Assembly: GCF_000332175.1 (NCBI RefSeq)
Contig: NZ_KB235914.1
Location: 2,352,868 to 2,416,867, forward strand
Direction of reading: 5' to 3'
Origin: Pseudanabaena sp. PCC 6802
GTDB lineage: Bacteria; Cyanobacteriota; Cyanobacteriia; Pseudanabaenales; Pseudanabaenaceae
Length of the DNA stretch: 64,000 nucleotides
Shown here piece after piece: positions 1-64,000 of this stretch. The notes beneath the pieces were generated by a model. The model did not search any database and had not been told where the DNA came from. It saw only the letters and a list, made by a program, of their open reading frames with translations. Each line of letters starts with the position of its first letter. Position 1 is the first letter of the stretch. A program made the position numbers and the translations under genes.

Positions 1-2
1 AC

Positions 3-698
3 AATCTTGCCTCAGAAAAGCAGCAACGACTGCTGACAGAACCACTCTACAGCTATCCCTTTCAACCGCCTGACAGTGAAATATTTTTAGCGGCTGCTAA
101 TGTTGGCGTTTTTTACTCGACTCATCAACCGCCTTTAGTACCTGATATGTTCCTGAGTTTGGACGTGCAGGTCGCGGATAACTGGTGGGAAAAGCAAAAT
201 CGTTCTTATTTTGTCTGGGAATTTGGTAAGCCACCCGATGTAGCGGTCGAAATCGTCTCTAATCGCAAAGGAAAGGAATTAGACCGCAAGTTAAGAGACT
301 ATGCCAAAATTGGCGTGAAATATTATGTGGTATTCGATCCTAGCCATCAAATTAGTACCGCAACTTTACAGGTATTTCAACTACAGGGACGCTTCTACTC
401 AGCCCAAGACACAACCTGGCTGGAGCAGGTGGGACTAGGGTTAACTTTATGGACGGGTGCTTATGAAGGTAAAACAAATGAGTGGTTGCGCTGGTGCGAT
501 CGCAATGGTCAGGTAATCCCCACAGGGGCAGAAAAAGCTGAAGCCGCACAGCAACAAGCTGAAGCCGCGCAGCAACAAGCTGAACTTGCACAGCAACAGG
601 TCGAGGCTGTTTCGGCAGAATTGGACGCAGAACGGCAGAGATCGCAACGATTAAGCGATCGCTTGCGAGAAATGGGCATCGATCCAACCGCTCTATAA
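3..698 (+). CDS. Uma2 family (DUF820) putative endonuclease, 5' end outside window
   Basis: The reading frame is open from the window edge, so the true start lies upstream; the first internal ATG at 147 is not the start. The Uma2/DUF820 fold is a PD-(D/E)XK nuclease-like fold. Visible motifs are PPDVAVEIVS followed by a lysine-rich DRKLRDYAKIGVKYYVVFDP, the usual core. The C-terminal 60 residues are a Gln/Ala-rich coiled coil made of AEAAQQQ heptads, a tail common in cyanobacterial members. The cellular role of the family is not established. Two more Uma2 genes lie at 29015 and 50796. Convergent with cysK across a perfect hairpin. Confidence 0.85.
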   Translation, partial: NLASEKQQRLLTEPLYSYPFQPPDSEIFLAAANVGVFYSTHQPPLVPDMFLSLDVQVADNWWEKQNRSYFVWEFGKPPDVAVEIVSNRKGKELDRKLRDYAKIGVKYYVVFDPSHQISTATLQVFQLQGRFYSAQDTTWLEQVGLGLTLWTGAYEGKTNEWLRWCDRNGQVIPTGAEKAEAAQQQAEAAQQQAELAQQQVEAVSAELDAERQRSQRLSDRLREMGIDPTAL

Positions 699-701
699 AA
701 A

Positions 702-740
702 AAGCAAACTGGGTAGTGCGTAGCACTACCCAGTTTGCTT
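702..740. terminator. Bidirectional terminator between Uma2 and cysK
   Basis: A perfect 18-bp stem (702-719 pairs with 723-740) with a 3-nt GTA loop lies 3 bp after the Uma2 stop codon and 14 bp from the cysK stop. It is preceded by an A run on the + strand, which reads as a U tract for transcripts from the opposite strand. It can serve both convergent genes. Confidence 0.85.
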
Positions 741-754
741 GTACGATCGCCGAT

Positions 755-1708
755 TCAGCTCAGCGCGACTAATTCGGGATCTTGGAACAGGGGCGTGCTG
801 AGATAGCGTTCGCCAAAACTGGGCTGAATCATGACAATGAGTTTATTTTTATTTTCGGGTCGCTTGGCAATCTGAATTGAGGCATACAATGCCGCGCCAC
901 TGGAAATGCCAGAAAGCAGTCCTTCTTCCTTGGCTAACCTGCGTCCGTAAGCGATCGCGCGATCGTCGGTTACGGTAATTACCTCGTCAATTAATGATGT
1001 ATCCATTACCTCTGGGATAAAGCCCGCACCAATTCCCTGAATTTTATGCGGCCCAGGTTGTCCGCCAGAGAGAACAGGACTGTTGGCAGGTTCGACCGCG
1101 ATCGCCTTAAATTCGGGCTTGCGTTGTTTGATTGCCCCGGCTACGCCTGTAATCGTGCCCCCTGTACCAACACCAGCTACCAGAAAATCTACCTGACCGT
1201 CTGTATCCTCCCAAATTTCTTCGGCGGTGGTGAGACGGTGAATTTCAGGGTTGGCTGGATTGCGAAACTGCTGCAGCATGTAGGTGTTGGGTGTATTAGA
1301 TGCAATTTCCGTGGCACGACGAATGGCACCACCCATACCTTCACTGCCAGGAGTCAGTTCCAGTTCGGCTCCATAAGCTCGCAACATAGCTCGGCGTTCG
1401 AGGCTCATGGTATCGGGCATTGTCAGAATCAAGTGATATCCTTTTGCAGCCGCAACCATGGCAAGAGCGATGCCAGTATTTCCCGAAGTGGGTTCTACCA
1501 AAGTAGTTTTGCCGGGTAGAATTAGCCCTTGTTTCTCGGCATCCTCGACCATGCTAATACCTATGCGGTCTTTGACAGATGCAGCTGGGTTCATACCTTC
1601 AAGCTTGACCGCGATCCGTGCTAAGCATCCCTCCGCCTGGGGAATGCGGTTTAGTTCAACGAGAGGAGTACGACCAATTAGTTCTGTGATGTTATGGGCG
1701 ATTTTCAT
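755..1708 (-). CDS. cysK: Cysteine synthase A (O-acetylserine sulfhydrylase)
   Basis: PLP enzyme that makes L-cysteine from O-acetylserine and sulfide, the last step of sulfate assimilation, in the cytoplasm. The 317-residue length is normal. The PLP lysine sits in [11 protein letters not shown] near residue 46, the substrate/PLP loop [10 protein letters not shown] near residue 74, and the C-terminal [10 protein letters not shown] phosphate-binding region is present. It starts 21 bp after the end of the Rrf2 regulator on the same strand, so the two are probably cotranscribed. That arrangement suggests control by sulfur or cysteine status, as for CymR in Bacillus; this last point is inference. 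Confidence 0.95.
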
Positions 1709-1729
1709 AGGTATTATTAGCTGTATTTT

Positions 1730-2176
1730 TTAGATGTAGTACATCGTGGTAGATAACTGGCGTTGCTTTTCCAGTTCGTACAAATCTTTTAATGTGGAGT
1801 TTGCCAAAACTTCAGTCGCCGCTTTTTGCGCGGTTTGCCATAACTCCCGCACAACGGAAATATCCGGAGCATCTGGGCTGTTCTGCACTTTACCAGTTAC
1901 AGAAGATGGCGGATCGTTTCCCTCAATGCAGCGAACAATTTCCAGAATACTGATACTCCAGGGTTCTCGTGCGAGCAAATAGCCACCCTTAGAGCCACGT
2001 TGGCTGCGCACCAAACCATTCCGTCTTAAAGTGGCAAGTAGGTGCTCTAAGTAGCGATCGGGAATATTCCTTTGACTAGCGATTTGACGGCTCTGCAATG
2101 GTTGAGCTGCAGTAAAATGACTGGCTAGCTCCAATAAAGCTAAGATTGCATATTCGCTCTTGAGAGAAAGTTCCAC
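1730..2176 (-). CDS. Rrf2 family transcriptional regulator
   Basis: Winged-helix regulator of the Rrf2 family, about 148 residues from a GTG start at 2176. That start gives VELSLKSEYAILALLELA, the normal family N terminus, and has GTGGA upstream; the longer ATG start at 2269 would add about 31 unmatched residues. The recognition region reads SQRNIPDRYLEHLLATLRRNGLVRSQRGSKGGYLLAR. Only one cysteine lies in the region where IscR carries three cluster-binding cysteines, so an Fe-S cluster is unlikely and the protein is more CymR-like. It lies directly upstream of cysK. An inverted pair CTAGG (2232) and CCTAG (2250) upstream is a weak operator candidate. Confidence 0.88.
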   Translation of the reverse strand: MELSLKSEYAILALLELASHFTAAQPLQSRQIASQRNIPDRYLEHLLATLRRNGLVRSQRGSKGGYLLAREPWSISILEIVRCIEGNDPPSSVTGKVQNSPDAPDISVVRELWQTAQKAATEVLANSTLKDLYELEKQRQLSTTMYYI

Positions 2177-2373
2177 TGCAGTTCCACTAAAGTCAGTAAC
2201 TAGCTTTAGAAAATCATACCCCCATATTGTACTAGGAATTATGGACATACCTAGCATTTTTGCTCGCATCGTTTTATTAAAGAGATTAAACCCACATGGG
2301 CGTATACGCCATTAGGAACCTGTGCTAGATTAGCTGTGTAATCCTCGCACAGTCGATTTCACGAACAATGCTC

Positions 2374-3651
2374 ATGGCAAAACGCGGACTTATACTAAGC
2401 ACAACAGCAGCATTAACAGCAGCGGTAGCTGTTGTTGGGTTTCAGCTAGCTAACCCTAGTGCTGCTGCATTTAAAAGCAGCCCTAAAGAACTAGTAGACG
2501 AAGTTTGGCAGGTGATCAATCGCGAATATGTTGATGGCAACTTCAACAAAGTGGATTGGCAGCAAACCAGACGTAAATATCTGTCGCGTGACTATGCTTC
2601 TAAAGCAGAAGCCTACAGAGCTGTGCGAGAGATGCTTAAGACTTTAGACGATCCCTATACCAGATTCATGGATCCCGAACAATTCAAGAGCATGCAAATT
2701 GATACATCGGGAGAGCTGACTGGTGTCGGTATTCAACTAGGAATGGACGAAAACACCAAGAAACTAACGGTGATTTCACCAATTGAAGGTTCCCCAGCAG
2801 CGCGGGCGGGTATTTTAGCTAAGGACATTATTATCACGATCGCGGGCAAGAGCACAGAAGGCATGGATATTAACCAGGCTGTAGCTCTGATCCGCGGCCC
2901 CTCTGGTACCAAGGTAAAGTTAGGAGTGCAGCGTGGCGGTCGCACATTCGATGTGGAATTGGAAAGAGCCAAAATAGAAGTCCACCCCGTCAAAGCAGAA
3001 GTGCGCGACTCTGGCATTGGTAAAGTTGGCTATATTCGTTTAACGCAGTTTAATGGCAACGCCGCCAGCGATATGCGCAAGGCGATCCAATCCCATGTCG
3101 ATCAGAACGTTAAAGGTTTTATCCTGGATCTGCGCTCTAATCCTGGCGGTCTATTATATTCCAGTGCGGAAATTGCCAGAATGTGGCTGGACAACGCCAC
3201 GATCGTTTCCACCATAGATCGCAAAGGTGAAAGCGAACGATTAACTGCGAATCGTCAGGCTCTCACGGATAAACCTTTGGTTGTTTTAGTAGACGGTGGC
3301 TCTGCCAGTGCTAGTGAAATTCTTTCCGGCGCGCTCCAGGATAATAAGCGCGCTGTATTAGTCGGCACTAAGACATTTGGGAAAGGGCTAGTGCAGTCAG
3401 TACATCGACTTGGTGACGAGTCAGGGCTGGCTGTGACGATCGCCAAGTACTACACGCCTAATGGTACAGATATCAACCATTCTGGGATCAAACCCGATAT
3501 TAGTATCGAACTGACGGACTCAGATCGCGAGCGCCTGGTTAAAAACCGAGATCTAATCGGTACAATTGAGGATCCTCAGTATGCCAAGGCTCTGGAAGTT
3601 CTGACCAAGCGCGTGCAAAACCCTCAACTGCCTTCTGTGAGTCGCAACTAA
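2374..3651 (+). CDS. Carboxyl-terminal processing protease (S41, CtpA/B/C family)
   Basis: Serine protease with a Ser/Lys dyad that trims C termini of exported proteins; cyanobacterial members include the D1-processing CtpA and its paralogues. About 425 residues: N-terminal signal/anchor helix to about residue 32, PDZ domain about 105-195, S41 catalytic domain after that. The catalytic serine is in GGSASASEI (Ser314 counted from the upstream ATG) and the lysine in TFGKGLVQ (Lys339), with the family's usual 25-residue spacing. ATG at 2374 (MAKRG) is preferred; ATG at 2368 adds two residues. The MAKRG-type start looks more like CtpC than CtpA, but this cannot be settled by eye. Confidence 0.9.
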   Translation: MAKRGLILSTTAALTAAVAVVGFQLANPSAAAFKSSPKELVDEVWQVINREYVDGNFNKVDWQQTRRKYLSRDYASKAEAYRAVREMLKTLDDPYTRFMDPEQFKSMQIDTSGELTGVGIQLGMDENTKKLTVISPIEGSPAARAGILAKDIIITIAGKSTEGMDINQAVALIRGPSGTKVKLGVQRGGRTFDVELERAKIEVHPVKAEVRDSGIGKVGYIRLTQFNGNAASDMRKAIQSHVDQNVKGFILDLRSNPGGLLYSSAEIARMWLDNATIVSTIDRKGESERLTANRQALTDKPLVVLVDGGSASASEILSGALQDNKRAVLVGTKTFGKGLVQSVHRLGDESGLAVTIAKYYTPNGTDINHSGIKPDISIELTDSDRERLVKNRDLIGTIEDPQYAKALEVLTKRVQNPQLPSVSRN

Positions 3652-3810
3652 GCCCAATCTGGAGCAGGCTCAAACTTGATGTTGGGCGCTCCCTTTGCGG
3701 AAGGCAAAACATTGAAACCTGGTTTGGGCTTAAAAGCTGGAATGTAGCTTACAGCTTGGTTCTGGATATTTACGGCTATATTACACGCCTGGCAAAAACC
3801 TGATATTAAC

Positions 3811-3860
3811 TAACAAAAACTAAAAGACGAGGGTTAACCCTCGTCTTTTAGTTTTTGTTA
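3811..3860. terminator. 50-bp perfect palindrome, bidirectional terminator
   Basis: Two 25-bp arms (3811-3835 and 3836-3860) are exact reverse complements with no loop, rich in A at one end and T at the other. It lies between the convergent ctp gene and the exported-protein gene at 3868, only 7 bp from the latter's stop codon. It suits factor-independent termination in both directions. Confidence 0.85.
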
Positions 3861-3867
3861 CTGGCAC

Positions 3868-4200
3868 TTAGTTGTAGCACTTCCAGGCATATGGATCTTT
3901 TTCATTGCTGGTGGCAGCGTAGGCATAGTCGCCGTGTTCCATGCGGCATACTTCATTCATGGAGATGGGATATTCCTGTGAGGGCCAGGCCATAAATTTG
4001 GTTAGAGGAACAAGACAGCGCCAGGAGTCGGCAGTGGGGGTATCTCCCATCAAAATTACCTTGGCACTTTTAGAGTAGGCATTCTCGCAATAGTAAGCAA
4101 GATCGAGTTCGCCCACTTCTGCAGCTTGTGATGGCAAGGCGACCGAGAACATCGCCAGCATAGCTAATACAAAGGCGACAAGTTTTTTATATAGTTTCAT
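3868..4200 (-). CDS. Small exported protein with four cysteines, function unknown
   Basis: 110 residues with a clear signal peptide (KK, hydrophobic stretch, cleavage near PSQAAEVG, residue 27), so probably periplasmic or secreted. The mature part has four cysteines in the pattern YC..(A)..W.C..VC..W.C, ending DPYAWKCYN. This spacing resembles a small domain (YC...DWRC...ACRWQYG...YSWQC) that I recall from actinobacterial exported or kinase-linked proteins; that link is inference. Two disulfides are likely. It is a single gene with its own terminator. Confidence 0.75.
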   Translation of the reverse strand: MKLYKKLVAFVLAMLAMFSVALPSQAAEVGELDLAYYCENAYSKSAKVILMGDTPTADSWRCLVPLTKFMAWPSQEYPISMNEVCRMEHGDYAYAATSNEKDPYAWKCYN

Positions 4201-4439
4201 AGCTACTCCTTAGATCGTGGGTAAGTGATGGTGGTATTTGAGGGTCTATATACAGCGATATAAAGGTTAATGGCGGTTTCCCTGACTGCTACAAGCAGTA
4301 ACTGCATAGAGTTAGTCGGTAATGATATTTCCCAAATTCGATCGAAAAATTACCGATCTCTTCATCTTTAGATCTGCCGATGTATGGGTTGTTTTGCTAC
4401 GATTACAAGCTGGTGAGGAAGCATATCACAAACCATATA

Positions 4440-5615
4440 ATGAAACGACGGATTTTTATTAGTACGGGTGAAGTTTCAGGGGATTGGCACGGTTCGATCC
4501 TGATTCAAGCACTCCAAAATTCAGCCCGGCAACGCGATCTGGAATTAGAGATTCTGGCTCTGGGAGGCGATCGCATGGTAGCCGCCGGTGCGACTCTCCT
4601 CGGTAACACCGTAGGCATAGGCTCGATTGGTTTGGTTGAAGCCTTACCCTACGTCTTGCCCACCTTGCTCGTGCAGTGGCGAGCCAAGCAACAACTTAAA
4701 AAATTTCCACCTGATTTAGTCATATTAATTGATTACGTCACGCCAAACATTGGCATGGGGTACTTTACCAAACGTCAGTTGCAAGTACCCGTAATTTATT
4801 ACATCGCACCGCAGGAATGGGTCTGGTCGTTTAACGATAAGAATACGCAGGCGATCGCTGGCTTTACCGACCGCATTTTGTCGATATTTCCGCAGGAGGC
4901 AAAATATTATGCCGAGCAGGGCGCGCAGGTAAAGTGGGTGGGGCACCCGCTAGTGGATTTGATGGATCGCGTACCAGATCGCGCCACGGCACGTCAGCAG
5001 CTAGGAATTAGTAGCGAAGATTTAGTAGTAGTGTTGCTGCCCGCTTCGCGATCGCAGGAACTCAAGTACCTGTTACCAGTAATGTTACAAACAGCAAAAT
5101 TGATTCAAGCCCAATTGCCTCAGGTAAAATTTTGGTTGCCGCTTTCTTTGGAAAAGTATCGCCCCAATGTTGAACGACTTTTGTCTCAGTATGGTGTAAA
5201 AGCAGATGTGGTTTCTCATCCGTCTCAGTTAGTAATTAGAGCTGCAGATTTAGTTCTGTCCAAATCTGGTACGGTTAACTTGGAAACTGCCCTTCTGAAC
5301 GTACCGCAGGTTGTTATTTATCGTGTCAGCACCGTTACTGCCTGGATCGCACGCCATTTGCTACACTTCTACATTCCGTTTATGTCACCACCCAATTTAG
5401 TCCAAATGAAAGCGATCGTGCCGGAGTTTTTGCAGGAAGCTGCCTCGCCTGAAAGTGTATCCCAAGCCTGTTTAGAACTGCTTTTAAATGAGCGATCGCG
5501 GCAACAGATGCTGTATAACTATGCAGAGATGCGTAATTGCTTGGGTGGTAATGGTGCAATTGAAAGGGTAGCAACTGAAATTTTGGATGCATTGCCAGTA
5601 AACAACCTCAACTAG
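4440..5615 (+). CDS. lpxB: Lipid-A-disaccharide synthase
   Basis: GT19 glycosyltransferase that condenses UDP-2,3-diacylglucosamine with lipid X to form the lipid A disaccharide on the inner face of the plasma membrane. The start at 4440 gives MKRRIFISTGEVSGDWHGS, the canonical N terminus, and 391 residues, the usual length; the longer frame from 4380 adds 20 unmatched residues. Family motifs include APQEWVWSF (near 120), WVGHPLVD (near 175), LLPASRSQELKYLLP and the SGTVNLETAL acceptor-region motif. Followed 40 bp later by a pentapeptide-repeat gene on the same strand. Confidence 0.93.
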   Translation: MKRRIFISTGEVSGDWHGSILIQALQNSARQRDLELEILALGGDRMVAAGATLLGNTVGIGSIGLVEALPYVLPTLLVQWRAKQQLKKFPPDLVILIDYVTPNIGMGYFTKRQLQVPVIYYIAPQEWVWSFNDKNTQAIAGFTDRILSIFPQEAKYYAEQGAQVKWVGHPLVDLMDRVPDRATARQQLGISSEDLVVVLLPASRSQELKYLLPVMLQTAKLIQAQLPQVKFWLPLSLEKYRPNVERLLSQYGVKADVVSHPSQLVIRAADLVLSKSGTVNLETALLNVPQVVIYRVSTVTAWIARHLLHFYIPFMSPPNLVQMKAIVPEFLQEAASPESVSQACLELLLNERSRQQMLYNYAEMRNCLGGNGAIERVATEILDALPVNNLN

Positions 5616-5655
5616 AAAGTCATTGCAATTTGTCAGAGATAAAAAGGGGTACAGG

Positions 5656-6258
5656 ATGGAAAGGGCAGAATTTATCAAGCTTTATACCGCAGGTGTGCGA
5701 GACTTTGCCACCACTAATTTTAGCGGTCAAGATTTGAGTAATGTCGATTTCACCAATGTCGATCTCGGTGGAGCAGATCTGACTGGAGCCAATCTCAGCG
5801 ACACAATCTTCGACCACACCACAGTTTTGAGTGGGGTTGATTTTCGCTATGCCAATCTTAGTCGGGCCAGTATGCAGGATCTAAATCTCGAATATATCGA
5901 TCTGCGCAAAGCTAATTTAACCGGAGCAAATCTGAGTCGCTCTGAGATGAATGGTGCTGATTTTAGCAACGCAAACCTGATCGGCGCGCAACTAGTCGAA
6001 GCCGATCTGGTGGAAGCAACGCTAGTGGGGGCAGATTTAACTGCAGCAAATTTTCGTGGTGCCGATCTCAGAGGTGCTAATTTCTCGCAGGCGATTATGG
6101 TGGGCACGGACTTAACTGAATGCGATCTGACGACAACCAATTTCAGCAGTGCCGATCTCACGGATGCTAAGGTATATGCTTCTATCCGCCCGCAGGGTGA
6201 GGCGATAGACGATGTCACTTTTCCCGATGGCAGTAAAGTTAAACCCGATTGGTGGTAA
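5656..6258 (+). CDS. Pentapeptide repeat protein
   Basis: About 200 residues. After a short N-terminal helix (MERAEFIKLYTAGVRDF) comes an almost unbroken run of A(D/N)LxX pentapeptides from about residue 20 to 175, which fold as a right-handed quadrilateral beta helix, and a short non-repeat tail ending PDGSKVKPDWW. No catalytic residues or signal peptide are seen; such proteins act by protein-protein contact and the target is unknown. The start at 5656 follows AAAAGGGGT and fits better than 5623. Probably cotranscribed with lpxB. Confidence 0.88.
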   Translation: MERAEFIKLYTAGVRDFATTNFSGQDLSNVDFTNVDLGGADLTGANLSDTIFDHTTVLSGVDFRYANLSRASMQDLNLEYIDLRKANLTGANLSRSEMNGADFSNANLIGAQLVEADLVEATLVGADLTAANFRGADLRGANFSQAIMVGTDLTECDLTTTNFSSADLTDAKVYASIRPQGEAIDDVTFPDGSKVKPDWW

Positions 6259-6288
6259 TAGTTGCACCAATTCTCAGTATGAGAGAGA

Positions 6289-6840
6289 CTATCGCTTTTT
6301 AACCTGCATGGCGATCGCTTCCTTTACCGCGCCAAAATCAATCAGAACGAGTTTGCCATCAACCCGACGACGCATCAGATTTTGCGGTTTGATATCGCGA
6401 TGGATAATATTTTGCCGATGCACGAATGAGAGAATTTCCAAAATCTCTCGCAATAGGTTTACGACATCGCTTTCCTGCCACGGCTGACCGGGAAGAATCT
6501 CAGTACTGAGGTCTTCGCCATCGATTAGCTCTTGAATCAGATAGAATTCGTTATTTTCTGGGAAGTATAGCGTTTTTCAATTGAGAACAGGTTTTATTGA
6601 TAGGGTGAAGGGGTTCCACCCCTTCTTGGGGGCAACGCCCCCAAACCCCCTTCTCGTTTTCATCTGAAAACCGCTATAGGCAGAGAGCGTAAGGGATGCG
6701 ATCGTAGTTTTTGACCGAGCCTGTAAAGAAATTCCCCTTCCTGTTGAAACAAGCGCACGATTTCAGGTGAGATCGCCTGTGGCTGCAACCGCTTCACCAC
6801 GCATCTGGGTTTGGGGTTAATCGGTATATGCAAATCCAAT
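6289..6840 (-). pseudogene. Ser/Thr protein kinase remnant split by a miniature element
   Basis: Reading the minus strand gives two kinase segments. The N-lobe part (about 6840 to 6680) reads PRCVVKRLQPQAISPEIVRLFQQ and on to LRSHP, with the ATP-binding lysine in VVKR. The C-lobe part (about 6567 to 6289) reads FPENNEFYLIQELIDGEDL, then HRDIKPQNLM with the catalytic loop and LIDFGAVKEA with the metal-binding DFG, then a stop. Between them is the 111-bp element at 6568. The glycine-rich loop, everything after DFG and any start codon are missing, and the two halves are not in frame once the element is removed. The gene is dead. Confidence 0.88.
6568..6678. mobile_element. Miniature inverted-repeat element, type 1 short copy, inside kinase pseudogene
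   Basis: A 111-bp element with terminal inverted repeats TATAGCG(G)TTTTCA / TGAAAACCGCTATA. The centre can fold: GGGGTTCCACCCC and GGGGGCAACGCCCCC. It holds no open reading frame of its own. Near-identical DNA lies at 45087, and longer versions with the same ends at 41825 and 62583. TA at both ends suggests TA target duplication as in IS630/Tc1-type elements (inference). Confidence 0.85.
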
Positions 6841-7104
6841 GAATTTTACCATTTCGCCTCGTAGGAATGGCGTGGTTGCTTGCTCTAAAAGGGTACTTTT
6901 GGAGTTCCCCCCTTGATAAGGGGGGCTAGGGGAGATCTTGCATTTCAGCATTCAATGCGTAAGTCCTAAACTATTTAGGGCAGGGTTCGACTGTCTCGCA
7001 GAAAAGCCAATAAAATGTTGTTATTAGGATTAAACCTAAGGCATATTAGTTTGCACTAGTTTGCACTATAAAAGCTGGCACCAAGTAAAGGCTAAGTCTA
7101 ATTT
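6841..7104. other. Intergenic stretch with C/G hairpin and short direct repeat
   Basis: No gene seen. At 6907-6925 a stem of CCCCCCTT/AAGGGGGG with a GAT loop belongs to a short repeat type common in cyanobacterial intergenic DNA. At about 7050-7070 TAGTTTGCAC occurs twice in direct tandem just before CTATAAAAG, which could be the promoter of the protease gene at 7105 with a repeated activator site; this is a guess. Confidence 0.5.
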
Positions 7105-8391
7105 ATGAAAGGCGGCATTCGCATCGGCACTATTTTCAAAATTCCTCTATTCATCGACCCATCGTGGTTTCTGATTGTGGCGTTGATGACGTTAAGTTAC
7201 AGAACCGATTACGTTCGGTTGTCGCCAGATTTAGCCTTGCTCTTTGGCTTTCTAACTGCTGTATTGCTATTTGTTTCGGTTTTGCTGCATGAACTGGGGC
7301 ATAGCCTGACGGCTAAGTCTCAAGGTATTGAGGTCAACTCGATTACCCTGTTTCTATTTGGTGGCGTGGCGGCAATTGAAAAAGAATCGAAAGATCCCTG
7401 GTCGGCTTTTAGCGTGGCGATCGCAGGGCCAATCGTCAGCCTTGCCCTTGGTGGTATTTTATGGGGTACAGCGCTGGCTCTAGCAGGAAATGGCGTGTTT
7501 GCAGTATTAAATCATCCTGTCAATCCCCAGGCTGCCACTAAACTGGTAAGCGATGTAGGAATAAATAGGGCGTTAGTTGGTTCTATGGCGTTTAATCTGG
7601 CGCAAATTAATCTCGTCTTAGGCATATTTAACTTAATTCCAGGTCTGCCTCTTGATGGCGGTCAGGTTTTAAAAGCTGTGGTTTGGAAAATTACAGGTAA
7701 CCGCATGACTGGTGTACGGTGGGCTGCTCGTTCCGGTCAATTTCTGGGACTAATTGCTATATTTATGGGGGTTAACCTCCTGTTTCTGCGCAACGGCCTG
7801 TTCTACGGAATCTGGCCGATTCTGCTGGGCTGGTTCGTCATGAATAATGCGTCTGCTTACCTACAGTTCACGAATTTACAGGAAGCATTAATGGGATTAA
7901 CGGCAGAACTGGCAATGACGCGAGATTTTCGGATTGTCGATGCCAAAATGTCGCTGCGTCAGTTTGCCGATGAGTTTTTGCTCCTGCGAGAAGACAAGGA
8001 TATTCAACCTGCATATTTTGCTTCTGCGGATGGGCGCGATCGCGGTGCGATCGCACCTGAGGATTTCCGCTACATCGAGCGCAGCCAGTGGGAAAGCAAA
8101 ACGCTGAACGACATTGCTAAGCCGTTTAAGTCTCTGGATGTTGTGGAGCTAAAGGCAAAAATTGTAGAGGTAATTAAGCTGCTAGAAGAAAAGCAGATCA
8201 AACGTTTAACTGTGCTTTCCCCCGTCGGTTCTGTGGCTGGCGTGATCGATCGCGGCGACGTGCTGCGCGCACTGGCACGCAAGCTCAAATGGCCGATTCC
8301 CGAAGCCTACATTCAACAAGTAAAAGCCGATGGTAAGTTTCCGCCAGATCTGCGATTATCGGAGTTAATCGCGCAGATTCCCCCCAATTAA
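7105..8391 (+). CDS. Site-2 protease family zinc metalloprotease (M50) with CBS-type C terminus
   Basis: Intramembrane protease that cuts membrane proteins, often anti-sigma or regulatory factors, within the bilayer. 428 residues: about six membrane segments in residues 15-250, zinc motif HELGH at 62-66, third zinc ligand in LPLDGGQVLK (Asp184). The C-terminal 170 residues are soluble and carry a CBS-like part (KQIKRLTVLSPVGSVAGVIDRGDVLRAL), as in the SpoIVFB-like M50B proteins with CBS domains. The substrate is unknown. The gene stands alone and is followed by a hairpin at 8413. Confidence 0.92.
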   Translation: MKGGIRIGTIFKIPLFIDPSWFLIVALMTLSYRTDYVRLSPDLALLFGFLTAVLLFVSVLLHELGHSLTAKSQGIEVNSITLFLFGGVAAIEKESKDPWSAFSVAIAGPIVSLALGGILWGTALALAGNGVFAVLNHPVNPQAATKLVSDVGINRALVGSMAFNLAQINLVLGIFNLIPGLPLDGGQVLKAVVWKITGNRMTGVRWAARSGQFLGLIAIFMGVNLLFLRNGLFYGIWPILLGWFVMNNASAYLQFTNLQEALMGLTAELAMTRDFRIVDAKMSLRQFADEFLLLREDKDIQPAYFASADGRDRGAIAPEDFRYIERSQWESKTLNDIAKPFKSLDVVELKAKIVEVIKLLEEKQIKRLTVLSPVGSVAGVIDRGDVLRALARKLKWPIPEAYIQQVKADGKFPPDLRLSELIAQIPPN

Positions 8392-8412
8392 GCTGAATGT
8401 ATATATTGTTAA

Positions 8413-8429
8413 GGTGGGCAATGCCCACC
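8413..8429. repeat. Small hairpin GGTGGGCA-A-TGCCCACC
   Basis: Perfect 8-bp stem with one central base, 21 bp after the protease stop codon. It belongs to the GGTGGGCATTGCCCACC type common between cyanobacterial genes. It may stop or stabilise transcripts, but no T run follows. Confidence 0.6.
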
Positions 8430-8483
8430 CTACCAGGGTTTCTTTAAAAACCGATCGCTGAATGCTAAAAGCTAGAGAAAATC

Positions 8484-8840
8484 ATGCAAATCTATGTATC
8501 GAATCAAGAGGTAAAAATTCAACTCAGCGGGACCGAGCGTTTCTGGGCGTTTCACATTGGTAGTACTATTACCATTCCTGTAGCGCATATCAAGTCTGTC
8601 AGTACTGCCGAGCCAGCTAGTAACTGGAAAGAAATTCGCGCTCCCGGTGCGTTTATCCCCGGATTTATTAAATCCGGCACCTACTACAGCGATCGCGGTC
8701 GGGAATTTTGGTATGTGACGAGGGAAAAGGACTACCTGATCTTGGAACTCAAGGATGAATACTATAAGTGGATTACTCTAACTATCGACAACAGCGAAGC
8801 TTTGGCTCGCCAAATTCAAGCGGCGATCGCCAATTCTTAA
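8484..8840 (+). CDS. Conserved hypothetical protein, PH-domain-like
   Basis: 118 residues, no signal peptide or membrane span. The alternating strand pattern and the central IRAPGAFIPGFIKSGTYYSDRGREFWYV resemble small bacterial proteins with a pleckstrin-homology-like fold, where a C-terminal helix (SEALARQIQAAIA) closes the barrel. That fold assignment is inference and no function is proposed. It ends 13 bp before the TrmJ-like gene on the same strand and may share its transcript. Confidence 0.75.
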   Translation: MQIYVSNQEVKIQLSGTERFWAFHIGSTITIPVAHIKSVSTAEPASNWKEIRAPGAFIPGFIKSGTYYSDRGREFWYVTREKDYLILELKDEYYKWITLTIDNSEALARQIQAAIANS

Positions 8841-8853
8841 ATTTCTAGCCTGC

Positions 8854-9621
8854 ATGTTCGACGTACGCATTATTCTCGTTGAGCCAGCCGGAGCGCTAAA
8901 TTTAGGTGCGGTGGCGCGGGTGATGAAAAATATGGGGTTGGCGCAGCTCTGGCTGGTAAATCCCCAGTGCGATCGCTTCAGCGATGGCGCGCAACACATG
9001 GCCGTACATGCCAAGGATATTTTAGAAGCAGCGCGGATCGTCGATACCTTACCAGAAGCTCTATTTGACTGCCACAGAGCGATCGCTACTGTCGGTCGAG
9101 TATCGCCTTCGGGCACTAATTTGCCATTAAATTCGTCCGATGGCCTGAGCTGGCTGACCCAGGTGGAAAGCAGCGCGATCGTGTTTGGGCGCGAGGATCG
9201 CGGCCTTAGTAATGCGGAATTGCAATACTGTCAACAGGTGATGACAATTCCGACGGCGGCGGTTTATCCTTCGCTCAACCTGGCGCAAGCGGTCGGGATT
9301 TGTTGCTACCATCTACGCCTGCTCTATGAATCACGCCATGAAGCAAATGAACCAAGTGCAAATTCTTTTGGCGCGATCGCTAGCCAAATCGAGCAAGATT
9401 TGGTACATTCAGCCTCCATAACTGTGGTTGAAGCTTTCTACGAACAACTGGAGGCTATACTGCTGGAGATCGGGTTTCTTTATCCGCATACAGCGTTCAG
9501 TAGAATGAGCAAACTACGCCAGTTGTTTAATCGAGCCAACCTCACAACCGAAGAGGTTGCTATGCTGAGAGGTATTTTGCGACAAGTTAATTGGGCTGCG
9601 CAAAAAGATGCCAAGCAATAG
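8854..9621 (+). CDS. trmJ: TrmJ-like tRNA 2'-O-methyltransferase (SpoU/TrmH family)
   Basis: SPOUT methyltransferase that uses SAM to methylate a ribose 2'-OH, for TrmJ at tRNA position 32. 255 residues, close to TrmJ size. N-terminal motif 1 region EPAGALNLGAVARVMKNMG, motif 2 VFGREDRGLSNAEL (near 105-120) and motif 3 PSLNLAQAVGICCY, which form the knotted SAM site. The C-terminal 80 residues form the extra helical region typical of TrmJ rather than TrmH. The next gene starts within 100 bp. Exact tRNA target is inferred from family. Confidence 0.88.
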   Translation: MFDVRIILVEPAGALNLGAVARVMKNMGLAQLWLVNPQCDRFSDGAQHMAVHAKDILEAARIVDTLPEALFDCHRAIATVGRVSPSGTNLPLNSSDGLSWLTQVESSAIVFGREDRGLSNAELQYCQQVMTIPTAAVYPSLNLAQAVGICCYHLRLLYESRHEANEPSANSFGAIASQIEQDLVHSASITVVEAFYEQLEAILLEIGFLYPHTAFSRMSKLRQLFNRANLTTEEVAMLRGILRQVNWAAQKDAKQ

Positions 9622-9705
9622 CGATCGATTATCTAAATGGTTAGCGAGTTAATAGTAAATGACTGTGCCGAACAGTCGAATTGCAGGATAGGGTGTCAGA
9701 AAACC

Positions 9706-11082
9706 ATGAGCCGCGAATCTAGACTGAAACGACTAAAAGAAGGTAAGAACCAACCCTATGTCTCTATTGCCAGAGATCGAGTAACCTCCATTTCAGAAGG
9801 AACTGCACTGCGCGATCGCAAAATTCAACCGAATCAAACTCAAGTTGCGACACTACCAAAACCGCCATTAAAATCGCAGTCAAAATCTACATCGCTCAGG
9901 CGTTCCCATCTCACCCAATCCCTAGCAAAAAATATAGGTTGGCAAGTTCTGCGCTTGGTGGTAATTGGTGTCGGTTTGAGCGCGATCGCAGGGACATTAA
10001 TCTACTTTTGGCAGAGTGCCGCTAGTCGTACTATCACGGCACCCATCGGCCATCAAGTCGGTTCCGACAAAAAGGAGGCACCAGATTCTACGGATTTACC
10101 GCTTAAGGCGGAGCTAACAGCGTTAACAGCAAAAATTAAGCAGCTAGCAGCACCAGAATCGGATCTATCGCTCCAAACGCTGGTCTTTGATGCAGATACG
10201 GGCGTTTATACCGATGTCAATAGTCGCAAGCCGATCGCTTCGGCTAGCATCATTAAAATACCCTTGCTGATCGCATTTTTACAGGATGTCGATGAGGGTA
10301 AAGTGCAACTGGGCGAGCAATTGGAAATTAGCAAAGATGTAATCGTTGGCGAAGCTGGCGGTCTTCAGTACGAACCTGAGGGTACAAAGATCTCAGCGCT
10401 GGAAACCCTGACAGAGATGATTGTCCACAGCGACAACACCGCCACCAACATGATTATGAAAAGGATTGGTGGTAAGGATGCGGCTAACCGTCGCTTTAAG
10501 TCCTGGGGGCTAAACTCTACAGTAATTCGCAATCAGCTTCCAGATTTAGAGGGCACAAACACCACCAGCCCCTACGATCTGGTCAATTTATTGTCTATGG
10601 TGGATAAAGGGAAATTGCTCTCGCCGCGCAGTCGCGATCGCTTGATGGATATCATGCGTCGCCCCGTGACGAATACGCTCTTACCCCAAGGAATTGCCGC
10701 CGATGCCCGCATCGTTCATAAAACTGGAGATATCAGATCGGTGGTGGGCGATGCTGGCATTATCGATATGCCCAGTGGGAGGCGCTATATCATGGCAGCA
10801 ATCGTGAAGCGCCCCGACAACGATCAAAGGGCAAACGAGCTAATTCGTCAGGTTTCCAGAGCTACCTACGATTACCTCAAGACTAATAACAGTAATAGCT
10901 CGCCCAACTCAGTTAGTCCCCCCATCCGTAAACCAGCGACTAATCCTGCCAGCAACTCCATCGACAGCACCATTCAAGCTCCAGACACTACGATCGTGCC
11001 GCCAGAAACATCGAATGTCAACGATTCAGAAACTTCTTCCTTGGCGCGATCGCAGCAACCCGTTGTCAATACGCAACCCTAG
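9706..11082 (+). CDS. Class A beta-lactamase-like serine hydrolase, membrane anchored
   Basis: 458 residues from ATG 9706 (MSRESRLKRLKEGKN); ATG 9637 would add 23 residues. Layout: basic cytoplasmic N terminus, one membrane helix (VLRLVVIGVGLSAIAGTLIYF), then a periplasmic beta-lactamase2 domain with SASIIK (nucleophile S-x-x-K), HSDNTATN (SDN) and HKTGDI (KTG), and a Pro/Ser/Thr-rich tail of about 70 residues. All three catalytic boxes of the penicillin-recognising fold are present. The long tail and the anchor suggest a cell-wall role, but true lactamase activity cannot be excluded. Confidence 0.88.
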   Translation: MSRESRLKRLKEGKNQPYVSIARDRVTSISEGTALRDRKIQPNQTQVATLPKPPLKSQSKSTSLRRSHLTQSLAKNIGWQVLRLVVIGVGLSAIAGTLIYFWQSAASRTITAPIGHQVGSDKKEAPDSTDLPLKAELTALTAKIKQLAAPESDLSLQTLVFDADTGVYTDVNSRKPIASASIIKIPLLIAFLQDVDEGKVQLGEQLEISKDVIVGEAGGLQYEPEGTKISALETLTEMIVHSDNTATNMIMKRIGGKDAANRRFKSWGLNSTVIRNQLPDLEGTNTTSPYDLVNLLSMVDKGKLLSPRSRDRLMDIMRRPVTNTLLPQGIAADARIVHKTGDIRSVVGDAGIIDMPSGRRYIMAAIVKRPDNDQRANELIRQVSRATYDYLKTNNSNSSPNSVSPPIRKPATNPASNSIDSTIQAPDTTIVPPETSNVNDSETSSLARSQQPVVNTQP

Positions 11083-11089
11083 TGTTCTG

Positions 11090-11653
11090 TTAGGCGTGGG
11101 ATTTTGGTTGCGTGGCATCGGCTGGTAGCGGCCCCGTAAATGGCGATATGCGATCGCTCTCCAGGCGATTGTGAGGTAGTTTTTCCCCCGCAATCATAGC
11201 CGTGATGTTCTCTGCCATCACGGTATGGGGAACAACGCCGATCGCGTTGCCAACTACCATATTTTTACGATCCATAAAGACGAAATGGGGAATGCCATCA
11301 ACCTTAAAGCGGGTAATTTCTGGCAACCATTTGTTGTTATCCACATTCAGCATGACGAAATTGACAGCGGAGCCGTACTGCTTTTGCAATGCCATGTTAT
11401 CGGCAGCCATAGACTGGCAACTCGTACACCAGTCGGCATAGAACTCAACCACGGTGGGCTGGTTATTTGCTAGTGCAGATTCTAATGGCGTGGCGGCTTT
11501 CGCAACTGCCGCAAGGGAAGCACCGCTGTTTTGGGTTTGAAAGCCAAAGAAGAGTGCGGCAGCGAGGGCGATCGCGGCGATCGCGATTAACAGATTGCGC
11601 GCGCGATGCTCGGGCGTGCCAGTGGGAGTATTGTGGATAGGCGATGATTCCAT
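11090..11653 (-). CDS. txlA: Thioredoxin-like thylakoid protein TxlA/HCF164
   Basis: 187 residues: membrane anchor (LLIAIAAIALAAALFFGF, about 22-40) followed by a thioredoxin fold with the active site YADWCTSCQSM near residue 72-82. The Cys-Thr-Ser-Cys sequence is unlike the WCGPC of ordinary thioredoxin and matches the TxlA/HCF164 group, which passes reducing power to the lumen for cytochrome b6f assembly. The conserved VDGIPHFVFMD cis-proline segment is present. Convergent with the beta-lactamase-like gene (7 bp apart) and downstream of pckA on the same strand. Confidence 0.88.
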   Translation of the reverse strand: MESSPIHNTPTGTPEHRARNLLIAIAAIALAAALFFGFQTQNSGASLAAVAKAATPLESALANNQPTVVEFYADWCTSCQSMAADNMALQKQYGSAVNFVMLNVDNNKWLPEITRFKVDGIPHFVFMDRKNMVVGNAIGVVPHTVMAENITAMIAGEKLPHNRLESDRISPFTGPLPADATQPKSHA

Positions 11654-11731
11654 AGGTAGCGATCGGCTGTTTTAGCAATTTACCTATAGTTATAGCAGCA
11701 AGCCACCAGGGAATAACCGAAAAATTAGGTA

Positions 11732-11760
11732 CAAGCCCCATCCCATAAGGACGGGGCTTG
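11732..11760 (-). terminator. Terminator after pckA
   Basis: Stem CAAGCCCC / GGGGCTTG with a 13-nt loop lies 17 bp beyond the pckA stop codon. On the minus strand it is followed by TACCTAATTTTTC, a short U tract. It separates pckA from txlA. Confidence 0.75.
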
Positions 11761-11776
11761 CAACCCATTTCTTTGG

Positions 11777-13501
11777 TCAATCCGCGTTGGGGCCAGCATC
11801 GACGATGTCCTTGTGCGCGTGCTTAAAGCGCTTGAAGTTTTCTACAAATAGGCGAGCGAGGTGCCTTGCTTGCCTGTCGTATTCTGCTTTGTCGCTCCAG
11901 GTATCCCTGGGATTCAGGATTTGTTGAGGTACTCCCGGTACCGATTCGGGGATCGATATTTTGAAGATGAGATGGGGATAGAACGCTACATTATCCAGGT
12001 GACCGTCTAAGGCTGCCGAGATTGTGGCGCGGGTGTGCTCGATGTCCATACGCGCGCCCACCCCGTAGGGGCCGCCCGACCAGCCCGTATTTACCAGGTA
12101 TACGGTAGAGTTATGGCTTCTGAGTCGATGGCCTAGAAGCTCGGCATAGATGCTGGCTGATAGAGGTAGAAATGGCTTGCCAAAACAAGCAGAGAAAGTC
12201 GCTTGCGGCTCGGTGATGCCGCGCTCGGTACCAGCCAACTTGCTGGTATAGCCGGACATAAAATAGTACATTGCCTGCTGCTCGGTGAGCTTGGCGATCG
12301 GGGGCAGTACGCCAAAAGCATCTGCCGAGAGAAAGATAATGGTATTGGGATGACCGCCTATACCCGGAATTACAGAATTGGGAATGTATTCAATTGGATA
12401 GGCAACACGCGTATTCTCCGTCAGGCTGCCATCGTCGTAGTCGGCAACTCTGGTATCGGATGCCAGAACGACATTTTCCATCATGGCTCCAAATCGAGTT
12501 GCTTCCCAGATTTCTGCTTCTTTCTCATGGGAAAGGTGAATCAATTTCGCATAACATCCACCCTCAAAGTTGAAGATGCCTTCATCTGACCAGCCGTGCT
12601 CGTCATCGCCAATCAGTCGGCGGTTGGGATCTGCGGACAGAGTGGTTTTACCAGTACCGGAAAGACCGAAGAACAGAGCTGTATTACCATTCTCGTCCAT
12701 ATTGGCAGAGCAGTGCATGGGCAGGACGTTACACTTCGTCATGAAGTAGTTCATCAGAGAGAATACAGACTTCTTGATTTCTCCCGCGTACTTCGAGCCA
12801 CCGATGATTACCAATCTTTTGGCGAAATGTAGTGCAATAAATGCTTCGCTGTTAATGCCATCGTCATTCGGATCGCCGTGCAGTCCAGGAACGGCAATTA
12901 CGGTAAAGTCGGCATGATGGTGGTGCAGTTCTTCGTCTGTCGGTCTGAGGAATAACTGATGGGCAAACAAACTCTCGGATGCAGCCTCGGTAATCACTCG
13001 CACTCCCTTTCTATACTTGCGATCGGCACCCACATAGCCATCGAAGATATAAAGATCTCTGCCCTGCACGTAGGAAAGAATCCGCCGATAAAGCCGATCG
13101 AAGTTTGCTTCGGAAATGGGAACGTTGAGCTTATTCCAGTGAATCTCTTCTTTGCTACTCGGTTCTTCGACAATGAATTTATCGTTGGGCGATCGCCCAG
13201 TATACTTCCCGGTATGCACGCATAAAGCACCATTTTCGGCTAGAACGCCTTCACCGCGAACGAGAGAGTGTTCTATCAGAACTGGCACGGGTAGGTTGTG
13301 GTAGACATGCCCGAGATTCTTCATGCCGAGAGCATCTAATCCGAAGGTCGAACCATGCTGTCGTTCGCGAATATCTGCGTTATTCAGATTTGGAGAATAA
13401 TTAGCTTGTGGAGAATAATTAGCTTGTGGAAGCTTCTCTTTTACAGGATTTTCTATCGACGCGCGCCCATAGAAATTGCTGGCAAGATTTCTGTCGCTCA
13501 T
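11777..13501 (-). CDS. pckA: Phosphoenolpyruvate carboxykinase (ATP)
   Basis: Converts oxaloacetate and ATP to PEP, CO2 and ADP, linking the TCA-type pathway to gluconeogenesis. 574 residues, longer than the usual 530-540 because of an N-terminal extension of about 40 residues holding a duplicated QANYSP. Family motifs: LFFGLSGTGKTTLSADP (kinase-1a P-loop), LIGDDEHGWSDEGIFNFEGGCYAK (metal and kinase-2 site), NTGWSGGPYGVGARMDIEHTRA (substrate region). The Gly-X-X-Gly-X-Gly-Lys-Thr loop marks the ATP-using type. Confidence 0.96.
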   Translation of the reverse strand: MSDRNLASNFYGRASIENPVKEKLPQANYSPQANYSPNLNNADIRERQHGSTFGLDALGMKNLGHVYHNLPVPVLIEHSLVRGEGVLAENGALCVHTGKYTGRSPNDKFIVEEPSSKEEIHWNKLNVPISEANFDRLYRRILSYVQGRDLYIFDGYVGADRKYRKGVRVITEAASESLFAHQLFLRPTDEELHHHHADFTVIAVPGLHGDPNDDGINSEAFIALHFAKRLVIIGGSKYAGEIKKSVFSLMNYFMTKCNVLPMHCSANMDENGNTALFFGLSGTGKTTLSADPNRRLIGDDEHGWSDEGIFNFEGGCYAKLIHLSHEKEAEIWEATRFGAMMENVVLASDTRVADYDDGSLTENTRVAYPIEYIPNSVIPGIGGHPNTIIFLSADAFGVLPPIAKLTEQQAMYYFMSGYTSKLAGTERGITEPQATFSACFGKPFLPLSASIYAELLGHRLRSHNSTVYLVNTGWSGGPYGVGARMDIEHTRATISAALDGHLDNVAFYPHLIFKISIPESVPGVPQQILNPRDTWSDKAEYDRQARHLARLFVENFKRFKHAHKDIVDAGPNAD

Positions 13502-13851
13502 ATTCAGCCGCCCTCTCTCATGCGATAGGTGTAACTGCCTTCAATTTCCACCTCAGCCACATATCGAAGATCCTTCAATCACCACTCAATCGATAAATTT
13601 TAAAACTACAATTTAAGAAGGGGAAGGTATCGAGGCAGTAATTCCATCGTTGCACATATTTAGCATAGTTATAAAAGATTAATTATTTCTTCCATGTTTG
13701 TAGCAGATAATACTACAATACGCAATTGTAGCTAGCAACACTATGATATTCTCTTGGGTGAGTCAACTATAAATATGCAATTTTTGCATTAGAAATCGCA
13801 ATACATGCATTTGAAGTGAGTGAGAAAATCAGGTGATTTTAATACACCTCT
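13502..13851. other. AT-rich upstream region of pckA without a gene
   Basis: No convincing gene on either strand. AT content is much higher than in the flanking genes, with several TATAA-like motifs. It probably holds the pckA promoter and leader; no regulator site could be recognised. Confidence 0.5.
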
Positions 13852-13983
13852 TTAAACGCTACCAAATCGCAGCGATCGCATAATTTTATGGCTTTCTACT
13901 CGTTCGTGCAATTCTCCGCAGCCTCTAGTAATTTCTTACCCATTTCAATTGAGATGTACAAATCCACTATTGGCTAAAATCAT
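13852..13983 (-). pseudogene. Decayed PIN-domain toxin (VapC-like) remnant
   Basis: Directly after the antitoxin-like gene an ATG at 13983 opens MILANSGFVHLN and then stops; PIN toxins usually begin MILVDTGF. Further down, in a shifted frame, the minus strand reads ELHERVESHKIMRSLRFGSV with a stop at 13852. The start overlaps the end of the upstream gene, as in working antitoxin-toxin pairs. The middle of the domain is deleted, so the toxin is dead. The start match is good; the tail assignment is weaker. Confidence 0.5.
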
Positions 13984-14204
13984 CATCTGCCTTCTTGCCA
14001 AAGCAGTTCGTCAACTCGCTCTGATAGATCGGACATGCCGCTTTTTCCCATACCTATGCATTTGGGAAGTTCTTGCTTACTGAGCCAAAGATACTCGTCC
14101 ACGATTTCTTGAACGACTTCTGATAGGGTTTTGTCTTTGTGCTTGGCGATCGCTTGTAAAGCTAGTTCTGTTGCTTCTATCAAGTGAATTACAGTTGGTT
14201 TCAT
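13983..14204 (-). CDS. Antitoxin-like protein of a decayed toxin-antitoxin pair
   Basis: 73 residues. The N-terminal half (IHLIEATELALQAIAKHKDKTLSEVVQEIVDEYL) looks like a ribbon-helix-helix or similar DNA-binding segment; the C-terminal GMGKSGMSDLSERVDELLWQEG matches the tail of many VapB-type antitoxins (GMGRSG..DLSERVDELLW) that plugs a PIN toxin. The toxin reading frame directly downstream is decayed, so this would be an orphan antitoxin. There is no signal peptide. Confidence 0.7.
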   Translation of the reverse strand: MKPTVIHLIEATELALQAIAKHKDKTLSEVVQEIVDEYLWLSKQELPKCIGMGKSGMSDLSERVDELLWQEGR

Positions 14205-14299
14205 ATCTGGAGATGCTATTGATAATTGATATAGGTTGAGGACTGCATTTTTAGCCTTCTGCTTCCAAAAGTCATTTATTATAGATCCGCCTCGAATTA

Positions 14300-14333
14300 T
14301 ACGTTAAAAATAACGTATAATAAAAATAACGTA
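14300..14333 (+). promoter_or_regulatory. Operator-like repeats overlapping a TATAAT box upstream of the ATPase pair
   Basis: TACGTTA (14300) and TAACGTA (14311) form a 7-bp dyad with a 4-nt gap. The 12-mer AAAAATAACGTA occurs at 14306 and again at 14322. A perfect -10 box TATAAT (14316-14321) lies between the two copies, 29 bp before the ATG at 14351. No good -35 box is seen, so transcription may depend on an activator or be blocked by a repressor bound here. Confidence 0.6.
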
Positions 14334-14350
14334 CGTTGAGGATAGCATAA

Positions 14351-15499
14351 ATGAAAGCTAATCCAGGCGGTCAAGTTGCGCCAAACGAAGTTGTGGGACG
14401 GGATACTTTGATTGCCAGCCTCTGGGATATTTTGGAGCGACAAAGCGCGATCTTGAGTGCAGAACGGCGCATGGGTAAAACCAGCATCATCAAAAAAATG
14501 GAGGCAGAGCCTCCAGAAAACAAATTGCCAATCTTCCGAGATCTCGAACATGTTGGCTCGCCCTTAGAGTTTGTGGAAGCAGTACTGCAGGATGTAGAAG
14601 AGTATTTGAGCAAGAAGCAAAAGGTAGCAAACCGAACTCGCCAACTACTGCAAGATTTGCGTGGTTTGGAGGTCAAGGGCTTTAAGCTACCTCAAGAGAT
14701 TGCGTCAGATTGGAAAAAAATCCTTAAGGCAGTCATTGATGACCTGGTTACCAACCAGGAACGCCAGGTAATTTTGCTGTGGGATGAAGTGCCGTATATG
14801 CTGGACAAAATCGGCAATGTGGCAGCAATAGAGGTGTTGGATACACTACGATCGCTCCGCCAAACCTATCCAGATGTGAGGATGGTGTTTACAGGTTCGA
14901 TTGGGTTGCATCATGTCGTGAACGAGCTAAAACAAAAGGGCTATGCCAACGAACCAACTAACGACATGTATCCTGTTGATGTTCCACCCCTATCCGAAGA
15001 GGATGCAACTGCACTAGCTAGCGAACTACTGGAAGGAGAAAAGATTCCTACGGCAAATCTTCAGGAGGTAGCAGCAGCGATCGCTCGATCTGTAAGCTGC
15101 ATTCCCTTTTACATCCACCATCTGATTGCTAGATTAAAAATGAGAAACGATACAGTTGAACCTACAACAGTACTTGAAGTGGTAGGCGATTGCCTGCTCG
15201 ACCCGCTCAATCCCTGGAAAATGGAACATTATCGCGATCGCATCACGAACTACTATGACAGCGATCGACAAGCTTATGCGCTCAACCTGCTGGATATTTT
15301 GTCAAATGCTGAGCGAGCTTTATCGTTTGACGATCTGTTTGCCAGCCTTAGACTCGAACCGCAAACGCAGGACAGAGAAATAGCGAAGGATGTCTTAAGG
15401 CTTTTAGGCAAGGATTACTATATCGTTCGGCAGAAAGATCTGAAATATAGTTTTCGCTATCCACTCATTCAGCGGTATTGGCAATTTTTGAGAGGTTAG
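14351..15499 (+). CDS. P-loop ATPase, first gene of an ATPase pair
   Basis: 382 residues, an archaeal-ATPase-like/STAND-type P-loop protein. Residues 11-19 read PNEVVGRDT, Walker A is SAERRMGKTS (36-45), Walker B VILLWDE (140-146), and FTGSIG (about 180-185) looks like a sensor-1 segment. A lid-like helical region follows, and the C-terminal 90 residues resemble a winged helix (NAERALSFDDLFASL...DVLRLLGKDYYIVRQKDLKYSFRYPLIQRYW). No signal peptide or membrane span. The next gene starts 4 bp after the stop, so they form an operon. Function is not known; ATP-dependent sensing of a nucleic acid or protein is a reasonable guess. Confidence 0.8.
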   Translation: MKANPGGQVAPNEVVGRDTLIASLWDILERQSAILSAERRMGKTSIIKKMEAEPPENKLPIFRDLEHVGSPLEFVEAVLQDVEEYLSKKQKVANRTRQLLQDLRGLEVKGFKLPQEIASDWKKILKAVIDDLVTNQERQVILLWDEVPYMLDKIGNVAAIEVLDTLRSLRQTYPDVRMVFTGSIGLHHVVNELKQKGYANEPTNDMYPVDVPPLSEEDATALASELLEGEKIPTANLQEVAAAIARSVSCIPFYIHHLIARLKMRNDTVEPTTVLEVVGDCLLDPLNPWKMEHYRDRITNYYDSDRQAYALNLLDILSNAERALSFDDLFASLRLEPQTQDREIAKDVLRLLGKDYYIVRQKDLKYSFRYPLIQRYWQFLRG

Positions 15500-15503
15500 G
15501 CTG

Positions 15504-17774
15504 ATGAAAAACACATTCCTCTCAAGATTTACGCCCAGCATGATGTCGCCAGAAGCTCTGGAGGCGATCTTCGTGCAAAGACATCAGTTAGTAGAAGAAC
15601 TAATCGATGCAATTCGGACTAGCGCGCTGACTGCAAATAAGCATTTTCGGCTCTTAGTGGGTGGGCGAGGTATGGGTAAAACGCATACAATTGCCCTGAT
15701 TTACCACCGCATCGCAGCGATGGCAGACTTGAGAGACAAATTACTAATCGCATGGCTGAGAGAGGAAGAATGGGGTGTTTCGTCTTTTTTGGATTTACTA
15801 TTGCGGATATTTCGCGCCCTCGAACAAGCTTATCCAGATGAGTATAAATCTAAGCTAAAGCAGAAAGTTGAGGAGCTTTATCAGTTTCCAGAACAGGCAC
15901 AATATAGGGCAGAAAAGTTATTGCGCGAATTTGCAGGCGATCGCGTTTTGCTACTGTTAATGGAAAATTTAGACGATATTTTTGCAGGTTTAGGGGATAT
16001 CGGCCAAAAGCAACTGAGAGCTTATATCCAGAATAATTCGTTTATCACTATTTTAGCAACGACGCAGAGTTTATTTCATGGCGTTACGCACAAAGATTCC
16101 CCTTTCTATGGGTTTTTCTATCCCCACCACTTAGAGGAGCTTAGTTTGGAAGATGCCGTCACTTTATTACAACACATCGCTAAGTTAGAGGAGGATAAAG
16201 AATTAGAATCATTCATCCAAAGTAGGGCAGGACATAATCGCATTAAAACCATCCATTATCTTGCAGGAGGAAATCACCGCGTCTATGTCATCTTTGCCGA
16301 ATTCCTGACGCGAAAATCGCTAGATGAGTTGGTGGAACCATTCATGAAAACTTTGGACGAACTGACTCCCTATTATCAAGCTCGAATGGCGTGGTTATCG
16401 CAACAGCAGAGGAAAATCGTTGAGTTTCTATGCGATCGCCGCCATCCCGTCCCCGTCAAAGAAATAGCACTGCGTTGCTTTATCAGCCACCAAACCGCAT
16501 CGAGCCAACTAAAGGATTTACGCGACAAGGGATATGTCAGAGCTGAAACAATTGGTCGCGAATCTTTTTACGAACTGCGAGAAGTTTTAATGCGCTTTTG
16601 CCTTGAAGTCAAGAAGCAACGCGGAGAGCCAATATCTTTATTCGTAGATTTTTTGCGCAGTTGGTATACGCAGGATGAGCTGCAACAGAGATTGGAAAGA
16701 TTGAGCATGAAAAATGCCGAACGTCAGTTGGAGTGCGATTATATCAAGATGGCACTTCAAGAAAGGGAAGAGAAAAAAGAAGATCCTCGCATAGCAGCTT
16801 ACAAGCGAGAATATCAAAATTGCTACGATAAAGAAAATTATGAAATGGCGCTGCAAAATGCTGAAAAACTGATAGGACTTCGAGGCGATCTTGAGGACTG
16901 GCTGTGTAAAGGAGCTAGTTTGGCGTTTCTCCATCAATGGAAGGAGACCTTAGCGTTTTGTTCGCAAGCGATCGAACTTTACCCAAATGAGCAGCTTTTT
17001 TGGACAATCCAAGCATGGTCATTGGATAAACTGCAATACTATGATGAGGCTTTGTCCTCTTGGGATAAAGCAATCGAACTTACCCCAGCCGATTCACGGT
17101 TATGGATGTTTCGGGGCCATGAACTGAGTAACATGCAACGCTATGAAGAAGCTTTGTCATCATACGATTGTGCGATTGAAATCAACCTTAATTATAGTTG
17201 GGCTTATTCGTCACGGGGCTTTTTGCTAAGAAAATTACAACGTTATGAGGAAGCTTTAGCTGCTTTTAATAAATCCATAGAACTAGGATGTATCGAATCT
17301 CTAGTTTTCCTTGAATGCGCTATTGTATTGTTAGAATTAAATCGCTGGGATGAGGGAATCCAAGCGTTAAATCTTCTAAGTGATGAAGATATAAAAATAA
17401 TGGATATATACCTCATTATTCAAAAGCTATTTGATAGTAAGCATGATGCGTCATTTTGGCAAAATCGGATTCAAACACTCATCGAACTGTACGACAACCA
17501 CCAGATTACCTCAGCATTAGGCCAAGGGATCGTCCATAATATTCCCACATTGATGTCAGAGATGGTCAGCGATAAAACTGCTCGGACATGGTTGGAAGTA
17601 TGGCAAGAATTAACGGGCGATCGCCCCGAATTTCAAATTCCTTTGCGCCTGCTCAATGCGGCTGTGCGCTACCGAGAGACAAAGGGCGATCGCCGCGTTT
17701 TGTTAGAGCTTCCCATTGAGGAACGTAACTTGCTAGAACCTTTGCTGAAACAAGCGGAGTCGAAGCCAACCTGA
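15504..17774 (+). CDS. P-loop ATPase with winged helix and TPR repeats, second gene of the pair
   Basis: 756 residues. Walker A LLVGGRGMGKTHT (51-63), Walker B VLLLLMENLDD (148-158), then FITILATTQS as a sensor-like strand. Around 310-370 a MarR-like winged helix reads VKEIALRCFISHQTASSQLKDLRDKGYVRAE. A Glu/Lys-rich helix follows, then about four or five TPR units between 440 and 630 (for example YDEALSSWDKAIELTP, YEEALSSYDCAIEIN, YEEALAAFNKSIELG). The C-terminal 120 residues are unassigned. The order NTPase, DNA-binding, TPR recalls STAND regulators and defence ATPases. Translationally close to the first ATPase. Confidence 0.8.
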   Translation: MKNTFLSRFTPSMMSPEALEAIFVQRHQLVEELIDAIRTSALTANKHFRLLVGGRGMGKTHTIALIYHRIAAMADLRDKLLIAWLREEEWGVSSFLDLLLRIFRALEQAYPDEYKSKLKQKVEELYQFPEQAQYRAEKLLREFAGDRVLLLLMENLDDIFAGLGDIGQKQLRAYIQNNSFITILATTQSLFHGVTHKDSPFYGFFYPHHLEELSLEDAVTLLQHIAKLEEDKELESFIQSRAGHNRIKTIHYLAGGNHRVYVIFAEFLTRKSLDELVEPFMKTLDELTPYYQARMAWLSQQQRKIVEFLCDRRHPVPVKEIALRCFISHQTASSQLKDLRDKGYVRAETIGRESFYELREVLMRFCLEVKKQRGEPISLFVDFLRSWYTQDELQQRLERLSMKNAERQLECDYIKMALQEREEKKEDPRIAAYKREYQNCYDKENYEMALQNAEKLIGLRGDLEDWLCKGASLAFLHQWKETLAFCSQAIELYPNEQLFWTIQAWSLDKLQYYDEALSSWDKAIELTPADSRLWMFRGHELSNMQRYEEALSSYDCAIEINLNYSWAYSSRGFLLRKLQRYEEALAAFNKSIELGCIESLVFLECAIVLLELNRWDEGIQALNLLSDEDIKIMDIYLIIQKLFDSKHDASFWQNRIQTLIELYDNHQITSALGQGIVHNIPTLMSEMVSDKTARTWLEVWQELTGDRPEFQIPLRLLNAAVRYRETKGDRRVLLELPIEERNLLEPLLKQAESKPT

Positions 17775-17897
17775 TGCCGATCGCAAATTTCCAGTGCTTT
17801 TGCCCAGATTGTAGATACGGTAGCAAAAAATAACTAATCGTTGCGATCGCAATGCCATAATGCTGTTTGTCGTATTTCAGTGGGTGTGGCAAAGCAT

Positions 17898-19112
17898 ATG
17901 GCAGATTGGCATGAAATTCCTGGCGGGGTGACGGCAGCGAAGGGCTATAAGGCTACGGGAATTAAAGCTGGGCTGAAACCATCGGGTGCTCCGGATCTGG
18001 CACTGATTAGTTCCGACGCGAGCGCGATCGCGGCGGGGGTGTTTACAACTTCGCAGGTTAGAGCCGCTTGCGTGGATTTTAACTTGCAAGTATTGCAGTC
18101 CAGCACAATGGTACGCGCAATTTTGTGTAATGCCGGGCAGGCCAATGCCAGTACGGGCGATGAAGGCTGGCGCAATGCCGTCGAGACGGCGGAACTGGTG
18201 CAGAAAACCATGGGTATAACCGATGCCGTCCTGGTGGCATCTACAGGCGTAATTGGCAGGCAGTTAGACATGGATCGGATGCGAGCGGGGATTCCACAGG
18301 CGATCGCCGCCCTGGCACCCGATGGCAGCGATGCCGCATCGAAGGCGATCGTCACTACGGATCTGGTGACAAAATCATTTGCGCTCGAAGCTACGTTTGA
18401 CGGGCAGCCAGTTCGGGTTGGCGGTATCTGCAAGGGTTCGGGCATGATCCACCCAAATATGGCAACGATGCTGGCATTTGTCACCTGCGATGCGGCGGTG
18501 TCGCCCGTCCTGTGGCAGTCGATGGTGAGTCGCGCCGCCGAGCAAAGCTTTAACCAAATTACCGTCGATGGCGATACCAGCCCCAACGATATGTTACTGG
18601 CACTCAACAACGGACAGTCCCTCACGGCTGGGATTACGGATGCAAATTCCCCCGCCGCCCAAAGGCTAGAAGCAATGCTGACCGAAGTCTGCGTTCAACT
18701 TGCCAAAGCGATCGCTCGCGATGGTGAAGGCGCTACCTGTCTGATTGAAATTAACGTCACTGGTGCGGGCGATCGCGCCGCCGCCCGAGCGATTGCCCGC
18801 ACGATCGCCGGTTCGTCATTGGTGAAATCCGCTGTATTTGGACGCGATCCCAACTGGGGTAGAATTGCCGCCGCCGCTGGGAGGGCGGGTGTAAAGTTTG
18901 ATAAAAACCAACTAAATATTCAACTGGGCGACTTTGTGATGATGGCGGACGGCGTACCGCAAGAATTTGACCGCGATGCCGCTAGTAATTATCTGAAAAG
19001 CGATACCGTTGCGATCGGGGTTAGTGTCGGTAACGGGCCTGGCAGGGGCACGGCCTGGGGCTGCGATCTAAGCTATGATTACGTCAGAATCAACGCAGAA
19101 TATACGACTTAG
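17898..19112 (+). CDS. argJ: Bifunctional ornithine acetyltransferase / N-acetylglutamate synthase
   Basis: Arginine pathway enzyme: moves the acetyl group from N-acetylornithine to glutamate and can also make N-acetylglutamate from acetyl-CoA. Start at ATG 17898 (MADWHEIPGGVTAAKGYKA) gives 404 residues, the normal size; a longer frame to 17841 adds 19 unmatched residues. The self-cleavage and nucleophile site is in HPNMATMLAFV (Ala-Thr bond), and GKGxGMIHPN-type and FGRDPNWGRI motifs are present. It is encoded alone here; a small gap separates it from the devB-like gene. Confidence 0.95.
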   Translation: MADWHEIPGGVTAAKGYKATGIKAGLKPSGAPDLALISSDASAIAAGVFTTSQVRAACVDFNLQVLQSSTMVRAILCNAGQANASTGDEGWRNAVETAELVQKTMGITDAVLVASTGVIGRQLDMDRMRAGIPQAIAALAPDGSDAASKAIVTTDLVTKSFALEATFDGQPVRVGGICKGSGMIHPNMATMLAFVTCDAAVSPVLWQSMVSRAAEQSFNQITVDGDTSPNDMLLALNNGQSLTAGITDANSPAAQRLEAMLTEVCVQLAKAIARDGEGATCLIEINVTGAGDRAAARAIARTIAGSSLVKSAVFGRDPNWGRIAAAAGRAGVKFDKNQLNIQLGDFVMMADGVPQEFDRDAASNYLKSDTVAIGVSVGNGPGRGTAWGCDLSYDYVRINAEYTT

Positions 19113-19312
19113 GAGCAGTTAGCTTGCAGCGCTCAGCGGTCGGCCTTTTAACGTTGGGGCTGTAGGCGGTGAAATTCTTAGCTGCGTTCGTGTCTTGGCA
19201 AACTGCTATAGCAGCACTGTTGGAGGAAAATACCATAAAGGGTGAGTTCAGCCCGTGGTGAAAGTAATAAAATTTAATACTAAAGTTATGACAATAGTGA
19301 GACGAAAAGCTG

Positions 19313-20458
19313 ATGGAGACTAAGCTTGAGACTAAGCCCAAACAATCGGGAGCAAAAATCCCAAATTATTGGGTTATATCTCTAATCGTTCTTGGCACTG
19401 CTCTATTGGGATTTAGTGCTTACTATGCCATCACCAGGGCGGGTAATGCTTCGCAAACAGCGCCAGCCACTTTACCAGTATCAGAGCCTAAAACTCCACC
19501 GGCAGTCAGCGCCCTCGGGCGTTTAGAACCGCAAGGAGAAACGATTAAAGTTGCCCCCCCATCTGCGCTTGGCAGCTCCCGCATTAGCAGGTTGTTGGTA
19601 AAAGAAGGGGATCGAGTACAAAAGGATCAGGTAATTGCGCTCCTGGACAGCTACGAGCGGACACTAGCAGCCGTCAAGCAAGCTGAAAGTCAAGTTGCCG
19701 TGCGGCAGAGCATTGTGGAGCAAGTCAAGGCTGGAGCTAAAACAGGCGATATCGAAGCCCAGAGAGCTAACATGATGTCCAGAAAAGCTAATTTAGCGCG
19801 CTGGCAAAATGAGCTGGAAATTGCTAAAAGCGACTTGCAGCGTTACGAGATGCTGGTTAAAGATGGAGCGGCTTCCGAGTTTCAGCGCGACAGTTACATG
19901 CTGAAAGTAAAAAGTTTGACCGGTCAGATCGCTCAAGCAAATGAAGATATCGCTCAAGCTGAAAATCTACTGAACAGCGTTGCAGAAGTGAGACCCACAG
20001 ATGTGAGGGTGGCAGAAGCCCAACTGGCAAGCGCGATCGCCGATCTGGAAAAAGCAAAAGCCGATCTAGTCCTGACCGCAGTCAGGGCACCAATTGCCGG
20101 GCAAGTCCTCAAAATACATGCTAAATCCGGCGAAGCGGTTAACACTAACAATGGCGTACTTGAGCTAGGCAACACCAGCCAGATGTACGTGGTGGCTGAA
20201 GTTTATGAAACTGATATTGGCAAGGTAAAGGTAGGGCAGAGGGCTACAATTACCAGTGAAGTAATTGATGGTGAAATAACTGGCAAAGTCGAGCACATCG
20301 GTTTGCGAATTGCTAAAAATGATGTACTTGGAACCGATCCAGCCGCCAAAACTGATGTCAGAGTAATTGAAGTCAGAATCAAACTAGACGATAGCGCTAA
20401 GGTCTCTAATCTCACCAATCACCAGGTCAAAGTCAAGATCGAGGTTCTGAAGTCATGA
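19313..20458 (+). CDS. DevB/HlyD-type membrane fusion protein of an ABC exporter
   Basis: 381 residues: one N-terminal membrane helix (WVISLIVLGTALLGFSAYYAI, about 20-40), then a lipoyl/barrel half (SALGRLEPQGETIKVAPP), a long alpha-helical hairpin from about 110 to 235 and a second barrel half ending in LTNHQVKVKIEVLKS. It bridges the inner-membrane transporter and outer-membrane channel. It overlaps the following permease gene by 4 bp (ATGA). In the heterocyst DevBCA system such proteins export glycolipids; the substrate here is unknown. Confidence 0.9.
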   Translation: METKLETKPKQSGAKIPNYWVISLIVLGTALLGFSAYYAITRAGNASQTAPATLPVSEPKTPPAVSALGRLEPQGETIKVAPPSALGSSRISRLLVKEGDRVQKDQVIALLDSYERTLAAVKQAESQVAVRQSIVEQVKAGAKTGDIEAQRANMMSRKANLARWQNELEIAKSDLQRYEMLVKDGAASEFQRDSYMLKVKSLTGQIAQANEDIAQAENLLNSVAEVRPTDVRVAEAQLASAIADLEKAKADLVLTAVRAPIAGQVLKIHAKSGEAVNTNNGVLELGNTSQMYVVAEVYETDIGKVKVGQRATITSEVIDGEITGKVEHIGLRIAKNDVLGTDPAAKTDVRVIEVRIKLDDSAKVSNLTNHQVKVKIEVLKS

Positions 20459-21792
20459 TTTTTGCCGTCCCGCTTGCCTGGTTGCAACTCACTTATGAAA
20501 AAAGTCGCTTACTAGTAGCGATCGCTGGTATCACGTTCGCGGTGATTTTGATGTTCATGCAGATCGGATTCCAGGATGCCCTATTTAGAAGTGCAATCCG
20601 CTTGCAAAGCAACTTAAAGGGCGATCTAGTCTTAATCAGCCCTCAATCCACTAACTTAGTTGGGATGAGGAATTTTTCTAAGCGCCGTCTGTATCAAGCC
20701 GCTGGCATTGAAGGTGTCAAAGCGATTCACAATCTCTATATTGGGCTGGCAGCTTGGAAAATTAAGGAGAGTCCGTCTGGGCAAACCCGAAATATTCTCG
20801 TATTGGGAGCCGATCCCAATTCCGATGTATTCAAATTGCCCGGAGTCAGTAGGGAAAATCTCGAGCAAATCAGATTGGAAGATGTCGTGCTATTCGATCG
20901 CGACTCTCGCCCTGAGTTTGGCCCGATTGTGAAAGAATGCGGCGCGGATGCAAGTTTGGAGGACTTTACCTGCCATAAGCCGGTTTTTCGGGAAGTTGCG
21001 AACCGTCGCTTGAAAATTGGCGGCATGTTTAGAATGGGTTCTTCTTTTGGTGCCGACGGTACGATAATCACCAGCGAAACCAACTTCCTGCGCATCTTTG
21101 ACAATCGCAGAGAAGGACTGATTAACGTTGGCATTATTGAACTCAAACCTGGTACCTCCCCATATGAGGTCATGAAACAATTCATCGCTTTGCTCCCAGG
21201 CGAAGAGGTGCTTTTAGCCAAAGAGAATTTTACGCCAGATAATCAGCGCATTCGAGAAGTAGCATCCGATAAGACCAGAGTTACAATTAGCAAAAAAGAT
21301 CTGACAATTGCGGACATCAAAAAGGCAGGCGACCTGGTTGATGATGATATCAGAATCCTGACGATGGATGGCTTCATCAATTTTGAGAGATCCTATTGGC
21401 AGCGCAGCACGGCGATCGGCTTTATCTTCACGCTCGGCACGATCATGGGCTTCATCGTCGGCATCGTGATTGTCTACCAGATCCTTTACACCGATGTATC
21501 CGATCACATGGCGGAATACGCCACCCTAAAAGCAATGGGATACAGCAATTTCTATTTATCTAAAGTCGTACTCCAGGAAGCGTTCGTGCTTTCCATTCTG
21601 GGTTTTATACCCGGTTTAATTGTATGTATTGGCTTATATGCGCTCACGCGCAATGCCACGCGCTTACCGCTCGATATGACCTTAGAACGAGGTATTCAGG
21701 TTTTGATCCTAACAACGATCATGTGTATCATTTCCGGTGCAATATCTCTGCGTAAGGTACAATCTGCCGATCCAGCCGAAATATTCGCCTAG
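20455..21792 (+). CDS. DevC-type ABC transporter permease with insertion
   Basis: 445 residues versus about 390 for usual DevC proteins. The N terminus (IPLAWLQL-like VPLAWLQLTYEKSRLLVAIAGITFAVILMFMQIGFQDALF), the middle (ISPQSTNLVGMRNFSKRRLYQA, FGADGTIITSETNFLRIF) and the three C-terminal membrane segments ending VQSADPAEIFA all match the family. About 40 extra residues lie at 258-300 (after EEVLLAKENF and before MDGFINFERSYWQ) and about 20 near 158-178; both fall in the periplasmic part. The expected ATPase gene devA is not next to it. Confidence 0.9.
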   Translation: MIFAVPLAWLQLTYEKSRLLVAIAGITFAVILMFMQIGFQDALFRSAIRLQSNLKGDLVLISPQSTNLVGMRNFSKRRLYQAAGIEGVKAIHNLYIGLAAWKIKESPSGQTRNILVLGADPNSDVFKLPGVSRENLEQIRLEDVVLFDRDSRPEFGPIVKECGADASLEDFTCHKPVFREVANRRLKIGGMFRMGSSFGADGTIITSETNFLRIFDNRREGLINVGIIELKPGTSPYEVMKQFIALLPGEEVLLAKENFTPDNQRIREVASDKTRVTISKKDLTIADIKKAGDLVDDDIRILTMDGFINFERSYWQRSTAIGFIFTLGTIMGFIVGIVIVYQILYTDVSDHMAEYATLKAMGYSNFYLSKVVLQEAFVLSILGFIPGLIVCIGLYALTRNATRLPLDMTLERGIQVLILTTIMCIISGAISLRKVQSADPAEIFA

Positions 21793-21885
21793 TCTGTGTT
21801 GCACGCGATCGCCTTAGCAACGAGCAACCGATCGCGCCCAGTTAGTGCTAAAAATAACTACGTGAATATATAGATCGCGATCGCC

Positions 21886-23163
21886 ATGCATTTCCCTCGA
21901 AGAAAGTTTCTGCAAACCAGCGCCCTGTTCCTATTAGGAGCCTGCGGCGCTCAAACAACCAGCTCAAACCAACCCCAACCATCACCTAGCAACAAAATTA
22001 CTTTCTGGACGATGCAGCTGAAACCCACGTTTGATGCTTACATGGCAGAGGCGATCGCTGCATTTACAAAACAAAACCCTGGCACTCAAGTAGAATGGGT
22101 CGATGTGCCGTGGGGCGATATGGAGAGCAAGATTCTCAGTACGATTGCTGCCAATAACATCCCGGACGTGGTTAACCTCAACCCTCAGTTTGCTGCTAAG
22201 CTAGCTGAGAAAAAGGCTTTGCTGGATATGCAAACGCGATTAACTCCAGCCGAGATCGAGCAATACTTTCCCAATATTTGGAAAGCCAATCAATTAGGCA
22301 GCGTTACCTTTGGCTTGCCCTGGTACGTTGCCACCGATGTCACGATCTACAACCGCGATCTATTTCAAAAAGCAGGAATCGATCCCGCCCGTCCGCCCAA
22401 AACCTACGACGAACTTGCAAAAGCTGCCGAGCAGATCAAAGCTAAAACGGGCAAGTACGCTTTCATGCTGACGATGGATGGCAGCCAGGTGCTGGAGTCG
22501 ATGGTACAAATGGGGATGAATTTACTAACTGCCGATGGTAAGGCAGGATTTAACGATGCCGCAGGTAAAGCTGCCTTTAATTACTGGGTGAGTCTATTCC
22601 AGAAACAATTGATACCGCGTGAGATTCTCAATGAAGGTCACCGCAAAGCGATCGAACTCTATCAAGCAGGCGAGCTAGCAGTTCTTCTCACGGGACCGCA
22701 GTTTCTCAAGGTGGTGGCTCAGAATGCCCCCGACATTGCCAAAGTCTCGGATGTGTCAGCCCAAATCGTTGGTTCTACAGGTAAAAAGAGCGCGGCTGTG
22801 ATGAATATAGTCGTGCCCGCCGGTGCGAAAAATGTAGATCTTGGTGTCAAGTTTGCCTTATTTATCACCAATAGCGAAAATCAGTTGAACTTCTCTAAAG
22901 TTGAGAACTCTCTACCTTCGACTGTGAAATCCGCTGCCGATCCTTACTTTACTTCTCTAAGCGATAAGGCTTCAACTACTGATAAAGCTCGTACGATCAG
23001 TGCATCCCAACTGGCGCAATCAGAAGTGTTAATTCCCCCTGCTAAGGATTTAGATAAACTGCGCAAAATTATCTACGAGGAATTACAACTTGCAATGTTA
23101 GATCGAAAAAATGCCGATACTGCCGTTGCCAGCGCTGCCGAACGTTGGAACCAATTGGGATGA
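21886..23163 (+). CDS. ABC transporter sugar-binding lipoprotein (family 1 solute-binding protein)
   Basis: 425 residues. N terminus PRRKFLQTSALFLLGACGAQ has a twin-arginine-like pair followed by a lipobox (LGAC), so the mature protein is a lipid-anchored periplasmic binder. The body matches the MalE/UgpB-like class: ITFWTMQ near residue 40, YNRDLFQKAGIDPARPPKTYDELAKAAEQIK, and a C-terminal helical segment with RWNQLG. No sugar-transport permease or ATPase is beside it; it ends inside the start of the glycosyltransferase (ATGA overlap). Confidence 0.88.
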   Translation: MHFPRRKFLQTSALFLLGACGAQTTSSNQPQPSPSNKITFWTMQLKPTFDAYMAEAIAAFTKQNPGTQVEWVDVPWGDMESKILSTIAANNIPDVVNLNPQFAAKLAEKKALLDMQTRLTPAEIEQYFPNIWKANQLGSVTFGLPWYVATDVTIYNRDLFQKAGIDPARPPKTYDELAKAAEQIKAKTGKYAFMLTMDGSQVLESMVQMGMNLLTADGKAGFNDAAGKAAFNYWVSLFQKQLIPREILNEGHRKAIELYQAGELAVLLTGPQFLKVVAQNAPDIAKVSDVSAQIVGSTGKKSAAVMNIVVPAGAKNVDLGVKFALFITNSENQLNFSKVENSLPSTVKSAADPYFTSLSDKASTTDKARTISASQLAQSEVLIPPAKDLDKLRKIIYEELQLAMLDRKNADTAVASAAERWNQLG

Positions 23164-24143
23164 TAGATATCTCTGTAATAATCCCGTGCTTCAACCACGG
23201 TGATTATATCTGGGATGCGATCGCCAGTGTCGAAGCCTCGCAGGATCGCGATCGGCCAATTAACTACGAACTCATTATTATCAATGATGGTTCGACGGCG
23301 GAGACAACGCTGGATGTTTTAAACGATCTGCGCGATCGCGGTTACACAGTGATTGATATCGAGAATCAAGGTTTGGCTAATGCCCGCAATCATGGCATTG
23401 CGATCGCATCCGGTCGCTATATTCTGCCCCTGGATTCCGACAATAAGATTCGCTCGGAATACATGTATAAGGGGATAGAGATTCTGGATCGCTGTCCTCA
23501 GGTTGGAGTTGTCTACGGTGATGTAGAGTTTTTCGGCGGGATGACGGGGATTTGGGCGCTACCGGATTTCGATCTATATCGCCTCATGATTGGGAACTAC
23601 ATTGATGCCTGTGCCGTATTTCGCAAACAGATTTGGCAAGAATGCGGCGGTTACGATACCAATATCCCTGACAAATTGGGCTATGAGGATTGGGAATTTT
23701 GGCTGAGGGTAGCCAAACAGGGATGGCAGTTTCATCATATTCCAGAGGTGATGTTTGACTATCGTACCCGTTCTGACTCTATGGTGCAGGCTTGCAAGCA
23801 ACCCGCCAACCAAAAACGCCTGGTGCATTATATTTGCGCTAAGCACCAGGATCTATATGCATCCAGATTAGCTGACGTAATTGCTGATAAGGAATTGGTT
23901 GCCTTCGAGCGCATGTACGAGGTAGAGAGGTTAAAAAGAGAATTGCAGCACGTACAGTCCGATCTAGAGCACCTTAACCATCTAAATCATCAATACCAAG
24001 AGTCCGAGGTGCGTTTAAGCGAACACTTACAAGCTGCTAGAGATCGGATTGCCGTCCTGGAAAATACAGTGGCAGCAATGGAAACCAGTAAATTCTGGAA
24101 ATTGCGCATGTTATGGCTAAGGATCAAACGATCGGTCTCCTAA
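23160..24143 (+). CDS. Glycosyltransferase family 2
   Basis: 327 residues from ATG 23160, which overlaps the TGA of the binding protein. GT-A fold: ISVIIPCFNHGDYIWDAIASV at the N terminus, nucleotide site LIINDGST, acceptor-metal motif LPLDSDNKI (near 95) and GYEDWEFWLRVAKQGWQ (near 175) as the catalytic-base region. Residues 250-310 form a coiled coil, and the end METSKFWKLRMLWLRIKRS is a short motif also found at the end of the protein at 34286. Donor and acceptor sugars are unknown. Confidence 0.9.
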   Translation: MIDISVIIPCFNHGDYIWDAIASVEASQDRDRPINYELIIINDGSTAETTLDVLNDLRDRGYTVIDIENQGLANARNHGIAIASGRYILPLDSDNKIRSEYMYKGIEILDRCPQVGVVYGDVEFFGGMTGIWALPDFDLYRLMIGNYIDACAVFRKQIWQECGGYDTNIPDKLGYEDWEFWLRVAKQGWQFHHIPEVMFDYRTRSDSMVQACKQPANQKRLVHYICAKHQDLYASRLADVIADKELVAFERMYEVERLKRELQHVQSDLEHLNHLNHQYQESEVRLSEHLQAARDRIAVLENTVAAMETSKFWKLRMLWLRIKRSVS

Positions 24144-24259
24144 GAGACTTGCACGAACATAAGATACCTGCGATGTGTTACGGCTAATAACCAACACGTC
24201 CTACAGTTGCGATATTTGGGATATTGTTTAACCACAAGTCCCTAAGCATTAAAGATCTA

Positions 24260-24625
24260 CTAATTGCTCTCAGGCAATGCTTCCCAAGCACTGCAACCAC
24301 TACATGGTCCCATCGGGTTAACGGCACAGCGAATAAATTCTGATCGCGCATTGTATCGGCAGGTGGCATCGCCAATTACCCAGCTTCCTTCTACCAAATT
24401 CATCTCTGTAGGTTTTTGCGTAGGCTTGACAAATAGAGCCACTTTCAAAGGAACGTAGCGTCCCGATCTCAGGTGGTAACGATGGCGGCGCTCTAAAACT
24501 AAATAGGTTTTTCCGCCTACTTCCAAGTAGTTTCCTGGTTGCGGCATCCACCCTAGGTAAATCTTAGTAAGCGATCGATCTGGGCTAACCGTAAAGATCT
24601 CGGTTGGTAGATCCGACACATCCAT
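24260..24625 (-). CDS. DUF6464 family protein
   Basis: 121 residues, a family found mainly in cyanobacteria. The N-terminal two thirds have an SH3-like strand pattern (GNYLEVGGKTYLVLERRHRYHLRSGRYVPLKVALFV). The C-terminal part carries the diagnostic cysteine set GDATCRYNARSEFIRCAVNPMGPCSGCSAW, likely a metal or disulfide site. No signal peptide and no known function. It stands alone between the glycosyltransferase and sodB, divergent from sodB. Confidence 0.8.
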   Translation of the reverse strand: MDVSDLPTEIFTVSPDRSLTKIYLGWMPQPGNYLEVGGKTYLVLERRHRYHLRSGRYVPLKVALFVKPTQKPTEMNLVEGSWVIGDATCRYNARSEFIRCAVNPMGPCSGCSAWEALPESN

Positions 24626-24777
24626 GCTGATAACTCGAACACTTTAAGAATACTTTAAATAAATCTAATACTTCAAATCCTGCTCTACTGATAATTCCTT
24701 AACAAACTTGTTAAATTTGTAGCATAAAATCGTTACAATACTTAAGCTCAAACCAACCTAGAAGAGGACTAAGAACA

Positions 24778-25377
24778 ATGGCGTTTGAACTTCCTGCTTT
24801 ACCATTTGCTGCTGACGCACTAGAGTCAGCACATATGTCAGCGCAGACATTTTCATTCCACCATGACAAGCATCATGCTGCTTATGTCACCAATCTCAAC
24901 AACCTGGTTAAGGATACGGATTTGGCGGACAAGTCGTTGGAAGAAGTGATTGCGATCTCCTTTAAAGACCCAGCTAAGGTGGGCATATTTAATAACGCCG
25001 CACAGGTTTGGAATCATACATTCTTTTGGCATAGCCTCAAACCGGGTGGGGGTGGTACGCCAACTGGTGCTTTATTAGACAAGATTGTCGCTGACTTCGG
25101 CAGCTTCGATAAATTCAAAGAAGCTTTCAAAACCGCAGCTACAACCCAGTTTGGCAGTGGCTGGGCCTGGTTGGTTTCGGACAACGGCACGCTGAAGGTC
25201 ACCAAAACGCCTAATGCCGAGAATCCAATGGTACACGGTCAAACTGCGTTGCTGACCCTGGATGTGTGGGAACATGCCTACTATCTCGACTTCCAAAATC
25301 GCCGTCCTGACTACATCCAGAACTTCCTGGATAACCTGGTTAACTGGGACTTTGTGGCGAAGAACTTCGCTGCCTAG
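24778..25377 (+). CDS. sodB: Superoxide dismutase, Fe type
   Basis: Dismutates superoxide to O2 and H2O2 in the cytoplasm. 199 residues, normal. Metal ligands are His28 (FSFHHDKHH), His80 (WNHTFFWHSL), Asp162 and His166 (LDVWEHAYYLDF). The AQVWNHTFFWHSLKPGGGG segment with Gln-Val-Trp-Asn-His is typical of Fe-SOD, and there is no signal peptide as in Mn-type thylakoid SodA. A purine-rich AGAAGAGGA lies ahead of the start codon. Transcription probably ends at the hairpin at 25509. Confidence 0.96.
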   Translation: MAFELPALPFAADALESAHMSAQTFSFHHDKHHAAYVTNLNNLVKDTDLADKSLEEVIAISFKDPAKVGIFNNAAQVWNHTFFWHSLKPGGGGTPTGALLDKIVADFGSFDKFKEAFKTAATTQFGSGWAWLVSDNGTLKVTKTPNAENPMVHGQTALLTLDVWEHAYYLDFQNRRPDYIQNFLDNLVNWDFVAKNFAA

Positions 25378-25390
25378 ATCGATCTACAGC

Positions 25391-25489
25391 TATAGCCAAT
25401 AGGCTTAGGACGGGTTGCAGGGGTGGAACCCCTGCGTGGGGGCGCAGCCCCCACACCCCCTGTAATAACCGAATCCGTTTACGGCTATA
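25391..25489. mobile_element. Miniature inverted-repeat element, type 2
   Basis: A 99-bp element beginning TATAGCCAATAGG and ending TACGGCTATA, 13 bp after sodB. The interior folds on GCAGGGGTGGAACCCCTGC and GGGGGCGCAGCCCCC. Other copies lie at 36378 (inverted) and 45202, and a rearranged part at 44540. It shares only the TATAGC ends and the general GC-rich hairpin plan with type 1. Confidence 0.82.
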
Positions 25490-25508
25490 GGAAAAAATAC
25501 CCTAAAAC

Positions 25509-25542
25509 CAAAAGAGTTCGCCCGCTCGGACGAACTCTTTTG
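25509..25542. terminator. Terminator between sodB and ndhN
   Basis: Perfect 12-bp stem CAAAAGAGTTCG / CGAACTCTTTTG with a 10-nt loop, between two convergent genes (sodB on plus, ndhN on minus, 21 bp away). A and T rich outer ends suit termination in both directions. Confidence 0.8.
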
Positions 25543-25562
25543 CTGTAGGAACGTGCGTGTAG

Positions 25563-26012
25563 CTATGCTGCGATAACTTGCTTTAACGGAGACCAACTAA
25601 CTTCGCGATCGCTGGCGGTTTCAATCACAATTTTGACGCGGGCATCGCGATCGGGGAATTGGCTCAATACTTCCAGTTCTTGCCGCGACAAATAGCGGCC
25701 TTCAATCAGCCAGACCACTAACCCCTTGGACTTAGGTGGCAAGCTAGACAAACGATATTGAATCTGGGGCGGCAAGAAGTATGTCTGAACCGCTTTTTTG
25801 CCTAGATGGGGCGGTCTCACGCCGTGCACGCCAGTCAAATAGCTGGATATATCGCCCAAACCACGCGCCGTAATTGACAGGACATCGTATCCGGCTGCCC
25901 GCAAGCGACGTTGATAGCGTCCTTCATACCCGCCTTCGGGGGGAACGCGCATCGCCAGCGCTCCAGCCTTTGCTAAATCTTTAACTATACTGTCAGTTGC
26001 AATTAGTGGCAT
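25563..26012 (-). CDS. ndhN: NAD(P)H-quinone oxidoreductase subunit N
   Basis: Cyanobacterial-specific subunit of the peripheral arm of thylakoid NDH-1, used in respiration, cyclic electron flow and CO2 uptake. 149 residues. Diagnostic segments EGGYEGRYQRRLRAAGYDVLS (near 27-47), ARGLGDISSYLTGVHGVRPPHLGKK and LPPKSKGLVVWLIEGRYLS match NdhN closely. No membrane span, as expected. It is monocistronic here, with a 104-bp AT-rich region up to the divergent DUF3177 gene. Confidence 0.94.
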   Translation of the reverse strand: MPLIATDSIVKDLAKAGALAMRVPPEGGYEGRYQRRLRAAGYDVLSITARGLGDISSYLTGVHGVRPPHLGKKAVQTYFLPPQIQYRLSSLPPKSKGLVVWLIEGRYLSRQELEVLSQFPDRDARVKIVIETASDREVSWSPLKQVIAA

Positions 26013-26116
26013 GGTTGAATTTGAAATTAAAGTTACTAAAACTACCTATTAGTTTATCAATACATCAGTCACTAACGATAGTGTAAACCCTATTAACCTA
26101 ACAACTCTAACTAAGT

Positions 26117-26704
26117 ATGGAAACATTAATTCGACAATTTGTTTGGCTGGATTTCCGTCTAGCCGTTCTGTTTACCGTATTAATCCCTCTGGGACTGCTC
26201 GTTTGGGCATTTCGCGATCGCTCGGAGACAGTCAAACGCTCTCTAGCAATCTACTGGCGCGTAGCCAGTCTATTTGCCATTAGCGTTTACTTACTAATTG
26301 GGGGATTGCCGATCGCTTTCTTGACCGTTTTCGCAGCAAAACTCTTGATTCCACTATCTTTGTGGTACTGGCAGGATATCAACGAAGATATTGCCATGTC
26401 GAGGGGAGCGCTGAAAGCCTGGTATAACGTCTGGCGGTGGGCAACGTCTGCCTATTGTGTAGTTGGGGCTATATTCAGCGCTACATACATTCCGTGCGCG
26501 TTTTCTCCCTTGGGGGAACTCAGCCGCACCTGCAAAATTTGGCTAGAACCGCCACTAGCATGGCGAGCGATCGTTCATGCGGGCGCACCCGTAGAGAACC
26601 TCGGTTTCTGGGGGATTGTGGGGCTAATCGTCTACGGCCTGTACCTTGCTAGTTTCTTATTCTTTAGCTTGCCTAAGCAGGGTCGGATTGCTTTTCGTAA
26701 CTAA
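26117..26704 (+). CDS. DUF3177 family membrane protein
   Basis: 195 residues with four or five hydrophobic segments (about 15-32, 48-85, 105-125, 170-190). The pattern METLIRQFVWLDFRLAVLF... and INEDIAMSRGALKAWYNVWRWATSAYC matches DUF3177, known mainly from cyanobacteria and of unknown function. Conserved cysteines sit in AYCVV and PCAF. Divergent from ndhN and upstream of glnA, but the glnA promoter lies between them so it is not in that operon. Confidence 0.8.
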   Translation: METLIRQFVWLDFRLAVLFTVLIPLGLLVWAFRDRSETVKRSLAIYWRVASLFAISVYLLIGGLPIAFLTVFAAKLLIPLSLWYWQDINEDIAMSRGALKAWYNVWRWATSAYCVVGAIFSATYIPCAFSPLGELSRTCKIWLEPPLAWRAIVHAGAPVENLGFWGIVGLIVYGLYLASFLFFSLPKQGRIAFRN

Positions 26705-26767
26705 AGTTACTGAATCCTTTAGCCTAAACAAATTAAAGATTAATTACAGGTTATCTCGAACAAAAAG

Positions 26768-26809
26768 GTATCGAAAACTACAAAATGCCTTTACCTGGAT
26801 CTCTACCAT
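26768..26809 (+). promoter_or_regulatory. NtcA-activated promoter of glnA
   Basis: GTA (26768) plus 8 bases plus TAC (26779) is a perfect NtcA site GTAN8TAC. Exactly 22 bases later comes TACCAT (26804-26809), which fits the -10 form TAN3T. This spacing is the class II NtcA-activated promoter known for cyanobacterial nitrogen genes. It lies 48 bp before the glnA start codon. Confidence 0.88.
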
Positions 26810-26856
26810 GAACCAATTGTAAATATTTTCAGACTAACCTAAATCAAGGATATAGT

Positions 26857-28278
26857 ATGGCTCAGTCTCCCCAAGAAGTCCTGAATATGATTAAAGAGCA
26901 GGACATCAAGATTATCGATCTAAAGTTCATTGACATGCCGGGTATTTGGCAGCACTGCTCTTTTTATCACAATCAGATTGACGAAAGTTCTTTCACTGAT
27001 GGCGTTCCTTTTGATGGGTCAAGTATCAGAGGCTGGAAGACTATCAATGAGTCAGACATGGCTATGGTGCCAGATCCAGCTACAGCCTGGATCGACCCCT
27101 TTATGGAAGTACCAACCCTTAGCATGATTTGTAGCATTAAGGAACCGCGATCGGGTCAGCCCTACAATCGTTGCCCCAGGGTAATTGCCCAAAAAGCGCT
27201 CGACTTCCTTGCTAATACTGGGCTTGGCGATACGGCCTTCTTTGGACCAGAAGCCGAGTTTTTCATGTTCGACAGCGTTGAATATGGACAAGAGATGCAT
27301 ACCAGTTACTACAAGGTTGACTCCGCCGAGGGTTTGTGGAACACGGGGCGCAGCGAACCAGGTGGTAACCTCGGTAATAAAATTCGCAATAAGCAAGGCT
27401 ATTTTCCCGTTTCACCCTCTGACTCCTTCCAGGACATCCGTACCGAAATGCTGCTGACCATGGCAGACTGCGGCGTACCGATTGAAAAGCACCACCACGA
27501 AGTTGCCACAGGTGGGCAAGCAGAATTGGGCTTCAAATTTGCAAGCCTCATCCAGGCTGCTGACTATTTGATGACCTACAAGTATACGATTAAGAACGTG
27601 GCCAAGCGCTATGGTAAGACTGTCACGTTTATGCCTAAGCCTCTATTTGGTGATAATGGCTCTGGCATGCACACGCACCAGTCTATTTGGAAAGACGGTC
27701 AACCACTGTTCGCTGGTGATAAGTACGCTGGGCTAAGCGATATGGCGCTGTATTACATTGGCGGTTTGCTGAAGCACGCTCCGGCTTTGCTCGCACTCAC
27801 GAACCCTACTACCAACTCCTACAAGCGTCTGGTTCCTGGCTTTGAAGCTCCAGTAAACCTGGCTTATTCACAGGGCAATCGTTCTGCTTCGATTCGCATT
27901 CCACTTTCCGGTGGTAACCCGAAGGCAAAGCGCTTAGAGTTCCGTTGCCCTGATGCTACTTGTAACCCATACCTAGCCTTTGCGGCAATGCTGATGGCTG
28001 GTATCGATGGCATTAAGAACCAAATTCATCCTGGCGAGCCACTTGATGTTGATATCTACGAACTCTCGCCTGAAGAATTATCTAAGGTGCCTTCCACCCC
28101 AGGCTCATTGATGGATGCATTGGAATGCCTCGAAAAAGATCATGCCTTCTTGTTAGCTGGTGATGTATTTACTGAAGACTTTGTGAAGACTTGGATTTCC
28201 TACAAGCTCAATAATGAAGCTATTCCAGTTAGCATTCGCCCTCACCCCTACGAGTTTAGCCTTTACTACGATTGCTAA
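26857..28278 (+). CDS. glnA: Glutamine synthetase type I
   Basis: ATP-dependent synthesis of glutamine from glutamate and ammonium, the entry point for nitrogen. 473 residues. Beta-grasp N-terminal part with DGSSIRGW, catalytic metal sites (ETEAEFF-type [11 protein letters not shown] and [11 protein letters not shown] near 266), ATP/glutamate segment NRSASIRIP near 342, and DIYELSPEE near 400 with the tyrosine that is adenylylated in E. coli GlnA. In cyanobacteria regulation is usually by IF proteins rather than adenylylation; no gif gene is nearby. NtcA promoter upstream, hairpin terminator downstream. Confidence 0.97.
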
Positions 28279-28384
28279 AACTGGGTAACGTTTTAGCATT
28301 GTTACAAAAGTTAACACTTGCAAGAAAAGGTAATTATCCCTTGACTCCGTTCTAGACAAACTAAGATTCATTTGCAATAAACTG

Positions 28385-28412
28385 AAAAAACCGTCAGTAC
28401 TGGCGGTTTTTT
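28385..28412 (+). terminator. Terminator of glnA
   Basis: Stem AAAAAACCGTCAG / CTGGCGGTTTTTT with one T-G pair and a 2-nt tip, followed directly by TTTGTTT. Located about 105 bp after the glnA stop codon and 50 bp before fur. Confidence 0.85.
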
Positions 28413-28462
28413 GTTTCAATAATATAGGCTATTATCAAGAAGATGTCATTATTGAAAATAAG

Positions 28463-28924
28463 ATGACTCTGTCAGAAACCACTTACTCACCAGAAGCTCT
28501 GAAAGCGGAATTAAATGCCAAGGGTTGGCGCATGACTCCGCAGCGAGAAGTGATTCTAAATACCTTTAAGCACTTGCCCGAGGGAGAGCACCTTAGTGCG
28601 GAGGATCTATACTATCGCTTACAAGCTCAGGGCGAAAACATCAGCTTGTCTACAATTTATCGCACTGTCAAACTGATGGCGCGGATGGGGATCTTGCGCG
28701 AGCTAGAACTAACTGAAGATCACAAGCATTACGAGATCAATCAACCTCGACCGCACCATCACCATCATTTAGTCTGCGTCAAAACTAACCGCGTGATCGA
28801 GTTTAAAAACAACCAGATCATGACCATCAGCCAGAAAGTTGCTGATAAATATGGATTTAAGGTGCTGGACTGTCAGCTCACGATCATCGGCGTTAGCCCT
28901 GAAGGACAAAGATCGATTTTCTAG
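28463..28924 (+). CDS. fur: Fur family ferric uptake regulator
   Basis: 153 residues: DNA-binding winged helix (GWRMTPQREVILNTF, LSTIYRTVKLMARMGILREL) and metal-binding dimer domain (HKHYEINQPRPHHHHHLVC, VLDCQLTIIG). The start MTLSETTYSPEALKAELNAKGWR agrees with cyanobacterial FurA. The usual structural CxxC pair is lost: VCVKTNRVIEF has only the first cysteine and the C-terminal CPEC region reads SPEG. Such loss is known in some cyanobacterial Fur proteins. Iron-regulated genes are not adjacent. Confidence 0.92.
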   Translation: MTLSETTYSPEALKAELNAKGWRMTPQREVILNTFKHLPEGEHLSAEDLYYRLQAQGENISLSTIYRTVKLMARMGILRELELTEDHKHYEINQPRPHHHHHLVCVKTNRVIEFKNNQIMTISQKVADKYGFKVLDCQLTIIGVSPEGQRSIF

Positions 28925-29014
28925 ATTACCGATCCTTAATACTTTTAAGATTCCTTGGGGAGTGTTGAGGCTAAGGCGATCGCGCAACTCAACAGTAAAT
29001 AATTAGTGGTAATT

Positions 29015-29623
29015 ATGACCGTTACCAAACTCAAACTAACATTCGATCGCTTCCTGGAGGAGTATCCCGACAATGGTTGCAAGTACGAGCTTGTGGGTGG
29101 GGAATTTGTAGAAATGCGCGCAACCAGAGGTCACGATACGATCGCCGATCTGATTTTGTTTACCTTGCACGATGAAGTCAGGCGTTTAAATCTCGATCTT
29201 GTAGTTACGAATCGACTGGTAATTCAGACTCTAAATCGTCAGGGCGAAGAGCAAGCACGCATTCCTGATGTCAGTGTAGTCGATCGACAGATCTGGCTGG
29301 CAAATCCCTCCGCTTATACTGCCTTCAATCGCCCTATCCAACTGGCTGTTGAGGTTACTTCAACCAATTGGGACGATGACTATGTCGATAAACTCGAAGA
29401 ATACGAGCATCTTGGCATTGCTGAGTACTGGATTGTCGATTATTTAGCGATCGCAGCTCGGGAATATTTAGGCAATCCCAAACAACCAACGGTTTTTGTT
29501 CATGTCCTAGGAGTAGATGGCAAATACCAACGTACTCAATTTAGAGGAGAAGAGAGGATTGTGTCAAAACTTTTCCCTGAGTTGGATCTAACCGTAGCGC
29601 AGATAATTGGTGCAGCACCTTAG
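29015..29623 (+). CDS. Uma2 family (DUF820) putative endonuclease
   Basis: 202 residues. Start at ATG 29015 (MTVTKLKLTFDRFLEEYPDNGCKYELVGGEFVEMRATRGHD), which is the normal family N terminus. The PD-(D/E)XK-like core reads ARIPDVSVVDRQIW, then PIQLAVEVTSTNWDDDYVDKLEEYEHLGIAEYWIVDY. There is no coiled-coil tail, unlike the copy at the left edge of the window. Function of the family is unsettled. It stands between fur and dacB on the same strand, gaps 90 and 28 bp. Confidence 0.88.
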   Translation: MTVTKLKLTFDRFLEEYPDNGCKYELVGGEFVEMRATRGHDTIADLILFTLHDEVRRLNLDLVVTNRLVIQTLNRQGEEQARIPDVSVVDRQIWLANPSAYTAFNRPIQLAVEVTSTNWDDDYVDKLEEYEHLGIAEYWIVDYLAIAAREYLGNPKQPTVFVHVLGVDGKYQRTQFRGEERIVSKLFPELDLTVAQIIGAAP

Positions 29624-29651
29624 ATTTTTATTAAAGTTCTAACCTCTCTTA

Positions 29652-31160
29652 ATGTCTAAATTCGCGATTTCCATTTGGCAGTGTAGGGTTCTTTTAGCGG
29701 CGATCGCCTCGTTAGCAACGTTAGCAATTTACTTGCCTGGCCGAGATGGGGGAGCGATCGCTCAAGCTCAGAGCGATCGCTCCCACGCAGTGTGTGCTAG
29801 CCAATTGGAGTCAGAGGTTAATAAGATAATCCTCACGCCAAAACTAAAATCCTCGCGCTTGGGTGTATTGGTGACAGGGATGTCGCCATCATCACAAACT
29901 TTAGTAAATGTAGATGGAGATAAGTATTTCATTCCCGCTTCCAATGTTAAGTTACTCGCAACAGCGGCGGCATTAAAGCTCCTGGGAGCGAACTATCGCA
30001 TTCGCACCAGCCTGGTTGCTAGATATGCAGTTAGCCCGAAAGGAGAACTCAACGGCGGTTTGGGGGTGGTTGGCAGGGGCGATCCGAGCTTGACGACAGA
30101 TACGCTCAAACTCCTCGTGCAACAATTAAAGCAGAAGGGTGTAAGGCGGATAAATGGTGGCATCTATGCCTTACCTCAATTTCGCGGATCTGGCTGGGGT
30201 GTGGGATGGGAATGGCAGGATCTTCAGGAGGATTATGCCGCGATCGTCCATCCCCTCACGATCGATCGAAATGTTTTGGATTGGACAATTAAACCCGGTC
30301 AGGTAGGGCAGCCTGTCAGCTTCAGTTGGGATAGTCCCGATCTGGCATCCGGTTGGATAGTGGAAAATCAGGCTCGTACTGCGGCAAAGGGTAGTCCATA
30401 TACTCTCAAGGTGGAACGTCCCTTTAACTCCCAAAAGTTAATTATTCGCGGACAAATACCTTGGGATAGCGAAGCGGAATTGGGAGCTACAGCCGTTCCC
30501 GATCCATCTTCACATTTTCTAAAATTACTCAACGCCGAACTGATTGCCCAAGGAATTCAGGTTGATGACGGATTGGAAACCTCAACAAAGATAACGGGGG
30601 AGCCATCGCTCGAACTGGCATCTGTGGAATCGCCAACTGTGGCGGCACTGATCCGCACGACGAATAAGGATAGCAATAATCTCTACGCCGAGTTACTGAT
30701 GCGCCAACTGGGGCAGCGATCGCCACAAGTAGGAAAAGATACAAGTGAGGCAGGTATTCAGGCGATCGTCGCGTTCCTCCAACAACAGGGGATTCCCTCC
30801 GATAGTTTTAACCTGGCAGACGCAGCAGGGCTATCGCGTCGTAATTCCATCACGCCCAGAGCCTTAACTCAGATTTTGCAAATTATGGGACGCGATCCGG
30901 TGTTTCGGGATTCCTTGTCAATCGCAGGAATCGATGGCACTTTAAAAAATCGTTTCCAAGATACTCCTGCATTGGGTAACCTGAGTGCGAAAACAGGTAC
31001 GCTTAGCGATACCGTCTCCCTCTCTGGTTATGCCAAGCCCGCGATGTATGACGAACTGGTATTTAGCATCATGCTCAACCAAAGTAACTTAGAAGCAAAG
31101 GATGCCAGAGCAATTGTCGATGCGATCGCGCTTGTATTAATGCGCGTGCAGCGCTGTTAG
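29652..31160 (+). CDS. dacB: D-alanyl-D-alanine carboxypeptidase/endopeptidase (PBP4 type)
   Basis: 502 residues with a signal peptide at the N terminus (WQCRVLLAAIASLATLAIYL). Penicillin-binding motifs: PASNVK (SxxK, near residue 97), DSNNLYAELL (SxN, near 341) and SAKTGTLSD (KTG, near 446). The extra 200 residues between SxxK and SxN are the inserted domains II and III of S13 peptidases. It cleaves D-Ala-D-Ala and cross-links of peptidoglycan in the periplasm. Confidence 0.93.
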   Translation: MSKFAISIWQCRVLLAAIASLATLAIYLPGRDGGAIAQAQSDRSHAVCASQLESEVNKIILTPKLKSSRLGVLVTGMSPSSQTLVNVDGDKYFIPASNVKLLATAAALKLLGANYRIRTSLVARYAVSPKGELNGGLGVVGRGDPSLTTDTLKLLVQQLKQKGVRRINGGIYALPQFRGSGWGVGWEWQDLQEDYAAIVHPLTIDRNVLDWTIKPGQVGQPVSFSWDSPDLASGWIVENQARTAAKGSPYTLKVERPFNSQKLIIRGQIPWDSEAELGATAVPDPSSHFLKLLNAELIAQGIQVDDGLETSTKITGEPSLELASVESPTVAALIRTTNKDSNNLYAELLMRQLGQRSPQVGKDTSEAGIQAIVAFLQQQGIPSDSFNLADAAGLSRRNSITPRALTQILQIMGRDPVFRDSLSIAGIDGTLKNRFQDTPALGNLSAKTGTLSDTVSLSGYAKPAMYDELVFSIMLNQSNLEAKDARAIVDAIALVLMRVQRC

Positions 31161-31262
31161 GTTTTGGGATGCTAGCCATTACAAGTAACGGCATGCGACA
31201 GGGGGTGTTAGCCCAGATCGTGGCGACCTTGACCTTGCATAGTCAGGTTAGAGCACAGGTAA

Positions 31263-31520
31263 AAAAAGCCTGAATGGACGACCCCGATTGTCGTAGACTC
31301 ACAAACGGTGAAAAATACTTGTACTGCCAGTGCTGAGTCGAAAGGGTTTTACTCCTACAAAGCCACCAATGGCATCAAACGCCATTTAGCAGTTGATACC
31401 CTCGGTTTGCCTGTGTTTAGCCACTGCACCAAAGCCAATATATCTGAAAATCGGGGATTAATCGAGATGTTTGGCCAAAATGTGGATTATACCAATTCTT
31501 CAAAATTGAATCGCAGATAG
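31263..31520 (+). pseudogene. IS5-family transposase fragment
   Basis: The frame reads PEWTTPIVVDSQTVKNTC and later SKGFYSYKATNGIKRHLAVDTLGLPVFSHCTKANISENRGLIEM, the middle of IS5/IS1031-type DDE transposases; the first D of the DDE triad is in VVDSQTVK and the segment GIKRHLAVDTLG carries the second. There is no start, and the frame ends with divergent residues before the last E region. Upstream and downstream no inverted terminal repeats were found. It is a relic next to the HicAB locus. Confidence 0.85.
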
Positions 31521-31679
31521 ATAACCTCAACGGACTTAATCAGCGATATCGTTTAAGTATAACGGCTTGCGTATCAGCGGACGGACTTGCAAAATAAGCG
31601 CAACTATAGCGGTTTGATCCGTTCCGCTGCATACGCTGGTAGACACACCAACAGATATAGTTACGCTGAATTCTAAATT

Positions 31680-31886
31680 TTAGGCATAGACTAATTTACC
31701 TTTTGGCTGAGGAATGGATCTGCCTAATTCCTGTGCTGTTTCAATCCACTCTTGCATAATGATTTGTGCATTTTGCAAGGCTTCTATATAGGTTTCACCA
31801 TCAGCCGCACAACCTGCAAGTTCTGGCACCTCAGCAACGAAAGATTTATCCTCTTCACTCCAGTAGATGATTATCTCATATTTCAT
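31680..31886 (-). CDS. hicB: HicB family antitoxin
   Basis: 68 residues. The partial RNase-H-like HicB fold is evident: YEIIIYWSEEDKSFVAEVPELAGCAADGETYIEALQNAQIIMQEWIETAQELGRSIPQPKG. There is no C-terminal DNA-binding extension, so it is the short HicB type. It overlaps hicA by 11 bp, downstream of it. It would bind and block HicA. Confidence 0.92.
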   Translation of the reverse strand: MKYEIIIYWSEEDKSFVAEVPELAGCAADGETYIEALQNAQIIMQEWIETAQELGRSIPQPKGKLVYA

Positions 31887-32142
31887 TATCCTCTTGGCCT
31901 CCCAATTTGTATTTAAGAATAACTTCGCGAACTTGCTTAACTTGGTAAGTTTTTGCTTTACTACCTTTGGGTTGAATATTCAGAATTTCTTCAATTCCTT
32001 CTTTTGCAAAAATATGATGACTGCCACGAATTCGTTTTTCAAATCCCAGATTTGTCAATAGCTGGCATAATTGTTCAAAGGGAATGTTATTGTCAGAAGT
32101 CCCTCTCAGAATTTTGAGTAATAGTTTTTCTGCTTTTCCCAT
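31876..32142 (-). CDS. hicA: HicA family mRNA interferase toxin
   Basis: 88 residues, dsRBD-like fold. The catalytic segment is GFEKRIRGSHHIFAKEG, with the active histidine in GSHHIF; QLLTNLGFEK and YQVKQVREVILK complete the family pattern. It degrades mRNA on the ribosome or free when not bound by HicB. The order hicA then hicB is the usual one. The N-terminal 25 residues (MGKAEKLLLKILRGTSDNNIPF) are a little longer than the shortest HicA proteins. Confidence 0.92.
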   Translation of the reverse strand: MGKAEKLLLKILRGTSDNNIPFEQLCQLLTNLGFEKRIRGSHHIFAKEGIEEILNIQPKGSKAKTYQVKQVREVILKYKLGGQEDNEI

Positions 32143-32195
32143 TAGTTAATTTTTTGCTTTAACATTTTTTCTTGCAACAGTATCAGCATATTTAA

Positions 32196-32465
32196 TTACC
32201 TCGAAACTTCTCCTTTCCAATGTTCAACCGCAACAGCGGCACCATCTATAACTGAGGCGGCGAAGAAAGCAATCCAGAAACCGCTGGCAAGAGACAGGTT
32301 CTGAAACGGCTTCTCGCGTTTCTCATTCTCTTCACTCCAAAAAACTAAATCTCCATGAGAAGTAATTTCCACTTTATCGGCATATAAATATATTTCTCCA
32401 TTAGGTGAAATATCGGTCGGTACTTTGACACACCAATAAGATTTGCCGTAATTATCAGTCGACAT
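32196..32465 (-). CDS. Small hypothetical protein with one membrane helix
   Basis: 89 residues. The N-terminal 50 residues look like two or three beta strands (YWCVKVPTDISPNGEIYLYADKVEITSHGDLVFWS), followed by a charged stretch and one hydrophobic helix (LASGFWIAFFAASVIDGAAVAV, about 59-80). No known family is recognised. It lies directly upstream of hicA (53 bp), which itself is on the same strand, so it may be read with the toxin-antitoxin pair. Confidence 0.6.
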   Translation of the reverse strand: MSTDNYGKSYWCVKVPTDISPNGEIYLYADKVEITSHGDLVFWSEENEKREKPFQNLSLASGFWIAFFAASVIDGAAVAVEHWKGEVSR

Positions 32466-32575
32466 AATGTGCTTTGCCTATTAAATGTGAACAATAGAGA
32501 ATTTGTAAGTCTCAATAAATATATGCTCTCACTGAAATGATATACAAACAGAGAACAATAAGGTCTAACTATATA

Positions 32576-32735
32576 TTAGACTGATTTTTTCTACCTAAGC
32601 ACCTGATTAAGACGATTAGCCAGAATTTTTCTGCCTAACTACTCTGGATAGGTGATTAGCCAGAATATTTCTGCCTAATCAACCATATGGGTGTGTTAGA
32701 CAGATTTTTTCTGGGTAATACACCCCGTTCAGGTA
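32576..32735. repeat. Four tandem 40-bp repeats in a promoter region
   Basis: TTAG motifs stand at 32576, 32616, 32656 and 32696, an exact 40-bp period. In each unit the first 25 bases are conserved, with consensus TTAG(C/A)CAGAATTTTTCTG and then (C/G)CTAA. The core CAGAA-TTT-TTCTG is a dyad. The remaining 15 bases vary. The array lies between the small membrane protein (minus) and the ABC ATPase gene (plus, 32975) and is far too short-spaced for CRISPR. Confidence 0.85.
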
Positions 32736-32974
32736 GTTATACGAAAAGTTCAGCGCGATCGCTGGAAATATATCGAAAGCTAATGCCAAGTATTTAAACT
32801 TGCTATAAGTATAAATATTTATAGTCGAAGTATTTAAAATTCAGCTATTTTGATCCAGAGGGTGCATTTTTCGCTTGGAACGCTAGCTAAGAATTGTGCA
32901 TTTTTGTGAAGAAAAGTTTAAACTAGTTTTGGTACTCTGTATCTGGAAATTCTGGCTAACTTTTACAGGAAGCA
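32736..32974. other. AT-rich leader before the ABC ATPase gene
   Basis: No gene seen. Contains repeated AAGTATTTAAA motifs (about 32788 and 32827) and a possible ribosome-binding ACAGGA just before the GTG at 32975. It likely holds the promoter of the ABC ATPase operon. Confidence 0.45.
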
Positions 32975-34279
32975 GTGCGTGTGAGTGAGATCGCAATTAA
33001 CGTAAATCGTGTTTCAAAGTGCTTTAAACAGTACGCCCATCCAGTCGATCGCCTTAAGGAAATCGTATTTCCGCGACGTGGAAGAGCCAAGGATTTTTGG
33101 GCACTGAACGATATTAATCTGGAAATCCCCAGGGGACAAACTCTGGGCATTATCGGGCAGAATGGGTCTGGCAAAAGTACGCTGCTGCAAATAATTGCGG
33201 GGACTTTAACGCCAACTAATGGTAGCGTGCAGGTAAACGGGCGCATCTCCGCTTTGCTGGAGTTAGGCAGCGGGTTTAATCCGGAGTTTACGGGTCGCCA
33301 GAACGTATTTTTTAACGGTCGCCTGTTGGGGCTATCCCAGTCGGAGATCGCAGCCAGGTTCGAGGATATCGTGAAGTTTGCTGATATCGGTGACTTTATC
33401 GACCAGCCCGTCAAAACCTACTCCAGCGGTATGTTTGTGCGCTTGGCTTTTGCCGTGGCGGTGAACGTCGAACCTGAAATTTTAATCGTTGATGAAGCCT
33501 TAGCCGTGGGCGACATTTTGTTTCAGCGCAAGTGCTTCAGCAAAATTGAGGAGCTAGCAAGTCAAGGCACGACCATTCTCTTCGTGTCCCACGACCTCAA
33601 TAGCATTCTGAACCTATGCGATCGCGCCATTATCATCGACCGCCACAAAATTATTTGCGACGACAAACCTCATCCGGCGGTGCTTGCCTATAGTACGCTG
33701 ATGGCGCAGCGAGAGGCTGCCAGCGAAGAATTTCAGAATCGTAAGTTCCGACACGAAGCCAAGCCATCCGCATCCGGTGAATCTGTGGGTGAATCTCGCA
33801 TTGGCGTTGGTGGGGCAGAACTGCTTGATGTGGAGTTGGTGGACGAGCAAGGGCGATCGGTGCAAACTGCCAAATGCGGCGAGCGGCTGATCGTGCGCTC
33901 TACCATTCGGTTTTATGAAGATATTGCTTCGCCCATTTCTGGTTTTAAAATTAAGACCCTGAATGGCATTGCCGTAGTCGGTCACAGCACCTACGGTACG
34001 CCGCAGAGTTTACCGGCGGTGCCCGCTGGTACGGTTATGACTCTAGAGTTTGGCTGGAACTGCTATCTCGCGCCCGGCAACTACACCGTCACCGCTGGGG
34101 TATCGGAGACCCGCGCCGACCAAAAAATTGTCGCTCTAGACCGTCGTCGAGATATTTTGCCCCTCACCGTAATAGGTTCTCAATCCTCCTATGGTCTGCT
34201 GGCTTTACCCGTTGACATTGACTATACCTGCGACTGGATCCGCACATCTGAACCTAAGGTATTGCAAACAACAAAGTAA
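32975..34279 (+). CDS. Wzt/TagH-type polysaccharide ABC transporter ATPase with C-terminal sugar-binding domain
   Basis: 434 residues, GTG start at 32975 (a second GTG at 32981). Walker A GQNGSGKS (near 63), signature TYSSGMFVRLAFAVAV (near 150), Walker B EILIVDEALAVGD and HDLNS switch. Residues 15-40 (FKQYAHPVDRLKEIVFPRRGRAKDFWALNDINLEIPRGQ) are typical of O-antigen and teichoic-acid exporters. Residues 265-434 form a beta-sandwich Wzt-C-like domain that recognises a capped glycan end. The permease partner is not next to it. Followed after 6 bp by the sulfotransferase gene, so an operon. Confidence 0.92.
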   Translation: MRVSEIAINVNRVSKCFKQYAHPVDRLKEIVFPRRGRAKDFWALNDINLEIPRGQTLGIIGQNGSGKSTLLQIIAGTLTPTNGSVQVNGRISALLELGSGFNPEFTGRQNVFFNGRLLGLSQSEIAARFEDIVKFADIGDFIDQPVKTYSSGMFVRLAFAVAVNVEPEILIVDEALAVGDILFQRKCFSKIEELASQGTTILFVSHDLNSILNLCDRAIIIDRHKIICDDKPHPAVLAYSTLMAQREAASEEFQNRKFRHEAKPSASGESVGESRIGVGGAELLDVELVDEQGRSVQTAKCGERLIVRSTIRFYEDIASPISGFKIKTLNGIAVVGHSTYGTPQSLPAVPAGTVMTLEFGWNCYLAPGNYTVTAGVSETRADQKIVALDRRRDILPLTVIGSQSSYGLLALPVDIDYTCDWIRTSEPKVLQTTK

Positions 34280-34285
34280 TCCATA

Positions 34286-36109
34286 ATGCCGAATTTTTCC
34301 GCAAGCCAGACAATGCATGGATTGTCGCCGCTAATTATTACTGGGATGCATCGTTCTGGCACCTCGCTCACGGCTTCCTTTTTGCAAACTCTGGGAGTTA
34401 ACGTGGGCGATCGCCTCTACGCAGCAGATCGAGCCAACCAAAAAGGTTACTTTGAGGATGTCGATTTTCTGGAGTTTCAGCGACAAGTTTTGCAAGCTTC
34501 CTGCAATCCCAACGAGCCGGGCTGGCCAGACTGGGGCTGGACAGAAAGCGAACAGTTAAATAAGGAAAATTTTGCTAATTATACGCAGGCTGCCCAAGCG
34601 TTGATTGCCACTAGAGCCAATAGTCAAACCCTTTGGGGTTGGAAAGATCCGCGCACTAGCCTCATGCTCGATTTTTGGCACGATCTGCTTCCCCAAGCCC
34701 GTTATCTTCTTGTCTATCGATTCCCGTGGGATGTGGCAGATTCAATTCTGCGGCTGAACGAACCAATTTTCCAGGAGCATCCCGACTATGCCATCCGAAC
34801 ATGGCGATTTTACAATCAGCAACTCCTCGACTTTTACACTCGACATCGCGATGCTTGCCTTTTAGTCAGCGTGAATGGCTTCTTGAAAGATCCATCTCGA
34901 TTAGTCAAGTTGGTGCAAAATAGATTTTCTCTGGCGTTAAATGCTAGCAACCCGCTCGACTCCCAGAATTCGGAGCATGCGATCGCAGATATCTATGACG
35001 AGAAACTTTTTGGTAGCCTCGATTGGGAGCATCCCTTAGTGAAGTTGGTGTCGCAGGTAGCACCGGAATGCACGTCTCTACTGGAGGAGCTAGATCGAGC
35101 AGCCGATCTACCCAACTCTTTGCCTTTCCAAGGGATAGAGGAATCGATTCTCGCTTCTGTATTGCGATTGCAGCAAATCACAACGCAAAGCAAAACGCAA
35201 CCCAAAACGGCAAAGTTGCCATCAGGGATACAATGCGCTACGCTTACGTCTACTGAAGATGTCAATTCAGATGCAGGTGTAGTTATGTCCATGACAAATA
35301 ACGAACAGCTCGCGAGCGATCGCCCTGCCATGGAGCGATCGCCAGAACTACAAGCTTTGTTAGCCTCTCCGCCAAAGCTGCACAAAGACCGCATGGGTAA
35401 CCTGGTTTCCTATCAAGCCTGTGAGGAAGTGCTTGACTTCATCGATCGTCATGTCACAAAGGACTCCAGAACCCTAGAAACCGGAGCGGGAATCAGTACG
35501 ATTCTGTTTGCGATCGAGGGTAGCGAACATACCTGTATTGCACCCGGACAAGGACAATTCGATCGCATTCGACAGTATTGTGCCGATCGCCAGATTTCGA
35601 CCGATCGGATTGATTTTCAGTGCCATAGTTCCGAACATGTGTTACCACAGCTAAATACTCTCCCTTTAGATTTAGTTTTGATTGATGGCTGTCATGGGTT
35701 TCCAATTCCATTTATTGATTGGTTTTATGCCACATCACACCTCAAGAAAGATGGCATCCTCATAGTAGATGATACGCAGTTGTGGACGGGTATGGTTCTG
35801 AAGGAGTACCTACTTTCAGAACCGGAGTGGGAGCTAGTGCAGGATATTAATCCTCGGGCGGTAATTTTTAGAAAACTGCAAGCAACCATCCCCACTAAGG
35901 AGTGGGATCGGCAGCCATACGTCCAGTTGGCAGAATCGTTATTCCAGCAAAAAATACTCATGGAAGAGCGATTTGCGCGCGAGGAAATCCAAATAAATCA
36001 AGAGTTACACAGGCTGCAAAATGAGATTGAAGCGATAAAAACTTCTAAATTTTGGAAACTGCGGGAAGCATGGTTTGCCGTGAAGCGATCGCTCAAACTA
36101 TCGGACTAG
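34286..36109 (+). CDS. Sulfotransferase-methyltransferase fusion protein
   Basis: 607 residues with two enzymatic parts. Residues 16-270: sulfotransferase fold with the 5'-phosphosulfate loop LIITGMHRSGTSLTASF (near 17-33) and a second site GWKDPRTSLML. Residues about 385-545: class I SAM methyltransferase-like, with TLETGAGISTILFAI (glycine-rich motif I near 397) and LDLVLIDGCHGFPIPFIDW (acidic motif near 463). Residues 555-607: helical coiled coil ending TSKFWKLREAWFAVKRS. It presumably modifies a polysaccharide exported with the Wzt-like ATPase; enzyme activities are inferred from motifs. Confidence 0.82.
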   Translation: MPNFSASQTMHGLSPLIITGMHRSGTSLTASFLQTLGVNVGDRLYAADRANQKGYFEDVDFLEFQRQVLQASCNPNEPGWPDWGWTESEQLNKENFANYTQAAQALIATRANSQTLWGWKDPRTSLMLDFWHDLLPQARYLLVYRFPWDVADSILRLNEPIFQEHPDYAIRTWRFYNQQLLDFYTRHRDACLLVSVNGFLKDPSRLVKLVQNRFSLALNASNPLDSQNSEHAIADIYDEKLFGSLDWEHPLVKLVSQVAPECTSLLEELDRAADLPNSLPFQGIEESILASVLRLQQITTQSKTQPKTAKLPSGIQCATLTSTEDVNSDAGVVMSMTNNEQLASDRPAMERSPELQALLASPPKLHKDRMGNLVSYQACEEVLDFIDRHVTKDSRTLETGAGISTILFAIEGSEHTCIAPGQGQFDRIRQYCADRQISTDRIDFQCHSSEHVLPQLNTLPLDLVLIDGCHGFPIPFIDWFYATSHLKKDGILIVDDTQLWTGMVLKEYLLSEPEWELVQDINPRAVIFRKLQATIPTKEWDRQPYVQLAESLFQQKILMEERFAREEIQINQELHRLQNEIEAIKTSKFWKLREAWFAVKRSLKLSD

Positions 36110-36131
36110 CATATCATTTCGGATTGCTATA

Positions 36132-36350
36132 TTACTCGTGTTCCTTAAGTGCTTCCAGAGAGACCAGTTGTGGCCACAGCAATAGGAAAAATCCCATCCA
36201 CGCCAGTATGGGGAGCGCTACTAGAATTGAGATCCAGATTGTCTCAAACAATAACCAGCTACCCAAGATAATCGCGACACCAGTCAAGAGAATCGACCAA
36301 GGTTGGCACCACCAGGGCTTGTAATTCCAAGGATTATCAGGCTTTTCCAC
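36132..36350 (-). CDS. DUF6737 family small membrane protein
   Basis: 72 residues. N-terminal NPWNYKPWWCQPWSILLTG is the diagnostic motif of a small family found in cyanobacteria, followed by two hydrophobic helices (LLTGVAIILGSWLLF and ISILVALPILAWMGFFLLLWP). No signal peptide and no known function. Convergent with the sulfotransferase fusion gene, 22 bp apart; no terminator hairpin was found in the gap. Confidence 0.78.
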   Translation of the reverse strand: MEKPDNPWNYKPWWCQPWSILLTGVAIILGSWLLFETIWISILVALPILAWMGFFLLLWPQLVSLEALKEHE

Positions 36351-36377
36351 GTGTTTTTTAACTTAAGCTCTAATATC

Positions 36378-36472
36378 TATAGCCGTAAACAGATCGGTTA
36401 TTACAGAGTGGGGGGGCTGCGCCCCATGCAGGGGTGGAACCCCTGCACCCCGTCCTGAGACTATTGGCTATA
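36378..36472. mobile_element. Miniature inverted-repeat element, type 2, inverted copy
   Basis: 95 bp from TATAGCCGTAAACAG to ATTGGCTATA, the reverse of the copies at 25391 and 45202. Interior GCAGGGGTGGAACCCCTGC is shared exactly. It lies 7 bp from the stop codon of the TrpD2-like gene and 27 bp from the start of the DUF6737 gene. Confidence 0.82.
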
Positions 36473-36479
36473 GCTATAA

Positions 36480-37529
36480 TTACGTAATTACCATATCAGC
36501 TTGCAGGGAAACAGCACGTTGAATCTGCTGGAGCTTTTGCAAAACTTTACCGTTATTTAGTAACTCGGTCGCGATCGCGATGCCCTCCTTGATGTCGGCA
36601 CATAAACCAAACCGATACAGATAAAAACCGCCATTCCAAATGGCAGAGTTGCTTAACTCAGTTGGCTTACCCTCCAACACCGCCATGATATCCGTCACCA
36701 GTTGCTCTGTAGGTGATAGCGGGACTTCATTGGAAGTAAAGCCGTAGTCTCGCGCCGCAAAGATCGCGCGATCGCAACCAAATCCTACGATTGCGACGCG
36801 ACCGCGTGGCAGATCGCAACTCCCTTCCGAGCCTTTCACAGTTGTAAATAGCTCCACACCACGCATGGCAAAAGCTTCTCGCATCACAATTTCGGTAGGT
36901 GGATGTACGAAGCCGCAGACGGAGTGAGATTTCCCTTGATAGGGCGACCACATCAACTCTAGGGTAGCAAAAGGGGGACGCTTACCGATCTGATCGCGAT
37001 AGGTCACAATATCGTGGGCTAGGGGAAAATGCTTTGGTAAATAGATAAATCCCAGGCTAGTTTCCGCTAACACATTGCGAACCTTTGTTAAAGACAACTG
37101 CGACCATTGCACGCCCAAAGCTTGCCAAATATCGATCAGCGGTACCCCCTCTTTGGTAGGCATCCGATCGCCACCGTGCATAATCGTGGGACAGTTAGAC
37201 GCAGCCAGAATTAAAGCCGTAAGCGGACTAATTGGTGCCGTGCGCGATCGCCCATCATAGGGCGACCCTAAAATTGCCACAGGTAGGTCGAAATCAATCG
37301 GCTCCAGTTGCGGCCCTAAGCGATCGTAGGCATCCAACATGCCCGCCATCTCTTCTGAAGTGGGGCGCTTAATGCGATGAGCGATCATAAATGCTCCAAT
37401 TTGGGCGGGCGTGGCCTCCTGCGTCAAAATCATGCAGGTGGCATCCCGCGCCTCCTCGCGCGTTAAATTTTTACCAGTGTGTGTACCGCTCCCTATTTTG
37501 CGCAGCAGGGTTCTAAAAGCATTACTCAT
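36480..37529 (-). CDS. TrpD2-like anthranilate phosphoribosyltransferase family protein
   Basis: 349 residues, glycosyltransferase family 3 fold. N-terminal helical domain (LTREEARDATCMILTQEATPAQIGAFMIAHRIKRPTSEEMAGMLDAY) and the phosphoribosyl domain are clear. The PRPP loop of real TrpD (GTGGD) is replaced by LGSPYDGRSRT, and the second loop reads IMHGGDRMPTKEGV. This pattern is typical of TrpD2/YbiB-type proteins, several of which bind nucleic acids and have no demonstrated TrpD activity. So a role in tryptophan synthesis is unlikely. Same strand as the NtcB-like gene upstream. Confidence 0.85.
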   Translation of the reverse strand: MSNAFRTLLRKIGSGTHTGKNLTREEARDATCMILTQEATPAQIGAFMIAHRIKRPTSEEMAGMLDAYDRLGPQLEPIDFDLPVAILGSPYDGRSRTAPISPLTALILAASNCPTIMHGGDRMPTKEGVPLIDIWQALGVQWSQLSLTKVRNVLAETSLGFIYLPKHFPLAHDIVTYRDQIGKRPPFATLELMWSPYQGKSHSVCGFVHPPTEIVMREAFAMRGVELFTTVKGSEGSCDLPRGRVAIVGFGCDRAIFAARDYGFTSNEVPLSPTEQLVTDIMAVLEGKPTELSNSAIWNGGFYLYRFGLCADIKEGIAIATELLNNGKVLQKLQQIQRAVSLQADMVIT

Positions 37530-37607
37530 AGTCAGCCAGTTTAATACATTCCAGCCCCATCACCCAATCCCCATTACCCATCACCCAACCATCAATCCTC
37601 GGGAAGG

Positions 37608-37667
37608 GTTTAGCATTTGTTCGATCGTCTTTGCCTCAAACCAAAGAATTCATGACAAATGCTAAAC
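37608..37667. repeat. Long-loop inverted repeat between ntcB-like and trpD2-like genes
   Basis: GTTTAGCATTTGT (37608-37620) pairs perfectly with ACAAATGCTAAAC (37655-37667); the loop is 34 nt and contains CGATCG. The motif CATCACCCAA occurs three times nearby (about 37558, 37580, 37683). It may be part of a short mobile repeat, and it follows the minus-strand NtcB-like stop codon at 37685. Confidence 0.6.
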
Positions 37668-37684
37668 TCCTGCGGCATCTCTCA

Positions 37685-38611
37685 TCACCCAACCCCCAAT
37701 TCCTTCTTCTCTGAAACCTGTGGCGGGATTAATTCGCAAACTAATTTGCGGAAATGCCTAATGGGGGGAACTTGCAGGCGATCGCTGGTCGTTACCAATG
37801 CCACCTGGCGGGTTAGTTGTGGCGCGACTAACGGACGCACTGCCAGCATAGGATCTGTGGAGGCTTCTTGGAGGGCAGTTTGCGGCAAGAGTGCTACTAG
37901 ATTTCCTTGTCTTACCACACCGCGAAAGGCATCTAGAGAATTTAGCTCCAGCGCTGAGTTGAGCTTTAAACCTTGCACTCTAAACTGATCCTGGACTAGC
38001 CTCTGGATGCCATATCCGTCTTTAAACACTACCTGGGGATACATGGCTAGATCCGTCCAGGGCACGGCTGTATATCTAGCGAGGGGATGCTCGGCAGACA
38101 TCAGCACCTGGATTGTCTCCTCATATAGCAGATCCACGATCGTTTCAGGACTGGCTGTCAGGAAGCGATTGTTCATAACGATCGCCAGGTCGATCAATCC
38201 ATCTTTGAGGACTTTAATGGCGCGATCGCTACCTAAAGTTGTAGCTCGCACCTGTACCTGGCTAAAATCCTGGCAAAAGCGTTGCAGCACCCTGGGCAAC
38301 CGGTAGGCACACACAGAGGGGATAGCCGCAATACACAACTCAGGTTGCTTGCCTGCCAACAGATCGGAGATTTCCTGGGTTGCCGATTGCCATTCCTGAC
38401 AAATACGGCGCGCTCTACCAATAAAGCGATCGCCCGCTACGGTCAGCTTGGCCTGAGCGTGACGGTGCAGCAACTGCACGCCAAGATCGGCTTCTAGGGC
38501 CTGCACTTGTCTGCTGATCGTAGATTGGGTAACTCCACATTTCTGGGCTGCCTGCTGAAAGTTACCCGTTTCAGCAACTGCCATAAAAGCCTGCAACTGC
38601 TCTAAACGCAT
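37685..38611 (-). CDS. ntcB: LysR-type regulator, NtcB-like
   Basis: 308 residues. N-terminal LysR helix-turn-helix MRLEQLQAFMAVAETGNFQQAAQKCGVTQSTISRQVQALEADLGVQLLHR, with the AQKCGVTQSTISRQ recognition helix. The co-inducer domain reads PSVCAYRLPRVLQRFCQDF, LGSDRAIKVLKDGLIDLAIVMNNRFL and VVFKDGYGIQRLVQD. These segments match cyanobacterial NtcB, the nitrite-responsive activator of nitrate assimilation genes. No nir/nrt genes are in this window, so the assignment rests on sequence recall. Confidence 0.75.
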   Translation of the reverse strand: MRLEQLQAFMAVAETGNFQQAAQKCGVTQSTISRQVQALEADLGVQLLHRHAQAKLTVAGDRFIGRARRICQEWQSATQEISDLLAGKQPELCIAAIPSVCAYRLPRVLQRFCQDFSQVQVRATTLGSDRAIKVLKDGLIDLAIVMNNRFLTASPETIVDLLYEETIQVLMSAEHPLARYTAVPWTDLAMYPQVVFKDGYGIQRLVQDQFRVQGLKLNSALELNSLDAFRGVVRQGNLVALLPQTALQEASTDPMLAVRPLVAPQLTRQVALVTTSDRLQVPPIRHFRKLVCELIPPQVSEKKELGVG

Positions 38612-38626
38612 AGACTATCCTGTATC

Positions 38627-38643
38627 CGTATGAGGAAAATACG
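38627..38643 (-). promoter_or_regulatory. Candidate LysR-type dyad upstream of the NtcB-like gene
   Basis: CGTAT (38627-38631) and ATACG (38639-38643) form an exact 5-bp dyad around 7 central bases, 15 bp ahead of the start codon. The T/A dyad with about 11 bases between fits the T-N11-A form of LysR sites, and suggests autoregulation. The GTA and TAC within it are separated by 9 bases, so it is not a correct NtcA site. Confidence 0.4.
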
Positions 38644-39056
38644 ATATTTCGCCAATACATTCAGTAGAAATTGATACGGTTCCGTGGATTTCGGTTGCGA
38701 AGGAATATGAATTTAATAACGCCAAAATCTCTGTAGGGGGGCAGGTTTTGCCAAAGTCTATTGGCAAGAACTGATTAAACCTCATCCAAACTTGCCCCTA
38801 CCTCGGGAAATTACATCTTATTTAAAGGACGATCCTAATTAGGAACTTGTCTGAAGCTGAAGATCTTGGAATCCTCACCCCTACTCACCCCTAACCCTTC
38901 AGAGGAGAAGAGAGTCGCAGCCCCGTTGCGGCTCTAGATCGCTGGTAGTAGAACAGAATCTCTGGTAGGAATAATCACAATTTCGCAATACCTGCTAAAG
39001 TAGAGCAGATGCAAGCATCTGCGGTTCGATAGACTATCCAACTACCCCCGTTGCCC
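38644..39056. other. Intergenic region without a gene
   Basis: About 410 bp. Contains an imperfect inverted repeat GTAGGGG(GG)CAGGTTT (38734) and AAACTTGCCCCTAC (ends 38802), the form of a short intergenic repeat, and a small hairpin GTCGCAGCCCCGTTGCGGCTC near 38914. No reading frame of interest. Confidence 0.5.
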
Positions 39057-40811
39057 ATGAGTTCTTTACTACCTTTAGGCGTTGTCGTGCAGGGATCTTT
39101 GAGCCAAGGTTTAGAAGTGAGGCTCAATGCTGATGTCTCGGTAGAAGATATGCGGGTGGGAAAATTCTTAGTAGTGCAGGGTCGCCGCGCTCGCTTCTTT
39201 TGCATGCTTACTGACGTGACGCTCGGCACTTCTAGTCCTCGCATTTTGATGAATCCCCCTCAACCTAGCAATACTTTCCTAACGGAAGTGCTATCAGGAA
39301 CGGGAACGTTCGGCACGATAAACCTTACGCCAATGCTGATGTTTATTCCTTCCGATCCTCTGGATATCCTGGGGAGTAATTTAACCAGTAAGAAGGGCAA
39401 GCGCAAAAAATCGGGAGAATACAGCAGCGGTACGCATCCCGCAGGGAATCGCCTCAGCTCTGAAGATGCGAGTACGTTCAATTTGTTGCCCGTCAAAACC
39501 GTACCCAGCCACTTCAGTCAAGTATTCGATGCCATAGAGCGAGATTTTCGCATTGTATTCGGGTGGGAAGACGATCCGCACAAACGAAACTTTGCGATCG
39601 GGCAGCCTATAGATATGCCCGTGCCAATTTGTCTAGATTTAGACCGCTTTGTCGAACGCAGTAACGGCGTGTTTGGGAAGTCTGGAACTGGCAAGTCCTT
39701 CTTAACGCGCCTACTTTTGTCGGGCGTAATTCGCAAGCAGGCTGCGGTCAACCTTATCTTTGATATGCATTCCGAATATGGCTGGGAAGCTGCGATGGAG
39801 GGCAAGGCTTTCAGCACGGTCAAGGGATTGCGGCAATTATTTCCCGGGCAAGTGCAAATCTATACCCTCGATCCGGATTCCACATTGCGTCGGGGCGTTC
39901 GCGACGCGCAGGAACTCTATATCAGTTACGACCAGATCGAAGTGGAAGATCTAATGCTGATCAAAGACGAGCTAAACCTTTCCGAAGCTAGTCTCGAAAA
40001 TGCGATCATTCTGCGCAATGAATTCGGTAAAACCTGGATTACGCGGCTGTTGACCATGTCGAATACCGAGATCCAGGAATTTTGCGAACAAAAGATGGGG
40101 AGTAAGTCATCAATTATGGCCTTGCAGCGCAAGCTCACCCGCCTCGACGACATCAAATATATTCGTAATAGTTGTCACGAAAACTACATTAAAAAGATTC
40201 TCGATGCTATTGATGCCAAAAAACATGTCGTGATTGAGTTTGGCTCGCAGTCGAATTTGTTGGCTTATATGCTGGCAACAAATGTGATTACGCGCCGCAT
40301 TCACCAGGTTTACGTCCGCAAAGCCGAGCGCTTTCTGCAAACTAAAAATGTCTGCGATCGCCCCCAACAGCTAATGATTACGATCGAAGAAGCGCATCGC
40401 TTCCTTGCGCCAATGACAGCGAAGCAAACTATTTTTGGCACGATCGCCCGCGAGATGCGTAAATATTTCGTCACCTTACTGGTTGTCGATCAGCGTCCGT
40501 CTGGTATTGATAACGAAGTTATGTCCCAGATTGGCACCCGCATTACGGCATTGCTGAACGATGAGAAGGATATTGAAGCGATCTTTACCGGTGTAGCTGG
40601 TAGCGGCAACCTGCGATCGGTACTGGCAAAACTAGACTCAAAACAACAGGCATTGGTATTGGGACATGCCGTACCTATGCCTGTAGTCGTGCAGACGCGC
40701 CCCTATGACGAAACTTTCTACCGTGAAATTGGCGAAGTTTCCTGGGAAGAAATCTCCACCACTGAAGTTTTGCGCGTTGCTGAAGTTGCCAAGGCTGATT
40801 TGGGTTTTTAG
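39057..40811 (+). CDS. HerA-like ATPase/helicase (DUF87)
   Basis: 584 residues from ATG 39057; an upstream TTG at 39051 adds two residues. N-terminal HAS-barrel-like region (LLPLGVVVQGSLSQGLEVRLNADVSVEDMRVGKFLVV) and a RecA-like motor domain with Walker A GVFGKSGTGKSFLTRLLLSG (near 205), Walker B LMITIEEAHRFLAP (near 440) and the hexamer/arginine region VVDQRPSGIDNEVMSQIGTRI. HerA proteins translocate DNA with the NurA nuclease in archaea; no nurA gene is near. The DNA target in cyanobacteria is unknown. Confidence 0.85.
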   Translation: MSSLLPLGVVVQGSLSQGLEVRLNADVSVEDMRVGKFLVVQGRRARFFCMLTDVTLGTSSPRILMNPPQPSNTFLTEVLSGTGTFGTINLTPMLMFIPSDPLDILGSNLTSKKGKRKKSGEYSSGTHPAGNRLSSEDASTFNLLPVKTVPSHFSQVFDAIERDFRIVFGWEDDPHKRNFAIGQPIDMPVPICLDLDRFVERSNGVFGKSGTGKSFLTRLLLSGVIRKQAAVNLIFDMHSEYGWEAAMEGKAFSTVKGLRQLFPGQVQIYTLDPDSTLRRGVRDAQELYISYDQIEVEDLMLIKDELNLSEASLENAIILRNEFGKTWITRLLTMSNTEIQEFCEQKMGSKSSIMALQRKLTRLDDIKYIRNSCHENYIKKILDAIDAKKHVVIEFGSQSNLLAYMLATNVITRRIHQVYVRKAERFLQTKNVCDRPQQLMITIEEAHRFLAPMTAKQTIFGTIAREMRKYFVTLLVVDQRPSGIDNEVMSQIGTRITALLNDEKDIEAIFTGVAGSGNLRSVLAKLDSKQQALVLGHAVPMPVVVQTRPYDETFYREIGEVSWEEISTTEVLRVAEVAKADLGF

Positions 40812-41127
40812 CATTCTTATAGATAATATTTAGCACTACCTTCAAGCACCCAATATCTGCAAACGATTGACTTCGCAGGTTATTATATTTCTGTGAAATA
40901 TTGCAGCAGTCTGTGAGTAAGTGAGTATTATTGACTTACTGAAGTGCTTGCATGCCCCTTTTAAAAGCTAAGGGAATTGCAGTTAAATAATGTCCCAACC
41001 GTAGGATGTGTTAGGCATTAGCCGTAACACAGCGCGGGTATCTTATTTTCATGCAAGTCCCTAACTGCTAACTACTATATGCCATGGTATATAACCGTCT
41101 TGGTTCCGAGTACAGTCTTGAGCAATT
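40812..41127. other. Intergenic region without a gene
   Basis: About 315 bp. Holds an inverted repeat GTGTTAGGCATTAGCCGTAACAC (near 41006-41028, with mismatches) of a type common in cyanobacterial intergenic DNA and an AGTAAGT / ACTTACT pair near 40916. No gene is seen. Confidence 0.5.
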
Positions 41128-41565
41128 ATGCCTGTTGCAAAGAAAATTCAACTACAAGTTAAAACGGATCTCAACGCGCTGTCAGAAGTCCTGAGTTGGT
41201 TTAATCAGTTGCGTCAAGACTCAATGCCAAAAACAGATTGGCTTAAATGTCAAACTGCTCTAGCCGAAGCGTTTACCAATGCCGTGCGCCATGCCCACAA
41301 GGATTGTCCTCAAGAAACTCCAATTAATCTGGAGGCAGTTTTATTATCAAATAGTATCGAGATCAGAATTTGGGACTACGGCCCTCAGTTCGATCTGGAG
41401 TATGAAGTTTCAATTTTACCCAATGAGGTCGATGAAACTGCAACTGGCGGTAGGGGGTTGTACTTGCTCAAACAAATCGCAGACAAACTAAGCTATACGC
41501 GCGATCGCGATCGCAACTGCTTGCTATTGGTGAAGCAATATGCTCCGGGACTAGACATGGTTTAG
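41128..41565 (+). CDS. Anti-sigma regulatory factor, serine kinase type (RsbW-like)
   Basis: 145 residues, GHKL ATPase fold. N box KCQTALAEAFTNAVRHAHKD (near 48-65), G1 box IWDYGPQFDLE, G2/ATP lid GGRGLYLLKQIADKLSY. In Bacillus such kinases bind sigma factors and phosphorylate an STAS anti-anti-sigma. Neither a sigma factor nor an STAS protein is beside it, so the partner is unknown. No membrane segment. Confidence 0.9.
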   Translation: MPVAKKIQLQVKTDLNALSEVLSWFNQLRQDSMPKTDWLKCQTALAEAFTNAVRHAHKDCPQETPINLEAVLLSNSIEIRIWDYGPQFDLEYEVSILPNEVDETATGGRGLYLLKQIADKLSYTRDRDRNCLLLVKQYAPGLDMV

Positions 41566-41824
41566 GGCAGGCAAAACCCCGCTGAAGATAAAGCCGTTTA
41601 TGGGGCTTGAGGGCAATCAGATTTTGCACCCAATCAGCCCATAATTCCATGCCATATATCCATCGTTGCCCATAGAGTCCAAAGCTAAATTCGCTCTATC
41701 GCGGAGTTTTATCTCATCCCGATCGCTGTAAAAGCCTTCCATATCTGACTGTGGCTTTGGAATTGCTGGCAGGGGTAGAGGAAAGGAAGTGCGGGATGGG
41801 TTTGCGATCGCAGTGCGATCGCAC

Positions 41825-41978
41825 TATAGCGGTTTTCAGATCGGTGGTGAGCAGGGGGTTTGGGGGCGTTGCCCCCAAGAAGGGGAGGCAGGGCGGTCTT
41901 GGGGGTTCCCCGCTAGAGCCACTGCCGTGTGGAACCCACCCCATCAATAAAACCCGTTCTCAAGTGAAAACCGCTATA
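41825..41978. mobile_element. Miniature inverted-repeat element, type 1 long copy
   Basis: 154 bp from TATAGCGGTTTTCAG to TGAAAACCGCTATA, so the termini are exact inverted repeats of 14 bp. The inside carries GGGGGCGTTGCCCCC and an extra piece (about 45 bp) with GAGGCAGGGCGGTCTTGGG that is missing from the short copies at 6568 and 45087. It is inverted relative to 62583. It lies 45 bp before ccaA. Confidence 0.85.
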
Positions 41979-42023
41979 TTTAGTGAGACAATAAAGAGTC
42001 GGTAGAGTTCAGGGTGAAGCTGT

Positions 42024-42803
42024 ATGAAGAAACTGATCAAAGGACTGCGTAATTTCAAGAAGAGTTACTATTGCAGCCATCAGGATCTATTTGAAGAACT
42101 GTCACACGGGCAAAAACCTCGAGTCCTATTCATTACCTGCTCCGACTCGCGCATCGATCCCAACCTGCTCACCCAAACCGATCTAGGCGAACTATTTGTC
42201 ATTCGCAATGCTGGGAATATCATTCCTCCCTTTGGTGCCACCAATGGTGGCGAAGGTGCCGCTGTCGAATACGCCATCCACGCCCTCGGAATTCAGCAAG
42301 TAGTTGTTTGCGGTCACTCCCACTGCGGTGCCATGAAGGGGTTGCTAAAACTACAAAGCCTTGAAGACGAAATGCCTCTGGTCTACGAATGGCTCAAGCA
42401 TTCGGAGGCTACTCGCCGCGTGCTGAAGGAAAACTACAGCGAACTGGAAGGCGAAGATTTAATTGCTATGGCTGTGGCCGAAAATGTTTTGAACCAGTTA
42501 GATAACCTGCGCACCTATCCCGTCATTCGTTCCAAGATGCACCAGAAGCAGATCAACCTCTACGGCTGGATCTACGAGATCGAAACCGGTGAAGTGTTTT
42601 CCTACGATCCCGATCTTGATGAATTCAAACCCATTCTCACCGACATACCCGCCTGCGATCTACGCAATACTCCTCCCCATAGCAGTTCCCTAGAGAAACC
42701 CCTGCAACAGCAAATCCACCAGATTGAAATAGATCGCGCCCATCTGAGCGGCTGGCTTCCCGTCGAACAGGCCGATCGCATTTATCGCGGTTCCTATTCC
42801 TAA
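42024..42803 (+). CDS. ccaA: Beta-class carbonic anhydrase, carboxysomal type
   Basis: Converts bicarbonate to CO2 for Rubisco inside the beta-carboxysome. 259 residues. Zinc ligands Cys39 (FITCSDSRIDP, with Asp41 and Arg43 as the catalytic pair), His98 and Cys101 (VVCGHSHCGAMKGL). The C-terminal 75 residues after residue 185 (ending GWLPVEQADRIYRGSYS) are the extension that anchors CcaA to the carboxysome via CcmM, and the final IYRGS is shared with known CcaA. No other ccm gene lies here. Tab2 follows 57 bp later. Confidence 0.95.
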   Translation: MKKLIKGLRNFKKSYYCSHQDLFEELSHGQKPRVLFITCSDSRIDPNLLTQTDLGELFVIRNAGNIIPPFGATNGGEGAAVEYAIHALGIQQVVVCGHSHCGAMKGLLKLQSLEDEMPLVYEWLKHSEATRRVLKENYSELEGEDLIAMAVAENVLNQLDNLRTYPVIRSKMHQKQINLYGWIYEIETGEVFSYDPDLDEFKPILTDIPACDLRNTPPHSSSLEKPLQQQIHQIEIDRAHLSGWLPVEQADRIYRGSYS

Positions 42804-42860
42804 GCTCAATTACTAGCCCTAACTGCTGATAAGCTAATAGCTGACCGCTAAAAGCTAACT

Positions 42861-43715
42861 ATGAAACGACCCGCTGCTGTTTGGGAGCTAGATTTTTATT
42901 CTCGCCCCGTCCTGGACGACAACAACAAAAAAATATGGGAATTGCTGATTTGCGATCGCGATCGAGCTTTTGAGTGGGTCAAGCAATGTCCTGGCAACGA
43001 GGTTAATTCTAGTTGGTTGGCGAAAGAACTAGAGGCAGCAATGGCAGCCGCTGGAGAAACTCCGCAGAAAGTACGGTTTTTCCGACCCAGCATGAGCAAC
43101 ATTATTACGCGGGGCTGTCGGCAAGTGGGTCTGACATCGCTGGCTTCTCGCCGCATGTTCGCAATGCTGAACTGGTTGCAGGAGCGAATGCAAACAGTTT
43201 ACCCACAGGAGACAGGGTTTCAGGCAGCCGATCCGCACCCCCTACCATTGCAAAACTTGCAGCCGGTCAAGCCGGAACCAATTCCCAATGCCCTCATGGG
43301 CGATCGCTGGCTATTGGTATCCTTGACTGCTGCCGATTTTGCCAGTGCGTCGGAGTGGTCGATGGATTTTGGCGAACTATTCAAGACGGACTCCCTCGCC
43401 CCAAATTTAGTTATTCCTGGCATCATCATTATCTCCAGCCGCGCACTACCGCTGGCAGCCTGGATGTCCGGTGTCGATCCGGTATTTCTGAAATTTGTAC
43501 CCAATCGCGATCGCGTCCAGTTATTACTCGAAGCCAGCGCTGATGCCAGTTGGATTTTGACCACTTTACAGGCTCCTAAGGATGGGAAGGCGATCGCTGA
43601 GGGGGAAAGCTTTGAAGTTGCCAAACAGCGAGCAGGGGGCATTCATTTTATGGCCGTCCAGAAGAATCCTGAAGATGAGGAATTCGCAGGCTTTTGGCTG
43701 CTGAATGAGGTGTAA
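42861..43715 (+). CDS. Tab2/Atab2 family RNA-binding protein
   Basis: 284 residues. N terminus VWELDFYSRPVLDDNNKKIWELLICD is the hallmark of the Tab2/DUF1092 family, plastid-type proteins needed for translation of photosystem I PsaB mRNA (known from Chlamydomonas and Arabidopsis). Also KVRFFRPSMSNIITRGCRQVGL and PNALMGDRWLLVSLTAADFAS, ending EDEEFAGFWLLNEV. Soluble, no signal peptide. Probably cotranscribed with ccaA, though their roles (carbon uptake and PSI translation) have no known direct link. Confidence 0.9.
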   Translation: MKRPAAVWELDFYSRPVLDDNNKKIWELLICDRDRAFEWVKQCPGNEVNSSWLAKELEAAMAAAGETPQKVRFFRPSMSNIITRGCRQVGLTSLASRRMFAMLNWLQERMQTVYPQETGFQAADPHPLPLQNLQPVKPEPIPNALMGDRWLLVSLTAADFASASEWSMDFGELFKTDSLAPNLVIPGIIIISSRALPLAAWMSGVDPVFLKFVPNRDRVQLLLEASADASWILTTLQAPKDGKAIAEGESFEVAKQRAGGIHFMAVQKNPEDEEFAGFWLLNEV

Positions 43716-43774
43716 TACCAAATATCGCCACAACAATCGCAATCGGTTCAGGGTAGAAGGCACTGCCCCTACGC

Positions 43775-44470
43775 TTAAACGGTCATAAATTCTACACTGC
43801 CCAATCCTTGCCGCACGATCTCGGGTTCGTCTGTAGTTAGATCGACAATCGTAGATACTTCATAGTGAGGCTCCGAGCCATCGTCGATAATAATATCGAC
43901 CAGCTTGTCGAAGCGATCGAATAATTCTGCTTGCGGGAGATCGCAAGCTTGCACCGATTTACCGCGTTTGATCGCTACGCCATTTCGCCCGTTGCTATTC
44001 CACCCATTATCATTGTCATCGCGATCGCTGAGATTTGCCGATGTAGAAATAATTGGGTTGCCTAAAGCTTGAATTAACGTTTGGGAAACTACATGATCGG
44101 GGACGCGAATCCCAGTGGTTTTGCGTTTGGGATCCATCACCAGACGCGGCACTAGCTTAGTAGTGGGGAGGATAAACGTATATGGCCCCGGTACTAAGCT
44201 TTTCATGATGCGATAGGCACTGTTACTTACCAGAGCGTAGTGGGCGATATTGGATAGGGAAGAGCACAGGAAAGTAAGCGGCTTGTTGTTTGAAAGCTGC
44301 TTGATCTGTCGTACGCGTTGCACGGCGGATTTGGAGTTGAGGTCGCAACCAATGGCATAGACAGTATCTGTGGGGTAAAGCATGACAGCCCCATCTCGCA
44401 GTGCAGACGCGATCTGCTCGATACTGCGCGATTGCGGTGATTCGGGGTGTAACTTGTGGATGATAGCCAT
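43775..44470 (-). CDS. L-threonylcarbamoyladenylate synthase (Sua5/YrdC/YciO family)
   Basis: 231 residues. YrdC fold: N-terminal IEQIASALRDGAVMLYPTDTVYAIGCDLNSKSAVQRVRQIKQ (near 20-58), IMKSLVPGPYTFILPTT, RKTTGIRVPDH and NPIISTSANLSDRDD. It makes the threonylcarbamoyl-AMP used for t6A in tRNA. An Asn/Asp-rich insertion (about 22 residues, DDNDNGWNSNGRNGVAIK) lies after SANLSDR, and the end is short, as in YciO rather than full Sua5. Which of the two is meant is unclear. Confidence 0.85.
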   Translation of the reverse strand: MAIIHKLHPESPQSRSIEQIASALRDGAVMLYPTDTVYAIGCDLNSKSAVQRVRQIKQLSNNKPLTFLCSSLSNIAHYALVSNSAYRIMKSLVPGPYTFILPTTKLVPRLVMDPKRKTTGIRVPDHVVSQTLIQALGNPIISTSANLSDRDDNDNGWNSNGRNGVAIKRGKSVQACDLPQAELFDRFDKLVDIIIDDGSEPHYEVSTIVDLTTDEPEIVRQGLGSVEFMTV

Positions 44471-44539
44471 TGCGAATTCGTGCTCGAACTTAAGGAATAG
44501 CGCAAAATTTTCATCGACAAGTTTTTTGCACCTTTACTA

Positions 44540-44645
44540 TGATAGCCGCAGACAGATCGGTTATTACAGAGGGTGTGGAGGCTGCGCCCCCACGCAGTGG
44601 AGGCAGGGCAGTCTTGGGGGTTTCCCCCTAGAGCCACTGCCGTGT
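44540..44645. mobile_element. Rearranged miniature element, type 2 end joined to type 1 middle
   Basis: The left end (GATAGCCGCAGACAGATCGGTTATTACAGA in two halves at 44540-44569) is type 2. The next part CAGTGGAGGCAGGGCAGTCTTGGGGGTTTCCCCC with GAGCCACTGCCGTG (44597-44645) is the extra block of the long type 1 copies. The right inverted repeat is missing. A chimera or a decayed double insertion. Confidence 0.65.
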
Positions 44646-45086
44646 TCTATGCGCTCCTTCCTCAGCCTATTGTGCGAGAAAAATCTAAATGAGGCAAAAC
44701 CTTCTCTAGTTTTTCACTATTTGGATCTATTCTGAAGCACATCAGGAATTTATAGATTGGCGTTATTGGTTACAGAGGCATCAGATTCAGTAGGCATTCA
44801 TTTCCCCTAGTTTGCCTCCTCCTTACCCCACCATATTGTCTTTGTGGTCTTGTAGCTGATTTCTAGATTTCTATCCTGTATGTACATTTACACTCCAACA
44901 TTATTTAAGCGTCGAGCCTCTGGTGTCGCCGCTTTTTTTGTGGGCGATCGCAACTCCTTAATTCATGCGAAATCCGGTAGATCGCTCACTGTAAAAATAG
45001 TCTGAAAACTATAAATGCAACTTTTCCCACTTCACAGATAGATTTTGGGAAATGCACCATGCTTATGAATCTTCCTTTTCCATGTA
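44646..45086. other. Intergenic region without a gene
   Basis: About 440 bp with no convincing gene on either strand and no conserved motif recognised apart from one GGGCGATCGCAA. It separates the rearranged element from the tandem elements at 45087. Confidence 0.5.
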
Positions 45087-45199
45087 TATAGCATTTTGCA
45101 ATTGAGAAAGGGGTTAGTTTATGGGGTGAAGGGGTTCCACCCCTTCTTGGGGGCAACGCCCCCAAACCCCCTTCTCGTTTTCATCTGACAACCGCTATA
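45087..45199. mobile_element. Miniature inverted-repeat element, type 1 short copy
   Basis: 113 bp, with the same interior as the copy at 6568 (GGGGTTCCACCCCTTCTTGG, GGGGGCAACGCCCCC, CCCTTCTCGTTTTCATCTGA). The left end TATAGCATTTTGCAATTGAG is decayed; the right end is TGACAACCGCTATA. Only two bases separate it from the type 2 element at 45202. Confidence 0.82.
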
Positions 45200-45201
45200 G
45201 T

Positions 45202-45299
45202 TATAGCCAATAGGCTTAGGACGGGGTGCAGGGGTGGAACCCCTGCGTGGGGGCTGCCCCCCCACACCCCCTGTCCTAACAGATCTGTCTACGGCTATA
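45202..45299. mobile_element. Miniature inverted-repeat element, type 2
   Basis: 98 bp from TATAGCCAATAGG to TACGGCTATA, almost the same as the copy at 25391. Sits head to tail with the type 1 element, with TA shared at the junction region. Ends 30 bp before the stop codon of the enolase-superfamily gene. Confidence 0.82.
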
Positions 45300-45329
45300 A
45301 TTCTGAGAAAGCATAGGCGAGCTTCTGAT

Positions 45330-46376
45330 TTATGCCGGCACGGCGATCGCTCCTCGCTCTGGCATAGGACATGCGGGTACCAGATCGTTAGCTAGCAATT
45401 CCCCCGTTGCTAAACCGCAGGCACGAGTTATTTGGGGAATAGAAGCTGCAAGATGTAACGCCCCCAAACGCGCGATCGCTCCATCAATCGTAGTGGTAAT
45501 TACCACATCTAACCCAGCGGCGAAAGCAACGTCAGCAGCTTGTCGAGCCGTCAAAATTCCACCCATTGCCATCGGTTTCAGAATTGCGATATCGGCAGCC
45601 TTGCAAGCAATTACCTCGCGCAGATCGTCGATACAGGTAATTGCTTCGTCAGCAGCGATCGCTATTCCCACCGAACGCTTAACTTTTGCCATGCCTTCAA
45701 GATCCTGGGCTGCGACAGGTTGCTCGACATACTCAATGCCCAGGGGTTCATAGCGACGGATTTGGGCGATCGCTTCATCCACCGACCAGGCTTGATTGGC
45801 ATCCAGACGAATTTGAACGTGCGGCGAAATAGCATCTCGGATCGCGGCTACTCTTTGCCAATCTCGATCTGCTAGATCGGTACCGATCTTGACCTTAATG
45901 CATGAGTAGCCTTTTGTCTCAAACGACTGTGCTAAATTGACAGCGATCGCGGGCGACACAGCACCGATTAAGGCATTAACTGGCAACCGATTGCGGCTTT
46001 GAGGGTTTATTAACTGTGAAAGCGATTTTGCTTGGGCGATCGCGAGTAGATTGCACAGGGCTAACTCAACCCCATGCTTTGCGGCTGGAGATTGGCTGAA
46101 TTCGGTTAGAAACACAGCGATCTCGTGCAAACTCGCAAACTCCATTCCCACTAGCCCAGTCTGTAAATTATCGAGAACGGCTTGGGTTTCTACGAGCGAC
46201 TCCATGCCAAAACCTGGTAAAGGCGATGCTTCTCCCCATCCCATCCTACCTTCGGTATCGCAAATCTGGATAACTATACAGGTGCGATCGCAAATCGAGC
46301 CAAATGCTGTTTTCAGTGGTTGACGCAGAGGCAATTTATGGTGCTGTAGGATTACTCGTTCGATCTGAAACGTCAT
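45330..46376 (-). CDS. Enolase-superfamily enzyme (muconate-lactonizing/MenC-type), epimerase or OSB synthase
   Basis: 348 residues. The barrel motifs are complete: catalytic lysine pair CIKVKIGTD (near 164), metal-binding Asp in IRLDANQAW (near 192), Glu in EYVEQPVA (near 218), Asp in IAADEAIT (near 243) and second Lys in AILKPMAMGG (near 268). The N-terminal capping part contains KLPLRQPLKTAFGSICDRT. The family holds dipeptide epimerases, muconate cycloisomerases and o-succinylbenzoate synthases; sequence alone does not decide. A phylloquinone role (MenC) is possible but there are no men genes nearby. Confidence 0.82.
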   Translation of the reverse strand: MTFQIERVILQHHKLPLRQPLKTAFGSICDRTCIVIQICDTEGRMGWGEASPLPGFGMESLVETQAVLDNLQTGLVGMEFASLHEIAVFLTEFSQSPAAKHGVELALCNLLAIAQAKSLSQLINPQSRNRLPVNALIGAVSPAIAVNLAQSFETKGYSCIKVKIGTDLADRDWQRVAAIRDAISPHVQIRLDANQAWSVDEAIAQIRRYEPLGIEYVEQPVAAQDLEGMAKVKRSVGIAIAADEAITCIDDLREVIACKAADIAILKPMAMGGILTARQAADVAFAAGLDVVITTTIDGAIARLGALHLAASIPQITRACGLATGELLANDLVPACPMPERGAIAVPA

Positions 46377-46535
46377 AAAGCAGCAACAGCATCCATCAGT
46401 AGATTGTAAAGCTTTGCATCTACTCTACAGCAAAAATATTAATCCGCAACCTGAGAAAGAAGCTGTTTGTAAACAAAGCTTAAGAGTTATTTGACATGCG
46501 CTATAAAAGGACATAACTCATGATGGCTAAGTTGA

Positions 46536-46958
46536 CTAAACAGTCCAGTCTTCAAGACATAAATTGGGAACTTTAACAAAGTCTTTAGAGTTGCGCGTAA
46601 CAAGGATTGTTTGATTAGCTAAAGCGATCGCTGCAATTCTCAAGTCTTGCGTACCTATACGAACCTTTTGTTGGAGCAGATCCTGGTAACATGCAGATGC
46701 TTTATTGTCGAAATCCAGCAAATTAACGCTACAAAAATACAGAAGAGTCCTCTTAAGGTTTTGATAGGCGACTGCTAGCCGCTCAGGATTTGTAGCAGAT
46801 CTGCTAATCCCAGCCAACCTCCCTCGCAACTGTTCCTCCAGTGTAACAGTTGTAATAAATATTTTGGAATTGCCGATTTCCCTAGTTCGTTCTGAAATTT
46901 TAGGATGACTATGCTGAAAAAGAGTTACATGATCGGTATCGAGGATATATTGACTCAC
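46536..46958 (-). CDS. PIN-domain RNase (VapC-like)
   Basis: 140 residues. Acidic PIN residues are in place: Asp7 (YILDTDHVTLF), Glu41/42 (TTVTLEEQLRG), Asp105 (IGTQDLRIAAIAL) and Asp126 (TRNSKDFVKVP). This matches the tRNA(fMet)-cleaving or VapC-type toxin subgroup that starts YxLDTDH. The ATG at 46958 overlaps the stop of the 642-residue upstream gene (ATGA), so translation is coupled. No VapB-like antitoxin is present; the long upstream protein occupies the place. Confidence 0.88.
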   Translation of the reverse strand: MSQYILDTDHVTLFQHSHPKISERTREIGNSKIFITTVTLEEQLRGRLAGISRSATNPERLAVAYQNLKRTLLYFCSVNLLDFDNKASACYQDLLQQKVRIGTQDLRIAAIALANQTILVTRNSKDFVKVPNLCLEDWTV

Positions 46959-48883
46959 GCTGACTGATTCTCCATTGAGGAAACCTCATGCTCGGCTAAC
47001 CCAGAATCTAGCTCGCGTCGATAACTAGCCATGTCTTCTACAAACTCATCAAAGAGCGGATCGTCTTTGAACATGCCAGCGAACTTAACCCAAGGATCGG
47101 ATTTCTGAAGACTTTGTTGATAATGCAAGATTGGTAAGCAGCAGAGACGGAGGGTAAGCCACCACAGATAGACCATAATCGGATGTGAAAATTCACCATC
47201 ATTTATCAAACCGTGAGCCATACGGTTTCTTAGGTTGCTACCAGAATGCTCAACCAATAGGCACTGTAGATCGAATAGCGTGTCTTCATTAAAAATAGAA
47301 GCTAATTCTGGTCGGTAAAGTGTAGAGTTTAGATTGTGTTCGTTTTGAATACCACTATCATCGAGTCCAGAAGTTATCACCCCTTTTTGCCACAGTAAAT
47401 AACGAATCGAGTTTTCGATCTGAGGAATAAGAATGTGGGTAGATGTCAGGAAATCTCCATCCAATCCTGCATATAGACCTTTTGCAAAAAGATACTCTCG
47501 CCCTGTTGGTATAAAAGGGTTGTGCGAAACAATTGGTAGTAAGTCATTAATTCTGACGCTGTGCTCTAAGTTGATTTGATATATTGCAGATTCAACATAT
47601 GCTTGAGCATGAAGCGTCTGATAATAGATCGCATTTTGATTCATCTCAAAGCGGGTTACTGCTTCTACTTCATTAGGATCGTCGGAAAGGAATGAGCCAG
47701 GTTGCCGAGCTGTCACTTTACCTTTCTCATTCATTATCACCTTAGGGGCAATGTGGGATGCAATAAACTCACGAGCATGTTCCTGTACTTGTTGCCGTAG
47801 TTGAGAGACATTAGAAGGGGAGCCTAGTAAAGATAAAGCAAAAAGGGCATCCTGAAAATCTTTTCCTTTGACGTAAGCTCTAGCCTGCTCTATCATTTCA
47901 CTAATGTCAATCTCTTGAGAACTAGCAATTAGCTCATTGCGAGATTCTTCTTGATATTGAAGTAGCAACCTGTGAACTTCTTCGGATCTAGATTTTGCGT
48001 CGATAGTTTCTTCTCTAGTGCCTCGAATGCTTCTAAATGCCTCAACTGCTTGCTGCATAAAATGCGAAGCAGCTAGGTAACTTGGTGGTGTTTTCTGGAG
48101 AAAATCTTGAGCTTCCTGAACATAGGTTTCAGCAGCTAGCATTGAGGCTTCACGCTCTTTAAAATTATCTCTTTCTGTGCGATGCCATACTGCTTTAATC
48201 TCCCATAAAGTTCTTGCTCTACGCCAATCATGGGTTGATTCCGCCAAGGTAGCAGCTTTCTCAGCTAGAGGGATACATTTTACTGAATCGCCAAGCTGAC
48301 ACCTCTGCAAAAGCTGCATCAGTTTAGCAGATAACCATGATGGATCCTCTCCGTTCAAATGATTAAGAAGATCCTCGATATATGTGGCAACTTCCTCAGT
48401 CTGATATTTGATCCGACGTGCTAAACGAAGCGATCTTTCAATCCTATCAAAACAATGCGTCCACTTCTCAGGATCTGCTAGTTGCGTTGCAGACTTTAGG
48501 TAAGCAGTTACAGCTAGCTGCGCCATCCTATAATCACGCCGTTTAGCCCAGAGAACATCTGCAATTCTTGCCTGAAGTTCCGAATCCGATACATCAACTG
48601 CTATACCAGCCAAGAAATCTAGATGTTCATCTGTCAGGTTCTGAAATTGGTTGGCGAAAAACTCTTCTGTAGTCTCCGGTTTAATATCAACACTAGTTAG
48701 ATAGGCTAAAATCTCAAAAACGTTCTGTTCTCTCGTTCTTCCTGATTCTTTTGCTTGCAGGGCTTTTTGCCAAAAAATACTATGGTAGCTACGGCAAATC
48801 TTCCTATCGCTACTATTTACTACATCCTGCCAGTCAGAGTTGATGAAATCGTCTTTTGTAAGAGGTGGACTCAGTAATGGCAT
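46955..48883 (-). CDS. Large DUF4209-like protein with HEPN-type RNxxAH motif, upstream of PIN toxin
   Basis: 642 residues, soluble, largely alpha-helical. N-terminal 400 residues are low in motifs (helical repeats, possibly solenoid). The C-terminal half reads GREYLFAKGLYAGLDGDFLTSTHILIPQIENSIRYLLWQKG, then LRNRMAHGLINDGEFSHP (near 551-568) and MVYLWWLTLRL, which match DUF4209. RNRMAH is an R-x4-H motif of the HEPN RNase superfamily (Arg552, His557). It is translationally coupled to the PIN gene. It could be an RNase, an antitoxin, or a defence sensor; I cannot tell which. Confidence 0.65.
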   Translation of the reverse strand: MPLLSPPLTKDDFINSDWQDVVNSSDRKICRSYHSIFWQKALQAKESGRTREQNVFEILAYLTSVDIKPETTEEFFANQFQNLTDEHLDFLAGIAVDVSDSELQARIADVLWAKRRDYRMAQLAVTAYLKSATQLADPEKWTHCFDRIERSLRLARRIKYQTEEVATYIEDLLNHLNGEDPSWLSAKLMQLLQRCQLGDSVKCIPLAEKAATLAESTHDWRRARTLWEIKAVWHRTERDNFKEREASMLAAETYVQEAQDFLQKTPPSYLAASHFMQQAVEAFRSIRGTREETIDAKSRSEEVHRLLLQYQEESRNELIASSQEIDISEMIEQARAYVKGKDFQDALFALSLLGSPSNVSQLRQQVQEHAREFIASHIAPKVIMNEKGKVTARQPGSFLSDDPNEVEAVTRFEMNQNAIYYQTLHAQAYVESAIYQINLEHSVRINDLLPIVSHNPFIPTGREYLFAKGLYAGLDGDFLTSTHILIPQIENSIRYLLWQKGVITSGLDDSGIQNEHNLNSTLYRPELASIFNEDTLFDLQCLLVEHSGSNLRNRMAHGLINDGEFSHPIMVYLWWLTLRLCCLPILHYQQSLQKSDPWVKFAGMFKDDPLFDEFVEDMASYRRELDSGLAEHEVSSMENQSA

Positions 48884-48938
48884 AGTCTAAAAATTTAGCT
48901 TCCTGATACAGCTAGTATAGCAAATCTAATCTGTTTGC

Positions 48939-50759
48939 TTACAATGTAACACCATCCTGTTCCTCGCGACCTAGCTGTGCAATAGTTGTTGAGTTATTAG
49001 TTAATTCTGTGGGTGCAGGTTCGTATTTGTTTACGACAGAAGATAGATGCGAGCCTAGTTTGATGCCAGCGCGATCGAAGGCGGGTTTCATGCGGCGGCG
49101 ATATTCGCGGATTACTTTGCGATACACTCCAGGTAAGGTTTCAAACCGCAATCCAATCGTAAAGCCTCCAGCATCGATCTCTTCTACGCCTCTGACTTCG
49201 ACTTCGACAATCTGCGGCCCCCAAAAGAGATCGGACTTCATTTCACTTGCGACTTGCTGAATAATTTCTATGGCATAATCGATATCCGTATCGTAGTCGA
49301 TGTAGATTAACAGTTTGATTCTTGCCCAATCTTTAGAAAGATTATTAACAACTCTAATTTCGCTATTAGGGATAATAATCACGTTCCCCTGGCGGTTGCG
49401 GAGCGTAGTAATGCGGAGATTCATCTTCTCAACTCGACCAAATTTATCATTTAAAATGGCAAAATCGCCGATCGCATACTGATCTTCAATCAAAATTAAC
49501 GCGCCGCTAATCAGGTCTTTTACTAATGTTTGGGCACCAAGGGAAATCGCAAATCCTAAAATTCCAGCACCAGCCAGGATTGGAGCTAATGGAATATTTA
49601 AACTTGCGAGCGCGAACAGAAGTGCTAAACCTGCTAAATGCACTCCAATAATGCCCTTGAGAATAGGTGAAAAACTACTGGTGCGTAACATCCAACGCTG
49701 TACGGCTTCGGGTGTGAGAGATTCGCGACTCGCCCATTTTGCTAAGAAGCGATCGACGATCACTCCACTATATTTAATTGCTAAAGTAGTACCCAGGATA
49801 ACGCCCAGTACAATTGGCTGCTGAATCACATATACTTGCAGCCATCGGGTATAGGGAAATAATCCCACAATCCATCCTATACCGCATAACCAAACTACGA
49901 CATGTCCTAATTGTAGTAAATGCCGACGCAGATCGTAGCTATTGAGCAAGCGCTCGTAAGACATCTGCTGCGACATCATGGAGCAACATTGTGACTGTTG
50001 CTGGGTAAAATCTTCATCATCGGTATCTAGAGCCGCTGCCATTGCTGCTAGATGTTCTTCTTGCTGTCTTTGTTTTTGCTTGAGTGATCGCCACCTCACC
50101 ATCAACTGTTTCTGCAAGAATATCAGAATTGCACTCATACAGATCGCAGCTATGAGAATACCTGCTGAAATTTGTCCCTGCTGCCACAGGTAAGCAGTTT
50201 GGCGTTCCTGTTGAGCGCGAATCAGACCTCGTTGGATTACCCGCGCCACATAGCTGGCTGATTCTGGCAGGGTGAAGCCCCCGATGCGGGCATCCATCTC
50301 TGTCAGCACCAGCAAAGGCAGATCGTTATATTGTTTGCCATCGGATAGCAGAATTGTAGCCTGCTTGCTTTCAGTCTTAGCAACTACTTTCAGCGTTGAT
50401 GCATCGAAACCGCGATCGATAATCCGGTAGAGATCCTTTTCTATTGCTTTAGCACGACTCTCAACCGGAGTAATGCTACCTGGTGCCATGCCCTGTCCTG
50501 TCGATACTTCCGCTGCTACCGCGAATAGAATACTGCCATCGAGTCTAACGGGAGCGTATACCATGCTATTAGTTTGCACTTTCGGAAGCAACTGACTGGT
50601 CAAACTATCGTCGTCGGGAGCGCTCGATTGTCCCCAAGCTGATGGGAATCCTGCGATCGCCAGAAAGACAAACATGCAAGATGTAATGAAGCTTAAAATG
50701 CGTATCGTCTGACTTTTGCTACTTTTAGATCGTGCTTTCAAAACTGGTATAGTTCCCAT
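48939..50759 (-). CDS. MscS-family mechanosensitive ion channel
   Basis: 606 residues with signal peptide (FITSCMFVFLAIAGFPSAWG), a periplasmic domain of about 140 residues, and membrane helices at about 195-215, 290-345, 375-425. The pore-lining segment PLAPILAGAGILGFAISLGAQTLVKDLISGALILIEDQYAIGDF (near 390-435) and the beta domain FGRVEKMNLRITTLRNRQGNVIIIPNSEI are the MscS signature. It opens on membrane stretch to release solutes. The charged coiled segment (LKQKQRQQEEHLAAMAAALDTDDEDF) between helices is an addition. Confidence 0.92.
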   Translation of the reverse strand: MGTIPVLKARSKSSKSQTIRILSFITSCMFVFLAIAGFPSAWGQSSAPDDDSLTSQLLPKVQTNSMVYAPVRLDGSILFAVAAEVSTGQGMAPGSITPVESRAKAIEKDLYRIIDRGFDASTLKVVAKTESKQATILLSDGKQYNDLPLLVLTEMDARIGGFTLPESASYVARVIQRGLIRAQQERQTAYLWQQGQISAGILIAAICMSAILIFLQKQLMVRWRSLKQKQRQQEEHLAAMAAALDTDDEDFTQQQSQCCSMMSQQMSYERLLNSYDLRRHLLQLGHVVVWLCGIGWIVGLFPYTRWLQVYVIQQPIVLGVILGTTLAIKYSGVIVDRFLAKWASRESLTPEAVQRWMLRTSSFSPILKGIIGVHLAGLALLFALASLNIPLAPILAGAGILGFAISLGAQTLVKDLISGALILIEDQYAIGDFAILNDKFGRVEKMNLRITTLRNRQGNVIIIPNSEIRVVNNLSKDWARIKLLIYIDYDTDIDYAIEIIQQVASEMKSDLFWGPQIVEVEVRGVEEIDAGGFTIGLRFETLPGVYRKVIREYRRRMKPAFDRAGIKLGSHLSSVVNKYEPAPTELTNNSTTIAQLGREEQDGVTL

Positions 50760-50795
50760 AATAGTAATTCTGCGAGAAGCTAAATTGATTTGAAT

Positions 50796-51353
50796 TTACA
50801 AACTCAACCAATTAAAGATTTGTCGAGCAGTTAATTCCAATGGGATGTCTTTGAGAATGGGAAGGGAATCGTTATCTTTATATTCTTTAACGCGGCGATC
50901 GCTAAATACAACTAAAATGCTTTCGTCTTCTGGATCGAGCAACCAGCCTAGCTCGGTACCTTGCTCTGCACAGTGCAGCAAGTTTGCCAAGACCTTTTTA
51001 TATTTCTGATCGGGCGAGAGAATTTCAATTGCCCAATCGGGATGAATTTCAAACCGATTAGCAATTCGACCAGACGGCTTACGGGGGATGCGTTCCCAAC
51101 GGAAGACGGACACATCAGGCACGATCGCCGCACCACCAAAAACACAACGCAGTTCAGGAAAGGCTAACGCTATCTGTGTTGGTTGAGTAACTTGGTTGAT
51201 ATTTTGGCAAAGCGCACCTTGCAGTAGACTGTGTTCTCCTTGGGGCATAGGCTTTTGGTTAATTTGTCCTTGGATAAATTCTGAAGCGGGTTTGGTCTCT
51301 GGTAGTTCCAGAAATTCCTCTAGAGTTATCGGTTTTATGTTTGCAACGGTCAT
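50796..51353 (-). CDS. Uma2 family (DUF820) putative endonuclease
   Basis: 185 residues. MTVANIKPITLEEFLELPETKPASEFIQGQINQKPMPQGEHSLLQ at the N terminus, then AIVPDVSVFRWERIPR and HPDWAIEILSPDQKYKKVLANLLHCAEQGTELGWLLDPEDESILVVF as the PD-(D/E)XK-like core. Third member in this window. Function of the family is not settled. Upstream of the MscS gene on the same strand, 36 bp away. Confidence 0.88.
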   Translation of the reverse strand: MTVANIKPITLEEFLELPETKPASEFIQGQINQKPMPQGEHSLLQGALCQNINQVTQPTQIALAFPELRCVFGGAAIVPDVSVFRWERIPRKPSGRIANRFEIHPDWAIEILSPDQKYKKVLANLLHCAEQGTELGWLLDPEDESILVVFSDRRVKEYKDNDSLPILKDIPLELTARQIFNWLSL

Positions 51354-51554
51354 AGTTTACCTAACAGTGAAAACCTTCTATGTCAATCTTACTCGCCAGC
51401 ATAAAAAATCAGGTTATTGGTTTATTTTGCCTGCTTGTTCGCGCTCTTGCTAGACGATCTTTGCAACCAGTCCAGCCTGTTTGCCGATTATAGCCCCTAG
51501 CTGCTTCCAGTAAATGAGAGGAGGATGAGAGCAGCATATTTTTTCAATTAAGAA
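51354..51554. other. Short intergenic region without a gene
   Basis: Between the Uma2 gene (minus) and the RND permease (minus). No reading frame, hairpin or promoter motif could be supported. Confidence 0.4.
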
Positions 51555-54500
51555 TCAGTCTGCAACAGCCACTCTTCGTTTGTTGAACCTGCGCTTCAAA
51601 GATTCCATGTTTGTATAAAACACTGGCGTGAGATAGAGGGTAAGGAATTGCGAGAACAGCAATCCTCCTACAACCACTAATCCTAGAGGGCGGCGAGCGT
51701 CAGCCCCCGCTCCCAAACCGAGCGCAATTGGCAAAGTCCCCATCAAAGCTGCCATCGTGGTCATCATGATCGGACGAAAGCGCACCAGGCAAGCCTCGTA
51801 AATTGCATCTACTGGACTTTTCCCATCATTTCGAGCCGCGATCGCAAAGTCAATCATCATAATTCCATTCTTTTTCACGATGCCGATCAAGAGAATGATG
51901 CCGATAAAGGAATAAATATTTAGATCGACATGAAATATCAAGAGAGTTAACAAAGCTCCAAATCCCGCTGAAGGTAAGCTAGAAAGAATAGTGAGGGGAT
52001 GAATGAAATCTTCGTAAAGAATGCCCAGCACGATATAGATGATGAATATGGCAGCTAGCAGCAGCAAGCCCAGACCCTGTAAAGAATCTTGAAATGCCTG
52101 TGCCGATCCTTGAAAACCCGTACTGATATTATCCGGTAAGGTTTGACGGGCAACTTCGGCAATCTTACCCGTGACATCGCCAAGCGAAATGCCAGGTTTT
52201 AAATTAAACGAAAGCGTAACTGAGGAGAGTTGGCCCGAATGCGTCACCGTCAGGGGGCCGACACTGCGGGCGATCGCGGCAACGGCATTTAAAGGCACTA
52301 ATTGTCCGTTAGACGATCGCACCGAGAGCAAATCCAATCCGCTTCGATCCTGTTGATAGGCTGTCTCCACACCCAAGATCACTTGGTATTGACTATCAGG
52401 GGCGTAGATCGTAGAAACCTGTCTCGTCCCGTAGGCATAACCCAAAGCTGTCTCAATTTGCGTAGCGGTCAATCCGAAACTGGCTGCTTGCTCGCGATTG
52501 ATCTGAATGTAAACTTGGGGATTATTAATTTGCAGATCGGTATTGACATCTTGCAGTTCTGGCAATTTTCGCAATTCCGCTTCCAATGCGGGAGCGTATT
52601 TTTGCAGTTCTTCGAAGCTAGTACTTTGCAAAGTGTACTGATACTGCGCCTTAGTTTGCTGTCCGCCAATATTAATCGCAGGCGGATTTTGCAGGAAGAC
52701 TTTCACGCCTGGTACGCGACTCAATTTCGGACGCAGTTCCTGGACGATCTCATCCGCACTGAGCGATCGCTGGTTCCGGGGCTTAAGACTGATAAAGACT
52801 CGTCCCGCATTAGCTGAAGAATTCAGCCCACCCGCACCAACAGTAGAATTAGTAGCAGCAACGTTCTCATCCTTGCGGATCATATCGACAATTGCCTGTT
52901 GGTGTTTCACCATAGACTCAAAGGATATATCTGGAGCCGCTTGGGTTGTGACGGTAAGATAACCGATGTCCGTGTTAGGAATAAAACCTTTGGGAACGAC
53001 TACGAATAAAACAATCGTTCCCACTAAAATTGCAGCAGAGAGAGTAGAGGTGATGCGATGGTGCTTAAAAGCCTTTTTCAAACTCCAAGCATAGCCATTT
53101 TGCATGCCATTGAAGAGACTCTCCGAGAAATTGTATAAACGAGCTAAAAAGGATGGCGAAGATTTTGGCGGTGGGGGTAGAACTTCATTCCCTTCTGAAT
53201 CCCGAACAGGATCGCTGGAATTTGTGGCATTTATATGTTCCTGCCCAACTTCACCTGCGGTTACGGGTACTAATTGATATGCTTCTTCTCGATCTTTTGC
53301 TTCTACTCGCAGAAACCGCGAGCATAACATCGGCGTCAGGCTAATCGCGATCGCCCCCGAGCAGAGAATGGCAACGCTAATCGTGACGGCAAATTCCTTA
53401 AACAGTCTGCCTAAAATACCGCCCATAAACAGAATGGGGATAAAAACTGCAACCAGAGAAATCGTCATTGAGAGAATAGTAAAGCCAATTTCCTGCGAGG
53501 CTTTGAGGGCAGCCCGAAAAGGTCTCTCCCCCATTTCCATATAACGCACGATATTCTCTAGCATGACGACGGCATCATCGACGACGAAGCCAACGGAGAG
53601 AGTGAGCGCCATCAAGGAAAGATTATCCAAGGAATAGCCCAGTAGCAGCATGATGCCAAAAGTCGCAATCAAGGAAAGCGGTACCGCCAGACTGGGGATG
53701 ATCGTAGCGGAGAGATTGCGCAAAAATAGGAAAATCACCAGTACGACCAGGAAAATGGTCAATAACAGAGTAAGTTGCACATCATCAATGGATTCCTTAA
53801 TCGGTTGGGAGCGATCGAAAAGTACTTCCATATTCACCGCCGCCGGAATTTGCTTGCGGAATGCGGGTAGGATTTTGCGAATTCGTTCTACGGTCTCGAC
53901 GGTATTCGTGCCGGGTTGCTTTTGCACTGCCAACACGATCGCCCGATTGCCGTTAAACCAACTGGCCAACTTATCATTCTCGACGCTATCAATGACTTGT
54001 CCCAGTTCCCCTAGCTGTACGGGCGAACCATTGCGATAGGCGACAATCAGGCTACTGTAATCAGCAGCATTATTCAGTTGTCCGTTCGTAGAAATCGTGA
54101 CGTTCTGTTGTTTGCCAAATAGGTTTCCTGTCGGTAAATTCGAATTGCCCTTGGCGATCGCATCCGCAACTTCATCAATGCCAATCCCTTTAGCACTGAG
54201 GGATTGCGGATCGATTAGCGCTCGCACCGCATACTTTTGCGCGCCAAAAACATTAACCTGTGCCACTCCATCGATTGTGGAGATGCGCTGAGCCAATTGA
54301 GTTTCCGCATATTTATTTACTTCAGATAGGGGCAGCACCGACGAATTCAGCGACAGATAGAGAATTGGCTGATCGGCGGGATTGACTTTGCGATAGGAAG
54401 GCGGCGCGGGCATGGTGGTGGGAAGTTTCCGCGTAGCTGCGGAAATCGCTGACTGCACGTCCTGGGCAGCTCCGTCAATACTGCGACTGAGGTCAAATTG

Positions 54501-54779
54501 CAGCGTAATTTGCGTACTGCCAAGATTGCTCGTCGAGTTCATGGAAGTAATGCCAGCAATACTCGAAAACTGCTGTTCCAAAGGCGTTGCCACCGAGGCC
54601 GCCATGGTTTCTGGACTGGCACCTGGTAAATTTGCCGTCACCTGAATGCTCGGAAAATCTACGTTAGGTAGATCGCTAACCGGCAGCATGCGATAGCTTC
54701 CTAGGCCCAAAATTAGCACGCCCATCATCACCAGGACAGTCATAATCGGTCGACGGATAAAGATTTCAGAGAGATTCAT
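51555..54779 (-). CDS. RND multidrug efflux permease (AcrB/MdtB-like)
   Basis: 1074 residues, a proton-driven exporter forming a trimer in the inner membrane. It begins MNLSEIFIRRPIMTVLVMMGVLILGLGSYRMLPVSDLPNVDFPSIQV, typical of the HAE1 group. The proton relay aspartates are in VGFVVDDAVVMLENIVRYMEMGE (near 400), the large periplasmic loops follow helices 1 and 7, and the late membrane block reads FIGIILLIGIVKKNGIMMIDFA with the lysine relay segment. It is translated after the membrane fusion protein on the same strand (73-bp gap). Its expected substrates (drugs, detergents, metals) cannot be read from sequence. Confidence 0.95.
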   Translation of the reverse strand: MNLSEIFIRRPIMTVLVMMGVLILGLGSYRMLPVSDLPNVDFPSIQVTANLPGASPETMAASVATPLEQQFSSIAGITSMNSTSNLGSTQITLQFDLSRSIDGAAQDVQSAISAATRKLPTTMPAPPSYRKVNPADQPILYLSLNSSVLPLSEVNKYAETQLAQRISTIDGVAQVNVFGAQKYAVRALIDPQSLSAKGIGIDEVADAIAKGNSNLPTGNLFGKQQNVTISTNGQLNNAADYSSLIVAYRNGSPVQLGELGQVIDSVENDKLASWFNGNRAIVLAVQKQPGTNTVETVERIRKILPAFRKQIPAAVNMEVLFDRSQPIKESIDDVQLTLLLTIFLVVLVIFLFLRNLSATIIPSLAVPLSLIATFGIMLLLGYSLDNLSLMALTLSVGFVVDDAVVMLENIVRYMEMGERPFRAALKASQEIGFTILSMTISLVAVFIPILFMGGILGRLFKEFAVTISVAILCSGAIAISLTPMLCSRFLRVEAKDREEAYQLVPVTAGEVGQEHINATNSSDPVRDSEGNEVLPPPPKSSPSFLARLYNFSESLFNGMQNGYAWSLKKAFKHHRITSTLSAAILVGTIVLFVVVPKGFIPNTDIGYLTVTTQAAPDISFESMVKHQQAIVDMIRKDENVAATNSTVGAGGLNSSANAGRVFISLKPRNQRSLSADEIVQELRPKLSRVPGVKVFLQNPPAINIGGQQTKAQYQYTLQSTSFEELQKYAPALEAELRKLPELQDVNTDLQINNPQVYIQINREQAASFGLTATQIETALGYAYGTRQVSTIYAPDSQYQVILGVETAYQQDRSGLDLLSVRSSNGQLVPLNAVAAIARSVGPLTVTHSGQLSSVTLSFNLKPGISLGDVTGKIAEVARQTLPDNISTGFQGSAQAFQDSLQGLGLLLLAAIFIIYIVLGILYEDFIHPLTILSSLPSAGFGALLTLLIFHVDLNIYSFIGIILLIGIVKKNGIMMIDFAIAARNDGKSPVDAIYEACLVRFRPIMMTTMAALMGTLPIALGLGAGADARRPLGLVVVGGLLFSQFLTLYLTPVFYTNMESLKRRFNKRRVAVAD

Positions 54780-54852
54780 AGCAAACCTGTTTGACGAACG
54801 ATACTTCCGACTTTCATCTTCTCTCCCCGTTTAAATTAGGGGGTGGAATTTT

Positions 54853-56148
54853 TTATTGCTCCTTCTCTTTCTCTTTCTCTTTCTCTTTCACAAGTGCGCC
54901 GGGTGTAAGGTTAAATTGTCCATCTGTAACTACGCGATCGCCTTCCTTTAAGCCCTTTTCGATCGCGATCTCCTCATTCAGACTGGTACCCGTGGTAACA
55001 GGTCGCATTTCCACCGTTCGATCGGCCTGGATCGCATAGACAAAGGTGCCTTTTTGACCGGATTGCACGGCAGTTGCAGGCACTACGATCGCATCCTTTT
55101 GCTCTGTCAGTTTTAGTTTGACATTCACGAATTGTCCCGGTGTGAGTTGTCTTTTGTGATTGGCAAAACTCGCCCTTAATTTCATCGTGCCTGTGGTGGC
55201 ATCAACGGTGCTATCCATAAATACCAGTTCGCCCCGTGCTGGTTGACCCGAATCTTGGGGCGCTATTGCCTCTACTCTGAGATTTCCTTGGGCTTGATAT
55301 TTTTTCAGGTCGGGCAGTAGCCGTTGCGGAATCGAAAATTCCACATAAATCGGCGCAACTTGACTGATTACCACTAAGGGATTGCTATCGTTATCTTTGA
55401 CCAGATTCCCCCGATCCACATTTAATTTCCCGACGCGACCATCAATCGGAGCGTAGATCGCCGTGTAGGTAAGCTGAACTTTGGCACTTTCGACCGCTGC
55501 ATCCGCCGAAATCAAAGCTGCTTGGGCAGTTTTAAGATTGGCTTTTGCTGATTCTACCGCCGCGATCGCATTGCCCACATTACCCTGACTGGCGGCTACT
55601 GTCGCCTGTTGCGCCTCAGACGTAGAACGAAATTGATCCGCCTGTTCCTGGCTGACTGCACCCTGTGTCACTAAGCTATTGTACCGCTCTGCCTGCTTAA
55701 CCGAATTCTTTGCCTGGGCGGCGTCTCTGGCAACATTCGCCCGTGCTTGGGTGACTTGCGCTTCTGCCTGTGCTACCTGAGCCTGGGCTTGAGTTACCTG
55801 TGCGGCGGCTTTGGCTCGATCCGCGATCGCGCGGGCCAGATTTGCCTCTAACAGGCGCGGATCGATCTCAAACAAGCGATCGCCTTTGGCTACGTCCTGC
55901 CCTTCTTTGAAATAAACATTGGTTAATTGCCCCACAACCTGAGATTTAACTGCCACCGTTGCATACGCCTGTACGACACCCGTAGTCTGTACCATAATGG
56001 GCATATTCTGACGTTTCGCAGTTGCTGCCACCACAGGAATCGGACGTTTCTCGTCCTTACTTGATTTTGCAGACTGAGCTTGTAAACCAGCACAGGCAGT
56101 CAGTGCCAGAACGATCGGTAGTTGCAAATACAAAAAGCGTCTGGACAT
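54853..56148 (-). CDS. RND efflux membrane fusion protein (MdtA/AcrA-like)
   Basis: About 431 residues from ATG 56148 (MSRRFLYLQLPIVLALTACAGLQ), which gives a lipobox LTAC; the longer frame starts at 56163. Lipoyl and hairpin parts are clear: GVVQAYATVAVKSQVVGQLTNVYFKEGQDVAKGDRLFEID, then a long Ala-rich coiled coil (about 95-195), then the barrel domain YVEFSIPQRLLPDLKK and the KEGDRVVTDGQFNLTPGALV end. The protein finishes with KEKEKEKEKEQ from a hexanucleotide repeat. Divergent from marR. Confidence 0.92.
   Translation of the reverse strand: MSRRFLYLQLPIVLALTACAGLQAQSAKSSKDEKRPIPVVAATAKRQNMPIMVQTTGVVQAYATVAVKSQVVGQLTNVYFKEGQDVAKGDRLFEIDPRLLEANLARAIADRAKAAAQVTQAQAQVAQAEAQVTQARANVARDAAQAKNSVKQAERYNSLVTQGAVSQEQADQFRSTSEAQQATVAASQGNVGNAIAAVESAKANLKTAQAALISADAAVESAKVQLTYTAIYAPIDGRVGKLNVDRGNLVKDNDSNPLVVISQVAPIYVEFSIPQRLLPDLKKYQAQGNLRVEAIAPQDSGQPARGELVFMDSTVDATTGTMKLRASFANHKRQLTPGQFVNVKLKLTEQKDAIVVPATAVQSGQKGTFVYAIQADRTVEMRPVTTGTSLNEEIAIEKGLKEGDRVVTDGQFNLTPGALVKEKEKEKEKEQ
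54865..54888. repeat. Hexanucleotide tandem repeat in the 3' end of the adaptor gene
   Basis: CTCTTT occurs four times in direct tandem, coding for KEKEKEKE at the extreme C terminus of the membrane fusion protein. As the unit is six bases, copy-number change adds Lys-Glu pairs and keeps the frame. Confidence 0.8.
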
Positions 56149-56171
56149 AGCAAAGAAATACATAGTTAGCT

Positions 56172-56188
56172 AAACTAACGATTAGTTT
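56172..56188. promoter_or_regulatory. Probable MarR operator between marR and the RND operon
   Basis: AAACTAA-CGA-TTAGTTT: 7-bp arms that are perfect reverse complements, 3-nt centre. It lies in the 58-bp gap between the divergent starts at 56148 and 56207, overlapping where both promoters must lie. A MarR dimer site of 17 bp is of the right size. GTTAGCTAAAC next to it extends the TTAG/CTAA theme. Confidence 0.6.
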
Positions 56189-56206
56189 TACATCAATTCT
56201 AACTAC

Positions 56207-56737
56207 ATGACAAATTCTGCGGCCAAACGAGATCGAAAAAATAGTCCTCCAGTTGTTACCACAGCTGTAGAACCGGAAGCAAACAAATTCAGCAACGGTA
56301 TCCCCTCCGCAGAACAATGCGCTGCCGAACTTATGGAAGCAATGCCAGCCATCATGCAATTCATCCGCACAGAAATGCGCAGCCAGCGCGAAAACAATCT
56401 CTCCATACCGCAGTTTCGCGTTTTAGCATTTTTAAGCCGCCAACCCGGTGCTTCACTATCAGAAGTCGCCGATCACCTGGGCGTAACTCGTGCTACCGCT
56501 TCCACCATGACCGATCGCCTGGTCAAGCACGGTTACGTAGACCGCAGCGATAATCCTCAAGAACGCCGCCACATCAACCTGAAATTGACGGAATCAGGCA
56601 GCGATCGCTTACAAGAGGCTAGAGAAGCAGTCCGCGCTAAAATTGCTAACTTGTTCGGCGACCTCACAACCGAACAATTAACAACTATATTCAGTGGGCT
56701 AACGATGCTGCATCAGAAGTTCAAAACTATCCACTAG
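56207..56737 (+). CDS. MarR family transcriptional regulator of the RND efflux operon
   Basis: 176 residues. Winged helix: LSIPQFRVLAFLSRQPGASLSEVADHLGVTRATASTMTDRLVKHGYVDRSDNPQERRHINLKLTESG (about 65-130), with wing RSDNPQERRHINL. The N-terminal 45 residues are an extension with no recognised motif. The location opposite the efflux genes with a shared palindrome suggests that it represses them and itself and is released by a ligand (inference). Confidence 0.92.
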   Translation: MTNSAAKRDRKNSPPVVTTAVEPEANKFSNGIPSAEQCAAELMEAMPAIMQFIRTEMRSQRENNLSIPQFRVLAFLSRQPGASLSEVADHLGVTRATASTMTDRLVKHGYVDRSDNPQERRHINLKLTESGSDRLQEAREAVRAKIANLFGDLTTEQLTTIFSGLTMLHQKFKTIH

Positions 56738-56815
56738 ATTGCAGCGATTTGAGATTATCCGCACGCCAACTTGCCATCATCAGCAATTTTGGGTCGCTAA
56801 TTTTCGACCCACCTT

Positions 56816-56915
56816 ATACCAATTCCCTAAAGTAAATTTACAGATTACTGGAGGGGCGAACGGCCGTTCGCCCGTACATAGGTTCATGTGTAGTTCAATT
56901 TTGAAGAATTGGTAT
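56816..56915. mobile_element. Miniature inverted-repeat element, ATACCAATTC type, reaching into the GH63 stop codon
   Basis: 100 bp with exact 10-bp terminal inverted repeats ATACCAATTC / GAATTGGTAT. The middle holds a 20-bp perfect palindrome (56854-56873, GGGCGAACGG/CCGTTCGCCC). The element's last base is the first base of the glycosidase stop codon on the minus strand, so it very likely ends that gene. No gene inside. Confidence 0.72.
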
Positions 56916-59620
56916 TAAATCGCAATAGAAGTGAGTTTTTCCGATTTACCGTGCATGCAATACTCGCCCGCCTGCAGGATCAGCTTCGCAACCAAACCCG
57001 TCCAACCCGTCTGATGGCTGGCTCCAATCCCAACGCCATTATCGCCGTGAAAATACTCGTAGAATAATATTAAATCTTGCCAGTGCGGATCGGTTTGGAA
57101 CTTGCTTCGTCCTCCATAAACAGGGCGATCGCCAGCTTCATTCTTGAAGAAAATAAAACTCAGACGGCGAGAGAGTTCTAGTGCTACTTCCCAAAGTGTC
57201 ATCATCTGCCCCGATCCAGTCGGACATTCCACTTTAAAGTCATCACCATAGTAGTGATGAAACTTTTGCAGAGACTCAATAATCAAATAATTGACGGGCA
57301 TCCACACGGGACCGCGCCAGTTGGAATTTCCACCAAATAGACCACTGCTGGACTCTGCGGGTTCATAATCAACACGGTGGCGATCTCCATTCACCTCAAA
57401 GATATAGGGATTGTCACGATGGCACTTAGAGAGGGCGCGAATGCCAAACTCTCCTAAAAATTCCGACTCATTCAGCATTTTCTCCAGGATGCGTCGCAGC
57501 TTGTCGCGATCGCAAATGGCCAGCAGTCGTCTAGCTCCTACACCGCACTCTTCCAGGCAAGCAATATTATGGGCTAGGTGCGGACGATTCTGGATGAACC
57601 ATTCTACTCTTTGTTTAAATCCAGGCAACTTATCCAGAATCTCTGGTTCCAACGTTTCCACGGCAAACAAAGGAATTAAGCCAACCATCGATCGCACTTT
57701 TAGTTTTAACTGCTCGCCATGCGGTAGGTGCAGTACGTCGTAATAAAATCCTTCCGCATCATCCCATAATTCAGTACTTTCAGAACCCACTTTATTCATG
57801 GCATCGGCGATGTAGAGGAAGTGCTCGAAGAATTTTGTGGCAATATCTTCATACACAGGATTCTCTTTAGCTAACTCCAGGGCGATCGTCAGCAGGTTCA
57901 GGCAATACATCCCCATCCAGCTCGTGCCGTCCGCCTGTTCGATATATCCGCCCGTCGGCAATTCGGCGCTGCGATCGAATACGCCAATATTATCCAATCC
58001 CAGGAAACCTCCCTCAAACACGTTCTTGCCATCTCTATCCTTGCGGTTTACCCACCAGGTAAAGTTGAGCAAAAGCTTCTGAAACACGCGTTCGAGGAAA
58101 GCGCGATCGCTGCGACCATACATCTTCTGTTCGATTTTGTAGACTCGCCAGGTTGCCCACGCATGCACCGGTGGATTGACATCGCCAAACGCCCACTCGT
58201 AGGCGGGTATTTGACCGTTAGGGTGCATGTACCACTCGCGCGTAATCAGATCGAGTTGGCTCTTGGCAAAATCCGGATCGATCGCCGCCAGCGGAATGGC
58301 ATGAAAGGCCAGATCCCAAGCCGCAAACCAGGGATATTCCCATTTATCGGGCATAGATAGAATGTCTTCGGTTTCCAAATGGAACCACTGTGAGTTTCTG
58401 CCGTGCTTGCGATCGCTCGGAGGTGGTAGAGATCCTGGATCGCCTTTCAGCCATGCATCCACGCAGAAGTTGTAGTACTGCTTGCTCCATAACATCCCCG
58501 CAAACGCCTGCCGCTGCACGTTCTGGATATCTTCGCTCAACGAGGAGGGAGAGATGCGTTGATAAAATTCATTGGCTTCCTGTTGGCGCGCGCGCATAAT
58601 GCGGTCGAATTCGCGATCTCCTGCTGTCGAGGGAGATGGAGGAATTCTGTTCAACCGTAATTCAACAACTTGAGTTTCGCCTGCACCCACCACCAGTTCG
58701 TAATGCGCCGCTGCTTTCGTACCGCACCGATTCGGATTGACCGCTTCCTTCACACCGCGCACGATATAGTCATTAATGCCATCTTTGACGTAGGTTGAAG
58801 CATTGGGAGTGTCGAATAATTTGCGATTGTTCGTTTCATTCTCTACAAACAACAACTCGTCAGCCCCTTGACAGTAGAGCCACATCGTACCCAGATCGAT
58901 ATGATTGGCAGCAATCGCGCTCGATCGACTGTTCGCATCAATTGCTTGTAATAAAGGCTTGCCCTTTTTCCCATTCCCATCCCAAGACCAGGTATTGCGG
59001 AACCAAAGCGTAGGTAATAAGTGCAGCGCTTTCGCTTCCGAGCCGCGATTGGCAACGCTAACCTGAATCAACATATCTTCCGGTGAATGCTTGGCATACT
59101 CAACCGTAACATCAAAGTAGCGATCGCCCTCGAAGACACCCGTATCCAGTAACTCGAATTCCGGTTCCCTCCGATTCCTGCGTTTGTTCTCTTCGACTAG
59201 TTGCGCGTAGGGAAAAGCAGCATGAGGATATTTATAGAGATACTTCATATAGGAATGGGTGGGCGTATTATCTAGATAAAAGTAATACTCCTTGACATCT
59301 TCACCGTGATTGCCCTCAGAGCCAGTCAAGCCAAATAGCCTTTCCTTGAGGATGGGATCGGCTCCATTCCAGAGAGCGATCGCAAAGCAGAGTTGTTGGC
59401 GATCGTCGGAAATACCGGCGATACCGTCTTCGCCCCAGCGATAGGCGCGCGATCGAGCCTGGTCGTGGGAAAAGTAGTCCCAAGCCGTACCATTGGTACT
59501 GTAATCTTCGCGTACCGTTCCCCATTGACGCTCGCTGAGATACGATCCCCACTTGCGCCAGGGAATCCCCTTTTCTCTAATTTCGGCTAGCCTGATTTCT
59601 TCCGCTGTCATCGCAACCAT
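56915..59620 (-). CDS. GH63/MGH1-like glycoside hydrolase
   Basis: 901 residues, cytoplasmic, no signal peptide. The N-terminal part ([61 protein letters not shown]) and the (alpha/alpha)6 barrel part ([97 protein letters not shown]) match the family annotated as glucosidase or MGH1-like. Acid residues in the WDLAFH and GPVWMP segments are likely catalytic. The substrate in cyanobacteria is not known (glucosyl or mannosyl compatible solutes are candidates). Confidence 0.85.
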
Positions 59621-59655
59621 AATCTTTTATCTCTTAATTAAAAAATCTATTTAAT

Positions 59656-59681
59656 TAGGGGCGAATGGCCATTCGCCCCTA
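59656..59681. repeat. 26-bp perfect palindrome upstream of the GH63 gene
   Basis: TAGGGGCGAATGG and CCATTCGCCCCTA are reverse complements with no loop. It is the same GGGCGAA..TTCGCCC core as in the element at 56816, with ATGGCCAT instead of ACGGCCGT. It lies 35 bp from the GH63 start and 20 bp from the zinc-ribbon stop codon. Confidence 0.8.
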
Positions 59682-59700
59682 CGATGAAATTCAAATTATT

Positions 59701-59880
59701 CTACGCCGATCGCACTTCCGTATTGCCACAGCCAGGACAAAAATGGACTTGCATAATATTTGCCAACTCGATATCTGCATCTACTTGCTGACTAGATGAT
59801 TCGGTACGGCGATCGGGTTTATCAGCGTGATGATTCATCAATGTGTTGCATTTTGGGCATGCGATCTTCGCTTTTGACAT
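59701..59880 (-). CDS. Small zinc-ribbon protein, function unknown
   Basis: 59 residues, below the size cut of usual gene lists. The product reads MSKAKIACPKCNTLMNHHADKP and ends VHFCPGCGNTEVRSA: two CxxC pairs (CPKC and CPGC) about 37 residues apart that would bind one zinc. There is an excellent ribosome-binding site AAGGAGAG about 8 bases before ATG. Similar small zinc ribbons occur in many cyanobacteria; no function is known. It lies between the glycosidase and the FMN reductase on the same strand. Confidence 0.78.
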   Translation of the reverse strand: MSKAKIACPKCNTLMNHHADKPDRRTESSSQQVDADIELANIMQVHFCPGCGNTEVRSA

Positions 59881-59983
59881 GATTCTCTCCTTGGGATTAT
59901 TTAATTTGGCGATCGTGCAGGGGAGGGCAGACCTACGTGTCTGTCCCTACGTTGTGATTATGGTTGGACACATAGATTTGTCC

Positions 59984-60553
59984 CTACGACAATTCAATAT
60001 TCTCTCGTCCGTATCGTAAAACTTTGGCCATCCAAATCAACTCTTTTAAAAACTTATCTATCCGTCTGATGTAGGCTTCGTCCAGGAGATTGCCAGCTTC
60101 ATCAAAGATTTTATGGACGCTGGAGAAGTTGCCATCCCAAAAGATGTTGACCAATCCTAGTTCTCGCATCACTGGCAAGAGATTTTGGATGACGCGAGTG
60201 CCGCCAAACGAACCAGCCGATACACCACAAATTCCCACAGCCTTATGAATATATTCCTTCAAGTTGGTATCAAGGATGTGTTTGAGCATGCCTGGATAAC
60301 CGTGATTGTATTCGGGCGTGACAATTACAATTCCATCTGCTCGCATCATAGTTGCCGAGAATTCCGCATCTTTGATATCTTCACCCTCATCATCGATTGG
60401 GAAGGATAGCTTGCGAATATCGATCAGCTCTGTCTCAACACCGTCTTGCTTGTCTACCTCTTGCAGTACGAATTTAGCAACGTGTTCGCTCATGCGTCCC
60501 TGGCGAGGAGTTCCGAGTATCACTGGCAGAAACAACGGTCGATTTGTATTCAT
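59984..60553 (-). CDS. NADPH-dependent FMN reductase family protein
   Basis: 189 residues, flavodoxin-like fold. N-terminal phosphate loop PVILGTPRQGRMSEHVAKFV (near 9-28) binds FMN, EYNHGYPGMLKHILD (near 95) contacts the isoalloxazine, and GICGVSAGSFGGTRV carries the second loop. Members reduce flavins, quinones, chromate or azo dyes with NAD(P)H. It lies 17 bp downstream of the VOC protein gene on the same strand, so they may share an operon. Confidence 0.88.
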   Translation of the reverse strand: MNTNRPLFLPVILGTPRQGRMSEHVAKFVLQEVDKQDGVETELIDIRKLSFPIDDEGEDIKDAEFSATMMRADGIVIVTPEYNHGYPGMLKHILDTNLKEYIHKAVGICGVSAGSFGGTRVIQNLLPVMRELGLVNIFWDGNFSSVHKIFDEAGNLLDEAYIRRIDKFLKELIWMAKVLRYGRENIELS

Positions 60554-60570
60554 GGGATATGTCCTTAAAG

Positions 60571-61653
60571 CTACTGTTCTACTATTCGTATAGCATGACC
60601 GTCTGGATCGCGGACGATGAAGCCACGCTGGAATCCTAACGTTTTCCCTGGTAGCTCTACGACACTGGGAGAAATGAATGCGGTATTGGCGGCGCGCAGT
60701 TTTTTCGCGATCGCTGCTGCATCTTTCACGATCAGCGTGGTTTGCCAGTGGAATAAATCGTTCGGACGTGCATCGAGCGGTAGCGGCCTGCCATCGCGGG
60801 GCGTGAGGTAATCGAGAAATTCCACTCCCAGCCCTGTAGGTGCTCTCAAACCACTGATGCGCAGCTTGGCACCAAACACGTTATTGAGGTGTTCCTGTTC
60901 CGTGCCAAAATTTTCACTCTCGCCAGCTAATCTCATGCCCAATAAATCTCGGTAGAATCTCAAGCTTGTACCTGTATTCGCTACCACGATCGCGGTATGG
61001 TCTATGCCTAGAAATAATCGCTCGCTTGCCTGTTGCCATTTGGGATCGCCTTTACCAGGAGGAAAGTAGATAATCTCCAGGTTGTGCCCGTCCGGGTCTT
61101 TGAAATAAAAAGCGCGAATGCCTGCTGCTACTGCATTTGAGTTGGGAATCGTCTGCGGGGCGGTTGAGGAGTGTTGCACCTTAAAGCGGCGCAGGTGCTG
61201 GTAGGCTTTGTCCATATCGCTAACTACAATTGCCATATGCTGAAACCAGCGATCGTGACTGCGCGAGTCAATTGGTATGGGGTTACCCTTGGGCGTGAGA
61301 TATTCTGTGAGTTCGATAAACTCATCGCCTAGCTGCATCCGCACCACACGCATTCTAATTCCAAATAATCCTTGTAAGTGTTCGTATTCGTTACCCCAAA
61401 CTTCGACATCTGAGATTTTGCGAAACGCTAGAACCTGGGAGTAGAACTCTACAGCTTTATCCATATCAGATACAGTGATACCCACAGAATCCACGGCGGT
61501 TACGGTAGAAGGTGCTTGCTGGCTAGTGTTGGCAACTATTGCCGCTTTTGCGGTCACCTCCGCTGGCGACGGGGGCGGCAAGTTAACTATGCCATTAATG
61601 GCAACAAGTAGCCCTGTGGCAAGTAGCGTTCTGGTAATTGGGAACGGCTTCAT
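60571..61653 (-). CDS. Exported protein with two VOC (glyoxalase-type) domains
   Basis: About 360 residues from ATG 61653 (MKPFPITRTLLATGLLVAINGIVNLPPPSPAEV), a signal peptide; the longer frame starts at 61692. First VOC domain about 65-190 (VDSVGITVSDMDKAVEFYSQVLAFRKISDVEV, DPDGHNLEIIYFPPG), second about 205-350 (IDHTAIVVANTGTSLRFYRDLLGMRLAGES, VRDPDGHAIRIVEQ). Each has the HxxL and DPDGH metal-type signatures. VOC proteins range from glyoxalase to resistance proteins; the periplasmic location is unusual. Confidence 0.85.
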   Translation of the reverse strand: MKPFPITRTLLATGLLVAINGIVNLPPPSPAEVTAKAAIVANTSQQAPSTVTAVDSVGITVSDMDKAVEFYSQVLAFRKISDVEVWGNEYEHLQGLFGIRMRVVRMQLGDEFIELTEYLTPKGNPIPIDSRSHDRWFQHMAIVVSDMDKAYQHLRRFKVQHSSTAPQTIPNSNAVAAGIRAFYFKDPDGHNLEIIYFPPGKGDPKWQQASERLFLGIDHTAIVVANTGTSLRFYRDLLGMRLAGESENFGTEQEHLNNVFGAKLRISGLRAPTGLGVEFLDYLTPRDGRPLPLDARPNDLFHWQTTLIVKDAAAIAKKLRAANTAFISPSVVELPGKTLGFQRGFIVRDPDGHAIRIVEQ

Positions 61654-61811
61654 AAATCTGGCTGCGAGGTAGAGTCTTAAACTAATAGCCAATTATGCGA
61701 TCGCTATAATAAAGTAGGGCTGAATTCCAGATGAGAAATTGATGAGTGCAATAAAACTTAAGACTAGTACAAACTACCTTACAACTCGAAAGACAACCGA
61801 TGGAGTTTTTA

Positions 61812-62549
61812 TTAAGTTGATTCGCGATCGCTTAGTTCCAACATATCGCTCAGGCTTTGCAGGCGATCGCGATCCAGTAGTTCAATTTGCGCCCCATGTA
61901 CTGCAATTAACCCTTCACTCGTAAGGCGATAGAATGCTCTAGAGAGAGTGGCTGGAATTGTGCCTAAAGTTGCAGCTAGCTGGCTTTTGGTCAGGTCTAG
62001 GGTTACTATATTATTACCAGAGTTTGCGCGATCGCGTTGTATTCCAGAGTATGAATCGCTCAGTTTCAGTAGATATGAGGCTAGGCGTTGCGGTACATCC
62101 TTAAAGGACAAATCTTCTACCAGATCCGTTAAATGTCGCAAATGCTGTGAAAGACTAATCAGCATATTAATCGCGATATCAGGGTATTGATGCAGTACAT
62201 CCAGGAACGATCTGCGCGGGAACAAAATCAGTTCTGTTGGTTCTAGAGCAGATGCTGATGCTGGAAAACGTCTGCCATCTAACGCTGGTACTTCTGCAAA
62301 GTTTTCTCCTGGCTCAAAGATGCGCAGAATTTGCTCTTTACCGTTGGGTGCAGTCTTAAAAATTTTAACTCGCCCCATTTTGATGATGAAAAAGCCCGTA
62401 GCTTCGCTATCCTGCATAAAGACAATTTCTCCCTTTTGGAATCGTTGCAGTTGGGCAATTTGCGCTACGGATCCGAGTTGTTCCAAGGATAATCCTCGAA
62501 ACATCAGCGTTGTCTGCAACCAGTCTCTTAAAGCGGATTCGATCGACAT
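61812..62549 (-). CDS. Crp/Fnr family transcriptional regulator
   Basis: 245 residues. Cyclic-nucleotide-binding jelly roll at residues 10-130 (LSLEQLGSVAQIAQLQRFQKGEIVFMQDSEATGFFIIKMGRVKIFKTAPNGKEQILRIFEPGENFAEVPALDGRRFPASASAL) and C-terminal HTH (LTKSQLAATLGTIPATLSRAFYRLTSEGLI). The cyclic nucleotide pocket lacks the RSA-type arginine of Crp: it reads RRFPASAS. No cysteine set of an Fnr cluster is present. The VOC and FMN reductase genes that follow it on the same strand may be its targets (inference). Confidence 0.9.
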   Translation of the reverse strand: MSIESALRDWLQTTLMFRGLSLEQLGSVAQIAQLQRFQKGEIVFMQDSEATGFFIIKMGRVKIFKTAPNGKEQILRIFEPGENFAEVPALDGRRFPASASALEPTELILFPRRSFLDVLHQYPDIAINMLISLSQHLRHLTDLVEDLSFKDVPQRLASYLLKLSDSYSGIQRDRANSGNNIVTLDLTKSQLAATLGTIPATLSRAFYRLTSEGLIAVHGAQIELLDRDRLQSLSDMLELSDREST

Positions 62550-62582
62550 TTGCCCCAGCTTGAATGAAGAAATCTACTGTTT

Positions 62583-62741
62583 TATAGCGGTTTTTACTTG
62601 AAAACGGGTTTTATTTTTGGGGTGGAGGGGTTCCACACGGCAGTGGTTCTAGCGGGGAACCCCCAAGACCGTCCTGCCTCCCCTTCTTGGGGGCATTGCC
62701 CCCAGCCCCCTCTACTCACCTCCAATCTAAAAACCGCTATA
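62583..62741. mobile_element. Miniature inverted-repeat element, type 1 long copy
   Basis: 159 bp from TATAGCGGTTTTTA to TAAAAACCGCTATA; the ends are exact 14-bp inverted repeats. The inside has the extra block CACGGCAGTGGTTCTAGCGG / AGACCGTCCTGCCTCC and GGGGGCATTGCCCCC. It is the opposite orientation of the copy at 41825. It starts 34 bp upstream of the crp/fnr-type gene's start. Confidence 0.85.
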
Positions 62742-63264
62742 ATTTGCTTTCTTGGCTCAGAGCTAAAGTTGGCTGCAGCAGCCTGAACCAAGGCTGCGAT
62801 CGCGATATTTCAACAGGTTTAAGCTTCTACCTGCTATCGATCGCAAAGCTTTTGGGTAAGTTCTACTCCAAAGTATGCCAGTGTATCGTAGCATTTATGC
62901 AATCCAGATCTAACTTCTGTCAAGGGCCTCCTAGAAGTTTGTCCGATTCGCGCCTGAGTAATTCATTGATGACTTTTCGACCGTTTTTATAACTTTCCAA
63001 TCGGAGCGTATTCGAGTCTGAATATCGGAAAGTGACGATATAGATGATATGGTAATATCCCAAATCTGTGGGCTGACATTATGAAATTAATGAGGGCAAG
63101 ACTTGCAAAGAAACAGTAACCACAGATTCAGCGCACTACCCCGAATCCATAATTGTACAATCTGGTTGATACTGACTGTCGAGAGTTCGTCGGCTAAAAT
63201 GCAAAGTTTTTCTGCGGCGGGTGAGGGCTACCGTTAGCTGATTGTCAGAGCCAAGCCAGTACCA
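62742..63264. other. Intergenic region without a gene
   Basis: About 520 bp. No convincing gene on either strand and no tRNA. GCTGCAGCAGCC near 62770 is a small inverted repeat. The stretch ends at the tandem repeat at 63265. Confidence 0.5.
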
Positions 63265-63360
63265 ATTTTGATTTATTCTAAAAGACAGAACGTTTTGCAC
63301 GATCGAGGTCTGATTTTGATTTATTCTAAAAGACAGAACGTTTTGCACGATCGAGGTCTG
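63265..63360. repeat. Perfect 48-bp tandem duplication
   Basis: The 48-bp unit starting ATTTTGATTTATTCTAAAAG is repeated exactly at 63265-63312 and 63313-63360. It contains ACAGAACGTTTTG and CGATCGAGG. It lies 117 bp before the start of the choloylglycine-hydrolase-family gene, and the two units are identical, so the duplication must be recent or under selection. Confidence 0.9.
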
Positions 63361-63476
63361 AAACTATTGGTGCTATAGCCGATACTGGGAAGATCGTACA
63401 TCGTGTCAAGTCTACCAAAATTTGCCCTTGTGCTTACAGCTACTCTTATCCTTCTGGTCACTAACTGAGGAGTTGC

Positions 63477-64000
63477 ATGATGAAAGTAACAACTAAGACT
63501 ATTCGCGGAGCCATGTGTGGCGCACTGGTTGCTGCGATGTTTGAATTTACTCTATGGCAGCCTATCGCCAATGCCTGTACTCGCATCCTATGGAACAATA
63601 ACAAACTGACGGTTGTAGTTGGACGGACAATGGATTGGCCAGAATCTACCGAGCCAATCCTCACTGTTTTTCCACGGGGGATGAACCGGAATGGCGGACT
63701 TCTCGGACCAAGTGTGGTCGTTAAAGAGAATCCAGCCCGGTGGACCTCAAAATACGCTAGTCTCGTGACCACAATCTATGGTGTTGGCACTGCCGACGGC
63801 TTCAACGAAAAAGGTGTGGGAGCGCATATGCTTTTCCTGACTGCAACTGATTTTGGGGCACGAGATCGCAATCTGCCCGGCGTACAGGCTGGACTTTGGG
63901 CACAGTATGTTTTAGATAACGCTGCTAGCGTCGAAGAAGCCCTGGAACTGCTCAAAGCGATTCAACCGATCTTGGTCGAATATAAGGGGCATAAGTCAAC
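63477..64000 (+). CDS. Choloylglycine hydrolase-family (Ntn) amidase, 3' end outside window
   Basis: Two ATG codons (63477, 63480) follow a GAGGAG-type site. Residues 1-34 form a signal peptide ending ...PIANA|CTRILWNNN; the cysteine directly after the cleavage point is the N-terminal nucleophile of this family. GRTMDWPESTEPILTVFPRG and YGVGTADGFNEKGVGAHMLFL are diagnostic segments. Relatives hydrolyse bile salts, penicillin V or N-acyl homoserine lactones. The frame is still open at the window edge after 174 codons. Confidence 0.9.
   Translation, partial: MMKVTTKTIRGAMCGALVAAMFEFTLWQPIANACTRILWNNNKLTVVVGRTMDWPESTEPILTVFPRGMNRNGGLLGPSVVVKENPARWTSKYASLVTTIYGVGTADGFNEKGVGAHMLFLTATDFGARDRNLPGVQAGLWAQYVLDNAASVEEALELLKAIQPILVEYKGHKS

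Follow-up and report, generated by a model that had tools for sequence, protein, structure and literature searches.

A MITE with IS630-type ends in a kinase pseudogene fragment of Pseudanabaena sp. PCC 6802

In a 64,000-nucleotide stretch of the Pseudanabaena sp. PCC 6802 genome (contig NZ_KB235914.1, positions 2,352,868 to 2,416,867, forward strand; hereafter the window), a MITE separates the two parts of a kinase sequence. This MITE very probably moved by means of its IS630-type ends and inserted at a TA dinucleotide in a kinase sequence that carries independent lesions. Mobility of the element family is supported by an uninterrupted kinase paralogue and other empty sites, and by an insertion sequence (IS) with the same ends, whose family has moved in a related genus. 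Besides the element, this recent pseudogene fragment of a kinase carries at least three lesions, namely the loss of both ends and a net 2-nt frame error. An insertion into a fragment that had already lost its function is no less likely than a first hit on a gene.

Results

The element belongs to the short subfamily of the MITE and occupies positions 6568-6676 of the window (109 bp, TAGCG...CGCTA), with the family orientation on the minus strand. One TA is found on either side (6566-6567 and 6677-6678), giving a net insertion of 111 bp (109-bp element plus duplicated TA) that interrupts the AYF-motif tyrosine codon of the kinase remnant. With the TA included, the inverted repeats are 14 bp long (consensus TATAGCG(G/T)TTTTCA) and differ from each other by one mismatch; TATAGCGTTTTTCA on the plus strand at 6566-6579 has one mismatch to the family end, and TATAGCGGTTTTCA on the minus strand at 6665-6678 matches it exactly. 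Compared with a consensus built from 46 aligned short copies, the element has three differences; two differing bases are adjacent and absent from its six nearest copies. No ORF of transposase size was found in the 109-113 bp short form in the window or in the long form of ~157 bp, and Rfam and tRNA scans of the window gave no match. The element is predicted to fold into a branched hairpin whose stability greatly exceeds that of shuffled sequence (z-scores of -7.5 as DNA and -6.1 as RNA; none of 200 shuffles was as stable). Such strong folding would also suit a structural or regulatory, REP-like palindrome that only resembles an insertion, an explanation that is scarcely credible in view of the clean, TA-duplicating empty sites and the IS630 element with the same ends described below.

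The kinase remnant lies on the minus strand. Its 3′ part (6289-6567) contains HRDIKPQN and DFG, ends shortly after DFGAVK, and matched Pkinase PF00069 with an E-value of 1.4e-17. The 5′ part (6679-6839) contains the VVKR lysine and no glycine-rich loop; searched alone, it gave no Pfam match, and it was alignable with 108 kinase homologues. The preliminary description, in which kinase halves with these three motifs flank an inverted-repeat element of 111 bp, was thus borne out. The remnant is truncated at both ends and does not make up a complete Pkinase catalytic domain, as the N-terminus with the glycine-rich loop and everything after DFGAVK are gone. Outside 6289-6839, comparison with the paralogue L103 revealed no kinase remains above shuffled sequence (119 of 500 shuffles were as good upstream and 394 of 500 downstream). 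Another interspersed repeat is located at 6887-6969, ~48 bp from the remnant, and is 94% identical to C1:254037-254119 and 90% identical to C1:297449-297521.

We also counted directly how far the LG glycine codon lies from the tyrosine codon. The distance was 38 nt in the remnant (6679-6716) vs 36 nt in 92 and 33 nt in 17 of the 109 homologues (12 or 11 codons), which places a net frame error of 2 nt just upstream of the insertion. With its net length of 111 bp divisible by 3, the insertion does not account for the broken frame. The earlier statement that the frame stays shifted once the element is removed was therefore correct; its corollary, that the gene went on decaying once the element had inserted, is not warranted, because the frame error and the truncations could predate or postdate the element. 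The tyrosine at the insertion point is a minority residue among the 109 homologues (H in 95, Y in 11, and F, S, and N in one each). Of the 54 alignment columns with at least 90% conservation across 108 homologues, four are altered in the remnant and five in the intact L103, indicating that inactivation of the kinase was recent.

We then turned to the genomic setting. In neighborhoods of the M50-peptidase gene that adjoins the kinase remnant (30 loci including the window's own, from 38 matching genomes; three of the relatives' loci were shortened by contig ends), no kinase, pentapeptide, or lpxB match was found beside the M50-peptidase gene at the 29 relatives' loci, up to ~1.5 kb. A syntenic orthologue of the kinase, and hence an orthologous empty site, was accordingly not found at these loci. 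One scan of the genome contigs for an intact kinase closer than L103 gave a best match of only 63% identity, leaving L103 as the nearest kinase found.

These observations bear on the order of events. Both ends of the kinase domain are gone with no detectable remains alongside, and the 29 relatives' loci give no sign of an ancestral intact gene here; we therefore lean toward the interpretation that the element landed in a dead, truncated kinase fragment of no further importance, with the reservation that the near absence of coding decay indicates a fragment not long dead before the insertion. That the MITE inactivated an intact kinase gene, with the truncations and the frame error following later, is possible but rather doubtful: the 50 of 54 conserved columns retained and the closeness of the element to its subfamily consensus make both events recent, as this order would have it, but the other lesions by themselves would inactivate the gene.

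Next, empty sites were sought. The paralogue L103 (C5:1272855-1273280) is intact, with a 660-aa open frame and 68-69% amino-acid identity to the remnant. Its sequence is uninterrupted, with only one TA at the AYF tyrosine codon. The empty-site comparison proposed in the preliminary description thus demonstrated the TA duplication, with the empty site supplied by a paralogue of ~69% identity instead of an orthologue. Elsewhere in the genome, the copy at C1:440313 has an empty counterpart at C1:441844-442042 (92%, single TA), and it is located where an incomplete duplicate of a 287-aa gene ends, i.e., again in a fragment, which also speaks against a first hit on an intact kinase gene. The empty site for the copy at C1:297099 matched at 95% over 64 nt, and that for the copy at C1:194936 matched at 71% at ten places on C1. 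Including the window element and L103, four of seven own-genome candidates, hand-picked from 53 spanning rows (92 sites; many rows were self matches or one-site repeats), were clear, and the other three were ragged or had no TA at the aligned point. A REP-like or regulatory palindrome without mobility was rejected on account of the empty sites.

The element belongs to a large family. Allowing at most one mismatch, 580 TATAGCGGTTTTCA ends (297+283) were counted in the 5.62-Mb genome vs 2+2 for the reversed control, far above chance. At least 40 family copies are 92-100% identical over 112-123 of 123 nt (40 of 505 candidates were scored). Within the window, two long-form relatives (41825-41978, 154 bp; 62583-62741, 159 bp) and a short-form relative with decayed ends (45087-45199, 113 bp) are present. 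Exact TATAGCGGTTTTCA ends occur in 26 of 38 genomes of the cyanobacterial family, with 332 in the Pseudanabaena sp. PCC 6802 genome, 122 in G013, 117 in G012, and 35 in G030. Elements of 98-105 bp with TATAGCGGTTTTCA ends were found in G010 (three), G012 (one), and G009 (one); they have these ends in common with the window MITE but an unrelated interior, and thus represent another MITE with the same ends.

The position of family members relative to genes was assessed on C1:1-792200 (792 kb), using 41 end pairs 28-170 bp apart, at least three of which (566460, 577669, and 639586) are doubtful members. Proxy genes, defined as ORFs of at least 100 aa and not equivalent to a true annotation, covered 84% of this sample. 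Nevertheless, 35 of the 41 elements were intergenic, four overlapped the end of a proxy gene, and two lay inside one, in a count that partly misses ORFs broken by an element. Most family copies avoid genes. This intergenic bias agrees with insertion into a dead kinase fragment and is a further point against inactivation of an intact gene.

Several other features were noted among the repeats. A second element type with TATAGCCGTATGCA ends is present at C1:566460-566491 and C1:577669-577773, and the sequence beside the latter has many partial matches on C1. Two copies 13.7 kb apart (C1:672932-673044 and C1:686649-686761) are identical together with their flanking bases, as if a segmental duplication had taken the element with it. 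Hairpin loops occur in both orientations among like-oriented MITE copies (e.g., C1:22943 and C1:119729). Among 60 oriented copies, in a set partly chosen by likeness to the window copy, GTT and AAC loops numbered 50 vs 4, and TGGAA and TTCCA loops in short copies numbered 17 vs 10. The two orientations suggest that loops were inverted through template switching or through resolution of hairpins; no matching account of loop inversion was found in the literature.

We also identified nine 30-bp palindromes that consist of two overlapping element ends, TATAGCGGTTTTCA-GA-TGAAAACCGCTATA and close variants (L280-L288; C1:261916-261945 and C5:97622, 230616, 1732878, 4474905, 1949016, 2528594, 112228, and 3100552). 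Five are identical and four have one or two mismatches, and the flanks are unrelated at all nine places. With at most one mismatch, the palindrome was absent from the other 37 genomes of the family. In the search for empty sites, the spanning matches were the nine places themselves only, among at most ten candidates scored per genome. The 30-bp copies may have arisen by deletion between short TGAAAAC repeats, or they may be mobile elements of minimal size. That they were moved by the IS630 transposase as minimal transposons of two overlapping ends appears unlikely.

Finally, a source of transposase was examined. The genome has 16 DDE_3 matches, and one of them, L088, is bracketed by a pair of exact TATAGCGGTTTTCA ends that span 1022 bp (L088:1006-2027; C5 near 1425000). 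Two ends are likewise present near L089, where they are arranged outward. L088 has two overlapping transposase frames with HTH domains and DDE_3. The two frames matched NCBIfam transpos_IS630 (NF033545) with E-values of 5.1e-36 and 1.7e-18, although the N-terminal frame alone is under the NCBIfam cut-off (67.1 vs 100 bits), and PF13358 matched at 3.2e-33. The IS and the MITE have identical 25-bp ends, and their likeness stops at ~25 terminal bases (the first 45 bases were compared by eye). Judged from sequence, the MITE fits type II, in which the likeness to an IS is confined to the ends.

An IS630 element with these ends is present as a single copy in the Pseudanabaena sp. PCC 6802 genome. 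By contrast, G011, of a related genus, contains seven 1022-bp copies with 99.9-100% mutual identity and 66% identity to L088, and these share with L088 both the ends and the A9C run, including its position. Joined flanks were prepared for the seven G011 copies, and five sites were searched in relatives; junction-spanning matches of 89-96% identity were obtained at all five, with TA at four and TG at the fifth. TA target duplication by the likely IS630 helper was thus observed in its G011 homologue. In the IS630 elements L088 and L183-L189, a conserved A9C run lies between the two transposase frames. From its position, this run is likely a frameshift or slippage site that fuses the two frames; frameshifting has been reported for the IS630 family, which has two overlapping frames, in passages of PMC5009743.

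Discussion

The proposed course of events is as follows. The MITE ends would be recognized by an IS630-family (Tc1/mariner-like, DDE_3) transposase, for which L088 is the candidate helper, probably acting on the MITE in trans once slippage on the A9 run has fused the two L088 reading frames. Cut-and-paste insertion of a MITE copy at a TA dinucleotide inside the kinase sequence would then have duplicated the TA, presumably recently. The preliminary description held that the element was or is mobile and can break genes. Its mobility is upheld by the empty sites and the IS with the same ends; the evidence for gene breaking is weaker, since the host sequence lacks the two ends of the kinase domain and the copy at C1:440313, with its clear empty site, is likewise in a partial gene duplicate.

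MITEs have been described in cyanobacterial pseudogenes before. In Anabaena sp. 90, as described in parts of PMC3542288, 147 MITE copies were counted, 132 of them intergenic and 15 within disrupted ORFs called pseudogenes. The two cases are alike in having many small inverted-repeat copies, mostly intergenic, with some in broken ORFs. They are set apart by description, in that the same parts of PMC3542288 report no evident likeness of the Anabaena sp. 90 MITEs to IS ends, whereas here an IS630 element has the same ends. Passages of PMC10969869 mention MITE inactivation of cyanobacterial genes and give a MITE size range of 50-500 bp, with QMITE1 copies down to 39 bp. Nezha, in the reference list of PMC10969869, is an active cyanobacterial MITE according to its title. 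The IS630 family (NF033545, DDE_3; Tc1/mariner relatives) shares TA target duplication and inverted ends with the MITE, but it codes for a transposase, whereas the MITE codes for nothing and the common part is limited to ~25 terminal bases. No published MITE from Pseudanabaena or this cyanobacterial lineage was found in the literature.

The broken kinase itself is ordinary mobile-element debris. The surrounding evidence provides a clean set for a large cyanobacterial MITE family, comprising its ends, its TA duplication, empty sites, and a likely helper IS. If the 30-bp copies are indeed mobile, they would be transposons shorter than the 39-bp copies that are the shortest case in the passages of PMC10969869, and would help to delimit the smallest substrate that a Tc1/mariner-type transposase accepts.

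Follow-up and report, generated by a model that had tools for sequence, protein, structure and literature searches.

A conserved pair of predicted STAND-type ATPases with a 16-bp operator lattice at its own promoter: a likely autoregulated sensing module

Introduction

Plant NLRs, the apoptosome and a number of bacterial immune systems are built on STAND ATPases, usually in the form of a single sensor protein to which an effector is attached. A 64,000-nucleotide stretch of Pseudanabaena sp. PCC 6802 (GCF_000332175.1 NZ_KB235914.1:2352868-2416867), called the window here, carries two P-loop ATPase genes in a row, A and B, which a first-pass annotation of the sequence had described as a candidate sensing or defence operon. 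Do the two ATPases belong together, what controls them, and what might they respond to?

Results

A and B form a conserved gene pair

The two adjacent NTPase genes of the first-pass annotation, with products of 382 and 756 residues and a gap of 4 bp, were recovered exactly. The genes and their upstream neighbours are as follows.

14351-15499, plus strand: ATPase A, 382 aa
15504-17774, plus strand: ATPase B, 756 aa, 4 bp past A
13983-14204, minus strand: orphan VapB-like antitoxin, 73 aa; a neighbour, outside the module
13945-13986, minus strand: PIN toxin gene remnant, with a stop after 13 codons and an ATGA overlap with the antitoxin

Both A and B are present as single copies in their own genome. 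Using a profile built from a narrower alignment of A to scan 84,980 species genomes, we find 80 A loci in Cyanobacteria, Planctomycetes, Myxococcota, Acidobacteria, Proteobacteria, Bacteroidetes, Verrucomicrobia, Gemmatimonadetes, SAR324 and others. B lies directly downstream on the same strand in 74 of these loci. Five of the six A loci without B are at a contig edge, and the Nakamurella locus is a real exception. The A-B intergenic gaps are mostly between -34 and +8 bp (53/73), and this clustering suggests translational coupling. The tree distances of A and B are correlated at r=0.96, compared with at most 0.22 in 1000 permutations. In a sample of 386 cyanobacterial genomes, where a strong match was defined as E<1e-20, A was found in 8 genomes, B in 10 and both in 7, and the two genes were adjacent in all seven. 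The co-occurrence of both ATPases, a check named in the first-pass annotation, is thereby confirmed, and the A-B pair is a conserved unit.

Single genes do occur. In one cyanobacterial genome (G121) A occurs without B and is fused to a Cro/C1-type HTH. In three others (G149, G178 and G380) only B is found; it lies close to the rsmB-like gene near which sister genomes have A-B, and A has therefore probably been lost from them. Among 57 related genomes, either gene was found in only one, which has both of them side by side in unchanged order (22% and 26% identity). The distribution is sporadic and partly plasmid-borne, and the pair is probably an autonomous, horizontally moving module.

The pair is flanked by ordinary chromosomal genes

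From the reading of ORF translations, we take the upstream flank on the opposite strand to be pckA and the downstream flank of the A-B operon to be argJ. The antitoxin gene and the toxin remnant are placed between pckA and A. In relatives (G014 and G037; loci L165 and L168) an intact PIN toxin follows the homologous antitoxin. Judged by sequence, the toxin-antitoxin pair beside the operon is decayed, as had been annotated: the VapB-like antitoxin is kept and the toxin frame is reduced to 13 codons. The accompanying claim of an island is not supported, because pckA and argJ flank the pair and homologous loci, too, are mostly found among ordinary chromosomal genes rather than in defence islands.

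We checked the neighbourhoods for partners. There was no conserved third gene or effector common among 148 neighbours, the most frequent Pfam domains being Uma2 (6/148) and glutaminase (5/148), and replication or partition genes were not recognised among the neighbours. No effector domain was found in A or B. A few plasmid copies have defence-rich surroundings, with Qat, DUF262, Pycsar/AbiE or type I restriction genes next to them.

Searches for known families gave little. PADLOC-DB 2.0 returned no convincing system model: the best match of A was PDC-S27 (0.005), and B matched Csa3/CARF models mainly over its winged-helix region. The 69 A homologues matched only mad8, PDC-S01 and PDC-S27 in PADLOC, at 1e-5 at best. 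Membership of a known defence family was rejected, as PADLOC, NCBIfam, PHROGs and a PDB sequence search gave weak or generic matches. A tblastn search of 50,697 phage records yielded no relatives of A or B, and neither protein relatives nor the operator pattern described below were found in viral contigs; a viral origin was rejected on the strength of these searches. No description of the A-B pair was found in open-access papers, and the pair appears to be uncharacterised.

A is predicted to be a STAND/ORC-like ATPase

A matches AAA_22 in Pfam (2.4e-6). Its Walker A motif is AERRMGKTS, with G42 and K43 in 69/69 homologues, and its Walker B motif is WDE, with D145/E146 likewise in 69/69. A candidate N-terminal Arg motif contains R17, conserved in at least 90%, and P252 is found in 64/69; these motifs, of the hhGRExE and GxP types, were assigned by eye. 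AlphaFold2 models of A and B were built from alignments drawn from the homologous loci found, and the model of A reached a pLDDT of 94.3. It places one further domain and no repeats in A.

aa ~304-382 of A, plus strand: C-terminal winged helix (predicted structure)

The closest structures were PABY2304 (Z 26.9) and SSO1545 (Z 25.2), followed by ORC2 (1w5t; Z 21.8, 328 aligned, rmsd 4.9); the NODs of NRC4, RPP1, CED-4 and APAF-1 scored Z 18-21. The model thus shows A as a STAND/ORC-like P-loop ATPase with a C-terminal winged helix. As it is without C-terminal repeats, A alone would be an atypical STAND member. Its fold resembles the archaeal ATPase_2-type proteins SSO1545 (2fna) and PABY2304 (2qen) over nearly its full length (Z 25-27), but A is bacterial, only 14-16% identical to them, almost always paired with B, and placed behind an operator lattice.

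B is predicted to be a TPR-STAND protein with a variable repeat region

B matches MarR_2 (aa 306-348, 7e-7), TPR_1 (1e-18) and, weakly, AAA_16 in Pfam. The regions assigned to it are given below.

aa ~20-290 of B, plus strand: ATPase region (predicted structure)
16389-16616, plus strand, aa ~296-371: MarR_2/TrmB-like winged helix, candidate operator reader (Pfam; conservation in clade 1, defined below)
16788-17339, plus strand, aa 429-612: TPR core of the presumed sensor (Pfam), less conserved than the NOD
aa ~430-753 of B, plus strand: TPR/helical-repeat region, presumed sensor (predicted structure)

The Walker A motif of B is GGRGMGKTH, with G58 and K59 in 63/63 homologues. Its Walker B position reads [E/D]N, with N155 in 63/63; the more distant B proteins of Segatella and Mycobacterium are without this N. 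R26 is invariant, and a GGxPR motif precedes the winged helix (G256 in 61/63, R259 in 63/63; motifs assigned by eye). Since A keeps D145-E146 while B has [E/D]N155, the asymmetry suggests that hydrolysis falls mainly to A, and that B would be a binding or regulated subunit whose own hydrolysis is weak or regulated.

The AlphaFold2 model of B has a pLDDT of 88.7. Its best Foldseek match is the TPR-STAND protein PH0952 (6mfv, E 3e-9), and other matches include ORC1 (2v1u, E 2e-7), Avs3, other ORC subunits, APAF-1 and CED-4. Global TM-scores are low because the repeats differ, and VIA-align on full-length B was filled with TPR proteins, so the NOD fold call for B rests on Foldseek. By these models B is a STAND NOD followed by a TPR/helical-repeat region, and its resemblance to PH0952 puts the "MarR-like" domain at the position that the winged helix has in STAND proteins. 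The earlier description of B as an NTPase with a MarR-like winged helix and TPRs stands as to the Pfam domains, but the winged helix should not be taken simply for a transcription-factor domain. The broader remark that STAND regulators share the combination of NTPase, HTH and TPR agrees with the structure matches, which give a STAND fold for B and a related fold for A. Taken by feature, a Walker A NBD, Arg and GxP-type motifs and the NOD fold are found in both proteins, and C-terminal repeats in B.

B has the same NBD-winged-helix-TPR order as the PH0952/MalT-type TPR-STAND proteins (PMC6468293). It differs from them by its second ATPase A, by the lack of an added C-terminal DNA-binding domain, and by an operator confined to its own promoter. 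Consistent with this, no DNA-binding domain was found after the TPRs of B by Pfam or in the predicted structure, and B shows neither of the features of the MalT type, a DNA-binding domain outside the NOD and other target promoters.

Comparing B with its nearest relatives, we find 64-72% identity in the core and 39-48% in the repeat region, the latter figures coming from the longer alignments. Among homologues, the part of B that follows the core may be absent or extend to nearly 900 residues, and in one Microcoleus-type B a TPR unit of 102 bp occurs about 28 times. This variable and less conserved TPR region has the pattern of a putative fast-evolving sensor.

A 16-bp operator lattice is dedicated to the operon

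The first-pass annotation had noted a dyad overlapping a perfect TATAAT upstream of A. Both are present.

14296-14306 / 14311-14321, no strand: dyad with perfect 11-nt arms and a 4-nt loop (dyad search)
14316-14321, plus strand: TATAAT, within the right arm of the dyad

The 11-nt arm exceeds the longest arm found in 20 shuffles (8 nt). No good -35 hexamer is present 16-18 bp from the TATAAT on the plus strand, and a promoter scan gave no plus-strand match at the dyad or TATAAT. With no fitting -35, the promoter may be weak or activator-dependent, or the scan may be unsuited to it.

The annotated operator-like promoter can now be described as a conserved lattice, of which the dyad is a part.

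14295-14338, no strand: operator lattice of three 12-bp palindromic units with a 16-bp period (sequence reading)
14295-14306, no strand: lattice unit 1, AATTATACGTTA
14311-14322, no strand: lattice unit 2, TAACGTATAATA
14327-14338, no strand: lattice unit 3, TAACGTACGTTG
Half-sites: TACGTTA at 14300-14306, TAACGTA at 14311-14317, TAACGTA at 14327-14333, TACGTTG at 14332-14338

The three-unit array was not noticed at first reading, the dyad being its visible half.

In clade 1, which comprises the window's locus and loci L060-L107, half-sites of the form TRACGTA, together with their complements, build 12-bp palindromes TRACGTACGTYA every 16 bp, and most promoters have 3-4 lattice units. At least two half-sites occur in 21/45 clade-1 promoters versus 1/13,322 other sequence windows of the same loci. 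Of the sites with one mismatch, 55 are in phase with the lattice and 9 are out of phase, whereas chance would put 1 in 16 in phase. A generic test for exact palindromes reached only moderate significance in clade 1 (12/44 at p<=0.05) because the lattice units are imperfect; motif and autocorrelation tests were used in its place. The motif-free autocorrelation of bases, taken over the 100 bp upstream of A, has its peak at lag 16 in clade 1 (z=19.6). The same peak appears in the divergent clade 2 (z=8.6) with altogether different bases, for example TAACTATAAAATTATAGTTA in Moraxella and TTGCAATAAAAAAAATGCAA in Runella, which indicates that the period is kept while the recognised bases vary.

The array lies over the promoter, no more than about 70 bp from the A start codon, and the lattice is conserved with the operon across phyla. 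It is the only perfect match in its own genome, in which near-matches are no commoner than those of a reversed-pattern control. Comparing by hand the positions of the 13 perfect matches in 14 other genomes with the operon loci, we find 12 at the operon's own promoter and one stray. A global regulator with a regulon was rejected, the operator being nearly unique per genome. As the lattice is conserved with the operon, is nearly unique per genome and keeps its period in a divergent clade, the sequence data strongly imply an operator array dedicated to its own operon, and hence autoregulation.

B is the likelier reader of the operator

Both proteins have a winged helix. In that of B, residues T331, S333, Q335, G351 and R352, in the recognition helix and wing, are conserved in clade 1, and the C-terminal winged helix of A is without comparable conservation. 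Similar dyads, judged by eye, lie upstream of B-only plasmid loci in Agrobacterium and Sphingobium. Thus B is probably a likelier reader of the operator than A. However, three Microcoleus-type loci without A have kept B and lack the lattice, so an A-B complex may be the true binder; this absence fits A or the complex as binder equally well as B alone. The winged helix of B could also be purely structural, as it occupies the position of the STAND structural winged helix. The operator evidence suggests that it also reads DNA.

Discussion

The conservation of the pair, the predicted folds, the motif asymmetry, the conserved lattice dedicated to the operon and the fast evolution of the repeats are supported computationally. 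On this basis we consider it likely that A and B form an autoregulated two-STAND sensing module, whatever the trigger. B would be the sensor, whose TPR array would restrain the nucleotide-binding core until a cue binds, in the manner of PH0952 and MalT, both of which are autoinhibited until cue binding (PMC6468293). A would be its partner ATPase with the intact Walker B (DE). At rest B, alone or with A, would sit through its winged helix on the 16-bp lattice over its own promoter and keep expression low by autorepression; the binder and the sign of regulation are part of the supposition, as are trigger and output. A trigger on the TPR sensor would then drive ATP-dependent assembly of A and B, by which the operator would be released and the response carried out. 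The most likely trigger would be an intracellular intruder or infection cue.

Defence is the most likely biological role by analogy, although we give it slightly less than even weight. An anti-phage or anti-mobile-element immune system, in which the B TPRs recognise a phage or plasmid product and an NLR-like A-B assembly stops the cell or the intruder with no conventional enzymatic effector, comes close to an evenly balanced proposition. The NLR/Avs-like folds, the sporadic cross-phylum distribution, the plasmid copies that neighbour Qat, AbiE/Pycsar, DUF262 and type I RM genes, the fast-evolving sensor repeats and a presumed tight autorepression, typical of costly modules, all speak for it, but A and B have no effector domain, most chromosomal loci are outside defence islands, and no PADLOC family is convincing. 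B shares with the Avs/bNACHT defence STANDs a STAND core and a C-terminal repeat sensor, Avs3 being among its Foldseek matches; the pair differs from them in having two ATPases, its own operator lattice and no N-terminal nuclease, protease or other effector. The vWA-MoxR-VMAP/iSTAND and EAD conflict systems, too, are NTPase systems of several components that include STAND parts and repeats, and they are common in multicellular prokaryotes (PMC7159879), but the window's pair has no vWA, MoxR, VMAP, EAD, caspase or trypsin partner beside it. vWA, MoxR, VMAP and EAD components were found neither in the window neighbourhood nor among the common neighbour domains.

A more specific form of the immune reading is an effector-less two-ATPase module, in which an ORC/NLR-like A-B heteromer on the lattice would serve both autorepression and as a nucleation site for assembly, a TPR-bound cue would convert it to the working state, and the bases would be lineage-specific with the period kept. 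We put this forward tentatively and regard it as rather doubtful.

It is unlikely that the pair is a stress- or metabolite-responsive STAND transcription regulator of host genes, similar to MalT or IniR. B does have a winged helix between ATPase and TPR, an operator is present at the promoter, and the TPR-STAND MalT and the related IniR (PMC5760070) are transcription activators. The operator, however, is all but confined to the operon's own promoter, both in the Pseudanabaena genome and in nearly all others with exact matches, no neighbouring target gene is conserved, and a C-terminal domain of the LuxR/SARP type, present in MalT, IniR and AfsR, is missing from B.

We find quite improbable a DNA-maintenance or replication module, in which an ORC/Cdc6-like heteromer would bind iteron-like repeats as a replicon or partition relic. 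The ORC1/Cdc6 and ORC2 initiators have the AAA+ and winged helix fold common to A and B, the structures of their heterodimer bound to origin DNA (2qby, 1w5t) offer a precedent, matches to ORC1, ORC2, Cdc6 and TnsC were obtained, and a regular palindromic array at a single locus beside the operon is reminiscent of iterons or origin boxes. Here, though, the lattice overlaps the promoter, at most about 70 bp from the start codon, most hosts carry the locus on the chromosome, no origin or replication context was seen and no replication or partition genes were recognised alongside, and the TPR sensor of B would be left unexplained. A chance juxtaposition of unrelated ATPases behind a fortuitous palindrome, for which one might cite the low identity to remote homologues (about 22-26%), has a negligible probability and is refuted by the near-universal adjacency (74/80), the tree congruence and the enrichment of conserved lattice half-sites in the promoters.

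For the autoregulated two-STAND module, regulation, partner dependence and trigger are directly testable, as it is a compact, widespread unit with a sequence-defined operator. If the defence role is true, the pair would be a new type of system outside defence islands, missed by neighbourhood-based searches. If it is not defence, it would still be a widespread, uncharacterised, autoregulated signalling switch.

Decayed toxin-antitoxin pair upstream of A

We find a VapBC-like toxin-antitoxin pair in decay at window 13945-14204 (minus strand), upstream of the gene for A, the STAND/ORC-like ATPase. Its PIN toxin is cut to 13 codons, while the antitoxin frame is still whole. Undamaged VapBC-like pairs were found in relatives' genomes, at two loci with a homologous antitoxin (L165 1501-2123 and L168 1492-2114).

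Copy number and broken copies of the A-B pair

SAR324 PL25a_bin.125 carries two A-B systems (loci L078 and L127), which belong to different operator clades, one to each; at least two copies of A likewise occur in Thiohalocapsa ML1 (L091). On Moraxella osloensis plasmid p4 (L010 5948-7984), A is interrupted by an IS5-family transposase; B, the TPR-STAND ATPase, is whole. On a Methylomonas plasmid (L012 5968-7402), A is whole and B is disrupted about 65 codons past its start; operator-like dyads are kept there, and an HsdR-like type I restriction gene adjoins the locus. The A homologue in genome G121 (L056 3749-5167) is fused at its N-terminus to a Cro/C1-type HTH, with no B adjacent.

Genes neighbouring other A-B pairs

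A distant pair in genome G073 (L055 8463-14075), whose A has a lengthened N-terminus, sits directly behind a 299-aa gene that belongs to no known family, with overlaps of 1-8 bp. The 299-aa protein had no match in Pfam; by eye, its start resembles effector-associated adaptor domains.

The pair on M. osloensis plasmid pSKB0120-2 (L013 7122-14229) lies within a defence-like cluster. Two very large genes follow it: the product of one, 1248 aa long, appears by eye to combine nuclease and STAND parts, and the other encodes an NPHP3_N/NACHT protein.

On M. osloensis plasmid pNP7-2 (L005), the pair has QatC/QatD-like genes on its upstream side. Downstream (10172-15695) are genes for a dUTPase, an unknown protein, an ORC-CDC6-like ATPase matching PF24389 at 1e-136, another unknown protein and an N6-DNA methylase. 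These five genes look like a separate system.
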